DNA of 64,000 bases from contig JAFXPY010000001.1 in the NCBI GenBank assembly GCA_017527495.1, positions 1 to 64,000 on the forward strand. Direction: 5' to 3'. Under the pieces are notes generated by a model, which saw nothing but the letters and a program-made list of their open reading frames with translations, searched no databases and was not told where the DNA came from. Source of the DNA: Paludibacteraceae bacterium. GTDB taxonomy: Bacteria; Bacteroidota; Bacteroidia; Bacteroidales; Paludibacteraceae. This document shows, piece after piece, positions 1 to 64,000 of this stretch (position 1 is its first letter; every line of letters begins with the position of its first letter). Position numbers and translations under genes: made by a program.

Positions 1-194
1 TGACTACTTGATTTCTGCGGCAGTTATCCCTTGCCGTACGTTTCGCAAGTCATGTATTTCGTTTCCTCCTGAGGCACAGCGCATTGTACACCTTCTCCCC
101 GCGGAGGATGAGGATTCCGTAAATTATGACATCTAAAAAAAGCTCGGGGCAATAAATGCTCCGCGTTTGAAAAAATATGATATCTCAAATGGTT
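1..194. other. Intergenic, no gene supported
   Basis: I see no convincing reading frame here. The stretch lies downstream of the minus-strand gene ending at 195 and may hold the end of a feature starting outside the window. Confidence 0.4.
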
Positions 195-1505
195 TTATCC
201 TTTGATGCTGAAAGGCCAGCAGTACGATTCTTCTTGATGAACCACATGCGGGAATCGTAAAGCAACCTCGAGAACGAAGTTGAAGTCATACAGGTGCGTT
301 GCTGCTATATAGGCTTGGTTTTTCGCTGCTGCATATGCTGCGGTTATTTCGCCGCCGTTGCGGATCTGCTCGAGTTGGTTGTCCAATTCAATCAGACGCT
401 TCATCATGGCGGTCATTTTTACATCGTATGCTTTCACTTCCGCGAGCCATTTCTCTGCTTGTTTCCTGTTATAAGCATCGATGAGTGCATTCTCCGATTT
501 GCGGCCTTCAATCCACCATGAAGGATAGCAAATGGTTTGTCCTTCTTTGGCATTCTTGCAGCAGTCCCAGTTATCCAAGCGCGCTGCGAGCTGGTCTTCC
601 ATTTGGATAGCACGCTTGCACTCTGCGGACGTAGGCCAGCCGTCAATAATCTGAGCATAGAGGTCCTCCAATTCATTGGTGGGCAGACCCAGCGCCGCAC
701 CAACGCCCATATGCATCAGGTCGGCAGAATTGATGTGCGCATTGTGCTGCACATGCTTCATCATATCCATGTTATCGTTTTTGAACTCGAAGGCCTCGTT
801 AGCTAACGCGGAGAGTTGCTCACCCAATGCACCGTATTCGTTTTCGTGCGGGTCTCCGGCATTGACATTCTCATTGCCAAACTGCGCATTGGCCGCATAA
901 AGACGGTTATAGAGGCTCGGATGATTCGATTTGAGATAGGCTTCCGTTCCTTTGGGATTGGACTGCGCCATATTGATGATTTTGATGTACTCCTGCTTGG
1001 AGATCCCCCATTTCGCGGCGAACTTTCCGGCCATAACATCCATCATCTGCGCCTCGGACATTTTCTCATTGATCTCACCGGACATATAAAGTTGCATCAT
1101 CTCTTGCTGCGAAGGCATGAGTCCGGCGTTCACATTGGCGTTATACTGCGTCATGGCTTTTTGGTTAGACTTCTGCTGTTTCTTTCCGAGTTCAAGGGTT
1201 TTGCTATTCAACTCCTGCTGTTTTTCCAGTAGTGTACTGCGGAAATTGAGGGCACCTTGGTAGTAAGCAGCGGAACCCTTACGGGCATAAGCCGTTTTGG
1301 CTTCGGGCGTGATGAGGTCATTAGCCGTAGGCATCGCCGGACGCTTGTTGATAAGGTCTGCGAACGAGTTGATCTGCGTTGCAGGAATGCTTTCTTCCAG
1401 TTCATAACCACCGTCGGTGATAAGGGCTTCAATTTGATGGTCGAATTCTTGCGCCATACCTGGCATGGTCAGCATGATTGCTGCCATTAAGATTAATTTT
1501 TTCAT
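195..1505 (-). CDS. Secreted hypothetical protein, 436 aa
   Basis: The product has a clear N-terminal signal peptide (KKLILMAAIMLTMPGMAQ), so it is exported to the periplasm or outer membrane. The rest is hydrophilic, rich in Gln, Asn and Ala, with coiled-coil-like stretches near residues 90-120 and 350-390 and several Cys near residues 295-330 (WDCCKN, TICYP). I do not recognise the family. It starts 7 bp after the end of an OmpA-domain fragment and was probably the second gene of that operon; the envelope link is inferred from this neighbour and the signal peptide. Confidence 0.8.
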   Translation of the reverse strand: MKKLILMAAIMLTMPGMAQEFDHQIEALITDGGYELEESIPATQINSFADLINKRPAMPTANDLITPEAKTAYARKGSAAYYQGALNFRSTLLEKQQELNSKTLELGKKQQKSNQKAMTQYNANVNAGLMPSQQEMMQLYMSGEINEKMSEAQMMDVMAGKFAAKWGISKQEYIKIINMAQSNPKGTEAYLKSNHPSLYNRLYAANAQFGNENVNAGDPHENEYGALGEQLSALANEAFEFKNDNMDMMKHVQHNAHINSADLMHMGVGAALGLPTNELEDLYAQIIDGWPTSAECKRAIQMEDQLAARLDNWDCCKNAKEGQTICYPSWWIEGRKSENALIDAYNRKQAEKWLAEVKAYDVKMTAMMKRLIELDNQLEQIRNGGEITAAYAAAKNQAYIAATHLYDFNFVLEVALRFPHVVHQEESYCWPFSIKG

Positions 1506-1511
1506 ATCGTT

Positions 1512-2185
1512 TTACTTTTTAACAAATTCTACACGTCTATTTTTTGCACGACCTTCGTCGGTAGAGTTATCGGCGAGCGGTGCGGACTGACCCATTCCTT
1601 TGGCGGACAGGCGGTTGGCTTCGATGCCCATCTCCACTAATTTATTAACGATCGCCTGCGCGCGTTGTTCGCTCAGTTTTTGGTTGCCGGCTACGGTACC
1701 GGTGTTATCTGTGTGACCTTGCACTTCGAACTTAAGATCACCGTTGTCTTTCATCAATTGGGCAATGCGGTTGATCTCGGTCATTGACTCGGGTTTGATA
1801 TTCGCTTTGCCGATATCGAACGTGATGGCATAGGTGATTGTTGTTCTTGTTGCTCCTTCTCGGGAACCTCCGGGTTGAAGGCTTTATCAATGCCCTCTTC
1901 CACTTTTTTGTTCACTTGTTGCTCAACGGCATCGCTTGAAAGTACAGTTTCAAAAATCATATCTTTGTGTTCACGAAGTAGTCGCTCGCGCAAGTCATCA
2001 CAATAATTAACCGCTTTGCGAATAGCTTCAATATCGTTCCAATCGCCAAATATATGTTGCGCCACTTCATCAGGGTTAATATATTCACAACTTTCTGCCC
2101 ACTGGTGACGAATAACACGGCTCGTAATAGTCGTTTTGCCTGAACCGTTAGGACCTGCGATTACTATTAATAGCGGTTTTCTCAT
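1512..2185 (-). pseudogene. Zeta-type kinase N-terminus fused to OmpA C-terminal domain, frameshifted
   Basis: Reading from 2185 downward, the first ~90 residues look like a zeta-toxin/AAA_33 P-loop kinase: Walker A GPNGSGKTT, INPDE, and IFETVLSS. They run in frame into a hydrophilic linker (EEGIDKAFNPEVPEKEQQ) typical of an OmpA-family protein. Near 1840-1850 the frame slips by one. The other frame then encodes YAITFDIGKANIKPES and a full OmpA/MotB peptidoglycan-binding domain (GHTDNTG, LSEQRAQAI, KNRRVEF) ending at 1512. The kinase lacks its C-terminal half and the OmpA part lacks its signal peptide. I infer a deletion that joined two genes, followed by a 1-nt frameshift, so a functional product is unlikely. 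Confidence 0.75.
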
Positions 2186-2337
2186 GCCTCAACGTTAAAT
2201 CGTTGGTTTATACGTGCAAAGAAAGCACTGCGCATTTGTACATTACTCTTTCTTACTTCTTCTCCAACCTCATGCATAAGCATGTCCAACTGCTCGTCAG
2301 TAAGGTCGGTTTCTGAATTAAAGCGATAATCGTCCAT
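2182..2337 (-). CDS. Small acidic protein upstream of zeta-like gene, 51 aa
   Basis: This 51-codon frame begins with MDDYRFNSETDLTDEQLDML and ends in a 4-nt ATGA overlap with the start of the zeta-like kinase fragment. That spacing indicates translational coupling. It is acidic and predicted helical. A small gene directly before a zeta-type kinase could be an antitoxin, but it has no motif I recognise and the partner is broken, so that role is only a guess. Confidence 0.55.
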   Translation of the reverse strand: MDDYRFNSETDLTDEQLDMLMHEVGEEVRKSNVQMRSAFFARINQRFNVEA

Positions 2338-2474
2338 AATGATTGAGTTTTGATTTCGGTTGCAAAGTTAAGTGTTATATTTTTATTGTGCAAGTGCAAA
2401 ATTAAGTTTTTTTTATGTTTGAATAGACAGGAACAGATCGTTGGCAGTGTTAAATTTTCACTTTTCATTTTGTT

Positions 2475-4082
2475 TTATGGCGCAACATTGTTGATATACT
2501 TAATTGCGGCTTCAAGTTGATTGTCGCGTCCTGTTGTCAGCCAAAGTGTTGTGTCGAGTTGCACTTCAATGTCGGGAGCAAAGCCATAACCTTCTACCGG
2601 TCTGAGTTCTTCTCCATATAGGCAAACATATTTTGGTATATATCCCCAGATAGGCGTTTGATTTTGAACTCCGAAGGCGCCTGAATAAGTTGAGCTATAG
2701 TCGGCAGGGTCGGTGTTGAGTGCACTCAATGCTCCAAAAGTGCGTGTGCCGATAAAGCAGCCATTTGCTTGGCTCAGTACCCCATACGTGGTGTTTTCTG
2801 CCATGCTGACCGAACGACTATTGGCAAGTACAACAATAGGTGCATCATCAATCACTTCATGTTGTTCTTCCATGGTGCCCATGGTGAAAGGAAGGAGTGG
2901 GGCATAGTCTAATCGGCCTATTCCGTTTTTAATGCGCAAAGTGTGAGAATTCCAATTGCCGGAAGGAAGCAATGCGCCAAGGACATATTTATAGTCGTTG
3001 ATATACCCGCCGCCGTTGTTACGAACATCAATGATTACTCCCCCCAAGTTGCCTGCTATATGATGTATTTGAATGGCGTCAAACCATTCTTGCCATACTT
3101 TTTGTACTGCTGATTGATAGGCAAAAAGCATTGTTGAAGAATCTGTCGTTTGGAGTGTCGGATCAAGATATGTGGTCAGAGAAAAACTGCCTAAACGAAG
3201 ATAAACAATACCATCTGCAAAGAGGGAATATTCAAGTTTTTTCAGGCCATCATTCGCTACTGCATCTTCTATTGGTGTCAGTTTAACTCCAATCATTTCT
3301 CCGATTTTTTTGTATTCATTGCATAAGTTATTATACGCTTGAATGGTAAAATTGAAATTTGCTGATTCGGGATTATTGGCAGTCAGTAATTGTATACAAT
3401 ATTGTGTTAGGTCTTTGACTGATTTGTAGAGTGAATCATTTGTAGGGTTTGGACCACCGGCATTATCAACCAGAGCGATATACTCGTTTGCTGCTTTGAT
3501 TGCATTTGAGCATACCGTGGAAATAATCTGAGCACTCACTTTGCTTGAATTGATTTCACTGTGCTGCAAAATGTTGTAATTGGGGTTGATTGCCGTCGTT
3601 TGGTAAGCATTAAGATTAGTGATGTATTTGCCCTCTGCAAGGTATTGCTGTCCGCGTTCGCGAATATTGCGTGTCACACCCGGCTGAAGCGTAATATACT
3701 TGCCGGTATGTAGGTTTTTGATTTGCAATGCCATGTGTCCGTCGTGCAAACTATCTATGAATTGTGAGTACAGATTTCTCAGTTCCTGATCCGTAACCTT
3801 TTCTTTGCGCGTTGTGTCGTCAAGAGCTTCAAAGAGTGGGAGATAAGTGTTGTAAACATCATCCCAATCGATGCCATATTCGGCTTCATAATCCCAGATG
3901 CAATAGTTTTCGTTCATGGCGGTCCACAGAGCCTTAAATTCTCCGGCAAAACTTCTTTCTGAGTCGTAGAATGCTTGATAATCATTTTGTCCGTACGACA
4001 AAAGGTCATCGCCCATAGGGCGGCATGAGACAAAATAAATGGCAATAAAGCAAATGGTAAAAAGTAATGTATAACGTTTCAT
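2475..4082 (-). CDS. S41-family C-terminal processing peptidase, lipoprotein
   Basis: The 535-aa product starts with a lipoprotein signal peptide ending in a lipobox Cys (CFIAIYFVSC), so it is probably anchored facing the periplasm or cell surface. The C-terminal half has the S41/tail-specific protease signatures: a VIIDVRNNGGG strand-turn near residue 355, and VVLANSRSVSMAE, in which the Ser of SVSMAE is the likely nucleophile, near residue 420. TFGALSALN follows as in the family. No PDZ domain is obvious. It lies 13 bp after the beta-barrel gene and is probably co-transcribed from the promoter at 4801-4832. The substrate is unknown. Confidence 0.85.
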   Translation of the reverse strand: MKRYTLLFTICFIAIYFVSCRPMGDDLLSYGQNDYQAFYDSERSFAGEFKALWTAMNENYCIWDYEAEYGIDWDDVYNTYLPLFEALDDTTRKEKVTDQELRNLYSQFIDSLHDGHMALQIKNLHTGKYITLQPGVTRNIRERGQQYLAEGKYITNLNAYQTTAINPNYNILQHSEINSSKVSAQIISTVCSNAIKAANEYIALVDNAGGPNPTNDSLYKSVKDLTQYCIQLLTANNPESANFNFTIQAYNNLCNEYKKIGEMIGVKLTPIEDAVANDGLKKLEYSLFADGIVYLRLGSFSLTTYLDPTLQTTDSSTMLFAYQSAVQKVWQEWFDAIQIHHIAGNLGGVIIDVRNNGGGYINDYKYVLGALLPSGNWNSHTLRIKNGIGRLDYAPLLPFTMGTMEEQHEVIDDAPIVVLANSRSVSMAENTTYGVLSQANGCFIGTRTFGALSALNTDPADYSSTYSGAFGVQNQTPIWGYIPKYVCLYGEELRPVEGYGFAPDIEVQLDTTLWLTTGRDNQLEAAIKYINNVAP

Positions 4083-4095
4083 ATATTTGTATCAT

Positions 4096-4767
4096 TTAGA
4101 AAATGTATGCTACACCGGCTTGAATAGCCATAGTGGTGTTGTATCGATAGTCTTTGATTAGCATATATTGTTTCACGGTGCTTATAAAACTATAGTAACA
4201 GCGTCCTTCGATATGTACCAGCCAATGTTCAACGGGCTGATACTCAATGCCCACGCCTCCTGCCAAACCGAAGTCGGCTCGTTGGTCTTTCTCTTTTTGG
4301 AAATTATATTTTTGGTTTATTATGTCAATACTTTTGCCGTCAATAGGATTGGTCATTGTGCCCCAGTATTTTCCGTCGAGCCAACAACCGGCATAAATGC
4401 CCACATTGACAAAGCCACGCACTTTTTGTCCGCCAAAGCGGAATTGTGTCAAGACAGGTAATTGCAGATAGGTGTTGCGGGTGATATAATCGTTAGAAGC
4501 GAAGGTGGCAGTTCTGTAGAAGCGATAGTTTCTTTCTGAGGCCTCTAATTCGGCACGCAGTCCGACCCAAGGCAGAAAATCGTATTGCCCAAAGACAGCA
4601 GCAGTCCAACCCCATGCTCCATCGTAGTGATAGTCTGCTTGGTATTGAGTGTTGATAGAATACCAGTTGTAATCACCCCCGCCGCTTATGCCCACACGCC
4701 ATTGTGCATGAATGGCGGAAGAAAATAAGAGAAAAAGAACGGCAGAAAATAAAAATTTTGATTTCAT
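4096..4767 (-). CDS. Outer-membrane beta-barrel protein, 223 aa
   Basis: The signal peptide (KSKFLFSAVLFLLFSSAIHA) is followed by alternating aromatic and hydrophobic strands: WRVGISGGGDYNWY, VGLRAELEASERNYRFY, LQLPVLTQFRFG, VRGFVNVGIYAG, FGLAGGVGIEYQ. This is the pattern of the small porin-like/OMP_b-brl families of Bacteroidota. It ends with an aromatic residue (AYIF), typical of BAM-assembled barrels. A good minus-strand promoter lies at 4801-4832, and the S41 peptidase follows closely. The transport or adhesion role is not visible. Confidence 0.85.
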   Translation of the reverse strand: MKSKFLFSAVLFLLFSSAIHAQWRVGISGGGDYNWYSINTQYQADYHYDGAWGWTAAVFGQYDFLPWVGLRAELEASERNYRFYRTATFASNDYITRNTYLQLPVLTQFRFGGQKVRGFVNVGIYAGCWLDGKYWGTMTNPIDGKSIDIINQKYNFQKEKDQRADFGLAGGVGIEYQPVEHWLVHIEGRCYYSFISTVKQYMLIKDYRYNTTMAIQAGVAYIF

Positions 4768-4800
4768 AAATCACATCAGTTAGCATATCTTTACATCGTG

Positions 4801-4832
4801 CAAAATTACAATTAAAAATCGTTAAATGCAAA
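4801..4832 (-). promoter_or_regulatory. Bacteroidota-type promoter for the beta-barrel/S41 operon
   Basis: On the minus strand TTTG is followed after exactly 20 nt by TAATTTTG, matching the Bacteroidota consensus TTTG-N19/21-TAnnTTTG. It sits about 35 bp before the beta-barrel gene start. Confidence 0.8.
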
Positions 4833-4881
4833 TTATAGAAGTACTTTGTGCTGTATATTGTCAAAATTTTAAGTTATATTT

Positions 4882-4912
4882 TTTGATGGTTTCAAAAAAA
4901 GTGTTAATTTTG
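4882..4912 (+). promoter_or_regulatory. Promoter for the efflux operon
   Basis: TTTG (4882-4885), 19-nt spacer, TAATTTTG (4905-4912). It lies about 90 bp upstream of the TolC-like gene, leaving a leader that contains a long inverted repeat. Confidence 0.8.
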
Positions 4913-4949
4913 CAGCCCGCTTTTGAAAGTATGCCTTGGTAAAGGCAAG

Positions 4950-4997
4950 GGTTGAACCCTATAATATTCCACTAATCATTTATTATAGGGTACAACC
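4950..4997 (+). promoter_or_regulatory. Inverted repeat directly before the efflux operon start codon
   Basis: GGTTG and ACCCTATAATA pair with TATTATAGGGT and CAACC across a 14-nt loop, with one unpaired A on each side. The repeat ends 2 bp before the ATG at 5000. It could be a repressor operator or an RNA hairpin controlling translation; which one cannot be read from the sequence. Confidence 0.65.
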
Positions 4998-4999
4998 AA

Positions 5000-6430
5000 A
5001 TGAAGTATTTAAGATTTCTATTGGGATTGATGTGCCTATTGTTCATCAATTCCTTTTCTTTTTCGTGTGCGCAGGTCATGTCAGACCATGCGGCAATCAG
5101 TACAGATAGTGTAAACGATACGGATAGCATACAGATGAGTTTGGAGGCTATCTATCGTTTGGCTGAACAAGAGAGCAAAGTCATACGTATCAGCGAACAG
5201 TCGCTGCATGCTGCTCAAGAAGCTGTAAGGCAGGCAAAGAACAATATCTTGCCCGAAGTGAGTATCGACCTGAGCGGTAGTTATATAGGCGATGCCTATC
5301 TGATGAGTCGTGGCTTCAGCACCAATGGTATGACAGAGGTTATCTTGCCGGGATTAGGTCCGCAACAGGTAAGTAACGGCAGACAACCATCGCCGCATTG
5401 GGGCAATATGCTCTCCGTACAAGCCACTCAAGTCATCTATTCCGGTGGAGCCTTGACTGCCGGTGTCGAAATGGCCAAGATAGGTGAGCAAATCGCTGAA
5501 TTAGACGTGCGAAAAAACCGTCAGGAAGTGCGTTTTATGCTGACAGGCTACTATCTCGACATGGTGCGGTTGCTTAATCAGTTGGAGGTGATAGATGTGC
5601 ATATTGCGCTGACACAAGAGGTGTTGCAACAAATGCAAGCCAAAGAACGTGCCGGAGTGGTGCTGCATAATGACCTGACCCGTTATGAACTCCAACTCAA
5701 GCAGTTAGAACTGACTCGCATACAACTGCAAGACGCTCTTTCTGTCATACGTCATCAACTTCAGACTGCCCTTCATCAACCATCCAATCATATTTTCATG
5801 CCTGACACCGCAGCAGTGGCGCAGGCATATATGCAATTAGAAAATTCATTGTCTGAACTCGCATGGCAAAACACAGCAGCAGACAAGAATATCACTATCC
5901 GTCAGGCTCAGGCAGTGTCCGAAATGAGTGAGCAACAGGTGCGACTGACCCGTGCGGCATCGATACCTACCATTGCGGCAGTGATTAAAAATGAGTTATT
6001 CGGGCCTTATACCACCGACCTAATTCCTGTCAACGCCAATGTCTACGCATGGTTTGTAGGCATAGGCATACACTACGACCTCGGCTCGGCATGGAAAAAC
6101 CATCGTGCCATACGGCAATCGAAAGCCGAGAGTGAAAAGTCGAAAACAGAAGTGGAGCTGGTTCGCGAACAAGTTAATAATCAGATTCATGCAGCATACG
6201 TCAGTTTCTTGACCTCATTCACCGAAGTAGATACAAATCAGAAGCAGGTAGAACTTGCCGACGAAAACTATGCTGTCGTCGAAAAGCGGTATAACCACGA
6301 TTTGGCTCTGCTCACCGACCTCTTGGATGCCTCTGGCATAAAGCTGCAAGCCGATATGGCTCTCGTCAATGCCAAAGTCAATTTATTATATAACTATTAC
6401 AAACTCAGATATTTAACACACTCATTATAA
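5000..6430 (+). CDS. TolC-family outer-membrane efflux protein
   Basis: A signal peptide (LLGLMCLLFINSFSFSCA) precedes two TolC/OEP repeats of long amphipathic helices: LEAIYRLAEQESKVI, a mid-protein helical hairpin around VLQQMQAKERAGVV, and VEKRYNHDLALLTDLLDASG. The 476-aa length is normal for an outer-membrane efflux channel. It is the first gene of an operon with an HlyD-type adaptor 3 bp downstream and an MFS pump, forming a tripartite exporter that spans both membranes (EmrAB-TolC-like). The exported compound is unknown. Confidence 0.92.
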   Translation: MKYLRFLLGLMCLLFINSFSFSCAQVMSDHAAISTDSVNDTDSIQMSLEAIYRLAEQESKVIRISEQSLHAAQEAVRQAKNNILPEVSIDLSGSYIGDAYLMSRGFSTNGMTEVILPGLGPQQVSNGRQPSPHWGNMLSVQATQVIYSGGALTAGVEMAKIGEQIAELDVRKNRQEVRFMLTGYYLDMVRLLNQLEVIDVHIALTQEVLQQMQAKERAGVVLHNDLTRYELQLKQLELTRIQLQDALSVIRHQLQTALHQPSNHIFMPDTAAVAQAYMQLENSLSELAWQNTAADKNITIRQAQAVSEMSEQQVRLTRAASIPTIAAVIKNELFGPYTTDLIPVNANVYAWFVGIGIHYDLGSAWKNHRAIRQSKAESEKSKTEVELVREQVNNQIHAAYVSFLTSFTEVDTNQKQVELADENYAVVEKRYNHDLALLTDLLDASGIKLQADMALVNAKVNLLYNYYKLRYLTHSL

Positions 6431-6432
6431 TT

Positions 6433-7467
6433 ATGGAAAAGACAAAAATAGCAACGTATATCTACAATACAGTTATCGTTATTTTACTACTTGCAGGTGT
6501 TGTGTATGTAGTACTGCAATTCACCCATTTTGGAAATGTCGAATACACCGACAACGCTCGCGTGTGCCAATATATTGCACCGCAAAACACACGTGTTCAG
6601 GGTTTTATACGTGAAATCCGATTTCAGGCATATCAGCATGTCAATCGCGGCGATACGCTTGTGGTAATTGAAGACAGCGAATATAGGCTGCGTTTGGCTC
6701 AGGCGCGTAGCGACCTTGCTCGTGCAACTCAACAGCAGAAAGCGTCAGGTTCGTCTATCTCTACAACCAAATCAAGTATAAGTGTAACCGAAGCATCAAT
6801 TGAAGAGGCGCGGGTGAATATGGAAAATCTGGCTCGTGAGGACGGACGTTATGAGGCACTGCTGAAAGAAAAAGCCGTTACGCAACAGCAGTATGATCAG
6901 ATACACACTGCCTATTTGAGTGCAAAGGCTCGCTATCAGCAGGTTATGCAGACGCGAACTATGCAGAGCAATGTAGTAGCCGAGCAGAGTCACCATCTCT
7001 CTGCGGCTGAAGCGGCATTACAACAAGCCGAAGCGGCAGTGCGTTTGGCTGAACTCAATCTGTCGTATTGCTATATCATAGCCACCCACAGCGGATTTGT
7101 CGGCAGTCGCGACATCAGCGTAGGTCAGTTGGTCAATCCGGGACAGACATTGTTGAGCATAGTGGATGAAAACGATATATGGGTTGAAGCCAACTATCGT
7201 GAGACTCAACTGCCTAATATACACGAAGGTGCGGAAGTGAGCATACATGTCGATGCTGTGCCTGACCATGAATATCGTGGAACGATAGAACGCCTTTCTG
7301 ATGCTACGGGAAGTGCATTCTCGCTTATTCCGATAGACAATGCAACAGGTAATTTCGTCAAGGTCGAGCAGCGACTGACAGTCCGAATCTCGCTTGCCGA
7401 CAACGATTCAGAGGCGTTGCATCGGTTGAAAGCCGGATATAGTGTGGAGTGTGAAGTGAAGTATTAG
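6433..7467 (+). CDS. HlyD/EmrA-family membrane fusion protein
   Basis: One N-terminal membrane segment (about residues 12-30, YNTVIVILLLAGVVYVVLQF) is followed by the biotinyl-lipoyl-like half motif (RVQGFIREIRFQAYQHVNRGD), a long coiled-coil hairpin (residues 80-190), the second lipoyl half (GFVGSRDISVGQLVNPGQ) and a beta-barrel segment. This is the periplasmic adaptor between the TolC channel and the MFS pump. At 344 aa it is full length, and it is translationally close to both neighbours (2-4 bp gaps). Confidence 0.92.
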   Translation: MEKTKIATYIYNTVIVILLLAGVVYVVLQFTHFGNVEYTDNARVCQYIAPQNTRVQGFIREIRFQAYQHVNRGDTLVVIEDSEYRLRLAQARSDLARATQQQKASGSSISTTKSSISVTEASIEEARVNMENLAREDGRYEALLKEKAVTQQQYDQIHTAYLSAKARYQQVMQTRTMQSNVVAEQSHHLSAAEAALQQAEAAVRLAELNLSYCYIIATHSGFVGSRDISVGQLVNPGQTLLSIVDENDIWVEANYRETQLPNIHEGAEVSIHVDAVPDHEYRGTIERLSDATGSAFSLIPIDNATGNFVKVEQRLTVRISLADNDSEALHRLKAGYSVECEVKY

Positions 7468-7471
7468 AGTT

Positions 7472-9079
7472 ATGAAAAATGCTGTTCCTTTTTCGATGCC
7501 AATGTTCAAGGCATGGGTGCCACGCCGTATTCAGCCTTGGATATACATTGTGCAGGTGTTCTGTATCCAATTTTCTGGCGGCATATATCTCGGTGCATTG
7601 GAGGCTGTTCGCGGTACTACATGCTTGATGCTCGAAGACCTGCTGATGCTCCTGTTTGCCGGCTTGGCAGGCATGGCTGTCTATTTCCCGCTGTTGTTTC
7701 GCATGAAGTTTCGCTTTACCAACCAACAACTGCTTTGCGGAGCGGCTGCCGTGATCGGAATATGTAACCTCATTACCATGTCAACAACCAATATGGCTGT
7801 TTTGCTGCCTGTTTGTTTTCTTTCCGGCATGGCTAAGCTGCAAGGTACATTCGAGTGCATGAGTAACATACAACTTTGGATGACACCCGAACGCGATTTC
7901 GGTATCTTTTTTCCTATCCTTCATATCGTCCTGCTTACCGCAATTACCGGTAGCGCATGGCTTGCAGCGGTCATAGCCTTCCATTTCTCATGGCAGATGA
8001 TGCACGTGTTCACTATCGGAACGATGTGTCTTGTCGTTACTATCCAACTGACCTTATGTCAGCCTTTTTGCCCAATGCCGCAGCGTATGCCGCTCAAAGG
8101 AATAGATTTCCTGACCGGACTGCTTATCAGTCTGCTGATGCTTATGGTCAGTTATTTCCTCGTATATGGCGACTATCTGATGTGGCTTCGCTCGCCTCGG
8201 TTGCGCATGGTGCTCGGAATGAGTCTTATATTACTCGCCTTTATTATGTACAGGCTCAAAAGGGTAGATAAACCATATATCTCGTTAGATATTTTCCGAT
8301 ACAAGAATGTGCTGCCTATTCTGCTTGTTACCATTATAGCCGAATTGCTTCTTGGTGCCGAGCATACGCTTGAGGAGATTTATTGGACTGAAGTCAGAGA
8401 CTTGGAAGAACACACAAAGACTGCTTTTTGCCTATGGTCGTTGCTCGGCGTGTATGCCGGAGTACTGATAACTCTCTATTGGCTTGGACAAAAGAAGTGG
8501 AAAGTGTGGAAACTCTTTGCCATCGGGTTCGGATGTATATTTGGCTATGCACTGATGATGTATTTCCGTTTGGATGTCAATATAGCCTTGTCGGAATACC
8601 GCCTTGCACTTGTGCTGCGCGGCTGCGCCTATGCTATACTTGCCGCCTCGCTTATGTGGAGCTTGCATGAATCGGTTCATGAATTGGAGCATTTCTTCAT
8701 GGCACTATTTATATTCAATATCCTTCACATGTATCTTGCCGGTGCTATGGGTTATGGACTTTACACCACATTGTTCAAGCATCTCATGGCAGACAACATG
8801 TCGCGCTATGGGGCGTATCTGACGCTTACGGCAGGGACATCTATGACTGCCGGTGCCGGATTGGCCAACAGTGTGTTTGCCGTATCGCTCAAGCAGATCT
8901 TCGGGCAACTGATTTGGGCATCGGGTTTTATGACCATGGCGTTTTTGTTGCTTGATATACCACGAGTACGGACAGGCATTGAGAAAGTACCATATTGGCC
9001 AGTATATGGAATCAAATTATTGTCACGACAACGAAGAAATAGTAGCAGCGCAACAGAAACATATCATATAGACAAATAG
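7472..9079 (+). CDS. MFS transporter, DHA2/EmrB-like, about 14 TM
   Basis: The 535-aa protein is strongly hydrophobic with about 14 membrane segments, consistent with the 14-TM drug:H+ antiporter-2 group of the major facilitator superfamily. It is the third gene of the operon and the energy-coupled inner-membrane pump. The usual motif A (GxLxDrxGrr) is not obvious, so it belongs to the divergent Bacteroidota EmrB-like branch. It is followed by a hairpin-rich repeat and then a decayed gene. Confidence 0.85.
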   Translation: MKNAVPFSMPMFKAWVPRRIQPWIYIVQVFCIQFSGGIYLGALEAVRGTTCLMLEDLLMLLFAGLAGMAVYFPLLFRMKFRFTNQQLLCGAAAVIGICNLITMSTTNMAVLLPVCFLSGMAKLQGTFECMSNIQLWMTPERDFGIFFPILHIVLLTAITGSAWLAAVIAFHFSWQMMHVFTIGTMCLVVTIQLTLCQPFCPMPQRMPLKGIDFLTGLLISLLMLMVSYFLVYGDYLMWLRSPRLRMVLGMSLILLAFIMYRLKRVDKPYISLDIFRYKNVLPILLVTIIAELLLGAEHTLEEIYWTEVRDLEEHTKTAFCLWSLLGVYAGVLITLYWLGQKKWKVWKLFAIGFGCIFGYALMMYFRLDVNIALSEYRLALVLRGCAYAILAASLMWSLHESVHELEHFFMALFIFNILHMYLAGAMGYGLYTTLFKHLMADNMSRYGAYLTLTAGTSMTAGAGLANSVFAVSLKQIFGQLIWASGFMTMAFLLLDIPRVRTGIEKVPYWPVYGIKLLSRQRRNSSSATETYHIDK

Positions 9080-9100
9080 TGTTGTATCTAACATACCAAG

Positions 9101-9285
9101 CCCTTATCGCACAGCTGCGGTGAGGTCTTGGGATGAAGGCTTTTTCGGTATGTACAGTGAAACAGAACTACTTTAGGAAAAAACCGAAGAAAAGTCAGGT
9201 GGACTTTTCAGAATACCTTAGACCACACTCGCCGCTAACATCGAGTTCATGCAGACACTCGATTTTTTGTCAAAATTTGTACTTA
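9101..9285 (+). repeat. Hairpin repeat R1 (chromosomal copy, split by ~95 bp)
   Basis: The two halves (9101-9130 and about 9222-9285) match the prophage repeats at 16706-16800 (R2) and 19313-19412 (R3). Shared blocks are TATCGCAC...GCGGTGAGGTCT, then CACTCGCCGCTAACATCG, GCAGACACTCGAT and a T-rich tail ending in AAATTTGTA. Between the halves about 95 bp are present that R3 lacks; part of it forms its own CTTTTTCGGT/ACCGAAGAAAAG stem. It may act as the terminator of the efflux operon. Confidence 0.6.
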
Positions 9286-9331
9286 ACAAAAATTAATACT
9301 ATCTTTTGCATAAAAAATAAAAATAGTAAGT

Positions 9332-10177
9332 ATGCAAAGAGATCTAAAACCTAAATGAAGGCTTAACAATTAATGATACCTTCTTTGAAACAGAATTTCA
9401 ACCAGTTACTGGTTGGATAAAAAAGGCAGACCACGCAGAATTAGTGGTCAAACTGCTATTATTGACAAACAAACACAAAATACCATTTCTATAGTTTCTG
9501 ACTCTTATAAATTTATTTCTAATAGAGAAGCTTTTGAATTTGCTGACGATATCATAATTAAGATATTTGGTAATAGATTTATTCCTCATGATTTCCAACC
9601 TTATAATATTCGAATGTCCAAATCTAAAGGTAATTGTCGTATAGATATGATTATTCCTTATGATAATAAGCAAGCTTTTCCTGAACTCAAAGATAGTTGG
9701 ATTCCATTTGTAAGAATATCAAATAGTTATAATAGAACTTTGGTGCTTAAATATGAGATTGGCTTTTGCAGGTGGATTTGTAAAAATGGGATTATATTCA
9801 ATCAAAAAGGAGTTACATTACAGATTACTCATAGCATAAGAGAACGTATCTATAATATGTTATCAAGTCAATTGAACAAGAAAGGGATTGAAGAGATAAA
9901 TACAATCATTGCAACTTTTTCTACTAAAATTGACAAGCTACATAATATACAAGTACCGAAAGAACTTGTATTATCTATTTTTTGTCAAGCAATGCAACTG
10001 CAATTAAATAAAGATAACCTATCACAGAAAAGAATTGAAGAGTTAATTCAGATGCGTAAAAGAGTTAATGAATTAACTGATATTTATAAATGCCTACTTT
10101 TACGAAATTTGTACAAAAACATTATATTTGGCTGTCGTTTGTTTGATATCTTCACTATAAAAGCATTATATTCCTGA
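9332..10177 (+). pseudogene. DUF932 (phage/plasmid-like TIGR03299) gene, frameshifted and truncated
   Basis: Frame pieces read NEGLTINDTFFETEFQPVT, then after a 1-nt shift near 9410 YWLDKKGRPRRISGQTAIID, and continue with DUF932 landmarks: WIPFVRISNSYNRT, VLKYEIGFCRWICKNGIIF. An earlier shift lies near 9347. The C-terminus ends in unrelated sequence at 10177, short of the usual length. DUF932 proteins are common on Bacteroidales phages and plasmids. This copy sits just outside attL and is probably a remnant of an older element. Confidence 0.75.
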
Positions 10178-10438
10178 TAATTTTAGATTGACGAGTTATT
10201 ATAAGTGCAGGTATAGTCGCTCTGCTATTTCACATTTTGGCGGAGAGATAAAAACACCTGAGTTGGTAGATAAGGTGTATGAGAAAGATTACCAAGCGAT
10301 ATAACCAAGTATCACCATAAGTATAACGCATACAATAATGTCAAAAATATAAAGAAAAAAATCATCCATTTTATTGTTTTTTTGAAAATTTATTTCGTTG
10401 CAAAATTACTATCTCAAACTGCCAAAAGATGACATAAT
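10178..10438. other. Decayed sequence between DUF932 remnant and attL
   Basis: A short open stretch (10178-10303, plus strand) encodes about 40 residues ending in YEKDYQAI with no start codon; it looks like the tail of a lost gene. Apart from a doubtful 26-aa minus-strand frame nothing else is supported. Confidence 0.4.
10289..10369 (-). CDS. Possible 26-aa single-TM peptide
   Basis: This minus-strand frame encodes MDDFFLYIFDIIVCVILMVI and a short tail (LGYIAW), one continuous hydrophobic helix. A TAATTTTG -7 box lies upstream but the -33 box is poor. Tiny membrane peptides of this form exist in Bacteroidales, but no homology evidence is available here. Confidence 0.3.
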   Translation of the reverse strand: MDDFFLYIFDIIVCVILMVILGYIAW

Positions 10439-10481
10439 GACATAAAAAAAGAAATTCAAATCGAATTTCTTTTTTTATGTC
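10439..10481 (-). terminator. Original tRNA-Pro terminator left at attL
   Basis: A perfect 19-bp inverted repeat (GACATAAAAAAAGAAATTC and its complement) with a 5-nt loop contains A- and T-tracts. It abuts the displaced tRNA 3' end. Before integration this would have lain directly downstream of tRNA-Pro on the minus strand. Confidence 0.65.
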
Positions 10482-10506
10482 GAGAAGAGGCGACTCGAAC
10501 GCCCGA
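10478..10506 (+). repeat. attL, 29-bp tRNA-Pro 3'-end repeat
   Basis: Identical to 60416-60444. It contains the T-arm and the 3' acceptor strand of tRNA-Pro. The sequence diverges immediately on both sides, so the core is exactly these 29 bp. Confidence 0.95.
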
Positions 10507-10591
10507 TAGAATCACCCTCTCTATTTCTCTTTGATTATTAGATTATTGTAAAATTAAACAATAATATACCTTGAAATGAAACTCGGTTCAT

Positions 10592-10603
10592 TTCGGGTAC
10601 AAA
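10592..10603 (+). promoter_or_regulatory. Candidate integrase arm-type site (left)
   Basis: TTCGGGTACAAA, with a related TTCGGTAC at 10753. Close matches occur near the other end (TTCGGTACAAAA at 60334 and ACGGGTACA at 60345). Shared short motifs just inside both att cores are what arm-binding sites of a tyrosine integrase look like. Confidence 0.4.
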
Positions 10604-10607
10604 GATA

Positions 10608-10622
10608 GTCTAAATTTTAGAC
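10608..10622. promoter_or_regulatory. GTCTAAA palindrome, candidate operator
   Basis: GTCTAAA-T-TTTAGAC is a perfect 7-bp palindrome. Two more GTCTAAA copies lie at 10735 and 10746, spaced 11 bp. They lie in the gene-free left end, before the early HTH genes, and may bind an excisionase or repressor. Confidence 0.4.
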
Positions 10623-10676
10623 TTATGCAAATGATTTTTTACTTTTCTTGAAAATATTTTTTTATACCTATAGATG

Positions 10677-10727
10677 GTGCATTGCAGGTGGTTTTATTGA
10701 CCACAATCTGTAATGCACTTTTCTTTT
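10677..10727 (+). terminator. Strong hairpin terminator in the left end
   Basis: GTGCATT pairs with AATGCAC, with inner CAG/CTG and GTGGT/ACCAC pairs, followed by a T-rich run. It would insulate the prophage left end from chromosomal transcription. Confidence 0.65.
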
Positions 10728-10882
10728 TGCGGAAGTCTAAAAACAGTCTAAATTCGGTACTATATAAAAATGCGTAATAGATACTGTGCAAAATTGCATA
10801 ATTTTTGTAAGCCCACTTCTAACTTTTCCACCTTAGGAGTGAAGATTTCATAGTGTAAGTTACCTTGTATGATTTGTTGTTT

Positions 10883-10911
10883 CAGTCTTTGCGGAGACTG
10901 ATTTTTTTTTT
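10883..10911 (+). terminator. Terminator CAGTCT/AGACTG with T-run
   Basis: CAGTCT-ttgcgg-AGACTG followed by about ten Ts. With the terminator at 10677 it leaves a ~150-bp interval (10728-10882) that could encode a short untranslated RNA. The 579 bp from 10507 to 11085 hold no protein gene. Confidence 0.7.
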
Positions 10912-11010
10912 GCATTACATCAAACATTGTCATATTTCAGTTGTTCAATATAAAACACGTAATTGCTTGATTTCATAGTTGTATAATGATTAGACAACCG
11001 TGTAATCTGA

Positions 11011-11042
11011 CTTGGAAAGCCATATAAAATGCCTTAATTTTG
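11011..11042 (+). promoter_or_regulatory. Promoter for the early/replication genes
   Basis: CTTG, 20-nt spacer, TAATTTTG (11035-11042); three of four -33 bases match. It is 44 bp before the first early gene. Confidence 0.55.
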
Positions 11043-11085
11043 CATTGAAAATCAATCATTTTTTATCTAATAAACAATAATATCT

Positions 11086-11322
11086 ATGTCAGAAAATTCT
11101 ATTTGGAAGAATGCTATTGAGATTTTCTGGAAGTCTATTCCGGAAAATGAGCGTCAGTTGTTTCGACTCCGTGTGATGAACACTTGTGAAATCAGCGCAA
11201 CAACTTTCTACCGTTGGCGCAAGTCGATGAACTTGCCGCCATATAGTCAGCGAAAACGAATTAACAACATAGCCCACTCGATGGGTTATGAAAGATTGTA
11301 TAAACCAAAAAAAACATTGTAA
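11086..11322 (+). CDS. Small HTH-like early protein, 78 aa
   Basis: The central segment (CEISATTFYRWRKSMNLPP) reads as a helix-turn-helix whose second helix is TTFYRWRKS. It resembles small regulators at the head of Bacteroidales phage replication operons. The stop overlaps the next start by 1 nt (TAATG), and the next protein has a similar motif, so the two may act together. A role in controlling replication or excision is inferred from position only. Confidence 0.65.
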   Translation: MSENSIWKNAIEIFWKSIPENERQLFRLRVMNTCEISATTFYRWRKSMNLPPYSQRKRINNIAHSMGYERLYKPKKTL

Positions 11323-11531
11323 TGAAAAAGGATTTATCAGCAAGTCCTTACTGCAGGGCTTATATGATGCTGGAAGATGCTCAGAAAAAAAGAGACTTCC
11401 GCGAAGATATGTGCGCCAATTATGGTTGGAGTAGAGCAACGTTCTACAATAAGCTTAAATGCGTTAATCTACCACCCAAAATAGCTAATGAATTTATGCG
11501 AGTGATAAACCTCTATATGCAAAGAATATAG
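11322..11531 (+). CDS. Small HTH-like early protein, 69 aa
   Basis: Contains NYGWSRATFYNKLKCVNLPP, a helix-turn-helix-like segment parallel to SATTFYRWRKSMNLPP of the upstream neighbour, so the two genes are probably distant paralogues. It starts in the TAATG overlap and is followed 2 bp later by the next gene. The function is not recognised beyond probable DNA binding. Confidence 0.65.
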   Translation: MKKDLSASPYCRAYMMLEDAQKKRDFREDMCANYGWSRATFYNKLKCVNLPPKIANEFMRVINLYMQRI

Positions 11532-11533
11532 TT

Positions 11534-11833
11534 ATGAGCGAGAAAAAGCAACTTAAATACTTTGTTACTTATGACAATTCAGATAGGTGTTTGATTGTTG
11601 TACCGGCAGAGTTTGCAACCCAATTGGCTGATTACATAGAGAGTAATTGGAAACCTAATTTGTTTGTAGATGAGATAGTCTATCGACCATGTTTCTATAC
11701 TCTTGCGTGGCAGAGTTTTGAAAAAGTGGGCATTGTTCAAGTTCATCAAGAGCGCACAGATGTTGATGAGATGTTTTTAGGGACCCTCGCGACCACTGTT
11801 GCCACTTCTTTTTTTGAGTATTGTGTAAGTTAG
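11534..11833 (+). CDS. Hypothetical early protein, 99 aa
   Basis: The frame is tightly packed in the early operon, 2 bp after its upstream neighbour and 7 bp before the primase/helicase. The sequence (KYFVTYDNSDRCLIVVPAEF, QVHQERTDVDEMF) suggests a small alpha/beta fold. I do not recognise it. Confidence 0.6.
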   Translation: MSEKKQLKYFVTYDNSDRCLIVVPAEFATQLADYIESNWKPNLFVDEIVYRPCFYTLAWQSFEKVGIVQVHQERTDVDEMFLGTLATTVATSFFEYCVS

Positions 11834-11840
11834 GACTACT

Positions 11841-14180
11841 ATGGAAGATGAACAAAGGTCATATCTTCAACGCCGTGTGTTTGACGAGATGGGATTATTG
11901 CCGGAACAGCAACGCATTAAACTCACTTATGAGGTCAGCTGTGATGGAATAAGTCAGTCGAGCGATTTTGATATATTCTCATCTGACAAAGATGATAACA
12001 TCGTCATTACCATATATGACCTCAAACGGAATTTGTTTCAAGAACTTGATGAAGATTGGGCAAACCATGGTCACGTAAATGATCGTTACAGGACTTATCA
12101 AGTAGTTAGGCTTAATCCGAAAAATATCCCCGAAGGCTCGTCAATGAAATACAAGTTCCCCAAGGGACTTGGTGTACATCCTTTCTTTCCTCCATTGCTT
12201 GTTGAGAAATATGAAAGGCAAGAGAAGATACCGACACTTGTGCTGACTGAAGGCTACTTCAAAGCTATGTGTGCAAGTGTTAGAGGTGTGGATATTGTAG
12301 GACTATCGTCCATCACTCACTATGCAGAGAAAAACGGCAAGGCAAAGCGATTGCCACCCGATATTTCAAAGTTAATAGATGTTTGCAATGTTCAGACAGT
12401 AATTATTCTATATGATGGTGACTGCCTTAATATCTCGACTAAAGACCTTGAACGACATGAAGAACTCACTCGCAGACCTAATACTTTTCTTCAAGCCTTG
12501 CTTTCAACTCGTGAGTTACTGCTTGACAAGGTGGAGAACATCTATTTTGCACATGTGCTTTCTGATGAGCTGAAAGACCACCCGAAAGGACTTGATGATT
12601 TATTGCTTGCACCGGCATATAAGGACATGACAAAGGAAATAGTTGAAGACCTCTACAACTTGAAAGGAGGCAACTATTTCCACAAGATGGATATAAAAAG
12701 CAAGACCTCTAAATTGCAGAGATACTTCAATTTGAGTTCGGTGCAATTGTTTTATTCTACTTGGCAAGACATTATCAAAGAAGAGCAGTTTGTTTTTTGG
12801 GGTACTATTTACCAATATGATGAGAAAGAGAAAAAGCTTAATCGTATTGTTTCAAAAGCCCTACGGAATTATATTCGTGTAGGAGATGATTATTATGAAA
12901 GGATATTCGTACCATCAGTCCGGGACACTAACCATCATGAGATGCGGTTAGTTCCGCGACTTAAAGGTACTATCATTGACGACTTCGGCAGACAGGCACT
13001 ACCATACGTTGAGAAGTATAAAGCCTTTATCAATGCGCCTTCGCACATAAATTATAAGGCTATTATAGATAACTGCTACAATACCTATTCGCCTATTTCT
13101 TATAGTGAGGAGAAAGGAGATTGGACGCATATCCATTTTATGATGGAGCATATCTTTGGGAGAGAAGATAATCCAACAAGTCAGTTTCAACTTGGTATGG
13201 ATTATATGCAACTACTTTATCAGAAGCCATTGCAGATACTGCCTATACTTTGTCTTGTTTCGTCAGAACGAGGAACAGGCAAGACTTCGTTTCTTGATTT
13301 GCTGCGCGAGATATACGGAAATAATGCTATTGTTGTGGGTAACTCTGAAATCACCTCAGAGTTTAATGCCCTTGTAAGCGGGAAACTGATAGTTGGTGTA
13401 GATGAAACCTCACTTGATGACAACACTAAAATCACAGAGCGAATAAAGATGATGTCAACAGCCAAGCGACTGCCTATGCAACGGAAAGGCAAAGACCATG
13501 AGGAGATAGAGAACTTCACAAAGTATGTACTCTGTTCCAACAATGAAACTCGCTTTATCTATACCCAAGCCAATGAGGTGAGGTTTTGGGTAATCAAAGT
13601 GCCTGTGATACCTAAAGAGAGAGCCGTGCCGGATATTATGCAGTATTTCCATGATGAGATACCGGCATTTCTTTTTTATCTGAATCAGCGCAAGATGTTC
13701 ATCAAAGAGCCTAAAGACAGAATGTGGTTTTCGGCTGAAGATATAGAAACGGACGCCCTGCGTCAGCTTAAACTTGCGCAGCGTCCTGTTGCTGTCCGTG
13801 AGATAGAAGAAACGATAAGAACATTGTTCCTTTCGTTTCCACAAAAAGAGTATAAGATTTCTGTGAACATCTTGAAAGATATGGTTAGCGGACTTCGTAA
13901 TATGCAAAATGAGCAGATAAGGATGTACCTTCGCGAGTATCTTAATGTGCCGGATATTGTAGATGAAAAAGGATTGTCGAAAGTGGCATATATGAAAGTG
14001 CCGTATATGGTAGGGGAACAGGTGTGCTATCATTTGGATAAGAATAGAGGTTTTTTGTTCAAGGTGGAGAAGTTTTTGTCGAAAGAACTTATAGACACTA
14101 TCCGTGACCAGATAGACCCACCGGAAAAGAAAGACCCACAGCAAACAATGGATTTAGATAGGGATGATGACGATGACTGA
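11841..14180 (+). CDS. Primase/SF3 helicase (D5/DUF5906-type) replication protein
   Basis: The 779-aa protein has a TOPRIM/DUF3854-like primase region in the first third (LVLTEGYFKAMCAS near 130, TVIILYDGDCLN near 190) and a superfamily-3 helicase in the middle: Walker A SSERGTGKTSFLDLL near 475, Walker B LIVGVDETSLDD near 510, sensor-like YVLCSNNE near 555. The C-terminus is a winged-helix-like tail ending in an acidic run. This combined primase-helicase is the usual replicase loader of such phages and plasmids. It is the last gene of the early operon; a terminator and then a phased repeat array follow, suggesting it acts on an origin there. Confidence 0.85.
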   Translation: MEDEQRSYLQRRVFDEMGLLPEQQRIKLTYEVSCDGISQSSDFDIFSSDKDDNIVITIYDLKRNLFQELDEDWANHGHVNDRYRTYQVVRLNPKNIPEGSSMKYKFPKGLGVHPFFPPLLVEKYERQEKIPTLVLTEGYFKAMCASVRGVDIVGLSSITHYAEKNGKAKRLPPDISKLIDVCNVQTVIILYDGDCLNISTKDLERHEELTRRPNTFLQALLSTRELLLDKVENIYFAHVLSDELKDHPKGLDDLLLAPAYKDMTKEIVEDLYNLKGGNYFHKMDIKSKTSKLQRYFNLSSVQLFYSTWQDIIKEEQFVFWGTIYQYDEKEKKLNRIVSKALRNYIRVGDDYYERIFVPSVRDTNHHEMRLVPRLKGTIIDDFGRQALPYVEKYKAFINAPSHINYKAIIDNCYNTYSPISYSEEKGDWTHIHFMMEHIFGREDNPTSQFQLGMDYMQLLYQKPLQILPILCLVSSERGTGKTSFLDLLREIYGNNAIVVGNSEITSEFNALVSGKLIVGVDETSLDDNTKITERIKMMSTAKRLPMQRKGKDHEEIENFTKYVLCSNNETRFIYTQANEVRFWVIKVPVIPKERAVPDIMQYFHDEIPAFLFYLNQRKMFIKEPKDRMWFSAEDIETDALRQLKLAQRPVAVREIEETIRTLFLSFPQKEYKISVNILKDMVSGLRNMQNEQIRMYLREYLNVPDIVDEKGLSKVAYMKVPYMVGEQVCYHLDKNRGFLFKVEKFLSKELIDTIRDQIDPPEKKDPQQTMDLDRDDDDD

Positions 14181-14183
14181 TAG

Positions 14184-14208
14184 AGCCGCTCTTAAGGCGG
14201 CTTTTTTA
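14184..14208 (+). terminator. Terminator of the early operon
   Basis: AGCCGC pairs with GCGGCT around a short loop and is followed by a T-run. It starts 4 bp after the primase/helicase stop. Confidence 0.85.
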
Positions 14209-14245
14209 TTGCTATGTTTCGGGTAATGCTTTTATAAAAAGTCGT

Positions 14246-14435
14246 GTTACTTTGTAACTTTATGAAATAACTGATTTAACTTGATTGTAGTCAGTTATTT
14301 GAGAGGTTACATGGTTTGTTACTTATTTGTTACATTTGTAACTCTGTTGTAACCTTATTGTTACCTGATTGTAACTTGGTATTACTTGTGATATTCAATT
14401 GTTTGAAAATATAAGTTACTTGGTTACAAAGTTAC
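14246..14435. repeat. Phased GTTAC/GTAAC array, candidate replication origin
   Basis: Twelve GTTAC or GTAAC pentamers start at 14246, 14254, 14306, 14318, 14329, 14338, 14349, 14360, 14371, 14415, 14423 and 14431. The run 14338-14349-14360-14371 is spaced exactly 11 bp, one helical turn, and the last three are 8 bp apart. Such iteron-like arrays beside a replication gene usually bind an initiator. The flanks are AT-rich. Confidence 0.55.
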
Positions 14436-14518
14436 ATAGATATTCCTGAAACTGCGATTACACAAAGAGGATAAACTTCTTCTCTAAAAATGATATAGAG
14501 AGACACTCGTTTTTTATT

Positions 14519-15060
14519 ATGATATTTGATTTTCTTCTTTTGGGCGTTCCCCGACACGGTCGGGTCGGGCTTTGCAGGGGTGTCCGTCCGTCTATTGACG
14601 GACAGCATCGCAACGCTCGCTCCCTTCCAATCCCTAACGCGGAAACGCGCCTAATAGCAATTTGCCTTGACCTTCGCCCGCTCTGTCAAGTCAAGTCGCT
14701 ATTAGGCAATACGGAAACGGCGGGCACGCTAATTCCTACCACGGCTTCACGGCAAATGGTTCGTACCTCTCTATTTGCTGTTCTCGCCGTATGGAATTAA
14801 CTGCTGCCCTCTAACTCTTGTGCAAGATGATACCGCTTCGCTCAATCATCGCAGAGAAACGCGCCAAACAAAGATTACTCCTCTCTGTTCCGTAAACTTT
14901 GTTTCTGTTCGGCGCACAAGGCAGATTAACAGACTAAACTTCATATATTCCGCTTCGCTGCATGTATGCAGTTTAGACTGTTTTATTCGTATTTAGGGGA
15001 TTGCCGCTCCGCTCTAATGCCCGGACACGGCACACCAACATCAAGACTTATCAAGATCTT
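14519..15060 (+). other. Gene-free, stem-loop-rich region
   Basis: No coding frame is convincing, but several pairings stand out: GTCCGTC/GACGGAC near 14583-14605, CTAATAGC/GCTATTAG with inner CTTGAC/GTCAAG (about 14650-14707), AACAAAG/CTTTGTT with flanking GCGCC/GGCGC (about 14860-14920), and AACATCAAGA/TCTTGATGTT (about 15039-15068). GC content is higher than in the flanks. It may encode a structured RNA. Confidence 0.5.
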
Positions 15061-15144
15061 GATGTTGATGTACATAAGGAATAATTTTTTGCAAAAATTA
15101 TGGCGAAGCTTTTCCTATGTTAGGCTCTAATGTGCGACCGAATA

Positions 15145-15459
15145 AATAAATAGGTTTGTTTCATATTCTTTCCTTGATTTTTTTGCAAGCACCATTGCTA
15201 CTTGTAAGCCGCCCACAGCTGATCGCTTTCGAGTTTTATGAGTGTTTTCTCACTGCGAAGGTAAGTCGTGGGTCTAACGAACCGCCAAAGGCTATGCAAG
15301 GTCAAGCACTCCGTGTTTTGCAAAAAATCTCCACACCTACGGGTAGTATTTTTTGTCAAAAACCTTGCATTTCTACACCCACTACCTTCTTAAAGCAGTG
15401 GAAAACAACTCAACTCGATAGCGGCTTTGGACGCAAGTAACAATTAAAAAATTAAGGAT
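15145..15459 (+). ncRNA. Structured leader L1 upstream of the MutS-I gene
   Basis: Long-range helices: CACTGC (15251)/GCAGTG (15395), GAAGGTA (15257)/TACCTTC (15383), GTGGGT (15268)/ACCCAC (15377), TGCAAGGT (15295)/ACCTTGCA (15362), and an outer CGCTTTCGAGTT (15224)/AACTCGATAGCG (15412) with one mismatch. The same architecture recurs in L2 (17458-17770) with compensatory changes. It ends a few bases before the start of an MKQL protein. I infer a cis-acting or stand-alone structured RNA of 200-300 nt. Confidence 0.65.
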
Positions 15460-15939
15460 ATGAAACAGTTAGATTTATTACAAGATTTATTCGGAGAGGC
15501 GCAGAGCCTTTCCAACACAGCAAAAGCATTTATGGAAAACAATCTAAGCTCTCCTGCAAGCATTACCGCATGTAACAAGGTAGAGCCGAAAGTCGAGGTT
15601 CTGACCGCCAAAGATGAAGAAGATTGTTCATTATTGCGTCAGTGGCGAGAAATTAAAGCCCAATATCCTGACGCGCTTCTGCTTTTCCGTGTAGGTGATT
15701 TTTATGAGGCATACAAAGAGGACGCAGAGCAGGCAACCAAGATTTTAGGTATAACTTTAACACATCGTGGAAAGTCAAAGATTTTGTTTTGCGGTTTTCC
15801 GTTCCACGCCCTTGATACCTATTTGCCCAAGTTAGTGCGTGCCGGTCATCGTGTTGCTATCTGTGACCAACTTGAAGATGTAAAGAAAGCCACAAAAAAC
15901 CTTGTTAAAAGAGGTACAACCGAACTTTCAAAACTTTAA
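15460..15939 (+). CDS. Stand-alone MutS domain I (mismatch-recognition) protein, 159 aa
   Basis: Residues ~50-150 match the MutS N-terminal domain: [58 protein letters not shown]. The Phe-x-Glu motif (FYE) that inserts at a mismatch in MutS is intact, but the connector, lever, clamp and ATPase domains are absent (real MutS is ~850 aa). The first 45 residues are unlike MutS and partly resemble the N-terminus of the protein at 17771. Similar MutS-I proteins occur on Bacteroidales mobile elements as far as I recall. It may bind distorted DNA; repair itself is unlikely. Confidence 0.82.
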
Positions 15940-15964
15940 TAATAACCCCTAAAATTTTACTATT

Positions 15965-16276
15965 ATGTTACTTAAAGAATTTTCTCAAAGGACAGGTTTT
16001 GAACCTACTTACAAGTATTTTATCGAGGTGATACATCCCGAATATATGCAGTCAGAAATGAGCAAAGACGAGTTTTGCCGTCAGTGGAAAAGGAAAGGCG
16101 GAATACAAAAAGCCTATGACGCTATGTGTATAGAACGCAACGAGCAACAAGACCTTGCATTTCGTTACAAAAGAGCCTACCAAGAAACAAAGGACGCACT
16201 TGATGAGTCGTGGCAGGTCAAGAACCGCTTGCAATATAAACTTGATATGATTAAAGACATAATAAACAACCAATAA
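15965..16276 (+). CDS. Hypothetical protein, 103 aa
   Basis: A hydrophilic helical protein (LLKEFSQRTGFEPTYKYFIEV... EMSKDEFCRQWKRKGG) that follows the MutS-I gene by 25 bp in the cargo block. The family is not recognised, but start spacing and codon use look genuine. Confidence 0.6.
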   Translation: MLLKEFSQRTGFEPTYKYFIEVIHPEYMQSEMSKDEFCRQWKRKGGIQKAYDAMCIERNEQQDLAFRYKRAYQETKDALDESWQVKNRLQYKLDMIKDIINNQ

Positions 16277-16312
16277 CTAAAAGGCTGTGCTATCGGCAGG
16301 ACGGGCAACTAT

Positions 16313-16516
16313 ATGAAAGCATTAAAGAAATTGAAACAAGGTGAGTATTTCACCCTTAAAGAGGTTGAAGAACCCAAAGAGAGCCAAGTTTGGATTAAAG
16401 ACGAGTACGACCGAGAAGAAAAAGCATTTTTGTGCTACAACTTTGCTAATACTTCAAAGTGGAAGTACATCAAAGGCGACAAACAAGTTTATGATAGTGA
16501 ACATTTTTATTTTTAG
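16313..16516 (+). CDS. Hypothetical small protein, 67 aa
   Basis: Starts MKALKKLKQGEYFTLKEVEE and contains EESQVWIKDEYDREEK-like charged sequence. It is of a type common in Bacteroidales mobile-element accessory regions. It lies in a run of short genes between L1 and the repeat R2. Function not recognised. Confidence 0.6.
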   Translation: MKALKKLKQGEYFTLKEVEEPKESQVWIKDEYDREEKAFLCYNFANTSKWKYIKGDKQVYDSEHFYF

Positions 16517-16522
16517 TAAGTT

Positions 16523-16693
16523 ATGTATTTCGTATTATTCAAAGATGATTTTGGTGACAAACACATCGCCAAATTTGACAACCGCAAAGACGCTTTCGAT
16601 TTTTGGCACACACCGAGCAATGTTGTTTTTCCTTATAAGTTGCTCACAATAGAGGAAATTTGGAATTATTGCACATCATCACTGCATTGCTAA
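16523..16693 (+). CDS. Hypothetical small protein, 56 aa
   Basis: This 56-codon frame (MYFVLFKDDFGDKHIAKFDN ... NYCTSSLHC) starts 6 bp after the previous stop, has a typical start context and ends just before repeat R2. No family recognised. Confidence 0.5.
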   Translation: MYFVLFKDDFGDKHIAKFDNRKDAFDFWHTPSNVVFPYKLLTIEEIWNYCTSSLHC

Positions 16694-16705
16694 TCACTAC
16701 CCCGA

Positions 16706-16800
16706 ACCCCACCGCACATCAGCGGTGAGGGTCTTGGGGACACTAACGAGCGAGGTCTTGCAGACACTCGCATAGCCGACAGGTCGCAAGGACTCTATTG
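16706..16800 (+). repeat. Hairpin repeat R2
   Basis: Contains CCACCGCACATCAGCGGTGAGG, a stem pairing GCGAG with CTCGC around GTCTTGCAGACA, and a further GTC...GAC loop. It matches R3 (19313) and the chromosomal R1 (9101). The stems change sequence while staying paired and the loop is conserved. Confidence 0.6.
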
Positions 16801-16806
16801 GTTTTT

Positions 16807-16838
16807 TTTGCGTATTTCGGGAAATTTTAGTACTTTTG
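16807..16838 (+). promoter_or_regulatory. Promoter for crcB
   Basis: TTTG, 20-nt spacer, TACTTTTG: a perfect Bacteroidota promoter 21 bp before the crcB start. The short leader leaves no room for a fluoride riboswitch after the start site. Confidence 0.8.
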
Positions 16839-16858
16839 CGGCATAATTTACGGAGATT

Positions 16859-17224
16859 ATGTGGCAAAATGTTTTGTTCGTAGGTGCTGGCAGTTTCATC
16901 GGAGGTGCATTGCGGTATATTGTTTCTTATCTGCTGAAATACAGCGGTGGCTTTCCGTGGGCTACTTTTATAGTCAATCTTGTCGGTTGTTTGATAATCG
17001 GTTTGCTATGGGGCGTGTTCAGCAAAACTCCTAATGTGTCGCAAAATCTCGTTCTCTTTTTGTCTGTCGGTTTTTGCGGCGGGTTCACCACTTTTTCTAC
17101 TTTCTCAAAAGAGAGTTTGATGATGTTGCAAGCCGGAAACTATGGCATCTTATCTTTATATATCATCAGCAGCGTTGTACTCGGCATCGTACTGGTAGCC
17201 GCCGGATATTGTCTGAGCAAATAG
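16859..17224 (+). CDS. crcB: Fluoride ion channel CrcB/FluC
   Basis: The 121-aa protein has four membrane helices and the family signatures: GAGSFIGGALRYIVSY near the N-terminus, the FPWATFIVNLVGCLIIGLLWG helix with its conserved Asn, and GFCGGFTTFSTFSKE, the TTFSTF phenylalanine box of Fluc channels. It exports fluoride as a dual-topology dimer in the inner membrane. Having its own promoter and terminator marks it as a self-contained cargo gene; finding it on a prophage is unusual. Confidence 0.93.
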   Translation: MWQNVLFVGAGSFIGGALRYIVSYLLKYSGGFPWATFIVNLVGCLIIGLLWGVFSKTPNVSQNLVLFLSVGFCGGFTTFSTFSKESLMMLQAGNYGILSLYIISSVVLGIVLVAAGYCLSK

Positions 17225-17242
17225 AACATTTCTATTCGGAGC

Positions 17243-17277
17243 AGCCGTCAGGTCGTTGGGATCTGGCGGCTTTTTTT
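17243..17277 (+). terminator. crcB terminator
   Basis: A stem of AGCCG..CAG with CTG..CGGCT around a ~11-nt loop, followed by seven Ts, 18 bp after the crcB stop. Confidence 0.85.
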
Positions 17278-17457
17278 GTGCCGCAAGGTGAGCCGTAGGT
17301 ATCCCGTAGGTGAGTCGTGGGGACACACATGCTCCCGCGCCTTTCGTATGGTATAACCGCACAATCTTTCCTCACGGCTCGTGCCTCATAGTGAAGAATT
17401 ATATCAGTTATGAAGTGCGCTTTTGCTCTCTGAAATCAGGCTTGAGTCATTTGACAA

Positions 17458-17770
17458 AATAGGTCTGTTTCATATCATCTCGTTTGGAAAATCAGCGACT
17501 TGCAAGTAACGCTCCGATGTTGTTGAGAGGTTTTGAACTGCGAAGGTAAGTCGTGGGTATCTCGAACCGCCAAAGGCTCTGCAAGGTCAAGCAGTCCCTG
17601 TTTTGCAAAAAATCTTCCTTTTTCCTCTCCACAGGCTACAAGGAAAAAGAGTATTGTTTTGTCAAAAATCTTGCAGTTCTATACCCACTACCTTCTGAAT
17701 GCAGTACAAAACCAACTCAACTCGAAGCGAACTTTATACGCAAGTTACTAATTTTTAATTCCAAACGAAT
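17458..17770 (+). ncRNA. Structured leader L2, paralogue of L1
   Basis: Same helices as L1: ACTGC (17537)/GCAGT (17701), GAAGGTA (17542)/TACCTTC (17689), GTGGGT (17553)/ACCCAC (17683), TGCAAG (17580)/CTTGCA (17670). Unlike L1 it carries a long variable hairpin CTTTTTCC/GGAAAAAG (17618-17649) where L1 has CTAC/GTAG. It ends directly at a second MKQL start codon. Conserved core segments include CGAAGGTAAGTCGTGGGT and AACCGCCAAAGGCT. Confidence 0.65.
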
Positions 17771-18013
17771 ATGAAACAGTTATCAATTTTTTCAGTGTCA
17801 AATGAGGTTTCAAGCCTCATAATTTCAGAGCAAAAGCAAATACAAAACCAATCTAAGCTCTCGGCTCACATTACCGCAAGTTACAAATACCTTGAAGATG
17901 AAATCAACATTTTCAACTCAAAAGATGATGACGAAAATTGGGGAGATATTTATGACGAGTACGAAGATTTTGACGTTTGCTCAAAATCGTGGCACACATC
18001 AAGAAATTACTAA
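17771..18013 (+). CDS. Hypothetical acidic protein, 80 aa, N-terminus paralogous to 15460 gene
   Basis: Starts MKQLSIFSVSNEVSS and shares with the MutS-I gene both the MKQL start and a DNA block encoding N(Q)SKLSAHITAS versus [11 protein letters not shown]. The C-terminal half is very acidic (FNSKDDDENWGDIYDEYEDF). It is preceded by leader L2 just as the MutS-I gene is preceded by L1, so leader plus N-terminus appear duplicated together. Function unknown. Confidence 0.6.
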   Translation: MKQLSIFSVSNEVSSLIISEQKQIQNQSKLSAHITASYKYLEDEINIFNSKDDDENWGDIYDEYEDFDVCSKSWHTSRNY

Positions 18014-18051
18014 TAACAAATTTATTTACTAACATTTAATTTTTCAAAGTT

Positions 18052-18585
18052 ATGACAAACACAAGTGTAAAGGCTAAAGTACAAGCCGTTAAAAATTCAG
18101 TTAAGGGACTAAAGACCGCAAGCGAAATTGTTGCCCAAGTAAAGGAAGAAATTAGCGAGAAAGTTGCACAAGTAAAGACCGACCGCCAACAAGCCGCACA
18201 AGATAAACGCGAGTGGTTAAGAGGTATTTCCGCAGAGTTTCAAGCACAACAAAAAATTATGGAAATGACCGGTGCCGACTATATTCCAAGTATAAATGAA
18301 ATGTTGCGAGCCTATTATGAAAAGCAAAACAACATCACCGAATTAAACACCTTTGACCAATGGAAAGAAAAAGGCTACCAAGTTAAGCGAGGAGAAAAAG
18401 CCTATCTATTTTGGGGAAAGCCGAAAAGAAAAGAAACAAAAAGTCTGACCGATGACGCAGTGAAAGCAGGTGTAACAATAGAGGACGCAACCGAAGAACA
18501 AATAATAACTACCAAGTCCGACAAAGATTTTTACCCAATATGTTATCTTTTCGACATTTCGCAGTGCAGACAAATTCAAGCCTAA
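18052..18585 (+). CDS. ArdC N-terminal-domain protein, 177 aa
   Basis: Residues ~75-170 resemble the ArdC/DUF1738 N-terminal ssDNA-binding domain: NTFDQWKEKGYQVKRGEKAY, LFWGKPKR, FYPICYLFDISQC. The first 70 residues are a charged coiled-coil-like helix (VKAKVQAVKNSVKGLKTAS). The metallopeptidase half of full ArdC anti-restriction proteins is missing. Related domains protect incoming single-stranded plasmid DNA, which fits a mobile element, though the role here is inferred. Confidence 0.7.
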   Translation: MTNTSVKAKVQAVKNSVKGLKTASEIVAQVKEEISEKVAQVKTDRQQAAQDKREWLRGISAEFQAQQKIMEMTGADYIPSINEMLRAYYEKQNNITELNTFDQWKEKGYQVKRGEKAYLFWGKPKRKETKSLTDDAVKAGVTIEDATEEQIITTKSDKDFYPICYLFDISQCRQIQA

Positions 18586-18673
18586 CAACCAAGAGCCAAA
18601 GCGGGCAACGGCAGAGCCGACCCGCAAAGGCTTAAACAAACAATTATTTACTAACTCATAAACATTTAGAACG

Positions 18674-19300
18674 ATGAAAACATTTTCAAATTTCCGAACC
18701 GCTGAAGAATTAAACAAGTACATCAACAATTTCAGCAACGCAGTAAAGCAAGTAAACAACATTTTCACCACCGCTCAAAATCTGCTTAAAAAGTGGGACG
18801 GCAAAAAGTTAAACAAGCGTTTTGCCGAACAACTGCAAAACCTTTTCCCCGAAGAATATAGCACCGATGACAACTACAAGTATAAAGAAATTTACATATC
18901 TTACGGGCAGCAGTGGGGAGACAAAGTTGTTAGTTTCGTAATTCACCGAGTAAGTTATGACATAGCACAAGAAATTCACACAGGCTTTACTTTTTACAAA
19001 CAAACAAGGCACAGCAACGGCATAATTACCGATGATGAACGCATAAAAGCCGATGACGCTTGCAAGGACTTGCAAAAGTTGATAAACAATAATTTAGAAC
19101 GCTTGCACCGATACGAAGACGCATTAAAACATTTTGAGGACTACAAAAACCGATACCAAAAAGCCGTAGATGATTTTTACAACGCAATAAGCAGTATAAA
19201 CCCCTATTTTGTCGCTTCAGAAATACGGACTTACACCCTTGACAAAACCGAGTGGGAAAAGCGTATGGAAGAAGAATTGCAAAACATCATCAAGCAGTAA
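18674..19300 (+). CDS. Hypothetical helical protein, 208 aa
   Basis: A hydrophilic, mostly helical protein (FRTAEELNKYINNFSNAVKQ ... FEDYKNRYQKAVDDFYNAIS). No recognised domain. It is the last gene of the plasmid-like cargo block and is followed by repeat R3. Confidence 0.6.
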   Translation: MKTFSNFRTAEELNKYINNFSNAVKQVNNIFTTAQNLLKKWDGKKLNKRFAEQLQNLFPEEYSTDDNYKYKEIYISYGQQWGDKVVSFVIHRVSYDIAQEIHTGFTFYKQTRHSNGIITDDERIKADDACKDLQKLINNNLERLHRYEDALKHFEDYKNRYQKAVDDFYNAISSINPYFVASEIRTYTLDKTEWEKRMEEELQNIIKQ

Positions 19301-19312
19301 CCACCACCCAAA

Positions 19313-19412
19313 GACCTCATCGCACATCAGCGGTGAGGTCAGAGGGACACTCACCGCTAACATCGGGGTCTTGCAGACACTCGATGTTATTTTTTTTGTC
19401 CAAATTTTGTAT
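19313..19412 (+). repeat. Hairpin repeat R3
   Basis: Stem 1 GCGGTGAG/CTCACCGC and stem 2 AACATCG/CGATGTT enclose loops GTCAGAGGGACA and GTCTTGCAGACA, then a T8 run. It closely matches chromosomal R1 down to the AAATTTTGTA tail. It probably terminates the upstream gene. Confidence 0.65.
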
Positions 19413-19426
19413 TAAAGCACTATGTA

Positions 19427-19458
19427 TTTGGCAGTTGGGTATTTATTCATTATTTTTG
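19427..19458 (+). promoter_or_regulatory. Promoter for the first structural-side operon
   Basis: TTTG (19427), 20-nt spacer, TATTTTTG (19451-19458): consensus host-type promoter 20 bp before the ATG at 19479. Confidence 0.75.
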
Positions 19459-19478
19459 CACTATAATTGAAAAACACT

Positions 19479-20021
19479 ATGACCGACCGCATTTGTTTAT
19501 ATCTTACTTTACCGGCTTATCTTGCGCAGTGGTATGCCTTTGAGTGCCGACAAATAGAACATCGTGAGGAGGACACTATCTCGCACGCTATCTACAAACC
19601 GCTTGAACCGGTTGTTATTCCGCGTGGCTCACAAGAGAGCCTTATCTTGCATAACTTTCTTCAGAAACCACCGCACAACGCCATTGCTGAAGATGATGAA
19701 CCTAACATCGCTATCGTGATACCTCAATATCGTGATAAAGACCCGAACACCTTTAACTATCTTGGCAGACACGGACGGCAGAAACTTGCAGACACTATCC
19801 GCAATCGTTTCTGCATTGAACTGTGGGAAAACCTGCACACCTTTCGCAACGCCTTGTCAAGACAAGACAACGCTATCTATGCCTTTATGGAATCGAACGG
19901 CATAGAGTGCAGTGAAACTAATTGGAACGCACTTGCCAAAATCTACCAACGACAGCGCAGCGTCTATTATATGCAAAAATCTCGCAAAAAAAATTCTGAA
20001 AAGTCCAACCGAAATCAGTAA
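19479..20021 (+). CDS. Hypothetical phage protein, 180 aa
   Basis: I chose the ATG at 19479 (MTDRICLYLTLPAYLAQWYA), 20 bp after a consensus -7 box, over an upstream TTG. The protein is mixed alpha/beta with a basic tail (QKSRKKNSEKSNRNQ). It heads a two-gene operon ended by the terminator at 20486. Function not recognised; a virion or early regulatory role is equally possible. Confidence 0.65.
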   Translation: MTDRICLYLTLPAYLAQWYAFECRQIEHREEDTISHAIYKPLEPVVIPRGSQESLILHNFLQKPPHNAIAEDDEPNIAIVIPQYRDKDPNTFNYLGRHGRQKLADTIRNRFCIELWENLHTFRNALSRQDNAIYAFMESNGIECSETNWNALAKIYQRQRSVYYMQKSRKKNSEKSNRNQ

Positions 20022-20061
20022 TCCGTTAGAAGTGATAAGATTTAACCACAATCTCTGCATT

Positions 20062-20487
20062 ATGTCCTCTGTTTCATATCCCGGAATAAAATCAGTCGGC
20101 TACATATTCGCCGACCATATACCAGCCAACAGTGTTTACAATGCAGTTGCCGGTATAGATATTAACTTGTTTGTAAAACCCACTCCCATTTGCATTATTG
20201 CTGATGCAACTTGCGAAGTTGACGAAAGCAACGAGAGCAATGGTATTGCTCAATCCGTTACGCTTTCTTTCCGTTCAACCTCCGAACTCCCAAGACACCG
20301 CCCCCTTGCCTTTGTCATCGAAGATGTCAACGGCAACACCTTTCTGCTCGGTCAACCGGAACGACCTCATCTTGCTGTTGCACGCACACGGCAGACCGGC
20401 ACACCTTCAGGTGAGTCTGCTGTAATCTCTTACGAGGTTACGCAGACAGCCCCAATAGCCCTCAAACCTTGCAAAATGATAATATAA
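20062..20487 (+). CDS. Hypothetical phage protein, 141 aa, probably structural
   Basis: Begins MSSVSYPGIKSVGYIFADHI and is beta-rich throughout, as in small virion or tail-associated proteins. The ATG at 20062 is preferred because upstream codons overlap the previous gene. The terminator overlaps its stop codon. Confidence 0.6.
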   Translation: MSSVSYPGIKSVGYIFADHIPANSVYNAVAGIDINLFVKPTPICIIADATCEVDESNESNGIAQSVTLSFRSTSELPRHRPLAFVIEDVNGNTFLLGQPERPHLAVARTRQTGTPSGESAVISYEVTQTAPIALKPCKMII

Positions 20488-20516
20488 AAAAACGCTCCCA
20501 AGCGAGAGCGTTTTTA
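20486..20516. terminator. Bidirectional terminator between structural gene and Abi gene
   Basis: AAAAACGCTC pairs with GAGCGTTTTT around an 8-nt loop. A- and T-tracts on either side allow termination of both the plus-strand gene and the convergent Abi_2 gene. Confidence 0.85.
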
Positions 20517-20517
20517 T

Positions 20518-21468
20518 TTATTTTTGCCAAACAGGTAATCGTTTCCAATTGTCAGGAAATCCCATCTCTTTGAGAGATAGCAGGCGATGATTATCAGCAA
20601 GCAAATGTAAAAGATTGTTTTTGAAATTGTTGTCAGGACTAATAATATCAACGATATATTTCAGTGCCGTCAACAAAGCAAAAAGTTTGTTTTGCTTAAT
20701 ATCCACAGCATCAGCCTTTGACATAAAGGAATATGTTGTGTTGTACGGCATTTTTATGTGAACCATAAAACGCCTATTCCAAATACGACTATGATGAGCG
20801 CAGCAGTTTCTTAAACCAGAGAAAGCATGAAGCCAGTTTGCGAACAATTCAACATTTGCGATTCCGAAAGCGTTTGCAATGGCTTTCTTCTCATTACTTG
20901 TTTTAAGCAACTTATATAAACGGCTCAATGTGCCAAAAGAGATAACCTCCATCGTCATCCATGATGGTGGCATATCAGGCTCATTGTATTTGTTGTAATA
21001 GTGCTTGATGAAATCTTCATTGCTTCTATCTACATCGCCAACAATGTCATCGGATATATCGTCAAATAAAGTATCTCCATCCATTTGAATTGCAAATGCG
21101 GCACTATCATATAAAGATTTATCTTCATACCAATGACTATCACCTGTACTTTCACTATAAATCTGCGATAGTTTGGTGCGCACTGCTACTTCAACTTTTT
21201 CCAACTCATTAAATATAAGTGAGCGCAATCGGCGGTCAAACACATACAAGTCTATAATATCCTGAAACGTAATATCATCACGCATGAAGTGGTGGTCAGA
21301 ATCAGGGTCAACATTGTTCTGATAAGGATATGTATAAGCACGTAAGCGATAATAACTTATATTTCCAAGATATTTGGCAGCAAGTTGCTTGTCATCGAAA
21401 TTCAAACCTCTTGCCTCTAACTTTGCTATTTGCTCGGCAATAGAAATAGGGTGCTTTTGATATTTCAT
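20518..21468 (-). CDS. Abi_2-family (AbiD/AbiF-like) phage-resistance protein
   Basis: The 316-aa protein matches Abi_2 landmarks: PISIAEQIAKLEARGL, YLGNISYYRLRAYTYPYQ, DIIDLYVFDRRLRSLIFNELEKVEVAVRTKL, and LRNCCAHHSRIWNRRF. The last carries an R-x4-6-H-like motif (LRNCCAHH) typical of HEPN-type RNases. Such proteins abort infection by other phages. It is transcribed against the phage genes from its own promoter, through a structured 5' RNA, in the first gap between virion operons. Confidence 0.88.
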   Translation of the reverse strand: MKYQKHPISIAEQIAKLEARGLNFDDKQLAAKYLGNISYYRLRAYTYPYQNNVDPDSDHHFMRDDITFQDIIDLYVFDRRLRSLIFNELEKVEVAVRTKLSQIYSESTGDSHWYEDKSLYDSAAFAIQMDGDTLFDDISDDIVGDVDRSNEDFIKHYYNKYNEPDMPPSWMTMEVISFGTLSRLYKLLKTSNEKKAIANAFGIANVELFANWLHAFSGLRNCCAHHSRIWNRRFMVHIKMPYNTTYSFMSKADAVDIKQNKLFALLTALKYIVDIISPDNNFKNNLLHLLADNHRLLSLKEMGFPDNWKRLPVWQK

Positions 21469-21502
21469 AACATCTTAAGTTATAAGAAGATGGGGTATAG
21501 AT

Positions 21503-21562
21503 ACTCGAAGACCTCCCCGGGTGCGCTGTTCCAATGAGAAGCGTGGGAGGTCATATCGAGTG
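21503..21562 (-). ncRNA. Structured RNA at the 5' end of the Abi_2 transcript
   Basis: The transcript begins with ACTCGA and GACCTCC, which pair with GGAGGTC and TCGAGT about 45 nt later around a GC-rich core. A CCCC further downstream could pair with the GGGG run. The 5' end lies at the expected start of the promoter at 21563-21594. I recall that structured RNAs have been described beside Abi_2/AbiF-type genes, but could not check that here. Confidence 0.6.
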
Positions 21563-21594
21563 CAAAAGTACAACTTTTTTTCTAATTATCCAAA
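21563..21594 (-). promoter_or_regulatory. Promoter for the Abi_2 gene and its RNA
   Basis: On the minus strand: TTTG, exactly 20 nt, TACTTTTG. It is divergent from the phage late promoter at 21632. Confidence 0.8.
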
Positions 21595-21631
21595 TAATTC
21601 TTACTTTTTTCGCAATTTTATTGAAAAAGCA

Positions 21632-21666
21632 GTCTTTTACTCCCCTTATATAAGGTCGTACTTTTG
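21632..21666 (+). promoter_or_regulatory. Late promoter 1 (capsid operon), GTCTTTT type
   Basis: GTCTTTT (21632-21638), 20-nt spacer, TACTTTTG (21659-21666). It belongs to a seven-member family with invariant spacing. Confidence 0.75.
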
Positions 21667-21708
21667 CGTTGTAATCACTTACAACTATGAAGTACGACCT
21701 TTATTTGC
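21652..21708 (+). terminator. Hairpin overlapping late promoter 1 and the protease start
   Basis: AAGGTCGTACTT (21652-21663, contains the -7 box) pairs with AAGTACGACCTT (21690-21701, codons 2-5). An inner GTTGTAA/TTACAAC stem lies within, and a T-rich tail follows. Confidence 0.6.
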
Positions 21709-22772
21709 GCGGTTATGTTGGCGGAGCCGATTTTGACTCTGACCTCGTTTCGCGTACCCTCACCAAATACAAAGACCGCCCTGTAACAGTCCTCATTGAC
21801 TCACTCGGCGGCTCACTCGCTACCGCGCTTTCTATCGCTGCCGCCTTCCGTGAGCATGGCGATGTTACCGCACATTTCGTTGGTATGAACGCAAGTGCGG
21901 CGACTATTGCGTCAATGGGTGCAAATAGCATCACCATTGATGAGTGTGCCATGTACCTCGTTCACAAATGTTCGGCAGAGTTCTTCCAATGGGCATCATT
22001 CAATGCCGACCAACTCCAAGACCAGATAGACCAACTCACGCAACTGAAAAGCGACCTTGAGAAAATGGATCTCAATGTCGCGCAGATGTATGCTCGTAAG
22101 TGCAAGAAGCCGGTCGCTGACCTGCTTGCACTGATGAAGACAGGCGGTTGGCTCACTGCCAATGAAGCATGGCAGTGGGGCTTCGTTGATTGTCTGACCG
22201 ACAACCACGAAGACGCTGTGCCGGTACTCACCGAAGACCTTGCAGCCTCTATGCAAGCCAACGGACTGCCATTGCCTAATATGGAAATCAAAGCCACACC
22301 AACGCCTACCGGCTTTCATAAACTCGTTGAGATGCTTTCCAACTTCTTCCAACGCAAACCCGAAACCAACGCACAACCCGACAGCGAAGCCACAGCCCAA
22401 GAACCAACACAGCACACCAACCAACTAACAGATACAGATATGACTAAACTATTACCATTGCTTGCCACGGCACTCGCCTTGCAAGCGCAGGAGTTCACCT
22501 TGAAAGATGACCACCTGCAACTCACCGCAGAACAGGCAGACACACTCGAAGCCTACATCAAAGACCTCTCTGACAAACTCACTGCAGAGCAGACCGCCAA
22601 CAAGACAGCACAAGACCGCATCAAGGCTCTTGAAAAGCAACTCGCTGACAAACCGGCTGACGAAACCGTACAGGTCATCAACCAACCGGCACAGTCCTCT
22701 GCCCTCTCTGCTGAAGCAGAGTTTGTTGCTAACCTGAAAAAGGCACAAGAACTCTTCGACAGCCTGCCATAA
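21687..22772 (+). CDS. ClpP-related head maturation protease, 361 aa
   Basis: The first ~190 residues form a ClpP/S49-type serine protease domain: VTVLIDSLGGSLATALSIAA, VGMNASAATIASMGA with the likely nucleophile Ser, and MYLVHKCS with the likely His. Residues ~215-361 are Gln/Ala-rich with an extended coiled coil (LSDKLTAEQTANKTAQDRIK), resembling a scaffold domain fused to the protease, as in HK97-like prohead systems. It precedes the major capsid gene. The start lies within the promoter-1 hairpin. Confidence 0.87.
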   Translation: MKYDLYLRGYVGGADFDSDLVSRTLTKYKDRPVTVLIDSLGGSLATALSIAAAFREHGDVTAHFVGMNASAATIASMGANSITIDECAMYLVHKCSAEFFQWASFNADQLQDQIDQLTQLKSDLEKMDLNVAQMYARKCKKPVADLLALMKTGGWLTANEAWQWGFVDCLTDNHEDAVPVLTEDLAASMQANGLPLPNMEIKATPTPTGFHKLVEMLSNFFQRKPETNAQPDSEATAQEPTQHTNQLTDTDMTKLLPLLATALALQAQEFTLKDDHLQLTAEQADTLEAYIKDLSDKLTAEQTANKTAQDRIKALEKQLADKPADETVQVINQPAQSSALSAEAEFVANLKKAQELFDSLP

Positions 22773-22850
22773 AGCCCGAAGCCGAAGCAAAAGCCAAACA
22801 GGCAAAAGCCAACAACCAACAGTAAAGATAACCACATAATTTCTACAGAT

Positions 22851-23894
22851 ATGCCATACGGAAAATTAGTATTCACACCGCAGGAGTGGCAGGAAGCCGC
22901 TCACAAGTATCGCAAGGAACTGCTCATGCTCCCTCTTTTAGGTTGCAACGACACACTCCAACACATGACCGGTCGCCCCGGCATCCGATATAAAGAGTCG
23001 GTCGGCACCATAGGACTTGATGCACAGTTCGCACCATATAAGGTTGACCGCAGGTCAAATGCCGACCTCAATCTCTCGTTCCGCACCCTTGAAACCTTTT
23101 TCGGCAATGTCGTAAAAGATTTCGAGCCAAACAGTGCAATCCGCACTTTGCTTGGCACAGGTGCCACCAAAGGCAATGCACAGGCTTCAACGCCTACCGC
23201 TCGTCAAGTCTTGGCTCTCATCGCCAAGTCGCTCTCGCACCACTTGAACGAGTCCATTTGGTCAGCAGTGCGCAACGAAAACGGCGACACCACCGCTGAA
23301 CTCTTCAATGGTTTCGACACCATTACGCAGACCGAGATTACAGCAGGTAACCTCTCTGCTGCCAACAACAACTATGTCAAACTCACTGACGACATCACCA
23401 CCGAAAACGCTGTTGACATCGCCAAGGACATCTTGTTTCATCTTGATCCGCATTTGCGCTCGCAGCAACTGCTTATGTACTGCTCGCAGGACTTCTACGA
23501 TAAGTACTCCGAAGCCTATCAGAAGACCCATGGTGGACTTATCTACAACACGCAGTATCTGCAAGACACTGTCGAAGGCTCGCAAGGTCGCTTGAAACTC
23601 GTTCCGCTCGCCAACAAAGCAGACAGTAAGTTTATCCACATCGCACCAAAAAGCAATATGCTTTATGGTTACGACAATATGTCTGATGTGGAAAGTATCG
23701 AAGTAGAGCGTTTTGCTCCATTCGTACTCACTTATGTCGCCACTATGTTCTTCGGCGTACAGTTCGAGAGCCTTGACAAGTCACGCCTCAAAGTTGTCGA
23801 ACTGAAATCAGCCCCCACCACACAAGCAGCCCCCACTCAAAACACCAGCGAAACAACAGCCGACCCAGTAACCGAAGGCGAAAACAACGGATAA
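22851..23894 (+). CDS. Major capsid protein, HK97-like
   Basis: 347 aa, directly after the protease/scaffold gene. It reads as a phage capsid subunit: FRTLETFFGNVVKDFEPN, ARQVLALIAKSLSHHLNESI, and an E-loop/P-domain style segment ending VERFAPFVLTYVATMFFGVQF. The C-terminal 35 residues are Thr/Pro/Glu-rich (SAPTTQAAPTQNTSETTADP) and probably disordered. Identification rests mainly on position and general pattern; the HK97 fold is inferred. Confidence 0.78.
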   Translation: MPYGKLVFTPQEWQEAAHKYRKELLMLPLLGCNDTLQHMTGRPGIRYKESVGTIGLDAQFAPYKVDRRSNADLNLSFRTLETFFGNVVKDFEPNSAIRTLLGTGATKGNAQASTPTARQVLALIAKSLSHHLNESIWSAVRNENGDTTAELFNGFDTITQTEITAGNLSAANNNYVKLTDDITTENAVDIAKDILFHLDPHLRSQQLLMYCSQDFYDKYSEAYQKTHGGLIYNTQYLQDTVEGSQGRLKLVPLANKADSKFIHIAPKSNMLYGYDNMSDVESIEVERFAPFVLTYVATMFFGVQFESLDKSRLKVVELKSAPTTQAAPTQNTSETTADPVTEGENNG

Positions 23895-23920
23895 AACGAA
23901 CCCTCTAAAAGTACAAGTAT

Positions 23921-24499
23921 ATGGAAAATTGTTCATCAACCTTTCAACGCTCGCTCTCATGGTGTCAGGGTACTCCCGAGTACCCGGGCATCAAAAGGCG
24001 TATCTATTACATCGCAAAGTCAGCGATAGCGAAGTGGCCGACTTTGCCGACCGATGAAGCCGGAAGACCCACAGCGGCTGTCTATGAAGGCAGTTTCGTA
24101 CTCAAAGCAGACCACAAGTGGCATCATATCGATGTGTTGCCCGACAAGTGTCAGGTAACATCGGAAGCCCAAGGGGAACTGCCCTCGCAAACGCAACTCA
24201 ACAAACTCACTGCCGTACATCCGGGAGTCGGCGAAGAAGCCAGCGCAGCAGCCGCTTATATCAACAACACGGACAATGTGTTCCTCGTTGAAGATATGAA
24301 AGGCAAGTATCGTGTTATCGGCTCCGACCGTTGGGAAACGAAATCCACCGTAGCACAAGACCTTGGTCAGGGAGCAACGGGAACAGCGTCAACCACTATC
24401 AATGCCGAAGCATCGGATGTCGTACCGGCACCGTTCTACACCGGAAAAATCGAACTCGAAGACGATGTAACTATCAACGACACTAACACCAACTCATGA
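23921..24499 (+). CDS. Phage structural protein in capsid operon, 192 aa
   Basis: Beta-rich protein (SWCQGTPEYPGIKRRIYYIAK, VYEGSFVLKADHKWHHIDVL) of a kind seen after the capsid gene in Bacteroidales phages. It could be a tail tube or head decoration protein. It overlaps the next gene by 4 nt (ATGA). Confidence 0.6.
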   Translation: MENCSSTFQRSLSWCQGTPEYPGIKRRIYYIAKSAIAKWPTLPTDEAGRPTAAVYEGSFVLKADHKWHHIDVLPDKCQVTSEAQGELPSQTQLNKLTAVHPGVGEEASAAAAYINNTDNVFLVEDMKGKYRVIGSDRWETKSTVAQDLGQGATGTASTTINAEASDVVPAPFYTGKIELEDDVTINDTNTNS

Positions 24500-25098
24500 G
24501 CCTCATCGACCTTGACATCTTGAAACAAGACACGCCCGCGCACAAGGAAAAAGACCTCTTCGCGGAAACGGACAAGCGCAAGGCATGGGAAAAGGAGAAA
24601 CTTGCACGGTGTGATTTCACTAAACAGGTGAAAATCTTGCACCGCGCAGGTTTTTACTTTATCTCCGTGTGGAACAAATCGGTTAAAGGGCGCACACTGA
24701 TTGACATCAAAGCCGACGACAACATGATACCTTTCTTTGCCACCAATATGGTCGAACTCATCACAGACACCATCGGCGATAATCTCAGAAACGGCACTTG
24801 GGCAATCGTGGCGACACCCAAACGCCGACACCTCACCCACAACTTTGCATCACTCATCGCCCAAGAAATAGGCACACGGCTCGGCATACCTTTCTATGAT
24901 GACTGTGCCACGGCTCGCACTCGTGAGCGCGTCAATGCCGTATTCACTGCCAACAACATACCCAAAGAGCAGAATATCATCGTCTTTGATGACTTCGTGA
25001 CGACCGGCTCGACAATCAAAGCGATGAAGCAACTCCTCGACACGCTCGGCAAAACATCGGTCTATTTCATCGGCATCAATAACCATTGTGCAAGTTAA
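24496..25098 (+). CDS. Phosphoribosyltransferase-like protein, 200 aa
   Basis: The C-terminal part has a type I PRTase PRPP-binding loop, NIIVFDDFVTTGSTIKAM (residues ~162-179), preceded by WAIVATPKRRHLTHNFAS and an alpha/beta core. Type I PRTases salvage bases or act in ComF-like and phage-encoded proteins; the substrate cannot be told. It is translationally coupled inside a capsid operon, which is unexpected for a metabolic enzyme. Confidence 0.78.
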   Translation: MSLIDLDILKQDTPAHKEKDLFAETDKRKAWEKEKLARCDFTKQVKILHRAGFYFISVWNKSVKGRTLIDIKADDNMIPFFATNMVELITDTIGDNLRNGTWAIVATPKRRHLTHNFASLIAQEIGTRLGIPFYDDCATARTRERVNAVFTANNIPKEQNIIVFDDFVTTGSTIKAMKQLLDTLGKTSVYFIGINNHCAS

Positions 25099-25175
25099 AT
25101 GAGCAAAGGAAATTCATTTACTTTGCCATAACGCCGCCAATGGTCTGTTATTAACAAAAACGAACCACCTTTCCA

Positions 25176-25715
25176 ATGGATACTAAACTCACAGAAACGA
25201 TACAAACTTGGCTCAATGCCCCTACGGAAACGCGCTCTCTCGAAGAGGGTGCAATGCTCGTTCTGAAACTCACCGGCAACCGTTTTATGTACCAAAACAT
25301 CATCGCTCGCAAGGACACGAAGATGATTGAGTACCAACTCAGTAAATACTTGCCCATACGCTTGCAGAAACTCACGCACGAACAGGTAACCGAGATGAAA
25401 CGGCAAGCCGCTGTTATCGCTGAAACGCACCACCTCGACACCACTCGTAAACCTGCAAAGACACTTGCAGACGAGTGGAAAAAAGGGAAACGCGCCGACC
25501 ACGACTCTTTGCCCGACACTATCCAAGCCCTCTATTCAGAGAACTTGAACCTGCTTCATCGTATGCGTGAATGCCACTTGCAGGTGCGTAAGATTGCCCT
25601 ATCTGACAAACCTTGCAGCGACTGTGATATTTATCCCTTTGTCAAAGAACTCATCGACCTTGACAAACGCTATCACGCAAATTGGCAAACCTACGATGAA
25701 TATGGCAGAGAATGA
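25176..25715 (+). CDS. Hypothetical phage protein, 179 aa
   Basis: Helical protein (KLTETIQTWLNAPTETRSLE; TLADEWKKGKRADHDSLPDT) with a CSDCD cysteine pair late in the sequence. It overlaps the following gene by 4 nt. Not recognised. Confidence 0.6.
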   Translation: MDTKLTETIQTWLNAPTETRSLEEGAMLVLKLTGNRFMYQNIIARKDTKMIEYQLSKYLPIRLQKLTHEQVTEMKRQAAVIAETHHLDTTRKPAKTLADEWKKGKRADHDSLPDTIQALYSENLNLLHRMRECHLQVRKIALSDKPCSDCDIYPFVKELIDLDKRYHANWQTYDEYGRE

Positions 25716-26227
25716 AACGCGGCACACAAATATCAGACTATCTCCAACCCCTGCAGCCGAACCAGACGCAGTGTTATCTCACCAACACACTGCAGGTAGC
25801 AGACATCATAGAATGGGTACTCTCGCAAGTGGGCAAGAGTACTATTTGGCAAACATCGTTTTCTATTTCGGAAGAGTTTTTGCGCCGCCTCTACTTCATC
25901 GAGAAATCAGGCAATGTGGACACTATCCACCTCTTGCTTGATTTCAAAGCCACGCAAAAGACTCTCCGTCTGTGGTCCTTCCTCGCACAGGTCATCAAAC
26001 ACACTTACCTCGCCGACAACCACTCAAAAGTAATCCTCATCAAAGGCGAAAGCCTTGATGTTGCCATTATCACAAGTCAGAACCTGACACGCGGTAATCG
26101 CCACGAATCTTCGATAGTAACCACCGAACCGAAAGTTTTTGAAGTCTTGCACACAGAGATCCAAGACCTCATCAAAAACCACGCAGTCCCCTTGTCAGAA
26201 TTATTTCAGCAACGAGTGCAAAACTAA
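25712..26227 (+). CDS. PLD-like phosphodiesterase/nuclease-fold protein, 171 aa
   Basis: Contains VILIKGESLDVAIITSQNLTRGNRHESSIV, which resembles the HKD-family phospholipase D-like region (SQNLTRGNRHES, with Asn/Arg/His in place of the canonical HxK). A single half-site is present, so a dimer would be needed. The catalytic His-Lys pair is not fully visible, so activity is uncertain. It is coupled to its upstream neighbour in the capsid operon. Confidence 0.6.
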   Translation: MKRGTQISDYLQPLQPNQTQCYLTNTLQVADIIEWVLSQVGKSTIWQTSFSISEEFLRRLYFIEKSGNVDTIHLLLDFKATQKTLRLWSFLAQVIKHTYLADNHSKVILIKGESLDVAIITSQNLTRGNRHESSIVTTEPKVFEVLHTEIQDLIKNHAVPLSELFQQRVQN

Positions 26228-26301
26228 CTTGTTCGTTTTGCCGAGTGCCACAAATAATGGAACGCAGTTCAACTCTACAACGCCCAAATCAACTCATAAT
26301 C

Positions 26302-26532
26302 ATGCAAGCCGTTCACATCAACACAATGCGCGAAATGTTGGACCACCCCGAGCCGGTGGACATTTCGCTTGTAACCTCGAAAGGTGAAGTGCAGCACTAT
26401 GAAAATTGTATTTCGCTGCGCTACAATTTCCGTGCAGGCACTCGCACAATCAAACTCCTCGCGTCCGGACAGATCCGCCAAGTCCGTGATGTCTGCATCA
26501 TCCAAATCAACGAAATGGAAGTTTTTTTGTAG
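26302..26532 (+). CDS. Small hypothetical protein, 76 aa
   Basis: Starting at the ATG at 26302 it encodes MQAVHINTMREMLDHPEPVD and a beta-rich remainder (SLVTSKGEVQHYENCISLRY). It is the last gene of the capsid operon before the restriction cassette. Similar to small virion-associated proteins but not recognised. Confidence 0.5.
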   Translation: MQAVHINTMREMLDHPEPVDISLVTSKGEVQHYENCISLRYNFRAGTRTIKLLASGQIRQVRDVCIIQINEMEVFL

Positions 26533-26539
26533 TACAAAT

Positions 26540-26570
26540 TTTGGAAAACGAGATATTTTTTGTAATTTTG
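26540..26570 (+). promoter_or_regulatory. Promoter for the DNA methyltransferase
   Basis: TTTG, 19-nt spacer, TAATTTTG. Host-type -33 box, 8 bp before the methyltransferase ATG. Confidence 0.75.
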
Positions 26571-26578
26571 CAACTATT

Positions 26579-27658
26579 ATGAATACTATACATAAAATTA
26601 TACTTTCAGCTGCACAAAACATGTCAAATGTCACTGATAATTCAGTGAATTTAGTAGTAACTTCTCCACCATATCCTATGATAGAAATGTGGGATGATGT
26701 CATGGGGAACCAAAATTCACAGATAAAAGAACAATTAAAAACCAATCCGCAAAAAGCCTTTGAACTAATGCATAGTGAATTAGATAAAGTTTGGGAAGAG
26801 TGTTTTCGAGTGTTAGAATACGGAAGTTTTCTATGTATAAATATCGGTGACGCAACACGTTCAATTAATGGAAGTTTTGAACTTTATAATAATAGCTCAC
26901 GCATAGTTAGTGCATGCAAGAAAATTGGATTTGTCAATTTGCCAAATGTGTTATGGAGAAAGCAAACTAATTCACCAAATAAGTTTATGGGGAGTGGTAT
27001 GCTTCCAAATGGTGCTTATGTAACACTTGAGCATGAGTGGATACTAATTTTTAGAAAGGGTGGTAAAAGAGTTTACACAAAAGAAGAAGATAAAAAGATA
27101 CGTCGCAGTAGCTCTTTTTTTTGGGAAGAGCGTAATGTTTGGTTTTCTGACTTATGGGAGGTAAAAGGAACAAAGCAACTCATCGGAGATTCAGAAACAA
27201 GAGAAAGAAACGCCTCTTATCCTTTTGAAATTCCATATCGTCTAATAAATATGTATTCTCAAAAGGGTGATGTGGTTTTAGACCCATTTTTGGGTTTAGG
27301 TACGACAACTTTGGCGGCAATAATATTACAAAGGAATAGTATAGGATACGAAATTGATACAAAGCTATCAAAAGCAATAACTGCTAACATTAAAAGGTTT
27401 TATCAGGCACAACCTAATCAAATTTTGCAAAAGCGGTTGAAAATGCACATGCATTTTATTCATGAAAGAAAAGAATCCAATAAAGAAGTGAAATATTTTA
27501 ATAATAATATTCAATGTCCAGTAATGACTAATCAAGAAACGGATATCTCATTTGAAAATCTTAATACTCTCAAGATAGAAGAAAAAACTAATTCGATAGA
27601 AATATTATGCGAGTTTGCAGAAAAAAGCATTATCTATCAACCTACAACATTGCTCTAA
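26579..27658 (+). CDS. DNA methyltransferase, beta-class (probably N4-cytosine)
   Basis: 359 aa with circularly permuted order: catalytic motif IV VVTSPPYPM near residue 28, then motif I DPFLGLGTTTLAAI near residue 238 with NSIGYEID after it. The T/SPPY form is usual for N4-cytosine enzymes of the beta class. The N-terminal start at 26579 follows the promoter directly. It is convergent with, and overlaps by 17 bp, two endonuclease-like genes. It protects host and phage DNA from the cassette's nuclease. Confidence 0.88.
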   Translation: MNTIHKIILSAAQNMSNVTDNSVNLVVTSPPYPMIEMWDDVMGNQNSQIKEQLKTNPQKAFELMHSELDKVWEECFRVLEYGSFLCINIGDATRSINGSFELYNNSSRIVSACKKIGFVNLPNVLWRKQTNSPNKFMGSGMLPNGAYVTLEHEWILIFRKGGKRVYTKEEDKKIRRSSSFFWEERNVWFSDLWEVKGTKQLIGDSETRERNASYPFEIPYRLINMYSQKGDVVLDPFLGLGTTTLAAIILQRNSIGYEIDTKLSKAITANIKRFYQAQPNQILQKRLKMHMHFIHERKESNKEVKYFNNNIQCPVMTNQETDISFENLNTLKIEEKTNSIEILCEFAEKSIIYQPTTLL

Positions 27659-28397
27659 TTTGTGATAATATATCACTATTGTAAATTTCACCTTTGGTAC
27701 TTGATATTATTGTAAATACTGGTACGCCAAAAGTGTTTTTATATTCGGCATATTTCCTCGCATTTGCATATTTAGCTCGCTGTAAATAAGGAGTATTAGA
27801 CAGATATGTTTTAGGTTTTATTTGAATACCACACATAAGATTGCTGCTTTTGTACAATTCGTAATCAACTGCAAAATTATGGTCAATCTCACCATCTGTT
27901 TTAGATATTATCAATGTCGGGAAAATTTGTTGTAATGTTTCTATCGTATTCCGTTCTCTTAATATTATGCCGTTCCAAGTTTCGCAAATAGTTCTATAAC
28001 GCACACACTCAAAACACTCATCTACACTTAATCCAAAGCCATTGTTCTTAATGTGACTATATAAGTCTTGCGCTTTTATCATTAAATCACTTGGAGTTCG
28101 ACCATACTGATAGTTGATATTTTTCAATTCCCAACTTAATCTATAAATATCGCTTTTATGATTTCTTATTAATGTATAATCATCCAAAAGTGCAACATTC
28201 GCCCCTAACAAAGTACGCCTTTTTTGACCGCTTTTATAATAAAAATTCTCCCATTCTTCTTTACATTTCCAATCCTGCAATTCTATAAGTGTAGATACAT
28301 ACCCCACTGACCATGGGTCATTAAGCATTAATTCGTTCCACATTGAATTTGTAGAGCGAAATTTGTCAGGGTCAATGATTAATTGAAAAGAATCCAT
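27642..28397 (-). CDS. Putative PD-(D/E)XK endonuclease of the R-M cassette, 251 aa
   Basis: Late in the protein, IDHNFAVDYELYKSSN followed by MCGIQIKPKTY gives a D...QxK arrangement like the PD-(D/E)XK nuclease core. I do not recognise a named family. It overlaps the upstream MjaI-like gene by 1 nt (TAATG), so both are translated from one message. It may be a second nuclease or a specificity subunit. Confidence 0.55.
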   Translation of the reverse strand: MDSFQLIIDPDKFRSTNSMWNELMLNDPWSVGYVSTLIELQDWKCKEEWENFYYKSGQKRRTLLGANVALLDDYTLIRNHKSDIYRLSWELKNINYQYGRTPSDLMIKAQDLYSHIKNNGFGLSVDECFECVRYRTICETWNGIILRERNTIETLQQIFPTLIISKTDGEIDHNFAVDYELYKSSNLMCGIQIKPKTYLSNTPYLQRAKYANARKYAEYKNTFGVPVFTIISSTKGEIYNSDILSQIRAML

Positions 28398-28990
28398 TAT
28401 TTTTGAAAGTCTTTAGGGTTATACTCAATAACAATACCATCCTTCTTTTTGTCATAGTAAACGATAGGTACAGTGATTACTTCACTCAAATGTTCCTCCA
28501 ACTTGTAAGTTGTGGATTTTACTTGAATAGGAGTTTCGCCAATAAAACCATCTATTCCTTTTCCTTCCTCCTCAATGTTAGCGAGCCGATACGTTTTTTG
28601 CAAAGAATTAGCAATATAGGCTATAATACATTCTTGAAATTTAAGCCCACAATAGGTTTTAGTATAAACCAAATCTTTCACCCAATTTTCAATGAGTGTT
28701 TTATCTATTTTCTCAAACGCTTCACGCATTTTTAGAAACATAACATAAATTTTGTTTGTTGCATCCATAATAGCGTTCGGCTGCTTTTGGCTATACCAAG
28801 CAATCCACTCTTCCAAAGTAGAGCCGTTAAACTCTTGGATAAGTTCTGACATTTGCCCAACAACATTAGGCCGAGTTCCTTGTGCATTACTATTAACAAG
28901 ATTAATAATTTGTGTCGTATACTTCGGGAAATCATACTGGGTGGCTCTTGACAATTGTTCCACCTCTGCTACAGAAATTTTCTTTTTCAT
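28397..28990 (-). CDS. MjaI-family type II restriction endonuclease
   Basis: 197 aa from the ATG at 28990 (MKKKISVAEVEQLSRATQYD). The block DFPKYTTQIINLVNSNAQGT, RPNVVGQMSELIQEF and the nuclease-like KGIDGFIGETPIQVKSTTY (D...QxK) match my memory of the MjaI/RE_MjaI family, whose founder cuts CTAG. The CTAG specificity here is an inference; the partner N4C-type methyltransferase is consistent. Transcribed from 29272 through a ~240-nt structured leader. Confidence 0.72.
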   Translation of the reverse strand: MKKKISVAEVEQLSRATQYDFPKYTTQIINLVNSNAQGTRPNVVGQMSELIQEFNGSTLEEWIAWYSQKQPNAIMDATNKIYVMFLKMREAFEKIDKTLIENWVKDLVYTKTYCGLKFQECIIAYIANSLQKTYRLANIEEEGKGIDGFIGETPIQVKSTTYKLEEHLSEVITVPIVYYDKKKDGIVIEYNPKDFQK

Positions 28991-29087
28991 ATTCAGTTCC
29001 AAAAAGAAAATCGCTTGCTCAAAAAAACAAGCAATTTTATGTTATTCTTGTTCTTTTTTTAAAAAAAGAACACAAGGAACTGAGGTA

Positions 29088-29194
29088 CGGAACAAGGTCG
29101 GCAAACTTTGATAGCTCCCCCAGTTACCTGTGTTCAAGACACGGATAGCTGGGACACATATCTTAGCTATTTTAAGTTTTGCCGACTTGTTCCG
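29088..29194 (-). ncRNA. Long hairpin in the leader of the endonuclease operon
   Basis: CGGAACAAG (29088) and TCGGCAAA (29098) pair with the complementary arm at 29176-29194. Inner ATAGCT/AGCTAT and CCCAG/CTGGG stems make one ~107-nt stem-loop. It is followed toward the gene by a GTTC-T7/A7-GAAC palindrome. It could delay or tune nuclease expression. Confidence 0.6.
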
Positions 29195-29240
29195 AAGATA
29201 TATGCCTAACTAATTTGCATTGTTTGTGCAAAATTCGCTG

Positions 29241-29272
29241 CAAAGTTAAGAAAAAAATAAATAAAAAACAAA
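29241..29272 (-). promoter_or_regulatory. Promoter for the endonuclease operon
   Basis: Minus strand TTTG, exactly 20 nt, TAACTTTG. It is back-to-back with late promoter 2. Confidence 0.78.
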
Positions 29273-29279
29273 TTATTTC

Positions 29280-29314
29280 GTCTTTTCTCCCCCTCACATA
29301 ACTCCATATCTTTG
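29280..29314 (+). promoter_or_regulatory. Late promoter 2 (portal operon), GTCTTTT type
   Basis: GTCTTTT (29280-29286), 20-nt spacer, TATCTTTG (29307-29314). Confidence 0.75.
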
Positions 29315-29346
29315 CATTGTAAACTTGCAAAGATATGGAGTTTTTT
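29302..29346 (+). terminator. Hairpin plus T6 overlapping late promoter 2 and the portal start codon
   Basis: CTCCATATCTTTGCA (29302-29316, including the -7 box) pairs perfectly with TGCAAAGATATGGAG (29326-29340, containing the ATG). Six Ts follow as codons 3-4 of the portal gene. Confidence 0.65.
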
Positions 29347-30654
29347 AGTTTTCAACCCTCAATAGAACTCTTGCCGAACGGAAAAACGGCTGTTGCTTTC
29401 GTGCCGGACAGCAGCACCGTTTTCCGGGAAGACACGCGCCTCGATGTGCGCACACTGCCCAACGGAATGAAATTCATACCGTGGGGAGCAGATAATCTCA
29501 TGCCCTACAACATCATCTCCAAAATCGAAGATGATGAAACGCTCGCCACCTGTCAGCAGTTTAATGCCGAAGTCTGCTACGGTGCCGGACTGCGTTATAA
29601 TGCCGACCAATGCACACCGCAGGTCAAAGACGACATTGACGAGTTCTTTATGAATAACGACCTCGCCACTTATTTCCTCGGCGTATGTCAAGACCTCAAG
29701 TATTTTGCCTTTGCTGTAACCGTCATTATCTTCAATAAAGACGGCAGCAAAGTAGTGCGCCTTGTCCGCAAAGAAGCCTGCAACTGTCGTTTCGCACCTG
29801 CCGACAAACGCGGCTCAGTCCCTGCGGTACTCTTCGCCGATTGGCGCAACTACAACCTGCCCGACACTGTCGAGCGTATTCCACTGCTCAACACCGTTTC
29901 GCCGTGGGTTGATCTGCAAGACCGCCTCAAACAGCACACCAAAGACCGCAAGTTTGCTATCCTCACACGCATACCAACCCCCGACTATTGTTATTATCCA
30001 ATCCCTTATTATGCCGCTCTTTTCAAAAGCAAGTGGTATGACATCAAGCGTCTTATTGCCATTGCCAAAGAAGCGAAACTGCGCAACTCCGCACCCATCA
30101 AATATCAGATAGAGATAGCCTCGAAGTATTGGGAAACTATCTTCCGAGCCGAAGGTATCACCGACCGCACCAAAATGCAAGACCGTGCCAACAAGGAAAA
30201 GCAGCGTATCATTGATTTCCTCACTGGAGCCGAAAATGCAGGCAAAGTGTGGTTCTCCACTTTCTATATTTCGCCGGACGGCAAGGAACAGCACGATGTG
30301 GTCATCAACAAGATAGACAACGACAAGGAAGGTGGCGATTGGGAAACGGACATTCAAGAAGCCGTCAATATGGTCTGTTTCACTATGCGCGTACACAGTA
30401 ACCTTGTCGGCAGTGTGCCGGGCAAAGCGCAGTCGAACAACAGCGGCAGCGACAAACGCGAACTCTACACCATAGCGCAGGCACTGCAGAAGCCCTACCA
30501 CGACATGCTTTTCCGCCCGCACCAAATCATCATCCGTCAAAACAAGTGGCTCAGCGCATACCCTGAAACGCCCTTCGTCATGCTCACCACTCTCGACCAA
30601 CATCAAGATGCCAAACAAATAAATCCGGAAGACCATGCTGATACAAAACGATGA
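29335..30654 (+). CDS. Phage portal protein, 439 aa
   Basis: The N-terminal region (MKFIPWGADNLMPYNIISKI, QQFNAEVCYGAGLRYN) and the rest of the 439 residues follow the portal pattern of Bacteroidales phages, in which the dodecameric portal forms the DNA entry vertex. It is followed, with a 20-bp overlap, by a second gene in the operon. Its start codon is inside the late-promoter hairpin. Note that portal and terminase are in separate operons, unlike the usual adjacent order. Confidence 0.72.
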   Translation: MEFFSFQPSIELLPNGKTAVAFVPDSSTVFREDTRLDVRTLPNGMKFIPWGADNLMPYNIISKIEDDETLATCQQFNAEVCYGAGLRYNADQCTPQVKDDIDEFFMNNDLATYFLGVCQDLKYFAFAVTVIIFNKDGSKVVRLVRKEACNCRFAPADKRGSVPAVLFADWRNYNLPDTVERIPLLNTVSPWVDLQDRLKQHTKDRKFAILTRIPTPDYCYYPIPYYAALFKSKWYDIKRLIAIAKEAKLRNSAPIKYQIEIASKYWETIFRAEGITDRTKMQDRANKEKQRIIDFLTGAENAGKVWFSTFYISPDGKEQHDVVINKIDNDKEGGDWETDIQEAVNMVCFTMRVHSNLVGSVPGKAQSNNSGSDKRELYTIAQALQKPYHDMLFRPHQIIIRQNKWLSAYPETPFVMLTTLDQHQDAKQINPEDHADTKR

Positions 30655-31426
30655 AACGCTCCGCCGATTTATCCCCAACACACTCGTAACAGTCCAAGGG
30701 GAAACGACCCTGTATGACAAGATGCAGGTAGAACTCTCTATGTCAGAGATGTGGCTGACACGGCTCGTAGGCGACAACATCGCATCGCACGCTGACACGG
30801 ACATCGTGCTTAAACTCATCGCCACTGATGCCTTTCTTCGTGCCGTGCCGTCACTTGACCTTGTGCTCACGCCCAACGGTTTCGGCATCGTAAGTAACAA
30901 CACTATCGCCCCCGCTTCGCGTGATCGTGTCGATAGGTTGCTTGCCTCGCTTGAGCATAATCGGGACACCGCCCTCGAACAACTCTTGCACCAACTTCTA
31001 CAGGTAGAAGAGTGGCGCACCACCGCACAAGGTCGTTATTTCCTGCAAACGCTCTTTCAAACTCCGTTTTCAATACCTGCTGACCTTCGTCAAAGACACG
31101 CCTTTGACTACTTTCAGCAGTCGCACTCGCAGTTAGTCCTCATCGAAACGGAACTTGCAGACAAGTTCATTTCGCGCCCTGTTTATGAGCGATTGCGCAA
31201 TGATATTGGCAATCCCGATTTTGCTGTACTCGTTGCACCATTGCAAGCAATAGAGTTGCAACTCCTCACCGGCAAGCCGCTGCCGTATAAACAACTCATT
31301 GCACTCGTTGACTATATCCGTCAGCACCCCGAAACCTTCCCCGAGTGGCAGACCTCACCCACCGCCGAACTCTATAAACCACATTACTTTGAAAACGACA
31401 AAAAATCTTCAGGATATTTTTTCTAA
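30635..31426 (+). CDS. Hypothetical phage protein after portal, 263 aa
   Basis: The 263-aa helical protein overlaps the portal gene by 20 bp, so the two are translationally coupled. Sequence landmarks: IVLKLIATDAFLRAVPSLDL, LLHQLLQVEEWRTTAQGRYF. It is probably a head or connector component. Not recognised. Confidence 0.6.
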   Translation: MLIQNDETLRRFIPNTLVTVQGETTLYDKMQVELSMSEMWLTRLVGDNIASHADTDIVLKLIATDAFLRAVPSLDLVLTPNGFGIVSNNTIAPASRDRVDRLLASLEHNRDTALEQLLHQLLQVEEWRTTAQGRYFLQTLFQTPFSIPADLRQRHAFDYFQQSHSQLVLIETELADKFISRPVYERLRNDIGNPDFAVLVAPLQAIELQLLTGKPLPYKQLIALVDYIRQHPETFPEWQTSPTAELYKPHYFENDKKSSGYFF

Positions 31427-31428
31427 AA

Positions 31429-31459
31429 TTTGGGATATCAAATTATTTTTGTAATTTTG
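31429..31459 (+). promoter_or_regulatory. Host-type promoter for the membrane-protein cassette
   Basis: TTTG, 19-nt spacer, TAATTTTG, 26 bp before the gene at 31486. Confidence 0.75.
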
Positions 31460-31485
31460 TATTCGAATTTTTAATACTCACTATT

Positions 31486-31830
31486 ATGACAAAAGAAGAA
31501 TTGCAACTTATTAAAGCAAAAAAAACAGAAGCTTGGATAGGATTGATTTTTATTATCTTACCACTATTTGCTATATTTTCTTTATTTATAAGATGGTTCG
31601 GAATAGCAGAATTATTAGATTGGACTTGGCTTGATAAATTTACAGGGCTTGCTTATGTAACATCCGCCGACTATGCATATGTTTGGTACGGTGGTGATAA
31701 CATGAAACCAACAACACTTTTCTTAGGATTATCAGCTATCGCAGGAGTTTATTTATTAAAGGGTAATACGCAGTATTTGTTTGCGAAAACGAAAGAAAAT
31801 AAAAAAGAAGAAGTTGTAGTTAAAGAATAA
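31486..31830 (+). CDS. Small membrane protein, 114 aa (lysogenic cassette)
   Basis: Two or three hydrophobic segments (WIGLIFIILPLFAIFSLFIR, and TLFLGLSAIAGVYLL) and a charged Lys/Glu C-terminus. It stands alone between two late operons with its own host-type promoter and is AT-richer than its neighbours, which marks it as an inserted lysogenic-expression gene. Superinfection exclusion is a reasonable guess but nothing proves it. Confidence 0.65.
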   Translation: MTKEELQLIKAKKTEAWIGLIFIILPLFAIFSLFIRWFGIAELLDWTWLDKFTGLAYVTSADYAYVWYGGDNMKPTTLFLGLSAIAGVYLLKGNTQYLFAKTKENKKEEVVVKE

Positions 31831-31837
31831 TATATTT

Positions 31838-31872
31838 GTCTTTTACCCTACTCGCATAAAGCAGTACCTTTG
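31838..31872 (+). promoter_or_regulatory. Late promoter 3, GTCTTTT type
   Basis: GTCTTTT (31838-31844), 20-nt spacer, TACCTTTG (31865-31872). Confidence 0.75.
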
Positions 31873-31899
31873 CTTCAAATCAAAGGTACTGCTTTTTTT
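31858..31899 (+). terminator. Hairpin plus T7 overlapping late promoter 3
   Basis: AAAGCAGTACCTTTG (31858-31872) pairs perfectly with CAAAGGTACTGCTTT (31881-31895) across an 8-nt loop, followed by Ts to 31899. The ATG at 31900 comes directly after. Confidence 0.7.
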
Positions 31900-32745
31900 A
31901 TGCTCACTATCAATGTACAACTTCCGACCTGTTGGCAGGAACTCACACAATCGCAGTTGCGATATGTTTATTTCCTCTACTCGCAAAACTACACTTCAGA
32001 CGAAGTGAAGACCTTTTGCTTTTGTCGTTTCGGCGGACTGAAAGTCCTTGAACGAACCGACACCGGCTATCTCGTACAGTACCAAAACAACCCTCATCTC
32101 ATCACCGCTCAACAGATAGCCGAGCAACTGCCTCATCTCGCTTGGCTCGATGAGTTGCCTCTTGTGCCGCTTCGCTTAACTACAGTAGGAACTAAATCAA
32201 AAACTTTCGCGAAAGTTTTTGATTTAAGAGGAGGAAGTGCGGCGACCTCAACGGACGCAACCCGTTCATCGTCGCAAGCCACTTCCGACGACGGCAAATA
32301 TAAAGCCCCTGCTGCCGACCTCGCCGGTGTGCCTTTCCGTGATTATCTCTATTGTGATAATCTCTACACCGGCTATCTGCATACGCAGAACGCCGACTTG
32401 CTCACCGACATCGCTCGTCAACTCTACCACGCCACAACGCTCACACTCTCCAAAGAAGAGTCGGTTAGCATCTTCTATTGGTTTGCCTCACTCAAAGCCT
32501 ACTACCAACGCCGTTTCTCTTATCTCTTCAGCACCGAGCCGACACAAGGCGACAACCTGCTGACACCCATGCAAACGACAGAGCAACGCCTGCAAACGGC
32601 AATGGACAACCAAATCCGTGCCCTCACCAAAGGCGATGTAACCAAAGAAACGGAAGTCCTCAACACCGACACACTCCGGGCACTGACCGAACTCAATGCC
32701 ATGGCTCGTGAATATCAAGACCTCGAAAGAGAGTCCAAAAAATAG
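31900..32745 (+). CDS. Hypothetical phage protein, 281 aa, with an RNA-element insertion
   Basis: The start at 31900 directly after the T-run is preferred over an upstream TTG lying in the promoter hairpin. Residues ~1-95 (VQLPTCWQELTQSQLRYVYF) and ~135-281 look like one protein. Residues ~99-131 (KSKTFAKVFDLRGGSAATST and onward) are low-complexity and are encoded by the repeat element at 32194-32291, which leaves the frame open. It heads the operon that ends with the small-terminase candidate. Confidence 0.65.
   Translation: MLTINVQLPTCWQELTQSQLRYVYFLYSQNYTSDEVKTFCFCRFGGLKVLERTDTGYLVQYQNNPHLITAQQIAEQLPHLAWLDELPLVPLRLTTVGTKSKTFAKVFDLRGGSAATSTDATRSSSQATSDDGKYKAPAADLAGVPFRDYLYCDNLYTGYLHTQNADLLTDIARQLYHATTLTLSKEESVSIFYWFASLKAYYQRRFSYLFSTEPTQGDNLLTPMQTTEQRLQTAMDNQIRALTKGDVTKETEVLNTDTLRALTELNAMAREYQDLERESKK
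32194..32291 (+). repeat. Structured RNA element copy A (in-frame inside a CDS)
   Basis: A perfect 16-bp palindrome (AAATCAAAAACTTTCG and complement) is followed by AAGAGGA, helix GGAAGTG/CACTTCC, helix GCGAC/GTCGC, helix AACGG/CCGTT and a closing GACGA. The same layout, with compensatory changes, occurs in copies B (51530) and C (51699). Confidence 0.7.
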
Positions 32746-32760
32746 TCTAACATCTACATT

Positions 32761-33267
32761 ATGAACGACAGTAATTGGAACACCACAGAATTTTTCAGCG
32801 ACCTCACCGAGCGCAACCGCCTTGCACGACAAAACGACTTCCGTTTTTGTCGTGTGAGTGGTCTTGACGGCTTTGAAGAAGCCTTGCAAACAATGCAGTC
32901 AACGACTGCCTTTGTTTGCGTCAGCGACCTCTCACAAGGCTTCACCGCTCTCAATAACACGCCCCGGACGCGCCGTGTTAAGACGGTGTTTCTCGCTGTG
33001 CGCACACCTGTTGACGACCAAGCGGCACGCCAGCGCGCCCTTGACCTGATGCAGGAACTTTTCAGACAGTTTATGTCGGTGCTTATCCTCGAAGAAACGC
33101 GCCTCAAAGAGCGTTTTATCTACCTTGACCCACGCATCAACTTCCACGAGATAGACCGCTATTTCTTCAGCGGATGCACCTGCGCTTTCTTTGAAATCGC
33201 CATTGACAAATTCACAGACCTTCGCTACAACCCCGATGAATGGGAAACGGAACCGCCTGAACAATGA
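32761..33267 (+). CDS. Hypothetical phage protein, 168 aa
   Basis: Contains FCRVSGLDGFEEALQTMQST and LDLMQELFRQFMSVLILEET. It is probably a head-tail connector or tail component by position; not recognised. Confidence 0.6.
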   Translation: MNDSNWNTTEFFSDLTERNRLARQNDFRFCRVSGLDGFEEALQTMQSTTAFVCVSDLSQGFTALNNTPRTRRVKTVFLAVRTPVDDQAARQRALDLMQELFRQFMSVLILEETRLKERFIYLDPRINFHEIDRYFFSGCTCAFFEIAIDKFTDLRYNPDEWETEPPEQ

Positions 33268-33342
33268 CAGACTTTCTTCGTTCATTGAGTCGTATTTAAT
33301 CCGACATCGGTCACAGACCGAAAGTCCTTAATTCAAAAAGAT

Positions 33343-33618
33343 ATGACCTACACAGACGAACAACTTGAAACCATAGAGCGACTTGCCTCTATCTATATGC
33401 CAATCCGTGACATCGCCCTTATTCTCGAAGTTGAAGACACTCAACTTCGAGAAGACATACAGTGCCAATCCTCTCCTGCTTCTCGTGCTTACCGCAAAGG
33501 CAAAGCCCTCTCAAAGGTGGCACTCCATCAGCAGGAGATGAACCTCGCCAAAGTAGGCTCGCCCTTGGCACTCGAAAACGCCCGACAGAACCTCCTCGAT
33601 ATGGAAGACGATGAGTAA
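33343..33618 (+). CDS. Small HTH-containing phage protein, 91 aa
   Basis: Residues 8-40 (TIERLASIYMPIRDIALILE, then VEDTQLREDIQ) read as a helix-turn-helix. It overlaps the next gene by 8 bp, so the two are coupled. Possibly part of the small terminase DNA-recognition function. Confidence 0.6.
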   Translation: MTYTDEQLETIERLASIYMPIRDIALILEVEDTQLREDIQCQSSPASRAYRKGKALSKVALHQQEMNLAKVGSPLALENARQNLLDMEDDE

Positions 33619-34234
33619 GCCCTCAATCCGCGATATTGCCCAACGCGACCTGTTCACCGCTGAAACGCAACTGCTGACGCAGTACAGCCCCGACCAAGTA
33701 GCACATCTCTTGCGACTGCGCGAGATGTACTCTTGGTTTGTTGCTAATCCTGATAGCAAAGACCGGCAGTTTATCATGCAGGTCAAAGACCGCTTCGGCA
33801 TCTCCACCTCGCAAGCATACGCCGACCTCGCCATAGTAAAGATGCTTTTGCCGCTCTTGTCAAGTGCAAGCCGTGATTTCCACCGCTATCGAGCCAACGA
33901 GATGTTGCTTGAAACCTACCGTATGGCAAAGGCTCGCAAGGACACCAAGACCATGGAACGCGCCGCTGCTTCTTATGCCAAATTCAACCGTGTTGATTTG
34001 GAAGACGAGCAGGCTCTGCCGTATGATATGATTGTCGTTCAGCCCTTCACTGCCACATCAGACCCCTCTGTTTTGGGCATGAAAGCAATACCGAACCTGC
34101 AACAAAAGATTGACGCATTACTCGCCAAGTACCGCGCTGAAACTATCGACATCGAAGATATCGAGTACGAAGAAGCCGACCTCGAAGAAGCAACCTATTT
34201 CCCCACCAATGATGAAGATAATTTGGCTGATTGA
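33611..34234 (+). CDS. Candidate small terminase subunit, 207 aa
   Basis: N-terminal HTH-like region (DRFGISTSQAYADLAIVKML), a helical middle and an acidic C-terminus, located in the gene cluster before the large terminase, fit a TerS that recognises packaging sites. The call is positional; the sequence identity is not diagnostic. A single-gene cassette with its own promoter separates it from TerL. Confidence 0.55.
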   Translation: MSKPSIRDIAQRDLFTAETQLLTQYSPDQVAHLLRLREMYSWFVANPDSKDRQFIMQVKDRFGISTSQAYADLAIVKMLLPLLSSASRDFHRYRANEMLLETYRMAKARKDTKTMERAAASYAKFNRVDLEDEQALPYDMIVVQPFTATSDPSVLGMKAIPNLQQKIDALLAKYRAETIDIEDIEYEEADLEEATYFPTNDEDNLAD

Positions 34235-34253
34235 AGAAAAAGAAGTAACTTTG
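34222..34253 (+). promoter_or_regulatory. Host-type promoter for the 34271 cassette
   Basis: TTTG, 20-nt spacer, TAACTTTG, 17 bp before the ATG. It overlaps the end of the upstream gene. Confidence 0.75.
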
Positions 34254-34270
34254 CGAAAACTTTTCAAATT

Positions 34271-34813
34271 ATGAAAGAAGAACTCTTAAAAAAAGCACAA
34301 GATGACTTCAAACAAATTATAGAAGAAGCCTATAAAAAAGGGTTTGAAGATGGAGTAAAATATATGTCACCAGAACCTGAAATAATAAATGATGAAGAAA
34401 TAGAGTGGATAGATTTAGGTCTACCAAGTGGAAACTTATGGGCAGTTGGAGGAAATAAAATATATCCAAGTACATATCCAAAAGATAATGATAATTTATT
34501 ACCTACATTTAGTGATTGTAACGAACTATTAAAGTGTCAATTATATAGCAGTTATCATAACGGTTCTGTTTCGTTAACTTTAAGAGGTATAAATCTTAAA
34601 ACATTAACCATAGCAAATCATCATACTGCTTATAAAGGAGAAATTTGTTTTATCATTTGGCTAAAATCTAAATTATCTACAGAATTAACAAACGAGGCGT
34701 TTTTGGTTAAAGATAATTCTGCAAATAGAAATGACATAAATCAAATATCCTATGAACGTATTTTTGCAGGCGAATTGGGTCAAATTCTTTACTGCAAACA
34801 CCCCGAAAAATAA
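34271..34813 (+). CDS. Cassette protein with LGLPSGNLWA motif, 180 aa
   Basis: A charged helical start (KEELLKKAQDDFKQIIEEAY) leads to EWIDLGLPSGNLWAVGG, the repeat motif of FISUMP/Bacteroidales surface-associated proteins, and a mixed remainder. It is AT-rich, has its own host-type promoter, and stands between small and large terminase genes. I infer a lysogenic-expression gene with unknown role. Confidence 0.6.
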   Translation: MKEELLKKAQDDFKQIIEEAYKKGFEDGVKYMSPEPEIINDEEIEWIDLGLPSGNLWAVGGNKIYPSTYPKDNDNLLPTFSDCNELLKCQLYSSYHNGSVSLTLRGINLKTLTIANHHTAYKGEICFIIWLKSKLSTELTNEAFLVKDNSANRNDINQISYERIFAGELGQILYCKHPEK

Positions 34814-34815
34814 TC

Positions 34816-34850
34816 GTCTTTTCCATTTACAAACAAGTGCTTTACCTTTG
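34816..34850 (+). promoter_or_regulatory. Late promoter 4 (terminase), GTCTTTT type
   Basis: GTCTTTT (34816-34822), 20-nt spacer, TACCTTTG (34843-34850). Confidence 0.75.
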
Positions 34851-34877
34851 CGACAAAAGTAAAGCACTTGTTTTTTT
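34831..34877 (+). terminator. Hairpin plus T7 overlapping late promoter 4
   Basis: AAACAAGTGCTTTAC (34831-34845) pairs with GTAAAGCACTTGTTT (34859-34873), followed by Ts to 34877. The terminase ATG is at 34878. Confidence 0.7.
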
Positions 34878-36515
34878 ATGCCCCAAGTCTATTTCAACAA
34901 TCCTCAACGCCGCACGCAACTCATCGGTGCTAATACCACCGTTATCGTTGCCGGCCGCCGTACAGGTAAAACGGACAGCATCGCTTCTCCGTTTGTCCTG
35001 CGCAATATGCAGCGTATGCCCGGCAGCACAGGCGGCATTGTCGTTCCCACGTTCAAGCACGGACTGACCAACACAATCCCCGGACTGCTTGCAGCGTGGA
35101 AACGGTGGGGCTTTCTCAATGGCGTTCACTATGTCGTTGGCAGAAAGCCGCCGAAGGGCTTTCAGTCCGCCATTATCGAACCTACCGACTATGAGCATGT
35201 CATCTCGTTCTACAACGGCTCTCGCGCTATCATCATTTCCCAAGACCGCCCCGGCTCGTCCAACTCGCTCACGCTCTCTTGGCTCCTTATCGATGAAGCC
35301 AAGTTCATCGACTACGAGCGGCTGAAAGATGAAACGCTCCCTGCCAATGGTGGCATAAAGTCATACTTTGGCAAGCACTCCTTCAATCATTCCATCCTCA
35401 TTTTGTCGGATATGCCGCAGACCAAGAAAGGCTCTTGGTTTTTGCACTACGAGGACAAAATGGATAAGGAACTCATAGCCACCATTGAGGCAACCGTTTG
35501 TGAGATTTGGCGCGTCAAGCAGCGTATCAAGTCCGACCGCGCCAACGGCAAGACACCGCCGGAGTACTTGCGCAAACACTTGCGCCACCTTGATAAGCAG
35601 CTCAATCAGATGCGCTCGGTCGCTGTCTATTACAAAGAGTATTCCTCTATTGAAAATCTGCAACTGCTTGGCGAGACCTATATCAAGCAGATGAAGCGCG
35701 ACCTCACTCCTCTCACTTTCCAAACCTCTATCCTTTGCCAACGCATAGGCATTGCCAAAGACGGCTTTTATTCCTCAATGAGGGAAGCGCACTATTACGA
35801 TGCCTCGAACTTTGAGTATTTGGACGCTATGTGGGCAGAACTCGCCGCCACTGGCGAACTGCTCGCTCTGCCCACTACCGTCCAACAAGACAGCGATGTT
35901 ATCCCGGATATGCCGCTCTACATCGGTATGGACTACAACGCCAACATCAACTGGATTGTTGCCGGTCAGCCTGTGGGGAAACGGCTGAATGTAGTCAAGT
36001 CCTTTTATACCAAGTTCGAGCGGAAAATCCCTGCGCTCGTTGCCGACTTTTGTGCCTATTACGAGACCCATCAAAACAAGACGGTCGTTTTCTACTACGA
36101 CACCACCGCGCTCGGCTCTAACTATGCCGTCAATGAGCAGGATTTTCGTTGGGTGGTTATCCACGAGTTTGAGCGACACGGCTGGCGCGTGCAAGATGTC
36201 TATATCGGCAACCCGATGAAACACCACGAGAAGTATCTGGAGATAAACGAAGCCTTTGCTGGTCGCCGCAAACTCATGCCGTTCATCAACCGGCAGAACA
36301 ATGAAGATCTTATCCTGGCACTCCAAACGGCAGGCGTTTCTCGTGGCAGGAACGGCTTCCGCAAAGACAAGGGAGGGGAGAAACTGGCGGAAACGGAGGA
36401 AGACCTCTTGCAGCACCGCACCGATGGCACAGACGCTTTCGATACTCTCTACATCGGCTGCGCCAAGTTCCCACAACAGACCACATCCACCATCTTATTT
36501 AGCGGAGTTTCATAG
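34878..36515 (+). CDS. Large terminase subunit (TerL)
   Basis: 545 aa. The ATPase domain carries the Walker A-like VVAGRRTGKTDSI near residue 30 and a Walker B LSWLLIDEAKFID near 135. A C-terminal RNase H-like nuclease domain has acidic residues in YIGMDYNANINWIV (~350), VVFYYDTTALGSN (~405) and GTDAFDTLYIG near the end. It packages DNA through the portal and cuts the concatemer. It is a single-gene late operon, separated from the TerS candidate by a cargo gene. Confidence 0.9.
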   Translation: MPQVYFNNPQRRTQLIGANTTVIVAGRRTGKTDSIASPFVLRNMQRMPGSTGGIVVPTFKHGLTNTIPGLLAAWKRWGFLNGVHYVVGRKPPKGFQSAIIEPTDYEHVISFYNGSRAIIISQDRPGSSNSLTLSWLLIDEAKFIDYERLKDETLPANGGIKSYFGKHSFNHSILILSDMPQTKKGSWFLHYEDKMDKELIATIEATVCEIWRVKQRIKSDRANGKTPPEYLRKHLRHLDKQLNQMRSVAVYYKEYSSIENLQLLGETYIKQMKRDLTPLTFQTSILCQRIGIAKDGFYSSMREAHYYDASNFEYLDAMWAELAATGELLALPTTVQQDSDVIPDMPLYIGMDYNANINWIVAGQPVGKRLNVVKSFYTKFERKIPALVADFCAYYETHQNKTVVFYYDTTALGSNYAVNEQDFRWVVIHEFERHGWRVQDVYIGNPMKHHEKYLEINEAFAGRRKLMPFINRQNNEDLILALQTAGVSRGRNGFRKDKGGEKLAETEEDLLQHRTDGTDAFDTLYIGCAKFPQQTTSTILFSGVS

Positions 36516-36620
36516 AAACGGCACTCTGCTTTAATTTTGCACTTTTCATTCCCAAAATCTTTGGATTTTGTCATTCCCACGCGAAAAAGTTTACAAAATT
36601 AAACTTTTATAGGCTAAAAA

Positions 36621-36652
36621 TTTGCATATGCGCTTAATTTTTAGTATCTTTG
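36621..36652 (+). promoter_or_regulatory. Promoter for the restriction island
   Basis: TTTG, 20-nt spacer, TATCTTTG, 65 bp before the first island gene. Confidence 0.8.
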
Positions 36653-36716
36653 CACGCTTTTTCTATACAATAGAAAAGCGAGTTACTTTATTATTCATCC
36701 ATAAAAGACCAAAATT

Positions 36717-36989
36717 ATGGCAAGTATTCAAGACATTCAGGCGTTAGAGCAGAAGATTTGTGACGCTGTAGAGGAGTATCTTCAGTACCCCGATGGGTAC
36801 GACAAACCAATCTTACATGTTTACCTTGATGAGGACATGACTTATCAAGCCGAGATTGATGAACTCGAAGGAACGGAGGACGATGGCATTTATTCGCTTG
36901 ACAGCCTCATCAGGATAGGAGACGATGGCGAAGAGCCGGACAATGACCGCGCAAGAGACATTGCCAATAGTTGGATATTCCTCAATTAA
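36717..36989 (+). CDS. Hypothetical acidic protein, 90 aa
   Basis: Strongly acidic (DELEGTEDDGIYSLDSLIRI, GDDGEEPDNDRA), of a kind often found on Bacteroidales mobile elements. It is the first gene of the restriction island, followed by an attenuator-like hairpin. It might mimic DNA, but there is no direct evidence. Confidence 0.65.
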   Translation: MASIQDIQALEQKICDAVEEYLQYPDGYDKPILHVYLDEDMTYQAEIDELEGTEDDGIYSLDSLIRIGDDGEEPDNDRARDIANSWIFLN

Positions 36990-37024
36990 AGACACACCGC
37001 ACAATCCATAAAAGACCAAGTATT

Positions 37025-37102
37025 ATGTGCAATTACCAAGAAACTTTTAGGCAACACAGCTATGCAGTGATGGGCATTGGTCTGCCTTTGGACGCTGCAT
37101 AG
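37025..37102 (+). CDS. Possible 25-aa leader peptide
   Basis: The frame MCNYQETFRQHSYAVMGIGL ends in PLDAA at a TAG inside the 3' arm of the hairpin at 37050-37116. A ribosome on it would disrupt the terminator, as in an attenuator. Confidence 0.4.
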   Translation: MCNYQETFRQHSYAVMGIGLPLDAA

Positions 37103-37116
37103 CCGTTGCCTTTTTT
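37050..37116 (+). terminator. Attenuator-like hairpin before the methyltransferase operon
   Basis: GGCAAC/GTTGCC and GCTATGCAG/CTGCATAGC form a 15-bp interrupted stem followed by six Ts, upstream of 37132. Confidence 0.75.
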
Positions 37117-37131
37117 ACAGAAACTATTGTT

Positions 37132-37395
37132 ATGATACAACAATTTAAGATAGAGAACTTGCAAGATGTAGAGAAATTCTTGCGTTATGTGATTGAGCCG
37201 CAAGGGCTGTCAATCGGTATGTGCTTTCATCCGGATGACGATTTTGGCGACTACATTAAGGAAAATGGAGAGCGTGCTTTCTCTGGTGAAGACGCAGCAA
37301 CGCTCAATAAGTATATAAACGATTGTTTCATTGTATGTGAGCAGAGCAATGCTGACATATATGAACTTGCACTCCAATATGTAAAGGCGGCGTAA
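37132..37395 (+). CDS. Hypothetical protein coupled to methyltransferase, 87 aa
   Basis: Sequence MIQQFKIENLQDVEKFLRYV with GMCFHPDDDFGDYI, of a type common on Bacteroidales mobile elements. It overlaps the first C5-methyltransferase by 1 nt (TAATG), so it is part of the operon. It may be a regulator of the restriction system; not recognised. Confidence 0.65.
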   Translation: MIQQFKIENLQDVEKFLRYVIEPQGLSIGMCFHPDDDFGDYIKENGERAFSGEDAATLNKYINDCFIVCEQSNADIYELALQYVKAA

Positions 37396-38627
37396 TGATT
37401 AGATTAGGAACATTATTTAGCGGAATTGGCGCTATCGAACAAGCACTTTTACGGTTGGGAGTTGAACACCGAATTGTATTTGCTTGTGATAATGGAGAGA
37501 TAGAATTGAAACTACTTGACAACGATTTGCAGGTAGAATTTGATAGATTAAGTAAAATTGCAAGTTATAGAAAAACTGAGGAAGAAAAACGCCGTTTGCA
37601 AGAATTAACGGAAAGGGAACAAGAAATAATAGAGACAACAGCTGCATATATAGCTCAATTACCAACCATTCAAGAAAAGAATGATTATGTAAAAAGTTTA
37701 TATGAGCAACATAGCAAGGGACATAATTACGTTAAAGATACCTATCTCGCAAACTATAAGATAAATCCGCAAGACTTTCATCTTGATGTTCACTTCCTAG
37801 ATGGTACTGATTATGCGAATCAAGTGGATTTTATGGTTGGTGGTAGCCCCTGTCAATCGTTCTCCAGTAATGGGAAACGAGGAGGATTTGCGGATACTCG
37901 TGGGACACTTTTTCACGATTACGCGCGAATCATTTCAGAGGTGCGTCCTAAGTGTTTTATATTTGAGAATGTCCGTGGAATGCTTGTCCACGATAATGGA
38001 AAAACATGGAGGGTAATCAAAAATACTTTTAAGGAACTCGAATACAACATATATCTTAATAAAGATAAGAATGGGCAAGAATCACCACTCTTAAATGCCT
38101 GCGATTATGGCATCCCACAGCAAAGAGAACGGATCTTCTTGGTCGGAATTAGGAACGACTTTGCATTAACTGAAGACTTTTCATTCCCTGCACCTGAAAA
38201 ACTTACAAAAACCAATCGTGATTTTTTAGACGAGGTAGTACCGGCAAAATACTATCTCGGTCAGAAAGGCTTCGAATTTGTTACATCAAGCCCTACAAGA
38301 GCTCAAGTCGGACGAACTATCCAAAAGTGCCAAAAAGCCAATCAGCAGTTTAATTGGAATGGTGATTTTATTTTTGAGCCGTTAGACCCAGTTCGCCACA
38401 ATCAAGAAATACTCGATAGGGCTTTTGTTGGCATTTGGAATAATCAGAGAGGTGTCATAAGGCAGTATACCCCCAGAGAATGTCTACGGCTAATGGGATT
38501 TCCTGATACTTTTGTAATGCCTCATGGTGATACAATAATGTGGAGGCAAAGTGGTAATTCCATTGTTGTTGATGTGTTGATGAAAATTGTGAATCAGTTG
38601 ATTAAAACTGGAATTTTTAATGATTAG
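37395..38627 (+). CDS. DNA cytosine-5 methyltransferase 1 (LlaJI-type)
   Basis: 410 aa with the ordered C5 motifs: I TLFSGIGAIEQALLRLG, IV catalytic GGSPCQSFSSNG, VI IFENVRGM, VIII QQRERIF, X WRQSGNSIVVDVL. An insertion of charged helices lies between motifs I and IV. Paired with a second C5-MTase and McrBC-like genes, as in the LlaJI system, where each MTase modifies one strand of an asymmetric site. Overlaps the next gene by 8 bp. Confidence 0.93.
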   Translation: MIRLGTLFSGIGAIEQALLRLGVEHRIVFACDNGEIELKLLDNDLQVEFDRLSKIASYRKTEEEKRRLQELTEREQEIIETTAAYIAQLPTIQEKNDYVKSLYEQHSKGHNYVKDTYLANYKINPQDFHLDVHFLDGTDYANQVDFMVGGSPCQSFSSNGKRGGFADTRGTLFHDYARIISEVRPKCFIFENVRGMLVHDNGKTWRVIKNTFKELEYNIYLNKDKNGQESPLLNACDYGIPQQRERIFLVGIRNDFALTEDFSFPAPEKLTKTNRDFLDEVVPAKYYLGQKGFEFVTSSPTRAQVGRTIQKCQKANQQFNWNGDFIFEPLDPVRHNQEILDRAFVGIWNNQRGVIRQYTPRECLRLMGFPDTFVMPHGDTIMWRQSGNSIVVDVLMKIVNQLIKTGIFND

Positions 38628-39873
38628 ATTAGCTACTATATTTTCAGGCATCGGCTCTATAGAACAAACTCTATTGAGATTAGGCATCGAGCATGAAATA
38701 GTGTTCGCTTGTGATAATGGTGATGTAGAGATAAATCTATTAGAGGGTGATGACCTTCTCGATTACAAGAGGCTGACGAAACTTCGCAGTAAGAAGCAAC
38801 TATCATTGGAAAATGATGTCAAAAGATTGGCTCAATTAAGTGCTAAAGAAAACTCTCTTGCAGAGGGGATAAGAGAAACGGTTAGAAATCTCGCAAATAA
38901 GAATGAGAAAAGAAAATTTGTAGAAGAGTTATACAAGAAACACGGGAAAGGGCACAACTTTGTTAAAGAGGCATATTTGGCAAACTATAGAGTCAGTGAG
39001 TCCGATTTCCATTTGGACGTGCGCTTTTTTGATGGTCGAGATTACCGCCAATCAGGAGAAATTGATTTATTAGTTGGTGGCAGCCCATGTCAGGCATTTT
39101 CTGCTGTCGGAGCTAAATATGGATTGGACGACACGAGAGGCACTTTGTTTTATGAGTTTGCAAGGATTGTTCAAGAAACTCAACCTCGCGTTTTTATATA
39201 CGAAAATGTTAGAGGTTTGTTAACTCATGACGATGGGCACACATGGGAAGTCATGAAAGGGGTATTCCATAGCTTGAATTATCGAATTGCCGAACCACAA
39301 ATTCTCAATGCTTCTGACTATGGAATACCTCAAAGTCGTAGACGCGTTTTCGTAGTCGGAATAAGGGACGATATTCGTTGTGCTGATTTTCAATACCCCA
39401 AGCCAGTGGAATTGCGATATACCATGCAAGACTTCTTGGAAGATAATTGTGCTTATGGTCACTTTACCTACAGCAAAAAAACTGGCGAATTAATTATAGA
39501 ACGAGTGCCTGGCAAACCTGATAAAAAATTCACATTAACGCCCGCAGTTCAGAAGTATGTATTAGCAGGAGGCACAGCAAACTACCACACATCACAAGAG
39601 ACTGATTTGCCCATTGCAAGGACGCTAATGAAAATGATGACACAACATCATCGTGCAGGAGTTGATAATTATATTACTGTCAAAAAGAGTCCGCTTGTTT
39701 TAAGACAGTTATCTGATAGGGAGGCTTTGCGTTTGATGGGTTATCCTGATAGTTTTAAGATAGCAGTATCTTCTATGCAGACATTACGTCAAGCTGGAAA
39801 TTCAATTGTGGTTGACGTAATGATGGCAGTGGTTAAAGAAATTTTTAATACTGGAGTATATGGCAGAATTTAA
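38620..39873 (+). CDS. DNA cytosine-5 methyltransferase 2 (LlaJI-type)
   Basis: 417 aa, a clear paralogue of the upstream enzyme: TIFSGIGSIEQTLLRLGIEH, GGSPCQAFSAVG, IYENVRGLLTHDDGHTW, QSRRRVFVVGI, LRQAGNSIVVDVM. It probably methylates the other strand of the same asymmetric target. Translationally coupled at both ends (8-bp and 14-bp overlaps). Confidence 0.93.
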   Translation: MIRLATIFSGIGSIEQTLLRLGIEHEIVFACDNGDVEINLLEGDDLLDYKRLTKLRSKKQLSLENDVKRLAQLSAKENSLAEGIRETVRNLANKNEKRKFVEELYKKHGKGHNFVKEAYLANYRVSESDFHLDVRFFDGRDYRQSGEIDLLVGGSPCQAFSAVGAKYGLDDTRGTLFYEFARIVQETQPRVFIYENVRGLLTHDDGHTWEVMKGVFHSLNYRIAEPQILNASDYGIPQSRRRVFVVGIRDDIRCADFQYPKPVELRYTMQDFLEDNCAYGHFTYSKKTGELIIERVPGKPDKKFTLTPAVQKYVLAGGTANYHTSQETDLPIARTLMKMMTQHHRAGVDNYITVKKSPLVLRQLSDREALRLMGYPDSFKIAVSSMQTLRQAGNSIVVDVMMAVVKEIFNTGVYGRI

Positions 39874-41716
39874 GTCTGAAAAGAAAGGCTCTAACATCAT
39901 TTGTCGCGTGTCTAATGCCACGCCAGAAATGGTTTGTCGCTATGTGCAACGATTACCAAAGCACAAAATGAGCGAAGAAGCCTTTCGTGATTACATGGGA
40001 CCTAAGTGGTTCCAAAATGAGCATCAAGCCCCGGAACAATGGGGTCTCTATTATATTGATGGAGAGTATTACTATCCTCGATTTAATAGAGACATTACTA
40101 TTGAGGAGGCTGAACGTTATCTCTATGGTTGGATAAAAAGGCTCATTGTCATCAATCCTTATACTCGCTTCAAGGTGACGAATGACAATAGACTTGTTGA
40201 GTCCATTGTTAAACAGCTTGAAATAAATCCTGATGAGCATAATCTAAGGAATATAATTAGTAATGTTATAAATTCAGATGAGCCTTTTGTCTTAAATGAA
40301 ATACTTGCTAATGCTATCAATAATTATTCCGAGGTTTTGAGAGTAGATTATGATAGAGACAATGAAATTTTTTATGCATATCTATTGCCTAACTACAAAG
40401 AAATTATTAAAACAAAATACAATATGACAAAGAAAGAATACTTTGATTCGTTCAACGACATCAACACTTCCGCTCCTCTCAAGGAGCCTAACCAAGTCAT
40501 ATATTTCGGTGCGCCGGGTACGGGTAAGAGCCACACAGTGAAGGGTTACACTAAAGACCTTCCGGAAGGAAACGTGTTCCGTACTACTTTCCACCCCGAT
40601 AGCGACTATTCAACTTTCGTGGGTAGCTACAAACCCTCAATGAGACCGGCTGCCTCCAAGCAAACGATTCTTGATTATGACAGCCTTGTCGATAAGTTCA
40701 AAGACTACTTGTCTGCCGACAGCAACATCACACGCGCTTGCACCAAGTTCGGCTTTGACTACCACGATAGCATTGTCAAGATGCAAGAGAATAACGCTCA
40801 TACCATTCCAGTTCTTGTTGCTGACGCATACAAGTCCGGCACGACCTATGACACGCAAGTTCGTTCTGGAATGAGCGTTTATGAAACATCGTACAAGGAA
40901 ACCGGGAACGATGAAAAGATTATCTATTCTTTCATTCCGCAAGCTTTCACTAAAGCATATATTCGTGCATGGCAGACCGACCAACCTGTGTTTCTCGTGA
41001 TTGAGGAAATCAATCGCGGAAACTGCGCTCAAATCTTCGGTGATTTGTTCCAATTGCTCGACCGCAAGAACAATATCTCGGAATATCCCATCAAGCCGGA
41101 CACCGACCTCGGCTCATATATCCATAGTATGTTTAAGAAAAACGGCTGTGCCGCTCCGGAAGATTCTGCTATCTACAAAGGCGAGGAGCTTTGCTTACCG
41201 GCAAACCTCTATATCTGGGCAACGATGAACACTTCTGATCAATCGCTGTTCCCGATTGATAGTGCCTTCAAACGCCGTTGGGAGTGGCGATATATCAAGA
41301 TAGCCAAGCCGACTGACAAGGAAACGGGCAAGCCGTTTGAGTGGCATATCGAGGGCGGCACCGACTGGTGGCTGTTCCTCAAACAAATCAATCGTATCAT
41401 CAACAAGATGACCAACTCCGCCGACAAACAACTGGGCTATTTCTTCGCCAAGGCAGACGCTGCCGGAGAAATCAAGTACGATAGATTTGTTGCCAAAGTA
41501 TGTTTCTATCTCTGGAACGACATCTTCAAGACCTACGCCATGGACGATGTGGAAACGGACTTGTTCAAGTTCACCTATGACGAGGACGGACAAACGAAGA
41601 CAGGCAAACTCAACTTTACGGAGTTTTTCGATGAGAACGGCAAAGTAGTGCCGGACATCGTAAAGCAGTTCATCGAGAACGTGATGAAGTGGAACGATAA
41701 CACCAAGCAGGAGTAA
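39860..41716 (+). CDS. McrB-like AAA+ ATPase/GTPase, restriction subunit R1 (LlaJI-type)
   Basis: 618 aa. The N-terminal ~200 residues are a variable DNA-binding region. The AAA+ domain has Walker A VIYFGAPGTGKSHTV near 215, the McrB-type Walker B FLVIEEINRGNCAQIFGDLF near 385, and sensor-1 MNTSDQSLFPIDSAFKRRW, the McrB family signature. In LlaJI, R1 supplies nucleotide-driven translocation for R2. The N-terminal part is AT-richer than the rest. Confidence 0.92.
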   Translation: MAEFKSEKKGSNIICRVSNATPEMVCRYVQRLPKHKMSEEAFRDYMGPKWFQNEHQAPEQWGLYYIDGEYYYPRFNRDITIEEAERYLYGWIKRLIVINPYTRFKVTNDNRLVESIVKQLEINPDEHNLRNIISNVINSDEPFVLNEILANAINNYSEVLRVDYDRDNEIFYAYLLPNYKEIIKTKYNMTKKEYFDSFNDINTSAPLKEPNQVIYFGAPGTGKSHTVKGYTKDLPEGNVFRTTFHPDSDYSTFVGSYKPSMRPAASKQTILDYDSLVDKFKDYLSADSNITRACTKFGFDYHDSIVKMQENNAHTIPVLVADAYKSGTTYDTQVRSGMSVYETSYKETGNDEKIIYSFIPQAFTKAYIRAWQTDQPVFLVIEEINRGNCAQIFGDLFQLLDRKNNISEYPIKPDTDLGSYIHSMFKKNGCAAPEDSAIYKGEELCLPANLYIWATMNTSDQSLFPIDSAFKRRWEWRYIKIAKPTDKETGKPFEWHIEGGTDWWLFLKQINRIINKMTNSADKQLGYFFAKADAAGEIKYDRFVAKVCFYLWNDIFKTYAMDDVETDLFKFTYDEDGQTKTGKLNFTEFFDENGKVVPDIVKQFIENVMKWNDNTKQE

Positions 41717-41719
41717 ACG

Positions 41720-43939
41720 ATGTATATCATCTTCGAGGAACATCAGTACGAAGCCGATACCGTCAAAGATGTACTTCGCGGTATCAGCGAGTTGCAGGAT
41801 GTTGACAAGATGGTCAGCGTCAGCTATGTCGGCTATTACTATGAGCCACATATCCATGATTGTGTGTTTATTCTGCCCAAGGTGCTGCTCAATGAGCAAG
41901 ACCAACTTGTCATCGGCAACGGCGTGACGCTTGACCCAGCCAAGGTCATCACGCCCAAAGGGCAGGAGAAGAACCTCACGCCAGAGTACCGCAAGTTCCT
42001 CTATGAGTTTGCCGTATGGATATACCGCACGATAGCCGTCTATCATCAGCAAAACAGCAAGTCGCAGGCTATCTACTACCGCCGCTTGCCCCAATCGGGA
42101 ACAGGCTCGCGCCACAAGGCAAACACCTACCTTGATATAATCCTCTCGCTCATCCAATTCAACAACGAGAACCAAGATTTCTTCCTCTATGTAGTGAAGA
42201 ACATCCACTCCGGTTTCAACAAAATCAATTGGACGCGCACCATCAGCAGCACACCGGCACACTTGCAGGACAATGTGCCGCTGTACCTCAACCCGGTCAA
42301 TAGGAAACGGCAAATCAATTTCGATGAGGAGCTGTTTATCATATTCTTCTCTATCCTCAACTATATCAATGAGGAATACGGTTTCCGCACGCCCATCAGC
42401 CTGCAATATGAGTTGCTGACCAAAGCGCAGTTCGAGATATACCGCCGTGGGTACGGACGGACACGCTTGCGTGAGATACGCTATAAGTATTTCTCCGACA
42501 AGACACTGCTCCTTTGGGACTTGTGCTATGCTTTCTTCGACAGCAACTATCAGTTGGCAGTCAATACCGACAACAAGGAGTATCTGCTTGCCAAGAAATA
42601 CAACATCATCTTCGAGGCGATGATTGATGAACTCATCGGCACGCCGCACAAGGATATACCCAAAGGACTAGCAGAGCAGGACGATGAGAAACGGGTGGAT
42701 CATCTTTACACCGACCTCGCCCTTACCTCGTCCGAGACGGAGAAACGCGAGGTATATTACATTGGTGATAGCAAATACTACAAGATGTCCACCAACCTCG
42801 GCAAATCGTCTATTGCCAAGCAATACACCTATGCCCGCAATGTCATTCAGTGGAACATCGACATGTGGAAGGACACCGCCGAGGGCAGACGCTCGTACAG
42901 CGAAACGCCTGAAGAGTTCCGCCGTGTACGCTTGCGCCCCGATAGTGCCACAGAGGGCTACGACATCATCCCGAACTTCTTCCTGTCGGCAGACGTGGAC
43001 GAGCAGAGACGATACAACCGGGGAACGGATGCCGAGGGACACGACCTCAATATCCATCCGCGCATAGAGAACGGAGAGGAAAAGACCTTTGTGCAAAGTC
43101 ATTTCGACAACCGGCTATTCGACCGCGACTCGTTGTTGCTCTTGTACTACGATGTCAATTTCTTGTTCATCGTGCGCATGTACGCTCGCAACAACGTTGC
43201 CGAAAAAGCCGAATGGAAAGCCAAAGTGCGTAAGATATTCCGCAAGAAGATTCAGAAAGTACTTGCCGACAAGTACCATTTCTATGCCCTTGCGCCCAAA
43301 CCGCAGACCTATGCCGAAGGCTATATGCAGGACAATCTCAAATCGCTCATCGGAAAGGTCTATCAGCCCTTCGACAATCCGGAAATGTACGTGCTTGCGC
43401 TTGATAATGAAGACCCCCAACACGACAACGCAGAGATCTTGCAGACCCTTGGCGAACATTTCTTCATCACCGAGCAAGGCGCATACACGATAGGTCAAGA
43501 CCCCACCGCCCAACTGCAAGCACTTGGCTACACGCAAGGAGCAGATGAGCCAGTCGAGGCAGACGAATACATATTGCTTTCCACCATTGACACGAAAGCC
43601 AACCATGATACAAAAGCATTGCTTGATGGTACAGCCGCGACTTTTATATCCGGGTATCGCCCAAGCGACCGAGTGGATCTGCAATCTATCAAATACGTAG
43701 GTGTAATATCCAACCACAAAGTGCTTGGCGCATATCAAGTGCGCTCAATCAATGTCGCGTACATTGAGAATGCTTTCCGTCTAAAGTTCAACTTAGGTGA
43801 GTATCGCTTATTCAAGCAACCTATCATCTACGGATTGGATAAGTATGCCACTCCGGGCGTTGCTCTCAATGTCGAGCAACTTGCCGACCGCGCTGACTTC
43901 AACCCAAGATCAAAACGCTTTACTGCATTTTTTAAGTAA
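41720..43939 (+). CDS. LlaJI-family restriction nuclease subunit R2
   Basis: 739 aa, 3 bp after R1. Residues ~270-400 hold the LlaJI nuclease region: KYNIIFEAMIDELIG, DDEKRVDHLYTDLAL and VYYIGDSKYYK, giving the PD-(D/E)XK motif D...DSK, then SIAKQYTYARNVIQWN. It is longer than the LlaJI.R2 I know of (about 450 aa). The extra C-terminal ~300 residues include a segment (STIDTKANHDTKALLDGTAA) that may be an EVE/SRA-like or unrelated domain. Confidence 0.85.
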   Translation: MYIIFEEHQYEADTVKDVLRGISELQDVDKMVSVSYVGYYYEPHIHDCVFILPKVLLNEQDQLVIGNGVTLDPAKVITPKGQEKNLTPEYRKFLYEFAVWIYRTIAVYHQQNSKSQAIYYRRLPQSGTGSRHKANTYLDIILSLIQFNNENQDFFLYVVKNIHSGFNKINWTRTISSTPAHLQDNVPLYLNPVNRKRQINFDEELFIIFFSILNYINEEYGFRTPISLQYELLTKAQFEIYRRGYGRTRLREIRYKYFSDKTLLLWDLCYAFFDSNYQLAVNTDNKEYLLAKKYNIIFEAMIDELIGTPHKDIPKGLAEQDDEKRVDHLYTDLALTSSETEKREVYYIGDSKYYKMSTNLGKSSIAKQYTYARNVIQWNIDMWKDTAEGRRSYSETPEEFRRVRLRPDSATEGYDIIPNFFLSADVDEQRRYNRGTDAEGHDLNIHPRIENGEEKTFVQSHFDNRLFDRDSLLLLYYDVNFLFIVRMYARNNVAEKAEWKAKVRKIFRKKIQKVLADKYHFYALAPKPQTYAEGYMQDNLKSLIGKVYQPFDNPEMYVLALDNEDPQHDNAEILQTLGEHFFITEQGAYTIGQDPTAQLQALGYTQGADEPVEADEYILLSTIDTKANHDTKALLDGTAATFISGYRPSDRVDLQSIKYVGVISNHKVLGAYQVRSINVAYIENAFRLKFNLGEYRLFKQPIIYGLDKYATPGVALNVEQLADRADFNPRSKRFTAFFK

Positions 43940-43971
43940 TATTAAATACACAAGGCGAAGAATTTGACGAG

Positions 43972-44712
43972 ATGGCAACATTCGCATATAAATATTGCCC
44001 TTGGAACAAGTTTACTAAAATGCTTATCTACAATAGGATAATGCACTTTAGTGACCCTCTGACATTTAATGATAGATATGATTGCCAACCTTGCGGAGCA
44101 TATAATGGTATAACTCCCGAAGACTATTCTTGGGACATTCGGGAAGATGCCAACAAACGAAGGAAACTACTTGCCAAAATTGAAGCTGAACGCCCAAAAT
44201 TTAATGAACAAGTTTCTAAATATGGAGTTGCATGTTTTTCTAAATCTTGCAACATTCCCAAGATGTGGGCACACTATGCTGATAGGAATAGGGGAGTATG
44301 TTTGAAATTCGATTTGGATTTATTGGGATTTCGCGGACTGCATAAGGATATGCTTTATTCTGACAAACGGCAAATTTTTGATTTCGCTTCTAAAGAGATA
44401 GATGAAAGTGTATGGTTCTTTGCAAAATCAACAGACTGGCAAGAGGAACAGGAAATCAGATATTTGGTTTACCCTCCCAAAAAGAAAGATGCAAAGAGAG
44501 TACAACGAAACTTCCGCTATCCTAAAGATGCACTCATTGAGATTATTTTTGGATCAGAGTGGACTTTCGACCAATGGCACGATGAAATGCACACTCTCAT
44601 AGATAATGACATCTATGTGAAATTAGCCTTTATGGAACAAATGATAGACCAAAGGACTTTTGAATACAAAAAAGCTGATATTGATTATAAAGTTACAGTA
44701 CCATCCAATTAG
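43972..44712 (+). CDS. DUF2971-family protein
   Basis: 246 aa with DUF2971 landmarks: YKYCPWNKFTKMLIYNRIMH, FSDPLTFNDRYDC, ACFSKSCNIPKMWAHYADRN, GVCLKFDLD, WQEEQEIRYLVYP. The family is widespread in phage-defence regions but its biochemical role is unclear. It follows the LlaJI genes at 32 bp and may be an accessory effector of the island. Confidence 0.85.
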   Translation: MATFAYKYCPWNKFTKMLIYNRIMHFSDPLTFNDRYDCQPCGAYNGITPEDYSWDIREDANKRRKLLAKIEAERPKFNEQVSKYGVACFSKSCNIPKMWAHYADRNRGVCLKFDLDLLGFRGLHKDMLYSDKRQIFDFASKEIDESVWFFAKSTDWQEEQEIRYLVYPPKKKDAKRVQRNFRYPKDALIEIIFGSEWTFDQWHDEMHTLIDNDIYVKLAFMEQMIDQRTFEYKKADIDYKVTVPSN

Positions 44713-44714
44713 CC

Positions 44715-45140
44715 ATGCACCTCTACATCGCGTCCTCTTGGAGGAATACATATTATCCCGAAGTCGTTACCGCGCTACGCGCAGTGGGACACGAGGTGTA
44801 CGACTTTCGCAATCCGCCCTCAGGCGACCCCGGATTTCATTGGATCGATGTGGATGTCGATTGTGCCGATTGGTCGCCGGAGCAATATCAAACCAACCTC
44901 ACGCACCCATTGGCAGAGCGTCAGTTCAAGAACGACATTGACGCTATGAGTGCTTGCGATGCTTGTGTGCTTGTCTTGCCTTGTGGCAGATCCGCGCACA
45001 CCGAAGCCGGTTGGTTTGCAGGACACGGCAAGTCGGTCTATGTGCTAATCCCGGACAAAGATAGTTTTGAACCCGAACTGATGTACAAACTTTTCACCAA
45101 AGTCTGCATCAGTCTTGATGAATTGATTGAGAGTTTATGA
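44715..45140 (+). CDS. Nucleoside 2-deoxyribosyltransferase-like protein
   Basis: 141 aa: MHLYIASSWRNTYYPEVVTA, EVYDFRNP, MSACDACVLVLPCGRSAHTEAGWFAGHGK, VYVLIPD. This is the pattern of the nucleoside deoxyribosyltransferase superfamily, where the Glu of HTEAG is catalytic. It could salvage nucleosides or act on nucleotides in a defence pathway. Starts 2 bp after the DUF2971 gene; its stop overlaps the next small frame. Confidence 0.87.
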   Translation: MHLYIASSWRNTYYPEVVTALRAVGHEVYDFRNPPSGDPGFHWIDVDVDCADWSPEQYQTNLTHPLAERQFKNDIDAMSACDACVLVLPCGRSAHTEAGWFAGHGKSVYVLIPDKDSFEPELMYKLFTKVCISLDELIESL

Positions 45141-45229
45141 AATTAGCAGTACGTTTTAGATATTACAAGCCTGTTGAGCCGTCTATGAACATAGTAGAGA
45201 TGACGGATGAGCAATGGGATATGAAATAG
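45137..45229 (+). CDS. 30-aa peptide coupled to the deoxyribosyltransferase
   Basis: MKLAVRFRYYKPVEPSMNIV continuing EMTDEQWDMK, in a 4-nt ATGA overlap with the upstream gene and followed at once by the next. Small size and tight coupling suggest it is real, but there is no other evidence. Confidence 0.4.
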   Translation: MKLAVRFRYYKPVEPSMNIVEMTDEQWDMK

Positions 45230-45236
45230 ATTGAAT

Positions 45237-45587
45237 ATGATACAGCCATCAAAGAAAGATTTATTAGAGCGCACTCGTTTCTATAAGGGAGAGGAGAAAC
45301 CGGAAGAGCTGCTGAATAATATTGAAATGGCAGGTCTTTATTGGGACTATGAGCGTGTATGGGTTGAGCAAGAACTTAATCCGGAAGATTTCTACAAAGA
45401 GACGGTCGCTTACTTCCAACGCAAATTTAAGGGAGTTAGGCTTTGCACGGATGTTCCTATCGGACTACAGGCTATTTTCGCTAATCGCATAGAGCATTGG
45501 GGAAATTGTCAAGTTACTCTCAATAGTCTCAATCGTTTTATCGAAGGCTATCTTAAAGCCGCTGACGAATACAACAGACAGAAATGA
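45237..45587 (+). CDS. Hypothetical protein, 116 aa
   Basis: Starting at the ATG at 45237 (MIQPSKKDLLERTRFYKGEE), helical and acidic, overlaps the membrane protein gene by 4 bp (ATGA). Function not recognised. Confidence 0.6.
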   Translation: MIQPSKKDLLERTRFYKGEEKPEELLNNIEMAGLYWDYERVWVEQELNPEDFYKETVAYFQRKFKGVRLCTDVPIGLQAIFANRIEHWGNCQVTLNSLNRFIEGYLKAADEYNRQK

Positions 45588-45784
45588 AACTGAAGAAAAG
45601 GAAAATAAAATTTGCAGCCATCTTTTTCCTCTGTTGGTTCGGCTTTATGGTCTTGCTGGTTGACGGAATCATAGGTTTTCAATCATTGGTTGACTATTTC
45701 GGCTCATACGCATTAGTTGAAATTACGTTATTGCTTTTGGTCGCCTTACCGACATTGGCTGTTTATAAATTTGTAAAAGAATAA
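45584..45784 (+). CDS. Small two-TM membrane protein, 66 aa
   Basis: Basic N-terminus (MKLKKRKIKF), then two hydrophobic helices (AAIFFLCWFGFMVLLVDGII; LVEITLLLLVALPTLAVY). Coupled to the preceding gene. Orientation and role unknown. Confidence 0.6.
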   Translation: MKLKKRKIKFAAIFFLCWFGFMVLLVDGIIGFQSLVDYFGSYALVEITLLLLVALPTLAVYKFVKE

Positions 45785-45801
45785 ACTTAATATATGAACA
45801 C

Positions 45802-46440
45802 ATGAAAAAGATATTTACCATTATCATATTGGGACTATTTCTGAATAGTTGTGGATATTATTGTTATGTTTCTTCCATCGGCAACGAACCAACAAGTCAA
45901 TTATACTACATTTTGCCCAATAATCCCAACCTTGTAGGAGATTTAGAATTTGAGCAGTACGCAGACATGTTGGCATCTGCATTAGATAGGGTCGGATATA
46001 AAAATGTGCCGGAAGAACAAGCTGAAGTTATTATATATTTTGATTGGCAAATAGGAAACTTGACGTCAGAGTCAGGCTCAATTCCATACACTTATAATAC
46101 ATATTCCACAGCAACCACAACGAATTGGGTTTCTACAGCTTATGGGTCATACCCACAAATGAGTACAACTACTATTGCAACACCTCACACAAGTTATTTA
46201 TCATATAGTAATGACTATTCTCCAATAGCCGTTCATGTTATTGCCGTTGATAAGCAGACACGGAAACAAATTTGGAAAACGACCATCAACGACAAATTAG
46301 AATATAATAAAACCACGCTGAAGAGTTTGATGCCGGTAATGCTATATGCAGGCAGCAAATACTTTGGAGCGACTGCCGAAGGTCGAGTTGATTTGTTTCC
46401 GTCAGAAGTGACAAATCAAGGCATTGCATGGCCTTATTAA
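45802..46440 (+). CDS. DUF4136-like lipoprotein, 212 aa
   Basis: The signal peptide with lipobox (FTIIILGLFLNSC) is followed by a DUF4136-type sequence: LYYILPNNPNLVGDLEFEQYA, AEVIIYFDWQIGN, and Ser/Thr/Tyr-rich middle. Exported and lipid-anchored. It is the last gene of the island before a terminator, so a prophage-borne envelope protein expressed in the lysogen. Confidence 0.75.
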   Translation: MKKIFTIIILGLFLNSCGYYCYVSSIGNEPTSQLYYILPNNPNLVGDLEFEQYADMLASALDRVGYKNVPEEQAEVIIYFDWQIGNLTSESGSIPYTYNTYSTATTTNWVSTAYGSYPQMSTTTIATPHTSYLSYSNDYSPIAVHVIAVDKQTRKQIWKTTINDKLEYNKTTLKSLMPVMLYAGSKYFGATAEGRVDLFPSEVTNQGIAWPY

Positions 46441-46472
46441 ATAACTTATTCCACAGGGTGTGGAAAGCGGGG

Positions 46473-46510
46473 AGAGTGGAGTTTTATTTTTTTTCTCCAC
46501 TCTTTTTTTT
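46473..46510 (+). terminator. Terminator ending the restriction island
   Basis: AGAGTGGAG/CTCCACTCT around a T-rich loop, then eight Ts. Late promoter 5 begins at the next base. Confidence 0.88.
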
Positions 46511-46545
46511 GTCTTTTCCCCCTCTAACTTCCTGCCATATCTTTG
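46511..46545 (+). promoter_or_regulatory. Late promoter 5, GTCTTTT type
   Basis: GTCTTTT (46511-46517), 20-nt spacer, TATCTTTG (46538-46545). Confidence 0.75.
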
Positions 46546-46581
46546 CAGAAACTAATTCGCAAATATATGGCAGTTTCTTTT
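46532..46581 (+). terminator. Hairpin overlapping late promoter 5 and the next start codon
   Basis: CTGCCATATCTTTGC (46532-46546) pairs with GCAAATATATGGCAG (46559-46573) with one mismatch. The ATG at 46567 lies in the 3' arm; a T-rich stretch follows. Confidence 0.55.
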
Positions 46582-47643
46582 ACCTCGCTCACTAAAACGC
46601 ACTACTTCACCTCGGAGTTAGAAACGGTTACCATCACCACTGACTCGCCGATAGTTGAATTTCACATCTATCATCAAGGAACGCCGCACGGCGATGATGA
46701 CGGACGCACACTCCTTTTTCAATCTGAATATGCCGTCCGCAATTCCCGAATGACCATCTATGACATCGCAGAAATCCTCGAAACGCACCTTGAGCAAAAC
46801 CTCGTTACCGTACAAGAGTACGTCTTTGTCGCAATCGCCAACGGTGAAACGGCAGAGCAATCCCTTACCTGCTGTTTTTGCAAACAACGTTTTGAAGATG
46901 CTGAAGACTTCATCGTAAATCATTTTCTCACCACGCATATCTCAAGGCTAATTCCGGCAAACGGCGAATTAACCCTCACGTATTATGTCGAGCCGGGAAC
47001 TTCCTCCGTAACCGTAACATTCAAAGTTACTTACAGAACAGCAGACGGCAGCATCCACACCGGCAAAACAACCCAATATCGCATGCCGGCTTTCGGCAAT
47101 AACTACCTCTACATCTCCGCCAAAAATATCAAGCAATGGATGAGTTATTACTTCGGAAACGGCGAAGAACTCCTCTCTGTCAAAATCACCATTGGGAAAC
47201 GGCAAGCTCACATCTATTTCACCCCCTCTCGGGAAACGCGCATCTTTTCCTTCAGAAACGCCTTTAATTGCCTTGACACGGTTTTCTTATCCACCAAGCG
47301 TATCACGAAAACGGAAACTAAATCCACCATCGCAACATTATGCAACCAGAAACTGCAATACGATATCGAGCACACTCGCTCGTATCGTGAAACTACTTCG
47401 CAACTCACCAAAGATGAAGCACTCTTAATAACTGAAATGCTTACCTCAAAGTATGTAGCAATTCAAGAAGACGGCATCAAAGAACCCATCCTCATCACTG
47501 ATTACAAATCTGAAATCACTGATGAGCAAGGCGAAGGCAACACTCTTGAATTTGAGTGGGAATATGCCTCTGTACGTTACAAAATTGATAAAGACCTGTT
47601 CACACGCATCTTCACAACCGAATACGAAAAACCCTTCGCCTAA
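46567..47643 (+). CDS. Hypothetical phage tail-region protein with zinc-finger-like motif, 358 aa
   Basis: The ATG at 46567 (MAVSFTSLTK) is preferred; an upstream start lies in the promoter. The protein is beta-rich, like tail proteins. Near residue 105, CCFCKQRFEDAEDFIVNHF with a following TTH gives Cys-x2-Cys...His...His spacing like a C2H2 zinc finger, unusual for a virion protein. It shares a 1-nt overlap with the next gene. Confidence 0.6.
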   Translation: MAVSFTSLTKTHYFTSELETVTITTDSPIVEFHIYHQGTPHGDDDGRTLLFQSEYAVRNSRMTIYDIAEILETHLEQNLVTVQEYVFVAIANGETAEQSLTCCFCKQRFEDAEDFIVNHFLTTHISRLIPANGELTLTYYVEPGTSSVTVTFKVTYRTADGSIHTGKTTQYRMPAFGNNYLYISAKNIKQWMSYYFGNGEELLSVKITIGKRQAHIYFTPSRETRIFSFRNAFNCLDTVFLSTKRITKTETKSTIATLCNQKLQYDIEHTRSYRETTSQLTKDEALLITEMLTSKYVAIQEDGIKEPILITDYKSEITDEQGEGNTLEFEWEYASVRYKIDKDLFTRIFTTEYEKPFA

Positions 47644-48086
47644 TGCCCACTACCGCCCACACCTCGCCCCAAGTCAGCGCAGACCAAGCGCAAGAGCAAC
47701 GCCAAAAATACATCGAAGCCTTCAACGGCACGATGATACAGATTTGGCAGGAACGCATCACGCTGCTTGATGTCATCGACACCGGCACATTACTTCGCTC
47801 GCCACTCTCACTGCCAATCCACGCAGACGGTCGTTTCTTTGAAATCTCCCTCTCACAGCAGTTCATCGAGTACGGACTTTGGCAAGACTACGGAGTCGGC
47901 GGAGAAACGCCCCGAGGCAACAGTGGTGACATCGGACGCGCTAAAGTCCGCAAACGCCGACCTTGGTTCAGCAAGAAATACTATGCTTCAGTTATGAATC
48001 TTCGTGACTTCCTCGCTGAAAACATCGGACACGAGTTTCAAGGCATCATAGCCGATACCTTTGCCCGCACCAACAAAATATATTAA
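47643..48086 (+). CDS. Tail completion/HK97 gp10-like protein, 147 aa
   Basis: Pattern IDTGTLLRSPLSLP, FIEYGLWQDYGVGGETPRGN, RKRRPWFSKKYYASV fits the small head-tail joining proteins of Bacteroidales siphoviruses. Position between terminase and fibre genes supports a connector role. Confidence 0.65.
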   Translation: MPTTAHTSPQVSADQAQEQRQKYIEAFNGTMIQIWQERITLLDVIDTGTLLRSPLSLPIHADGRFFEISLSQQFIEYGLWQDYGVGGETPRGNSGDIGRAKVRKRRPWFSKKYYASVMNLRDFLAENIGHEFQGIIADTFARTNKIY

Positions 48087-48092
48087 ACACGC

Positions 48093-48127
48093 GTCTTTTC
48101 GACACTTCAAAAAGCCGCATATTTTTG
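48093..48127 (+). promoter_or_regulatory. Late promoter 6 (fibre/lysis operon), GTCTTTT type
   Basis: GTCTTTT (48093-48099), 20-nt spacer, TATTTTTG (48120-48127). No inverted repeat accompanies this one. Confidence 0.75.
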
Positions 48128-48147
48128 CAATACAAAATTCAAATCTT

Positions 48148-50274
48148 ATGGATAGAATAATTAACACCGAATCCCAATTAGAACAGTTTGCAGCCATCAG
48201 CGACCCTAACAGCATCGCACCGCAGACTGTCGCAAACTTGCTTTCCTACCTGCTTGAACGCGTTGACGATGCCATTGATGAAATCTATGGTGACGGCAGC
48301 ACAATAAAGGTTTTCGCCTACAATGGCGGCGAAATCAGTGAACTGCTAAACAACCTCGATGAGCGTATCTTGCAACTTAAATACTATGCTGAAAATGAAA
48401 TCGGCACATCCAATGTTCAGACATTCATGACCGGCACCCTTGATGACATTCTGACAAATCTTAACACTCGCCTCACGCAGGGCTACAAACTACCGCACAT
48501 CCGTGTTACATCAATGACAGACGAAATACTGACAACGCTAAATGATGGAGTATATAGCGTCATTGAAGGTACAACCCCATTCATATTTGTAGTTTCCACA
48601 AATAAAACATACCAATACTATTTCCGCGTCAATCCGACAAACATTATATATCATTCAAGACGGCTAAATTCCGGCGAATACACTGAATGGAAACGGTTAG
48701 TATTCAAATCTCAAGAAGTAACCGAACCCATTTCCACAACCATAGAAGACGGTCAATATACATTTGAAATCCCGAAAGAATATCTCAACACTGACACGCT
48801 CATTCATATAAAAGCCTTAAATGAAGACACGGGGCTGACATATTTTGTCGGTTATTTCTCATGCTCTTACAACTATGAAACGGACATTTATTCTTACAAC
48901 ATCTTCGCCCCAACAGGCATTTACTCTGCCACTGCAGCGCAAAATGCCAACCCCACAAATTGGACTTTCAAACCCTTCGCATCACAAGACGACATCGATA
49001 CATTGCAAGGTCGTACCGGCATGCTCACAGACACAGTCAATCAAGCGGCAACGACAATCAACCGCCATAATACAGAAATAGCAGACCTCACAACAGGTCT
49101 TGAAAAAACCGCATCTTCACTCACAGCCCTACAACAGCAAATGCACAGGACAGAGCAAACCATATCAAGCCTAACCCAACGCATTGCTGAACTTGAGCAG
49201 AGCGCACAGACTCTTACCACACAACTGACCAACCGAATCAACAACCTCGCAAGGCAAATACCAACGCTCACGCGTTTCATTGATATGCAAATCGAGTACG
49301 ACCAAGAAAATAGCGTCATCTTCACATCTTTAGACCCGAACTTCGATATTGATAATCTCGAAAGTGGTGTTTGGCTCGCAAAATGTACCGACCCCGACAA
49401 CATAGTCTATTCAGGACTATGGATACAAACCGACCTCGGAAACGGCATCAAGACGCAAGTCGGCTTAGGCATGGCAGGCACACTCGCCTATACCTGCCGA
49501 AGAATCGCTTTCAACGACACATGGCTACCATTTTTAGTTGGGACACAAACGATTAACTTAAAGCAACAGCCAAGTTATAGTTACACAATAGGACACGTTG
49601 TCGGAAGCAATATAACAGATAAAAATCAAATAGACCAATCAATTGTTCAGCAACTTATGGACAATGGTTTCATCAACGAATCATTCATGACAGGTTTTCA
49701 AGAAGGTACGAGCCACAATCCCTACTACAACGACACCCCTGAAGAAACTAACCGTTATGATGAAGGCTATGAAGCCGGTTATAATGATGTTTTCCAAGGT
49801 GAAACTACCAACCCCTATGACATTGATCAATATCACTACGACTATCAAACATGGGAAGACGGTTATTCACATGGTTGGGCTGAAAATCCGAATAACCCCG
49901 ACAACCAAGACAATACCGAACAATTACAAGTCATCTATGAAGAAGGCTACCAAGCAGGAAGCAACGATACATATCAAGGCGAAACGCCCAACCCATACGA
50001 AGAAGGCGTAGCAGAAGATGAATGGACAAATTGGCAAAACGGCTACGCAGCAGGTTGGAGCGAAAATTCAAGCAATCCCGACAGCCCCAACTATATTCCT
50101 GAAGATGAACCACAAGAAAACATGTACGAAGAAGGCTATCAAGCAGGAATAACAGATGAATATGAAAATCAAACTCCCAACCCATATTCACAAACAGATC
50201 AAATGGAAGCCTTTAATCAAGGCTATGAAGCAGGTTGGTCGAATAACCCTAATAATTCAAACTATCAACCATAA
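48148..50274 (+). CDS. Tail fibre-like protein with RMF-like C-terminal repeats, 708 aa
   Basis: The start at 48148 (MDRIINTESQLEQFAAISDP) follows promoter 6. An N-terminal helical virion-attachment region, a beta-rich middle, and a coiled coil around residues 310-390 (TASSLTALQQQMHRTEQTIS) resemble a tail fibre. The C-terminal ~170 residues hold repeats of the form EGYQAGxNDxYxGETPNPY...WxxGYxAGW, close to ribosome-modulation-factor/CrpP-like sequence. The fibre call is inferred from the architecture. Confidence 0.68.
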   Translation: MDRIINTESQLEQFAAISDPNSIAPQTVANLLSYLLERVDDAIDEIYGDGSTIKVFAYNGGEISELLNNLDERILQLKYYAENEIGTSNVQTFMTGTLDDILTNLNTRLTQGYKLPHIRVTSMTDEILTTLNDGVYSVIEGTTPFIFVVSTNKTYQYYFRVNPTNIIYHSRRLNSGEYTEWKRLVFKSQEVTEPISTTIEDGQYTFEIPKEYLNTDTLIHIKALNEDTGLTYFVGYFSCSYNYETDIYSYNIFAPTGIYSATAAQNANPTNWTFKPFASQDDIDTLQGRTGMLTDTVNQAATTINRHNTEIADLTTGLEKTASSLTALQQQMHRTEQTISSLTQRIAELEQSAQTLTTQLTNRINNLARQIPTLTRFIDMQIEYDQENSVIFTSLDPNFDIDNLESGVWLAKCTDPDNIVYSGLWIQTDLGNGIKTQVGLGMAGTLAYTCRRIAFNDTWLPFLVGTQTINLKQQPSYSYTIGHVVGSNITDKNQIDQSIVQQLMDNGFINESFMTGFQEGTSHNPYYNDTPEETNRYDEGYEAGYNDVFQGETTNPYDIDQYHYDYQTWEDGYSHGWAENPNNPDNQDNTEQLQVIYEEGYQAGSNDTYQGETPNPYEEGVAEDEWTNWQNGYAAGWSENSSNPDSPNYIPEDEPQENMYEEGYQAGITDEYENQTPNPYSQTDQMEAFNQGYEAGWSNNPNNSNYQP

Positions 50275-50363
50275 ACAAATATGAAATTTAGTGCAAGACA
50301 AGTGCAAGTTCCAACGGGCTTGTGCAACTTGGCGAAGCCTAAATTCTATAAAAATTTATTTTT

Positions 50364-50624
50364 ATGACACAGAAAATTAAAAAGCGCACCCAAGCGGAGC
50401 GCAAACTGACCCTTCAGTTAATCCTCGCTTTTGTCATGGCAATCTTCGGTTGCGTAATGATAATTGCCGCCTTTATCGTACCGCCTACCGGCGAAATACA
50501 CCCCTCAATCATCGCCGCTTTCGGTGAAATCCTCACCTTTGCCGGAGCAGTCCTCGGCATCGACTACAACTACAAATTCAAAACTCACAACAAAAAGGAG
50601 GTCGAAGATGAGAACAATCAATGA
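50364..50624 (+). CDS. Holin-like membrane protein, 86 aa
   Basis: Basic start (TQKIKKRTQAERKLTLQ), two hydrophobic helices (LILAFVMAIFGCVMIIAAFI; IIAAFGEILTFAGAVLGIDY) and a charged tail: the profile of a class II holin. It overlaps the amidase gene by 17 bp in a lysis cassette. Confidence 0.7.
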   Translation: MTQKIKKRTQAERKLTLQLILAFVMAIFGCVMIIAAFIVPPTGEIHPSIIAAFGEILTFAGAVLGIDYNYKFKTHNKKEVEDENNQ

Positions 50625-51015
50625 AATCATAGTCCATTGCACGGCAACCCGTGCCGGGCAGCGTTTCACTGTCAATGATGTTCGCAAGTGGCATCTTGAA
50701 AGAGGCTTCAACGACATCGGTTATCATTTTCTCGTCTTGCTCGATGGTACAATCCAATCCGGACGACCGCTTGAAAAAGCCGGTGCGCACTGTGTAGGGC
50801 ACAACAAAAATTCCATAGGTGTTTGCTATGTTGGCGGACTTGATTCAGAAGGCAAGCCTTGCGATACGCGCACTACCGAACAAAAAGACGCCTTATTGTG
50901 GCTTTTGAAAGACCTCAAAAAACAATTCCCCCACGCCGTTATTCACTCACATCGAGATTTTGCAAACAAAGCATGCCCAAGTTTCGATGCAACCAAGGAG
51001 TATTATGCAATATAG
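50608..51015 (+). CDS. N-acetylmuramoyl-L-alanine amidase (endolysin)
   Basis: 135 aa, amidase_2/T7-lysozyme-like: INEIIVHCTATRAGQ (first Zn His), DIGYHFLVLLDGTIQSGRP, GHNKNSIGVCYVGG, HSHRDFANKACPSFD (second His and Cys). It cleaves the amide bond of peptidoglycan for lysis. An AAGGAGG Shine-Dalgarno lies 8 bp upstream, strong for a Bacteroidota gene. Confidence 0.92.
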   Translation: MRTINEIIVHCTATRAGQRFTVNDVRKWHLERGFNDIGYHFLVLLDGTIQSGRPLEKAGAHCVGHNKNSIGVCYVGGLDSEGKPCDTRTTEQKDALLWLLKDLKKQFPHAVIHSHRDFANKACPSFDATKEYYAI

Positions 51016-51562
51016 AAATCTTTTGTTTTTGCTCATTATCGCTTTAGCGTTTAACGGCTGTGCCGTCAAACGCCATAGCGTCATCAATACGGAGCAACAT
51101 ACTGACAACTTTCGACTGCAAAATACTTTGCAGACCAAAGTTTTGCTTGACAGTATGTTGCAAAGTGTTGATTTCAGTGCTGACAGCGTTATAATTCTTG
51201 TAACGCCGTCAGCACCAAGTGTTGTGGAAGCGGACAGTATGCAGCCGGCAGATTATTCGGCTCAGACTTCGTTTTCGCTGAATAGTCCGCCGTCTATTCG
51301 CATTACTGCCCACAATCCACAAATAAAAAAGCAAAAACAAAAAAATACCCTGGTACTAACGCAACAGGTCGAGCAAGACTCGATGGCGAGCAAAACATCT
51401 GCTAATAGCCACGCCGATGTATCTAACGATACAGTCGGAGTGGCACGACCCGCTCATAGCACCACTGCCGTACTGATTATCGCAATTCTACTAATTGCGA
51501 TAATGGTCGGCGTGGGCTACTTCGCGTTCAAAAAAATAATTTGGCACAAATTATTTTTTTGA
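51005..51562 (+). CDS. Candidate unimolecular spanin-like lipoprotein, 185 aa
   Basis: Starts inside the amidase end (ATG at 51005): signal/lipobox FLLIIALAFNGC, a hydrophilic periplasmic span with Gln-rich stretch, and a C-terminal membrane helix (TTAVLIIAILLIAIMVGVGY). An outer-membrane lipid anchor plus inner-membrane helix is the topology of u-spanins, which fuse the membranes in the last step of lysis. Position after holin and endolysin fits. Its stop codon lies in RNA element B. Confidence 0.65.
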   Translation: MQYRNLLFLLIIALAFNGCAVKRHSVINTEQHTDNFRLQNTLQTKVLLDSMLQSVDFSADSVIILVTPSAPSVVEADSMQPADYSAQTSFSLNSPPSIRITAHNPQIKKQKQKNTLVLTQQVEQDSMASKTSANSHADVSNDTVGVARPAHSTTAVLIIAILLIAIMVGVGYFAFKKIIWHKLFF

Positions 51563-51628
51563 GAGGAGAAATGGCGGCGACCCTAATCGGACGCAGTCCG
51601 TTTCCGTGTCGCAAGCCAATTTCGACGA
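51530..51628 (+). repeat. Structured RNA element copy B (at the spanin-like stop codon)
   Basis: Palindrome AAAAAAATAATTTG/complement, then GAGAGGA, helix GAAAT+GGC/GCC+ATTTC, helix GCGAC/GTCGC, hairpin CGGAC-GCA-GTCCG, closing GACGA. The UGA stop of the upstream gene consists of the last palindrome base plus GA. Confidence 0.7.
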
Positions 51629-51698
51629 GGGCACTATCGTTGCTGTTATCGTCTTATTAGCCGTTTTGCTTATCGCTACCATAGTCCTAATTATTTAC

Positions 51699-51791
51699 AA
51701 ATCAAAAACTCGCTTTTTGATTTGAGAGGAAGAACCGCAGCGACCTCAAACGGAAGCAGTCCGTTTCCGTGTCGCAAACGTGTTCTGACGA
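51699..51791 (+). repeat. Structured RNA element copy C
   Basis: Palindrome AAATCAAAAA/TTTTTGATTT, GAGAGGA, helix AGAAC/GTTCT, helix GCGAC/GTCGC, hairpin ACGGA/TCCGT, closing GACGA. Between B and C an open frame encodes a second membrane helix (TIVAVIVLLAVLLIATIVLI) and stops at the same position of the element. Confidence 0.7.
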
Positions 51792-51959
51792 AAGTACAAG
51801 GTTATATAATACGCCCACTTTTGCGGTGGAAAGGCAGTTGCCCACGCACACAACAACCCAAGCAACAGCTTTTCTCACACGCAAAAGCCCACCACCGCCC
51901 AACCGCCAAGTCGGTTGAGCGGTTTTTTCGTGATGTAGTCAGCCAAGCACAAAAGCCAC

Positions 51960-52660
51960 AAAGACACCGCAAAAGCCGTTTGCCCATAGCGACACTATTT
52001 CGGTTCATCGCCCACAAATAGACGGCAAAAGCCTTTTCAAGATGTACGGACACCCTTACCTTTTTCGGGTCATCGGTCAGCAAGCAGAGAGCAAAAAAAC
52101 TCAATCCGTTTTCCGATACATACGGACACCCTTACCTTTTTCGGTCAGCAGTCAGCAGGTAGAGAGCAAAAAAACTCACACCTTTTGCCCATATCAGCAA
52201 AGAAACTCATCGGCTCTTTGTACATACGGACACCATTTCGGTTCATCGGTAGAGCAAAAACTCAAAAGCCTTTCCGAGATGTACGGACACCCTTACCTTT
52301 TTCGGGTCAGCAGTCAGCAAGCAGGGAGCAAAAAAACTCACACCCTTTGCCCATATCAGCAAAGAAACTCATCGGCTCTTTGCCCATACGGACACCTTTT
52401 TCAGCTCATCGGCAACAAATAGACTGCAAAGGCTTTCCATAACATAAAGACACCATTTGCCTATTTTGATACAAAGAGACTTTGCAAGGCTCAAAAGCAA
52501 TAGTGAAACTCGTAATCTTTTCTTGATGTGGGCGGAGACTTTCGGCTTTTTCGTGTGTTCATCGGCTCATTTGCCACAAATAGACTGCAAAAGCCTTTCC
52601 AATATCAGCGACACTAAAAGCCTTTCACAAAATAGCGACACTTGACGGCTTTCGGTGGTA
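51960..52660 (+). repeat. Degenerate direct-repeat region, gene-free
   Basis: A block containing ACGGACACCCTTACCTTTTT recurs near 52046, 52124 and 52282, each followed by GAGCAAAAAAACTCA. A second block (CATATCAGCAAAGAAACTCA, then TCGGCTCTTTG) recurs near 52190 and 52353. GACACC/GACACT occurs about every 30-100 bp. Apparent frames here only mirror the repeats. From 52661 to 52927 I see nothing. Confidence 0.6.
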
Positions 52661-52927
52661 ACAAAGAGACTTTCCGTGATGTAGTCGGCATATTCCGCTA
52701 AAAGTAACAAGCAAAACACAATTTGCCAAAGCAGGGCGGTCGGGGGGTCTTTCGACTTTAACGCAAAGGGAAAATCCCTTTGCAAACCCTTAAACACCTA
52801 CTACACAACACTTTAATTTTTCTATCTATGGAAAATCGGAAGAAACAGGAAGAAAAACACTGGCAAACCAGAACTTAAAAGGTTGATATTACAATTTTTA
52901 CACCTATTAAAATTTTGCCGTTTGGTC

Positions 52928-52962
52928 GTCTTTTACGCTACTTTCTGAAAAGTCTATTTTTG
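52928..52962 (+). promoter_or_regulatory. Late promoter 7 (tape measure operon), GTCTTTT type
   Basis: GTCTTTT (52928-52934), 20-nt spacer, TATTTTTG (52955-52962), 20 bp before the tape measure ATG. No inverted repeat. Confidence 0.75.
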
Positions 52963-52982
52963 TCGAAAAAATTACAGTTACG

Positions 52983-55900
52983 ATGTCAGACAGTACAACC
53001 AACACAACCGTTAATCTGCTTGTGAACGGACAACAAGCAGCGGAGACACTTACGAACTTGCGCAAACGCGCAAGTGATTTGCAGGCAGAAATAGCAAAAG
53101 CAGCTGCCGAAGGAGATAAGGTGCAACTCAAGAAGTTGCGCCGAGAGTTTAATGATGTCAATCGACAAATAAAGCAGATAGAGAGTAGCACCCAACAAGC
53201 CGAAAATGTCTTGCGCAGGCTTGACCGAGCCACACCGCAGGAACTTAACAAGGCTTTGGGGACACTCACCAAGCAACTCAATTACATTGAGCGCGGTTCG
53301 GTCGCTTGGGATGCACAGACACGGAAGATACGTGCTGTCAAAGATGAGCTTGCACGTGTTAATGATGAGATGCGGAAAAGCACCACTTGGCTTGAACGCT
53401 TTAATACGAAGTTCCAAGAGTGGCAGACGATTGGTGCCGGAGCGATAGCAGCCGCCACAGGTGCGGTGATGGCAGGCAAAACCGCAGTGCAGGCGTATGC
53501 CGAAATACAACAGGAAGAAGCCAATGTGCGCAAGTACACGGGGATGACGGAAGAAGAGGTGAACCACTTGAACGAAGCTTTTAAGCAGATAGACACGCGC
53601 TCAAGCCGTAACCAACTCAATAAACTCGCGCAGGAAGCAGGACGCTTGGGCAAGACATCGGAAGAAGATGTACTTGGTTTTGTGAAAGCAGCCGACCAAA
53701 TCAATGTGGCACTTGATGAGTTGGGAGACGGAGCAACGCTCACGCTCTCCAAACTCACCAGCATCTTTGGTGATGAGCAACGCCTTGGCACGGAAAAGTC
53801 GTTGCTTGCTGTCGGCTCAGTCATCAATGAACTTTCACAAAACTGCACAGCATCGGCATCGTACCTTGCGCAGTTTGCACAGCGTCTTGCCGGTGTTGGA
53901 GCGCAAGCGGATATGACAATCCCGCAGATTATGGGCTTTGCCGCTGTCCTTGATAGTCAAGGTCAGAAAGTGGAGATGTCTGCTACAGCGTTGTCTAAAC
54001 TTATTATGAACTTATTCAAGGACACGGACAAGATTGCCGCCGCAACAGGGCTTGACCTTGATAAGTTCAACGAAGCATTGAGCAGATCCACTAACGAGGG
54101 ACTGCTTATGCTCATACAACGCTTGCACGACCTCGGAGGTATTGATGTCCTCGCCCCGGTGTTCAAAGACATGGGCGAGAACGGCGCAAGAGCATCCGCT
54201 GTAATCTCCGCTCTTGCCGCCAATATAGATATGGTGGTGTGGGAACAGCAAGAAGCGCAGAAAGCCTTTGAGGACGCAACCTCGGTAACGAAAGAGTTTA
54301 CAGTGCAGAACACGACAGTACAAGCCGGACTTGACAAGGCTCGCAAGCATTTTGCGGAACTTACCATAGAACTCGGTCAGAAACTCATGCCGGTAATGCG
54401 TCATGTGCTGACTACATCATCGATGACGATGAGAGGTTTGAGTATACTTGTTGATTTCATCATCAAGTATCGAAAAGAGTTATTGACCGTCATCACCGCC
54501 ATTGCCGGTTACACCCTTACTGTCAAGGCTGCAACCATAGCGAGCAAGGCTTATGCAATAACACTTGCCGTTGTAAACAAAGGGCAAGCTATATTGCAAG
54601 CTGGTGCAATCTTGCTCAAAGCCGCTTTCTTTGCTCTTACAGGTCAAATCAACCGTGCCAAGTCCGCAATGATTGCTTTTAATATGCTATCAAAAGCCAA
54701 TCCTTGGGGACTGCTTGTCGCAGCCATATCTGCCGCAGTTACTGCTATTACTCTCTATGTTCGTAAGCAAAGAGAGGTAACTGCCGTTGATAGAGCGACA
54801 AAGGAAGTGAACGATGTTATCATCAGTCAGTATGCCGAAGAAAAAGGTAAGATTGACCGGCTGACTGCTGCCGTCAATGATGAGAAAAAGGCTCTTGTCG
54901 ATAGGCGCAAGGCTCTTGATGAGTTGCGCAAAATCGTTCCAGACTATCACGCGGAACTGACCCAAGAGGGCAAACTCATCAAGAATAACAAGGAAGCTAT
55001 TGAAGACTACCTTGTCGCGCTCAATAAAGAGATTGCCTTGAAAGCCTATCAAGACAAGTTGGAAGAGCAGTATCGAAAACGAGCAGAGTTGGAAATGCAG
55101 TTGGACAAGCAGACCCAAGACCGCGATGCCAAGAAAGTCGCTTGGAGTGGGATGGAGATTACTACTGACCGTGCCGGAAACAAACGAGCGGGTTCTGCTA
55201 TTAAGAAAGATATAGCTTGGAACAAATATCTTTCCGCTGACAAAGATGTTAAGAAAACTGAAAGCGCATTGAAAGAGGTGGATGGTGTTATCGAAGCTAT
55301 CAACAAGAAAGTTAGCGAGTATGCTGAAGGTATGAAAGTCGTCAAAAAGGAAACTGAAGATGTAGTCGATGAAACTGTAGTTATCCCTACCACTGAAGAC
55401 GAACCTACCAAAGTCAAAAATAAGTTCCAAGCCGAAGATGATTGGAGGGAGAAAAAGCAAGCCCTTAATCGTATTGCCTACGCCAAAGGTGAAAAGGACT
55501 TTGAAGCATACACCAAGCGAATGCTTGAAATAGATGTCGAGTACCATGACCGAAAGTTGAAGCATACCGACCTTGAAGGTAACGAGCAAGTCGTTATTGA
55601 AGCCGCCTATTATGAAGCCTTGAAGAAACAGCAAGACAATTTCTTGCAAGGCACTGCAGAGCAGGAGAACCAAGCCTACCAAGCACAACTCATCAATCTG
55701 CAACAGCGGTATGTGGACGGAGAGATGACGGCTCGTCAATATCAGAACGCTATTGAACTCGCCGAGTTGCAACATCTTCAGAACCTTGTGAGCATCTATA
55801 AGGAGGGAAGCAAGGAAAGACTGAAAGCACAGCAGAACTACCAACGCACATCGCTTAAATATCAGGAACGCCACATCAAAGAAGATGAGCGTATTCAGCA

Positions 55901-57035
55901 ACAACTACAATCGCAATTCTTTACCAAAGAATTTCATGTTGCTGACCCCGAAAGTTATGAGCGCGATATGCGTAATTTGGAGATTGTCTATAATCAGATG
56001 TTGCAAGCAACACAGGACAATGCCAAAGAGCGTTTGAAAGTAGAAAAGGCTTTCCATGAAGCCAAGTACCAACTTGCACGCAAGTACAATATGAAAGAAG
56101 CCGCAGAAACGGAAAACAGTTTCCGTTCTGCTATCGACAATTCTATTGAGTGGTTAGAGTCAGACGGTGGGCAGGCAATGGTGCAGACCTTCAACATGCT
56201 CGTCAGTCAGATGTCGGCGATTTTCTCATCGCTTTCCGACATTGTACAGGCTGAACTTGATATTCAGACTGCTGCCATTGAGAAACGGTATGCCCAAGCG
56301 ACCTCTGATGCCGAAGGCAATAAGTATCGAGAGGTGCAACTTGAACGGCAAAAGGAAAAGGAAATTGCCAAAGCCAAACAGGAAGCCAACCGCAAGATGT
56401 TTGCAATGCAAGTCTTGCAGGCTATAGCACAAACTGCATCATCTGCTATTGCTGCCTATTCGTCAGCCGCTGCAATTCCTATGGTTGGCTTTGTTATGGC
56501 ACCAATAGCCGCAGGTATGGCTCTTGCTGCCGGTGCTATTCAGATAGCAGCCATTAAGAAACAGCAACAAGCATCAGAGGCTACAGGCTATCGGCAGGGT
56601 GGTTTCACCAAGAAAGGTCGCCCGGACGAAGTTGCAGGTGTAGTCCACGCAGGTGAGTGGGTCGCCTCGCAAGCATTAGTCAATGATCCTAATGCTCGTC
56701 CGCTCATCAATGCACTTGACTATGCGCAGCGCACCAACAGCATCGCAAGTTTGCGTGCGTCAGATGTCAGCCGGACAATAACAGCACCTGCAGTTATTGC
56801 TTCTGCTATTACATCTGAAAGGACTACACCGACAAGACAACCGGCATTAAGGTCTGTTTCTCTGCCCAAAGAGAAAACCGACACATCGCTCACAGACACG
56901 CTCGCTCTGCTTAATCGCCGTTTGTCTGAACCGTTTGTAACGGTTAACACCGTCAGTGGCGACCAAGGCATCCGCAAAGCACAAGATGAATATGAGCAAC
57001 TAATCAAAAATAAAACACCTAAATCACGCCGATAA
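52983..57035 (+). CDS. Tail tape measure protein, 1350 aa
   Basis: N-terminal coiled coil, then a TP901-type core (IDTRSSRNQLNKLAQEAGRL, LTLSKLTSIFGDE), hydrophobic membrane-like segments near residues 490-600 (TVITAIAGYTLTVKAATIAS), long coiled coils, and an Ala/Gly-rich hydrophobic patch near 1140-1200 (AIPMVGFVMAPIAAGMALAA). It sets tail length; 1350 residues suggest roughly a 200-nm tail by the usual 1.5 A/residue rule. Ends in a TAATG overlap with the next gene. Confidence 0.92.
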   Translation: MSDSTTNTTVNLLVNGQQAAETLTNLRKRASDLQAEIAKAAAEGDKVQLKKLRREFNDVNRQIKQIESSTQQAENVLRRLDRATPQELNKALGTLTKQLNYIERGSVAWDAQTRKIRAVKDELARVNDEMRKSTTWLERFNTKFQEWQTIGAGAIAAATGAVMAGKTAVQAYAEIQQEEANVRKYTGMTEEEVNHLNEAFKQIDTRSSRNQLNKLAQEAGRLGKTSEEDVLGFVKAADQINVALDELGDGATLTLSKLTSIFGDEQRLGTEKSLLAVGSVINELSQNCTASASYLAQFAQRLAGVGAQADMTIPQIMGFAAVLDSQGQKVEMSATALSKLIMNLFKDTDKIAAATGLDLDKFNEALSRSTNEGLLMLIQRLHDLGGIDVLAPVFKDMGENGARASAVISALAANIDMVVWEQQEAQKAFEDATSVTKEFTVQNTTVQAGLDKARKHFAELTIELGQKLMPVMRHVLTTSSMTMRGLSILVDFIIKYRKELLTVITAIAGYTLTVKAATIASKAYAITLAVVNKGQAILQAGAILLKAAFFALTGQINRAKSAMIAFNMLSKANPWGLLVAAISAAVTAITLYVRKQREVTAVDRATKEVNDVIISQYAEEKGKIDRLTAAVNDEKKALVDRRKALDELRKIVPDYHAELTQEGKLIKNNKEAIEDYLVALNKEIALKAYQDKLEEQYRKRAELEMQLDKQTQDRDAKKVAWSGMEITTDRAGNKRAGSAIKKDIAWNKYLSADKDVKKTESALKEVDGVIEAINKKVSEYAEGMKVVKKETEDVVDETVVIPTTEDEPTKVKNKFQAEDDWREKKQALNRIAYAKGEKDFEAYTKRMLEIDVEYHDRKLKHTDLEGNEQVVIEAAYYEALKKQQDNFLQGTAEQENQAYQAQLINLQQRYVDGEMTARQYQNAIELAELQHLQNLVSIYKEGSKERLKAQQNYQRTSLKYQERHIKEDERIQQQLQSQFFTKEFHVADPESYERDMRNLEIVYNQMLQATQDNAKERLKVEKAFHEAKYQLARKYNMKEAAETENSFRSAIDNSIEWLESDGGQAMVQTFNMLVSQMSAIFSSLSDIVQAELDIQTAAIEKRYAQATSDAEGNKYREVQLERQKEKEIAKAKQEANRKMFAMQVLQAIAQTASSAIAAYSSAAAIPMVGFVMAPIAAGMALAAGAIQIAAIKKQQQASEATGYRQGGFTKKGRPDEVAGVVHAGEWVASQALVNDPNARPLINALDYAQRTNSIASLRASDVSRTITAPAVIASAITSERTTPTRQPALRSVSLPKEKTDTSLTDTLALLNRRLSEPFVTVNTVSGDQGIRKAQDEYEQLIKNKTPKSRR

Positions 57036-58894
57036 TGCAAATCCTCATCAATAATCAACTTGCTGCCATAAAGCAGGGAAGCAGTTTCGACTTTGTCGCC
57101 GAGAACCGCTATTTTTCCGGTGCCGACAGTTATACGCTCGCTATAACTTTTCCGCTCAAAGACTGTCCGCAGAACATCGCTATCTTCGGACATATCAACC
57201 GAAAAGATGTTGTAGCACAACATATACTTTTCGATTGTGAAATCCGTGATAAAGCCTTTGTTATTTACGGCTCTATCACCATCACTGAAATCAGTGAAAC
57301 GGAAGTCAAATGCCAATTCCTTGAAGGCAAGTCCGTTCAGAACTATGATGTAACCTTTGATGAAGTCTATATCAACGAACTTGAACTTGGTTATCCCGAC
57401 ACGAACCGTGATAACACACCTTGCCAATATCCTTATTCTCACGATAAAGATAATTGTGATTGGCTTGCCTTGCCGTGGGTGAACAACAACACCGGCAACA
57501 TACAGAACAAGTGGAAAGCACATCACACCATTTGGGCAGACCGTGTGCAAGGTCTGTCATTCCAACCGTATATGATCTATCTCGTCAAGAAAATTCTTGA
57601 CTCTATCGGCTTCACTTACGACCTTGCCACTTGGGAATTACACCCTAAATGGCGGTACTTGCTTTGTTGCAACACCCTGCCTTACGCTTGGAACTTGCGT
57701 AATTGGGCAAGGGCATTGCCTCATTGGACTATAACCGAACTGCTTGAGCAGTTGGAGTTATTGATGAACTGTGAGTTTGATGTGGACTTGTCGGCAAAGA
57801 AAGTTACAATGAAATTCTCATCTGAACTTATGCTCTTTGCCGGTGATGTTGCAATCGACAATGTTGTTGATGAGTTTTCCGAAACTATCGTCAACACCTC
57901 TGACAACAAGTACAAGGCACTCTTGCCGCTCAAATATGCCGATTGCAGCCACCGTATGTGGAAATATATGTCCTGCCCAAAAGCCATTGCAAAGATAATG
58001 GCAATGCACGCAATGTACACACGCATAACCTTTGACACAGCCACAGAGATGACCTCACGCTTTTCGTCTTACATCACCGAACCGATGAATATCATCTCTA
58101 TCAACTTCGACCGCCTCTACCATATCAACGATGTAGATATGGACTTTGCTATGAGAATATATAAGCGTGAAGCCGTGCCACTGCCCGACAATAGCGACTA
58201 CGACTATCGTATGTGGGTTGTTTGGCAAGCACTGAATCAGTTCGGACCAACCAACCCCGAAGCCACTGACTCGCAAGAACTCAAAATCGTTCCTGCTTGG
58301 CTTGATGAAGTCATCAACGAAAATAAAGGCGTAAAGCGTCTGTGTATCTTCCTTGACTGTCCCGATATGCAAATCAATGACGGACAGAACGATGACGAAG
58401 ATACATCATACGACCCCGAAGCCAACAAAGAACAGTTGATGACGGAGTTTAACTCTATGCCGTGCTACTATGCAGCGCACGACAATGCAGATGAAAAGCA
58501 GGAGTTTTTCGATAAGATATATGTGGCTTTTTGGAAGCGTAATTGTAACGGAGTGTACAATTACACTGACGAAGACTACAACGATTTCGCACGATGGCCG
58601 TTCCCTGTTAGGGACAGCGTGGAAATCGACCTCGATTGGACGGTCTATCAGAATAATGAATTGACCTTGCGTATTGCACAAGGTCAAGACGGCGTAAATT
58701 CAATGTATGGTATTCCAATGATAGACCCCACTCGCAAATATACTATCAAGTTCCTTGCTGATAGTATTCCCAACCCGAGAGCCGTTTTCTATATCCATGG
58801 ACGAAAGTATGTCTGTGAGAAACTGACAGCCACCTTCACCGAAAACGGCATGTCCCAACTCATCAAAGGAGAGTTCTATCCGATGATAGACTAA
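57035..58894 (+). CDS. Tail tip/distal tail protein, 619 aa
   Basis: Coupled to the tape measure gene by a TAATG overlap. Beta-rich N-terminus (MQILINNQLAAIKQGSSFDF, SYTLAITFPLKD) and many Trp/Tyr/Asp residues, as in distal tail proteins that follow the tape measure in siphoviruses. No catalytic motif is visible. Confidence 0.7.
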   Translation: MQILINNQLAAIKQGSSFDFVAENRYFSGADSYTLAITFPLKDCPQNIAIFGHINRKDVVAQHILFDCEIRDKAFVIYGSITITEISETEVKCQFLEGKSVQNYDVTFDEVYINELELGYPDTNRDNTPCQYPYSHDKDNCDWLALPWVNNNTGNIQNKWKAHHTIWADRVQGLSFQPYMIYLVKKILDSIGFTYDLATWELHPKWRYLLCCNTLPYAWNLRNWARALPHWTITELLEQLELLMNCEFDVDLSAKKVTMKFSSELMLFAGDVAIDNVVDEFSETIVNTSDNKYKALLPLKYADCSHRMWKYMSCPKAIAKIMAMHAMYTRITFDTATEMTSRFSSYITEPMNIISINFDRLYHINDVDMDFAMRIYKREAVPLPDNSDYDYRMWVVWQALNQFGPTNPEATDSQELKIVPAWLDEVINENKGVKRLCIFLDCPDMQINDGQNDDEDTSYDPEANKEQLMTEFNSMPCYYAAHDNADEKQEFFDKIYVAFWKRNCNGVYNYTDEDYNDFARWPFPVRDSVEIDLDWTVYQNNELTLRIAQGQDGVNSMYGIPMIDPTRKYTIKFLADSIPNPRAVFYIHGRKYVCEKLTATFTENGMSQLIKGEFYPMID

Positions 58895-58910
58895 TAACTT
58901 GCACTCGGAA

Positions 58911-60254
58911 TCAGAATCCGGGTGCAAGCTCGTTGAGTCTCTTGAATAATTCAGGGTCTGCGTGATTTGCATATCTTGTGGTCATACTCAAATCATGGTG
59001 GTCAGCCGCTTGCATAACCGACAATGGGTCAAGACCAGCACGGAGCATACTATTTATGCCGGTATCACGCAAAGAGTACAACTGCATTTCACTTGGCAAC
59101 CCCAAATCAGTTCTCATCCTGTCCCAAGCACTTGAGAAGGTGTGAGAGTTCATGGGTTTCTTTCCACAACGCCATGAGCCGTCTGCAATGAGATAATCAT
59201 CCGGCTCTGCATCTTTAATGTACTCTTTGAATATAGGCAAGATGTTTGGAGAAATACGGCATATACGATTCTTATGATTCTTCGTCTTGTCTCCCGGCAT
59301 TGTTATAGTGCCATGCTCAATATCTATATATTTTATTTGTATGCGACTGATTTCAATAGGGCGGAGCAGGGTTGAATAAGTCATATCACAAATAATCATC
59401 ATTGCCGGATTCTTTTCCTTGAAATAATCCGCAATCTTCGCTCTTACATCTTGTGGTATCAAGATACGCTGCTTTTCTTCCTCACGCTTAACCTTAATCT
59501 TTGCAAACGGATTTTCAGTAGCATAACAATTACTTACCGCCCACGAGAACACGGCACGCCCTTGCTTTAAGTTATTATTATATGTGCGAGGACAAACAGT
59601 GCCATTGTCGCTCAACTTAGCCTTTGCATGAGGACGACTATTACCACCCCTGAATACATATTCCATATATTCAAGAGCATACTCTTGTGCAAACTCCGAA
59701 GCAGTGATGTTAGGATATTTCTCTTTAACCCACGCTTTGAAATTAACGCAGAAGCTATTATAACTATATAATGTACTCTTGCGCAATTCAAGTGATTTTT
59801 CTTCAATAAATTTGTCAATCACTTTGACAAGCGGTTCGTCAGCACGAGTTTTCTTCTTTGGTTTTTGAGGTACAGGTTGTATTCCGACCTTTGGTTGAGT
59901 CGGAACAATAGGAGTATTAACCGGCATTTGCGGAACACCAATCATAGGTGCTGCCATCACCTGTTGAGCAGTTCCTAAAGATGTGGAAACAATAAACGAT
60001 GTACCGCCAAAAGGCGACCAACCCATCGACAACTTTGAGTTAATAGAATAGCACAACTGACCCGTCCACACTCTGAACTCTGTCATTGTGCGGAATTTCT
60101 TGCGGTACTTGTTAAGACGGTACTTAACGCGCTCGCGCTTTTGAGATAGAGGATTGTAGGAGTAGAACTCCACGAACCAGCCTGCAAGATTATGTCTAAT
60201 GACAGCAGGCAGGTAACTTTGAGAAGGGCAGGTTTGGAGGAAATCGACTGACAT
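58911..60254 (-). CDS. int: Tyrosine-type site-specific integrase
   Basis: 447 aa with a SAM-like core-binding domain (residues ~150-260) and a catalytic domain showing TLLRPIEISRI (first Arg), YSLRDTGINSML (second Arg), and ADHHDLSMTTRYANH (His and nucleophilic Tyr). It catalyses integration at tRNA-Pro. It ends 16 bp past the last tail gene, convergent with it, and starts ~160 bp from attR, the classic location. Confidence 0.95.
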   Translation of the reverse strand: MSVDFLQTCPSQSYLPAVIRHNLAGWFVEFYSYNPLSQKRERVKYRLNKYRKKFRTMTEFRVWTGQLCYSINSKLSMGWSPFGGTSFIVSTSLGTAQQVMAAPMIGVPQMPVNTPIVPTQPKVGIQPVPQKPKKKTRADEPLVKVIDKFIEEKSLELRKSTLYSYNSFCVNFKAWVKEKYPNITASEFAQEYALEYMEYVFRGGNSRPHAKAKLSDNGTVCPRTYNNNLKQGRAVFSWAVSNCYATENPFAKIKVKREEEKQRILIPQDVRAKIADYFKEKNPAMMIICDMTYSTLLRPIEISRIQIKYIDIEHGTITMPGDKTKNHKNRICRISPNILPIFKEYIKDAEPDDYLIADGSWRCGKKPMNSHTFSSAWDRMRTDLGLPSEMQLYSLRDTGINSMLRAGLDPLSVMQAADHHDLSMTTRYANHADPELFKRLNELAPGF

Positions 60255-60260
60255 AAAAAT

Positions 60261-60305
60261 TTTTTTTCTCTGCCAATAACCTAATGATCATTGACAGAGA
60301 AAAAA
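60261..60305. terminator. Hairpin between integrase and tRNA-Pro
   Basis: TTTTTCTCTG pairs with CAGAGAAAAA around a ~22-nt loop, with T- and A-runs on either side. It can terminate tRNA transcripts that now run into the prophage. Confidence 0.6.
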
Positions 60306-60333
60306 TCAAATTCGCAATGTAACCTCAAAAATT

Positions 60334-60353
60334 TTCGGTACAAAACGGGTACA
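60334..60353 (+). promoter_or_regulatory. Candidate integrase arm-type sites (right)
   Basis: TTCGGTACAAAA and ACGGGTACA sit back to back, matching TTCGGGTACAAA at 10592 near the left end. Confidence 0.4.
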
Positions 60354-60415
60354 TTTTTCAGCACTCTCGTTTTTTGCGATTTTCTTCTATTTACAATCGG
60401 CTGATTTTCAGCCCT

Positions 60416-60444
60416 TGTCGAGAAGAGGCGACTCGAACGCCCGA
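60416..60444 (+). repeat. attR, 29-bp tRNA-Pro 3'-end repeat
   Basis: Identical to 10478-10506 and contained in the tRNA gene; the copy here restores the tRNA 3' end. Confidence 0.95.
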
Positions 60445-60490
60445 CCCCCACGTCCCGAACGTGGTGCGCTACCAACTGCGCTACTTCTCG
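60418..60490 (-). tRNA. tRNA-Pro (anticodon CGG)
   Basis: Cloverleaf: acceptor CGAGAAG/CTTCTCG, D stem GCGC, anticodon stem CCACG/CGTGG with loop TTCGGGA (anticodon CGG), T arm with TTCGAGT, discriminator A. CCA is not encoded, as often in Bacteroidota. The gene is intact; its 3' part is prophage-derived. Confidence 0.95.
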
Positions 60491-60671
60491 CTACAAAATT
60501 CAAACTTTTATTGGCTCGAAATTTTGTTTTTCTTTATATGTTTTACTTCAACATAAATCTGCTTTTGCAAAATTTAAGTCTCAGCAAATTCTTCCTCTAT
60601 AAGAGGTAAATATTTTTGCTTTTCTAAAAGCGGTTGCAAAATTACTACTTTTTTTGCAATTTTACAAAATT

Positions 60672-63014
60672 TTATTTCTTTTTTGTTGTTTTACGTGTCG
60701 TTTTTTTTGCCGCAGGCTTTTCCTTGGCTATTATTTCTCGACATTTCTCTTCTGTCAACTCTTTGACATCAAGCTTCTTGTCTATCTTGTAGTTGTTGCT
60801 CTGATAACTGATATACGGTCCGTATCTGCCGTTGAGCACCAACACTTTTTCTTCTCCGTCTCCAAATTCATGTATCGGCAATTCGCTTTTGCGCTTTTCT
60901 TCAATCAACTCTATTGCTTCTTCTTTTGTTATCTCAAGCGGACTTATTGCCTTTGGTATCGACACGTATTTTTTGTTGTGCAAGATGTATGGCCCGAAGC
61001 GTCCTTCGCCTATTGTGATGTCTGTGCCTTCAAATTCTCCGAGGTTACGTGGCAGTCGGAATAACTCTAATGCCTCTTCAAGTGTTATGTTTTCAAGTGT
61101 TTGATTTTTCTTTAGTGAGGCAAAGAGTGGTTTGTCGCCGTCTGTTGTGCCTTTTTGTGCTATTAGTCCGAAACGTCCTATTTTGACATATATCGGTAGT
61201 CCTGTTTCGGGGTCATCGCCAAGGTAGCGTTCGCCGCGTGACACAGGTGCTTCTGTCGATGCTGTGCTAACCTGTGGGTGGAACGATTGGTAGAATTTAT
61301 CTACCACTTCTGTCCATCGCTCTTTTCCTTCGGCTATCTGGTCGAAGTCTTTTTCTGCTTCGGCTGTAAAGTTGTAGTTGACTATGTCGGCAAAATATTG
61401 TTTCAAGAAATCGGTTACAACCATTCCGACATCTGTCGGTAGGAGTTTGCCTTTTTCTGCTCCGTAGGTCTCGTGTTGCGTCTTTGACGTTATCTTTCCT
61501 CTTTTGAGCGTAAGTGTTTGATAGTTGCGTTTCTCGCCTGTTTTGTCGCCTTTTTCAACATATCCTCGCTGCTGTATAGTGGATATTGTTGCTGCGTATG
61601 TTGATGGTCGCCCAATACCTAATTCCTCAAGCTTTTTTACAAGGCTTGCTTCTGTAAAGCGGTATGGTGCTTGACTATAGCGTTGGTCTGCAATGATTTC
61701 GTTTGCTTCTACATTTGTGTTGAGCGCAAACTGAGGAAGTAGTGTTGTTTCGGTATCTTGTGGCTCATCGTCTTTGCCTTCAAGATAGACTTTCAAAAAG
61801 CCTTCAAAAGTTACGACTTCTCCTTGTGCAACAAATTGATATTCTTGTTGTTTTGAGCTTATCGTGATTGTTGTTTTTTCCATTTCGGCGTCGCTCATTT
61901 GCGATGCGATGGTGCGCTTCCAGATGAGGTCGTAGAGTCGTTGTTCGCGTACGTCTTTGCCGGCTGTATGTTGGTTGAGATATGTTGGTCGAATGGCTTC
62001 ATGCGCTTCTTGTGCACCGGCTGTATTGGTGTGGAACTGACGGAATTGGTGATATTGTGGTCCGTAGTTTTCGGTAATTTCTGTTTTTGCTGTGCCTAAT
62101 GCAAGTGACGACAAGTTGACAGAGTCGGTACGCATATATGTTATGTGTCCTTCTTCGTAAAGGCTTTGTGCAATGCGCATCGTTGTTGCAACGGGAAATC
62201 CTAATTTGCGAGCCGCCTCTTGTTGGAGTGTTGAGGTCGTGAAAGGTGGAGCAGGGTGGCGTTTGGATGGTGTGGTTTGTATGTTGCTGATGCTGAATTG
62301 TGTTTTAGTGCATTGCTCTAAGAACTCACGAGCCTCTGATTCAGTCTGGAAACGATGGTTAAGCTCGGCTTTGATTGTTGTGTTTTGCCCGTTGGCATCG
62401 TCTCCTGTGAATATACCTACAACACGATAACTTGATTCCGGTTTGAAGTCATTTATTTCACGCTCTTTCTCCACTATGAGTCGTACAGCCACCGACTGAA
62501 CGCGTCCTGCCGAGAGTTTGGGCTTTACTTTGCGCCAGAGGACAGGTGAGAGCTCAAAGCCTACGATACGATCGAGAACACGACGAGCTTGTTGAGCATT
62601 GACAAGATTGAGATCTATGGTGCGTGGATTGGCAACGGCTTCAAGAATAGCATTCTTGGTTATCTCATGAAAGACGATGCGTTTTGTACTTTTAGGGTCT
62701 AATTTCAAAACTTCAGCCAAATGCCATGCTATAGCCTCTCCCTCGCGGTCCTCATCGGATGCGAGCCACACAGTGTCAGCCTTTTTGGCTTCCGATTTGA
62801 GCTCTGCAACGAGATGTGTCTTGTCCGGCTCTATGACATAATGAGGTTGGTAATTGTTTTTCAAATCAATACCTAAACTGTCGTGTTGACTTTTGTCACC
62901 CTCAATATCGCGTATGTGTCCTTTGCTGGACATGACTTTGAAGTCTTTGTCTAAAAACTTTTCTATCGTTTTGGCTTTTGAGGGGGACTCAACAATTACT
63001 AAATTCTTACTCAT
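60672..63014 (-). CDS. topA: DNA topoisomerase I
   Basis: 780 aa with the type IA architecture: N-terminal TOPRIM (NLVIVESPSKAKTIEKFL, WLASDEDREGEAIAWHLAEV), core with catalytic-Tyr region HITYMRTDSVNLS (Tyr of YMRTDS), GIGRPSTYAATISTIQQRGY, and C-terminal Topo_C repeats (GRFGPYILHNKKYVSIPK; LNGRYGPYISYQ) instead of zinc fingers, ending in a Lys/Thr-rich tail. It relaxes negative supercoils. Housekeeping chromosome gene right of the prophage. Confidence 0.97.
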   Translation of the reverse strand: MSKNLVIVESPSKAKTIEKFLDKDFKVMSSKGHIRDIEGDKSQHDSLGIDLKNNYQPHYVIEPDKTHLVAELKSEAKKADTVWLASDEDREGEAIAWHLAEVLKLDPKSTKRIVFHEITKNAILEAVANPRTIDLNLVNAQQARRVLDRIVGFELSPVLWRKVKPKLSAGRVQSVAVRLIVEKEREINDFKPESSYRVVGIFTGDDANGQNTTIKAELNHRFQTESEAREFLEQCTKTQFSISNIQTTPSKRHPAPPFTTSTLQQEAARKLGFPVATTMRIAQSLYEEGHITYMRTDSVNLSSLALGTAKTEITENYGPQYHQFRQFHTNTAGAQEAHEAIRPTYLNQHTAGKDVREQRLYDLIWKRTIASQMSDAEMEKTTITISSKQQEYQFVAQGEVVTFEGFLKVYLEGKDDEPQDTETTLLPQFALNTNVEANEIIADQRYSQAPYRFTEASLVKKLEELGIGRPSTYAATISTIQQRGYVEKGDKTGEKRNYQTLTLKRGKITSKTQHETYGAEKGKLLPTDVGMVVTDFLKQYFADIVNYNFTAEAEKDFDQIAEGKERWTEVVDKFYQSFHPQVSTASTEAPVSRGERYLGDDPETGLPIYVKIGRFGLIAQKGTTDGDKPLFASLKKNQTLENITLEEALELFRLPRNLGEFEGTDITIGEGRFGPYILHNKKYVSIPKAISPLEITKEEAIELIEEKRKSELPIHEFGDGEEKVLVLNGRYGPYISYQSNNYKIDKKLDVKELTEEKCREIIAKEKPAAKKTTRKTTKKK

Positions 63015-63109
63015 CGTCTTTAACCTTATTTTTTGCGTCGCAAAATTACTCTAACTTTTTCATTTGACCAAATTACTTTTTATTTTTTTTGTATTTTAGT
63101 ATGATTTGT

Positions 63110-63140
63110 TTTGATTTTGTTGCTATTTTCCGTAATTTTG
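63110..63140 (+). promoter_or_regulatory. Promoter for the acyltransferase gene
   Basis: TTTG, 19-nt spacer, TAATTTTG, 4 bp before the ATG, so the transcript is nearly leaderless. Confidence 0.7.
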
Positions 63141-63144
63141 CAAC

Positions 63145-63675
63145 ATGAATATTAAGGAAATCAAATTTGCAGGTTGGACGGTTGTCGATAATTCGCCTGA
63201 CATAGTGAGGTGTGTCGTTTGTGTTGCTCCGCATACTTCTAATTGGGATTTTATTGTCGGTATGACGGCAAGTCGCCGGCTTGGCAGAAGGATTCATTTT
63301 CTTATGAAATCTGATTGGTTTGTCGGACCATTGCGCTATTTATTTGAGGAGCTTGGCGGGATAGCCGTTGATAGGTCGTCGAAGAATGGACTTGTAGACC
63401 AACTTGTAGAACGTTTCGCTCTCGACTCCTCGCTGTGCGTGGCGTTCACACCGGAAGGGACTCGAAGTGCTAATCCGCATTGGAAAAGTGGTTTCTATCA
63501 AGTGGCATGCAAGGCTGACGTGCCTCTGCTCTTGGCAAAAATAGACTTCCAAAGTAAGCATATTGAGATTTCCGAACCGATTGAGATACAAGGTGATTAT
63601 AATTTAGATATAGCGAAAATTAAAGAGTATTTTAAAGAGTGTAAGGGCAAAAATCCGGAAAATTTTGTTTTATGA
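63145..63675 (+). CDS. PlsC-like acyltransferase, 176 aa
   Basis: Has the HX4D acyltransferase motif in APHTSNWDFIVGM (residues ~29-41) and the FTPEGTRSANPHWKSGFY block (~105-122) of the glycerol-3-phosphate/lysophospholipid acyltransferase family. This short 1-acyl-glycerol-3-phosphate-acyltransferase-like form is common in Bacteroidota. Probably membrane-associated lipid synthesis. Overlaps the next gene by 4 nt. Confidence 0.88.
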   Translation: MNIKEIKFAGWTVVDNSPDIVRCVVCVAPHTSNWDFIVGMTASRRLGRRIHFLMKSDWFVGPLRYLFEELGGIAVDRSSKNGLVDQLVERFALDSSLCVAFTPEGTRSANPHWKSGFYQVACKADVPLLLAKIDFQSKHIEISEPIEIQGDYNLDIAKIKEYFKECKGKNPENFVL

Positions 63676-64000
63676 AAGTAGCATTATTCCAGTTTGAAAG
63701 TGAATGGCTTGAGCCGAAAAAAAATCTTGATAAGTTAGGCGAGTGGTTGGGCCGGTTAGAAAGTGATGTTGATATCGTCGTTTTGCCGGAATTATTTACA
63801 ACCGGTTTTTGCGTAGATAGGCTTGATTTGGCTGAGCCCTTAGACGGGGCAACGGTCTCTATTTTGAGACAATACGCACAGCGATATGATATAGCTCTTG
63901 TGGGTAGTTTTTTAGCCGTAGAAGGTGGTAAGTATTATAATGAAGCTTTCTTTGTCACACCTGAATATACATTTTTTGAGCCCAAGCGTCATCTCTTTGC
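63672..64000 (+). CDS. Nitrilase-superfamily amidase (omega-amidase-like), truncated by window
   Basis: The first 109 residues show the carbon-nitrogen hydrolase fold: KVALFQFESEWLEPKKNLDK, VVLPELFTTGFCVD with the catalytic Glu of LPELF, ALVGSFLAVEGGKYYN, and FFEPKRHLF with the catalytic Lys. The GFCVD-type N-terminus is like YafV/omega-amidase. The C-terminus with the Cys is beyond 64000. Starts in a TATGA overlap with the acyltransferase. Confidence 0.85.
   Translation, partial: MKVALFQFESEWLEPKKNLDKLGEWLGRLESDVDIVVLPELFTTGFCVDRLDLAEPLDGATVSILRQYAQRYDIALVGSFLAVEGGKYYNEAFFVTPEYTFFEPKRHLF

Follow-up and report, generated by a model that had tools for sequence, protein, structure and literature searches.

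A prophage-borne abiF gene with a conserved abiF-type leader RNA in a Paludibacteraceae bacterium, and related RNAs in phages lacking Abi_2

Known AbiF systems and the Paludibacteraceae protein

AbiF from C. difficile is toxic, and the RNA RCd22 binds AbiF and represses it both in cis and in trans (PMC12373285). This action requires the RCd22 stem but not the stem sequence, and RCd22 also lowers abiF expression through early termination (PMC12373285). PbAbiF from a Prevotellaceae bacterium (PDB ID 8VZ6; Zilberzwige-Tal et al. 2025) is likewise neutralized by an abiF-type RNA, as reported in two articles (PMC12373285, PMC12737573). A review reports that each PbAbiF monomer has one RNA, that the protein is a single-stranded RNase and that bulge nucleotides inhibit it (PMC12737573). 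According to one proposal, Cas13 descends from AbiF, and crRNA from the RNA partner of AbiF (PMC12737573).

We analyzed a 64,000-nucleotide stretch of a Paludibacteraceae genome (positions 1–64,000 of contig JAFXPY010000001.1, assembly GCA_017527495.1), hereafter the window, which contains an intact abiF gene (20518–21468, minus strand). The encoded 316-residue protein covers the complete Pfam model Abi_2 (PF07751, positions 1–184 of 184; E-value 5.5e-59, 200 bits compared with a cut-off of 25.6). The R-polar-xxx-H HEPN RNase motif, which is found in 60 of 60 relatives, reads R220-N-C-C-A-H225 in the window protein. PbAbiF bound to its ncRNA is the only relative of solved structure (sequence E-value 2.6e-53). 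When we searched with a structure model of the window protein (pLDDT 75.9), Foldseek returned 8vz6_A as the only significant fold match (E-value 2.9e-17, TM-score 0.79–0.83). Arg-220 and His-225 align with PbAbiF Arg-210 and His-215, and the R210A+H215A mutant of PbAbiF is reported to be inactive (PMC12373285). The two proteins thus have family, fold and the catalytic arginine and histidine in common, but compared at the protein level they share only ∼34% identity over the structural alignment. By its sequence, the window protein is a full-length Abi_2/AbiF HEPN RNase with predicted activity.

ToxIN, too, encodes an RNA antitoxin directly upstream of an RNase toxin, and its toxin ToxN is to our knowledge not a HEPN protein. 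ToxI consists of tandem pseudoknot repeats (PMC12373285), whereas the window RNA is present in a single copy. The AbiF–RCd22 pair of the C. difficile prophage phi027 resembles our locus in that a prophage Abi_2 HEPN toxin has an RNA directly upstream and shares one promoter with it (PMC12373285). RCd22, however, carries the abiF motif twice and has a terminator ahead of its gene, whereas we find one motif and no clear terminator in the window.

A conserved structured RNA upstream of abiF

A sequence-only reading of this locus had claimed a minus-strand promoter, a ∼60-nt fold and a gene start ∼35 nt further on. Indeed, a promoter of the Bacteroidota type, TTTG-N20-TACTTTTG, is located at 21594–21563 on the minus strand, just 5′ of the structured RNA, and puts the predicted RNA 5′ end near position 21561. 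Such sites occur 15 times in the window compared with 1.4 expected and therefore represent the ordinary promoter type of this genome; a TAnnTTTG box is kept 9–11 nt 5′ of the stem in nearly all Bacteroidota relatives. The structured RNA itself extends over 21499–21561 (minus strand), and the ATG of abiF follows 34 nt after the outer stem and 41 nt after helix P1. A hairpin with a T-run 3′ of abiF (20486–20513, minus strand) is the probable terminator of the cassette.

The leader folds over 61 nt with −26.1 kcal/mol (z-score −4.5), and none of 200 shuffled sequences folds equally well. We gathered homologous genes from public genomes and compared the upstream DNA of each. The element is found at nearly all Bacteroidota and related loci, where a CAAUA/CAACA-like leader precedes a helix P1 of six to eight pairs; a one-nucleotide bulge separates P1 from P2, which is capped by an apical loop, and on the 3′ side come a bulge of about six nucleotides, the second strand of P1 and usually a U-run. 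A run of at least four T directly 3′ of the stem is present in 41 of 49 relatives; in the window we could not find such a run, and hence no intrinsic terminator between RNA and abiF.

In an alignment of 11 diverged members (A2), P1 is formed by GACCTCCC (21545–21552) and GGGAGGTC (21517–21510), with changes on both sides in 4 of its 8 pairs. All four P2 pairs between CGCT (21540–21543) and AGCG (21527–21524) are 100% paired (all minus strand). None of 500 shuffles attains the A2 covariation score of 0.279, slid versions remain at or below 0.084, and RNAalifold recovers P1 and P2 without structure input. The structured leader upstream of abiF is thus real. The outer stem ACTCGA/TCGAGT of the earlier reading fared less well than the fold and the inner stem: complete in the window, it is 70% paired across relatives, with one pair failing in 8 of 11 sequences, and because of this partial conservation we rejected it as a defining element. 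What is kept near the outer stem is the CAAUA/CAACA-like leader and, in many relatives, UUCG after the stem. We also discarded the suggested CCCC–GGGG pseudoknot, as the window alone, of 11 loci checked, has the CCCC (0 of 10 relatives) and the GGGG is mostly taken up by P1.

At normal cut-offs, an Rfam scan of the window returned only a tRNA and did not report the abiF RNA family RF03085 (cut-off 37 bits). A relaxed scan aligned the full RF03085 model (1–37) to 21511–21550 with no broken pair and with 28.9 bits, a score for which we file the window RNA as a divergent relative rather than as a member by Rfam's line. STnc370, Phe_leader and other weak matches were below cut-off and rejected. 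Window RNA and RF03085 share an outer helix of six pairs, a one-nucleotide bulge, a short inner helix, a six-nucleotide 3′ bulge and the position upstream of Abi_2; they differ in the four-pair CGCT/AGCG inner helix and in the bulge sequence, which is CACCCG (21518–21523, minus strand) and not of the CAAAUC type. Going by the layout of the Rfam model, the CACCCG bulge is possibly the counterpart of the single-stranded bulge that is reported to inhibit PbAbiF.

In the window's genome, a covariance model built from A2 (R1) hits the window RNA only (79.2 bits); across 250 genomes of the window's family it detects 58 copies, spread over 43 genomes. For 36 of these 58 RNAs, an abi gene or gene fragment lies 7–108 nt downstream. 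RF03085 finds 43 RNAs in the same 250 genomes and gives no hit in that of the window; a large Bacteroidota subclass of abiF RNA escapes the Rfam model. Among 54 full-length abi genes in these genomes, 30 have an R1 RNA and 16 more an RF03085 RNA. Leaving out two genes at contig ends and one with masked sequence, 46 of 51 assessable genes (∼90%) carry either RNA upstream, and neither is recognizable in the remaining five. The RNA subtypes, labeled by sequence pattern with a few pattern errors (e.g. L063, L048, L050), cluster on the Abi_2 protein tree (12 changes compared with 35.3 in shuffles). The sequence-only reading had named an alignment upstream of other Abi_2 genes as its check and a missing fold there as its refutation; since the fold is conserved across Bacteroidota and relatives, covaries and tracks the Abi_2 protein tree, that comparison did not refute it.

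Some loci have an additional RNA copy just 3′ of abi and in the same orientation, both of the R1 type (L014, L015, L018) and of the RF03085 type (G106:C71, G130:C32). Two DUF805 RNAs (RF03081; L021:1198–1262 and 2264–2327) accompany an Abi_2 gene located at the edge of a contig.

Prophage setting and proposed function of the cassette

The neighbors of abiF are phage head genes, including a head maturation protease (21687–22772) and a weak match to a portal protein (29335–30654), and an integrase-like gene adjoins a tRNA (58911–60490). A phage contig with ∼70–80% DNA identity (L092) contains both genes that flank the abi cassette, with no abi between them. The cassette (20486–21640, edges approximate, minus strand) has its own promoter and 3′ hairpin/T-run and is positioned antisense between phage genes; given the empty site in L092, we classify it as a phage moron. 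PHROG 2158 belongs to the moron category. As read from the sequence only, the same prophage also holds a tandem pair of cytosine methyltransferase-like genes with McrB- and McrC-like genes after them (37395–43939), and the window a DNA methyltransferase-like gene with two convergent restriction-partner-like/helper-like genes (26384–29002).

With an intact HEPN gene of matching fold, a promoter, a covarying RNA that co-evolves with the protein and a moron insertion, the locus very likely represents a self-contained AbiF toxin–antitoxin module carried by the prophage. The single promoter would give rise to a transcript that starts with one abiF-type RNA and runs on into abiF. AbiF, a HEPN ribonuclease and predicted dimer, would be toxic when free, as are its characterized relatives, and the leader RNA, cut from the message or ending before abiF, would bind and inactivate it. 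As there is no U-run after the window stem, free RNA may arise by leader cutting rather than by termination, and AbiF is said to process its own RNA in the review (PMC12737573). A disturbance of the cell, for example infection by another phage, could upset the balance of RNA and protein and free the RNase, growth would stop, and the prophage would be protected.

The leader RNA is probably the antitoxin of AbiF, as judged from its conserved relatives and from the two published systems. This role had been proposed in the sequence-only reading, and it is supported by conservation, covariation, an Rfam family of the same architecture and published AbiF-binding RNAs. The locus was also correctly taken for a Bacteroidota representative, which is not new since PbAbiF already is one. 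Counting against the module are the single RNA copy, where type III systems usually have repeats (although PbAbiF, too, works with one RNA per monomer), the lack of an intrinsic terminator between the window RNA and abiF, an Rfam score below cut-off and the five family abi genes with neither RNA.

The RNA could instead be purely a cis-acting leader or attenuator of abiF, governing its transcription or translation and having no antitoxin role in trans. Its place in the 5′ leader, the T-runs just past the stem in most relatives and the early termination caused by RCd22 are all compatible with such a role. The window stem has no U-run, however, C. difficile RCd22 acts in trans (PMC12373285), and the toxin-less RNA copies described below retain conserved, covarying pairs with no abi gene to regulate, so that we regard control solely in cis as unlikely. 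That the RNA serves AbiF as a Cas13-like cofactor or guide rather than as an inhibitor would fit the proposed ancestry of Cas13 and crRNA (PMC12737573). Yet the RNA is conserved throughout and has no variable spacer-like segment, and the biochemistry reported for PbAbiF and C. difficile AbiF is inhibition by RNA; we consider this role very improbable. One fold alone can arise by chance, but the z-score, the compensatory changes in 11 diverged relatives, a covariation score unmatched by shuffles and the presence of the RNA upstream of ∼90% of the assessable family abi genes leave next to no probability for a functionless hairpin, which is already refuted by conservation. Taken together, the window system is a further example of the already known anti-virus AbiF toxin/RNA antitoxin module.

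abiF-type RNAs in the absence of Abi_2

No abi gene directly follows 22 of the 58 R1 RNAs. Of these, one lies at a contig end, three are second copies located just after an abi gene, several are accompanied by abi remnants (L081, L084, L086, L090), and for about 12 there is no sign of abi; in two of the latter the stem or promoter is damaged (L078, L082). Ten solitary RNAs have intact helices and neither abi gene nor remnant (L072, L073, L076, L080, L083, L085, L087–L089, L091), and several of these keep an intact promoter. We rejected a new, non-Abi gene partner because the genes that follow the RNA vary between loci.

Pattern scans of IMG/VR located 19 contigs with abiF-type RNAs, only three of which hold any Abi_2, although five are near-copies of one phage (L098–L100, L103, L104) and fragments cannot prove Abi_2 absence. 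Named phages provide a cleaner test, since complete records could be searched with RF03085 and PF07751. RF03085 is above cut-off (40.5–58 bits) in Thibault, Acj61, PZL-Ah8, S-SZBM1, S-CREM1, CGphi29, Bromden, CRP-143, T7-Ah and Lolly9, and PF07751 was not found in the complete records of these ten phages. Arthrobacter phage Mimi scores just below cut-off (33 bits). Phages with the RNA and without Abi_2 include T7-like, T4-like, cyano-, myco- and Arthrobacter phages (named phages L112–L121 and L123–L131; IMG/VR contigs L094, L096–L104 and L106–L111). A BLAST search with the window RNA in named phages and plasmids gave no match. A match in BcepSauron is inside a coding gene, has no Rfam support and was not counted.

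In S-SZBM1, S-CREM1, Bromden, Lolly9 and Mimi the RNA is found within about 4–12 nt of a tRNA gene, and in uncultivated phages it follows tRNA-Thr, -Met, -Asn or -Pro. A rough product of chances for this adjacency is ∼1e-14, a guide only, as it uses assumed tRNA numbers and cases picked after the fact. Three uncultivated contigs (L107:3170–3260, L109, L110) contain a tRNA, then an abiF core and then a conserved tail, AAATGGTTGTAGTGTGGCRGACTACG, and this tailed RNA is perhaps a larger structured RNA. Nine phage RNAs are 96.3% paired, and none of 500 shuffles matches their covariation score. Between two T7-like phages with 95% identity at the locus, P1 shows a compensatory change from C-G to A-U, and their RNA is located 3′ of an apparent phage RNA polymerase promoter. 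Covariation, compensatory change and promoter point to a function without the toxin.

We lean toward the view that abiF-type RNAs without Abi_2 in several unrelated phage groups are antitoxin RNA mimics that block AbiF during infection and that tRNA-rich phages release from tRNA transcripts by processing; the solitary Bacteroidota copies would serve the same purpose or anti-addiction. This would apply to T7-like Aeromonas phages, T4-like Acj61, the cyanophages S-CREM1 and S-SZBM1, Omegavirus and Vilmaviridae mycobacteriophages, Arthrobacter phage Mimi and uncultivated phages. Not all phages with the RNA are lytic, as mycobacteriophages of cluster J are temperate (PMC3706429). The nearest precedent is the pseudo-ToxI RNA of phage PhiTE, an antitoxin mimic (PMC3475682). 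The authors of the S-CREM1 study reported its abiF RNA and, in the accessible part of their article, made no link to AbiF (PMC9964418). Our literature search returned no paper proposing anti-AbiF RNAs; others may exist outside the literature searched.

The locus adds a prophage-borne example to the AbiF toxin/RNA antitoxin modules, a kind proposed as the ancestor of Cas13. The phage RNAs are more novel than the locus itself and are the part that may surprise the specialist. If our reading of them is true, the toxin-less copies would represent a widespread natural RNA counter-defense against AbiF, which could be tested at once with laboratory phages, and would account for some of the RNA that lies without annotation between tRNA genes of phages.
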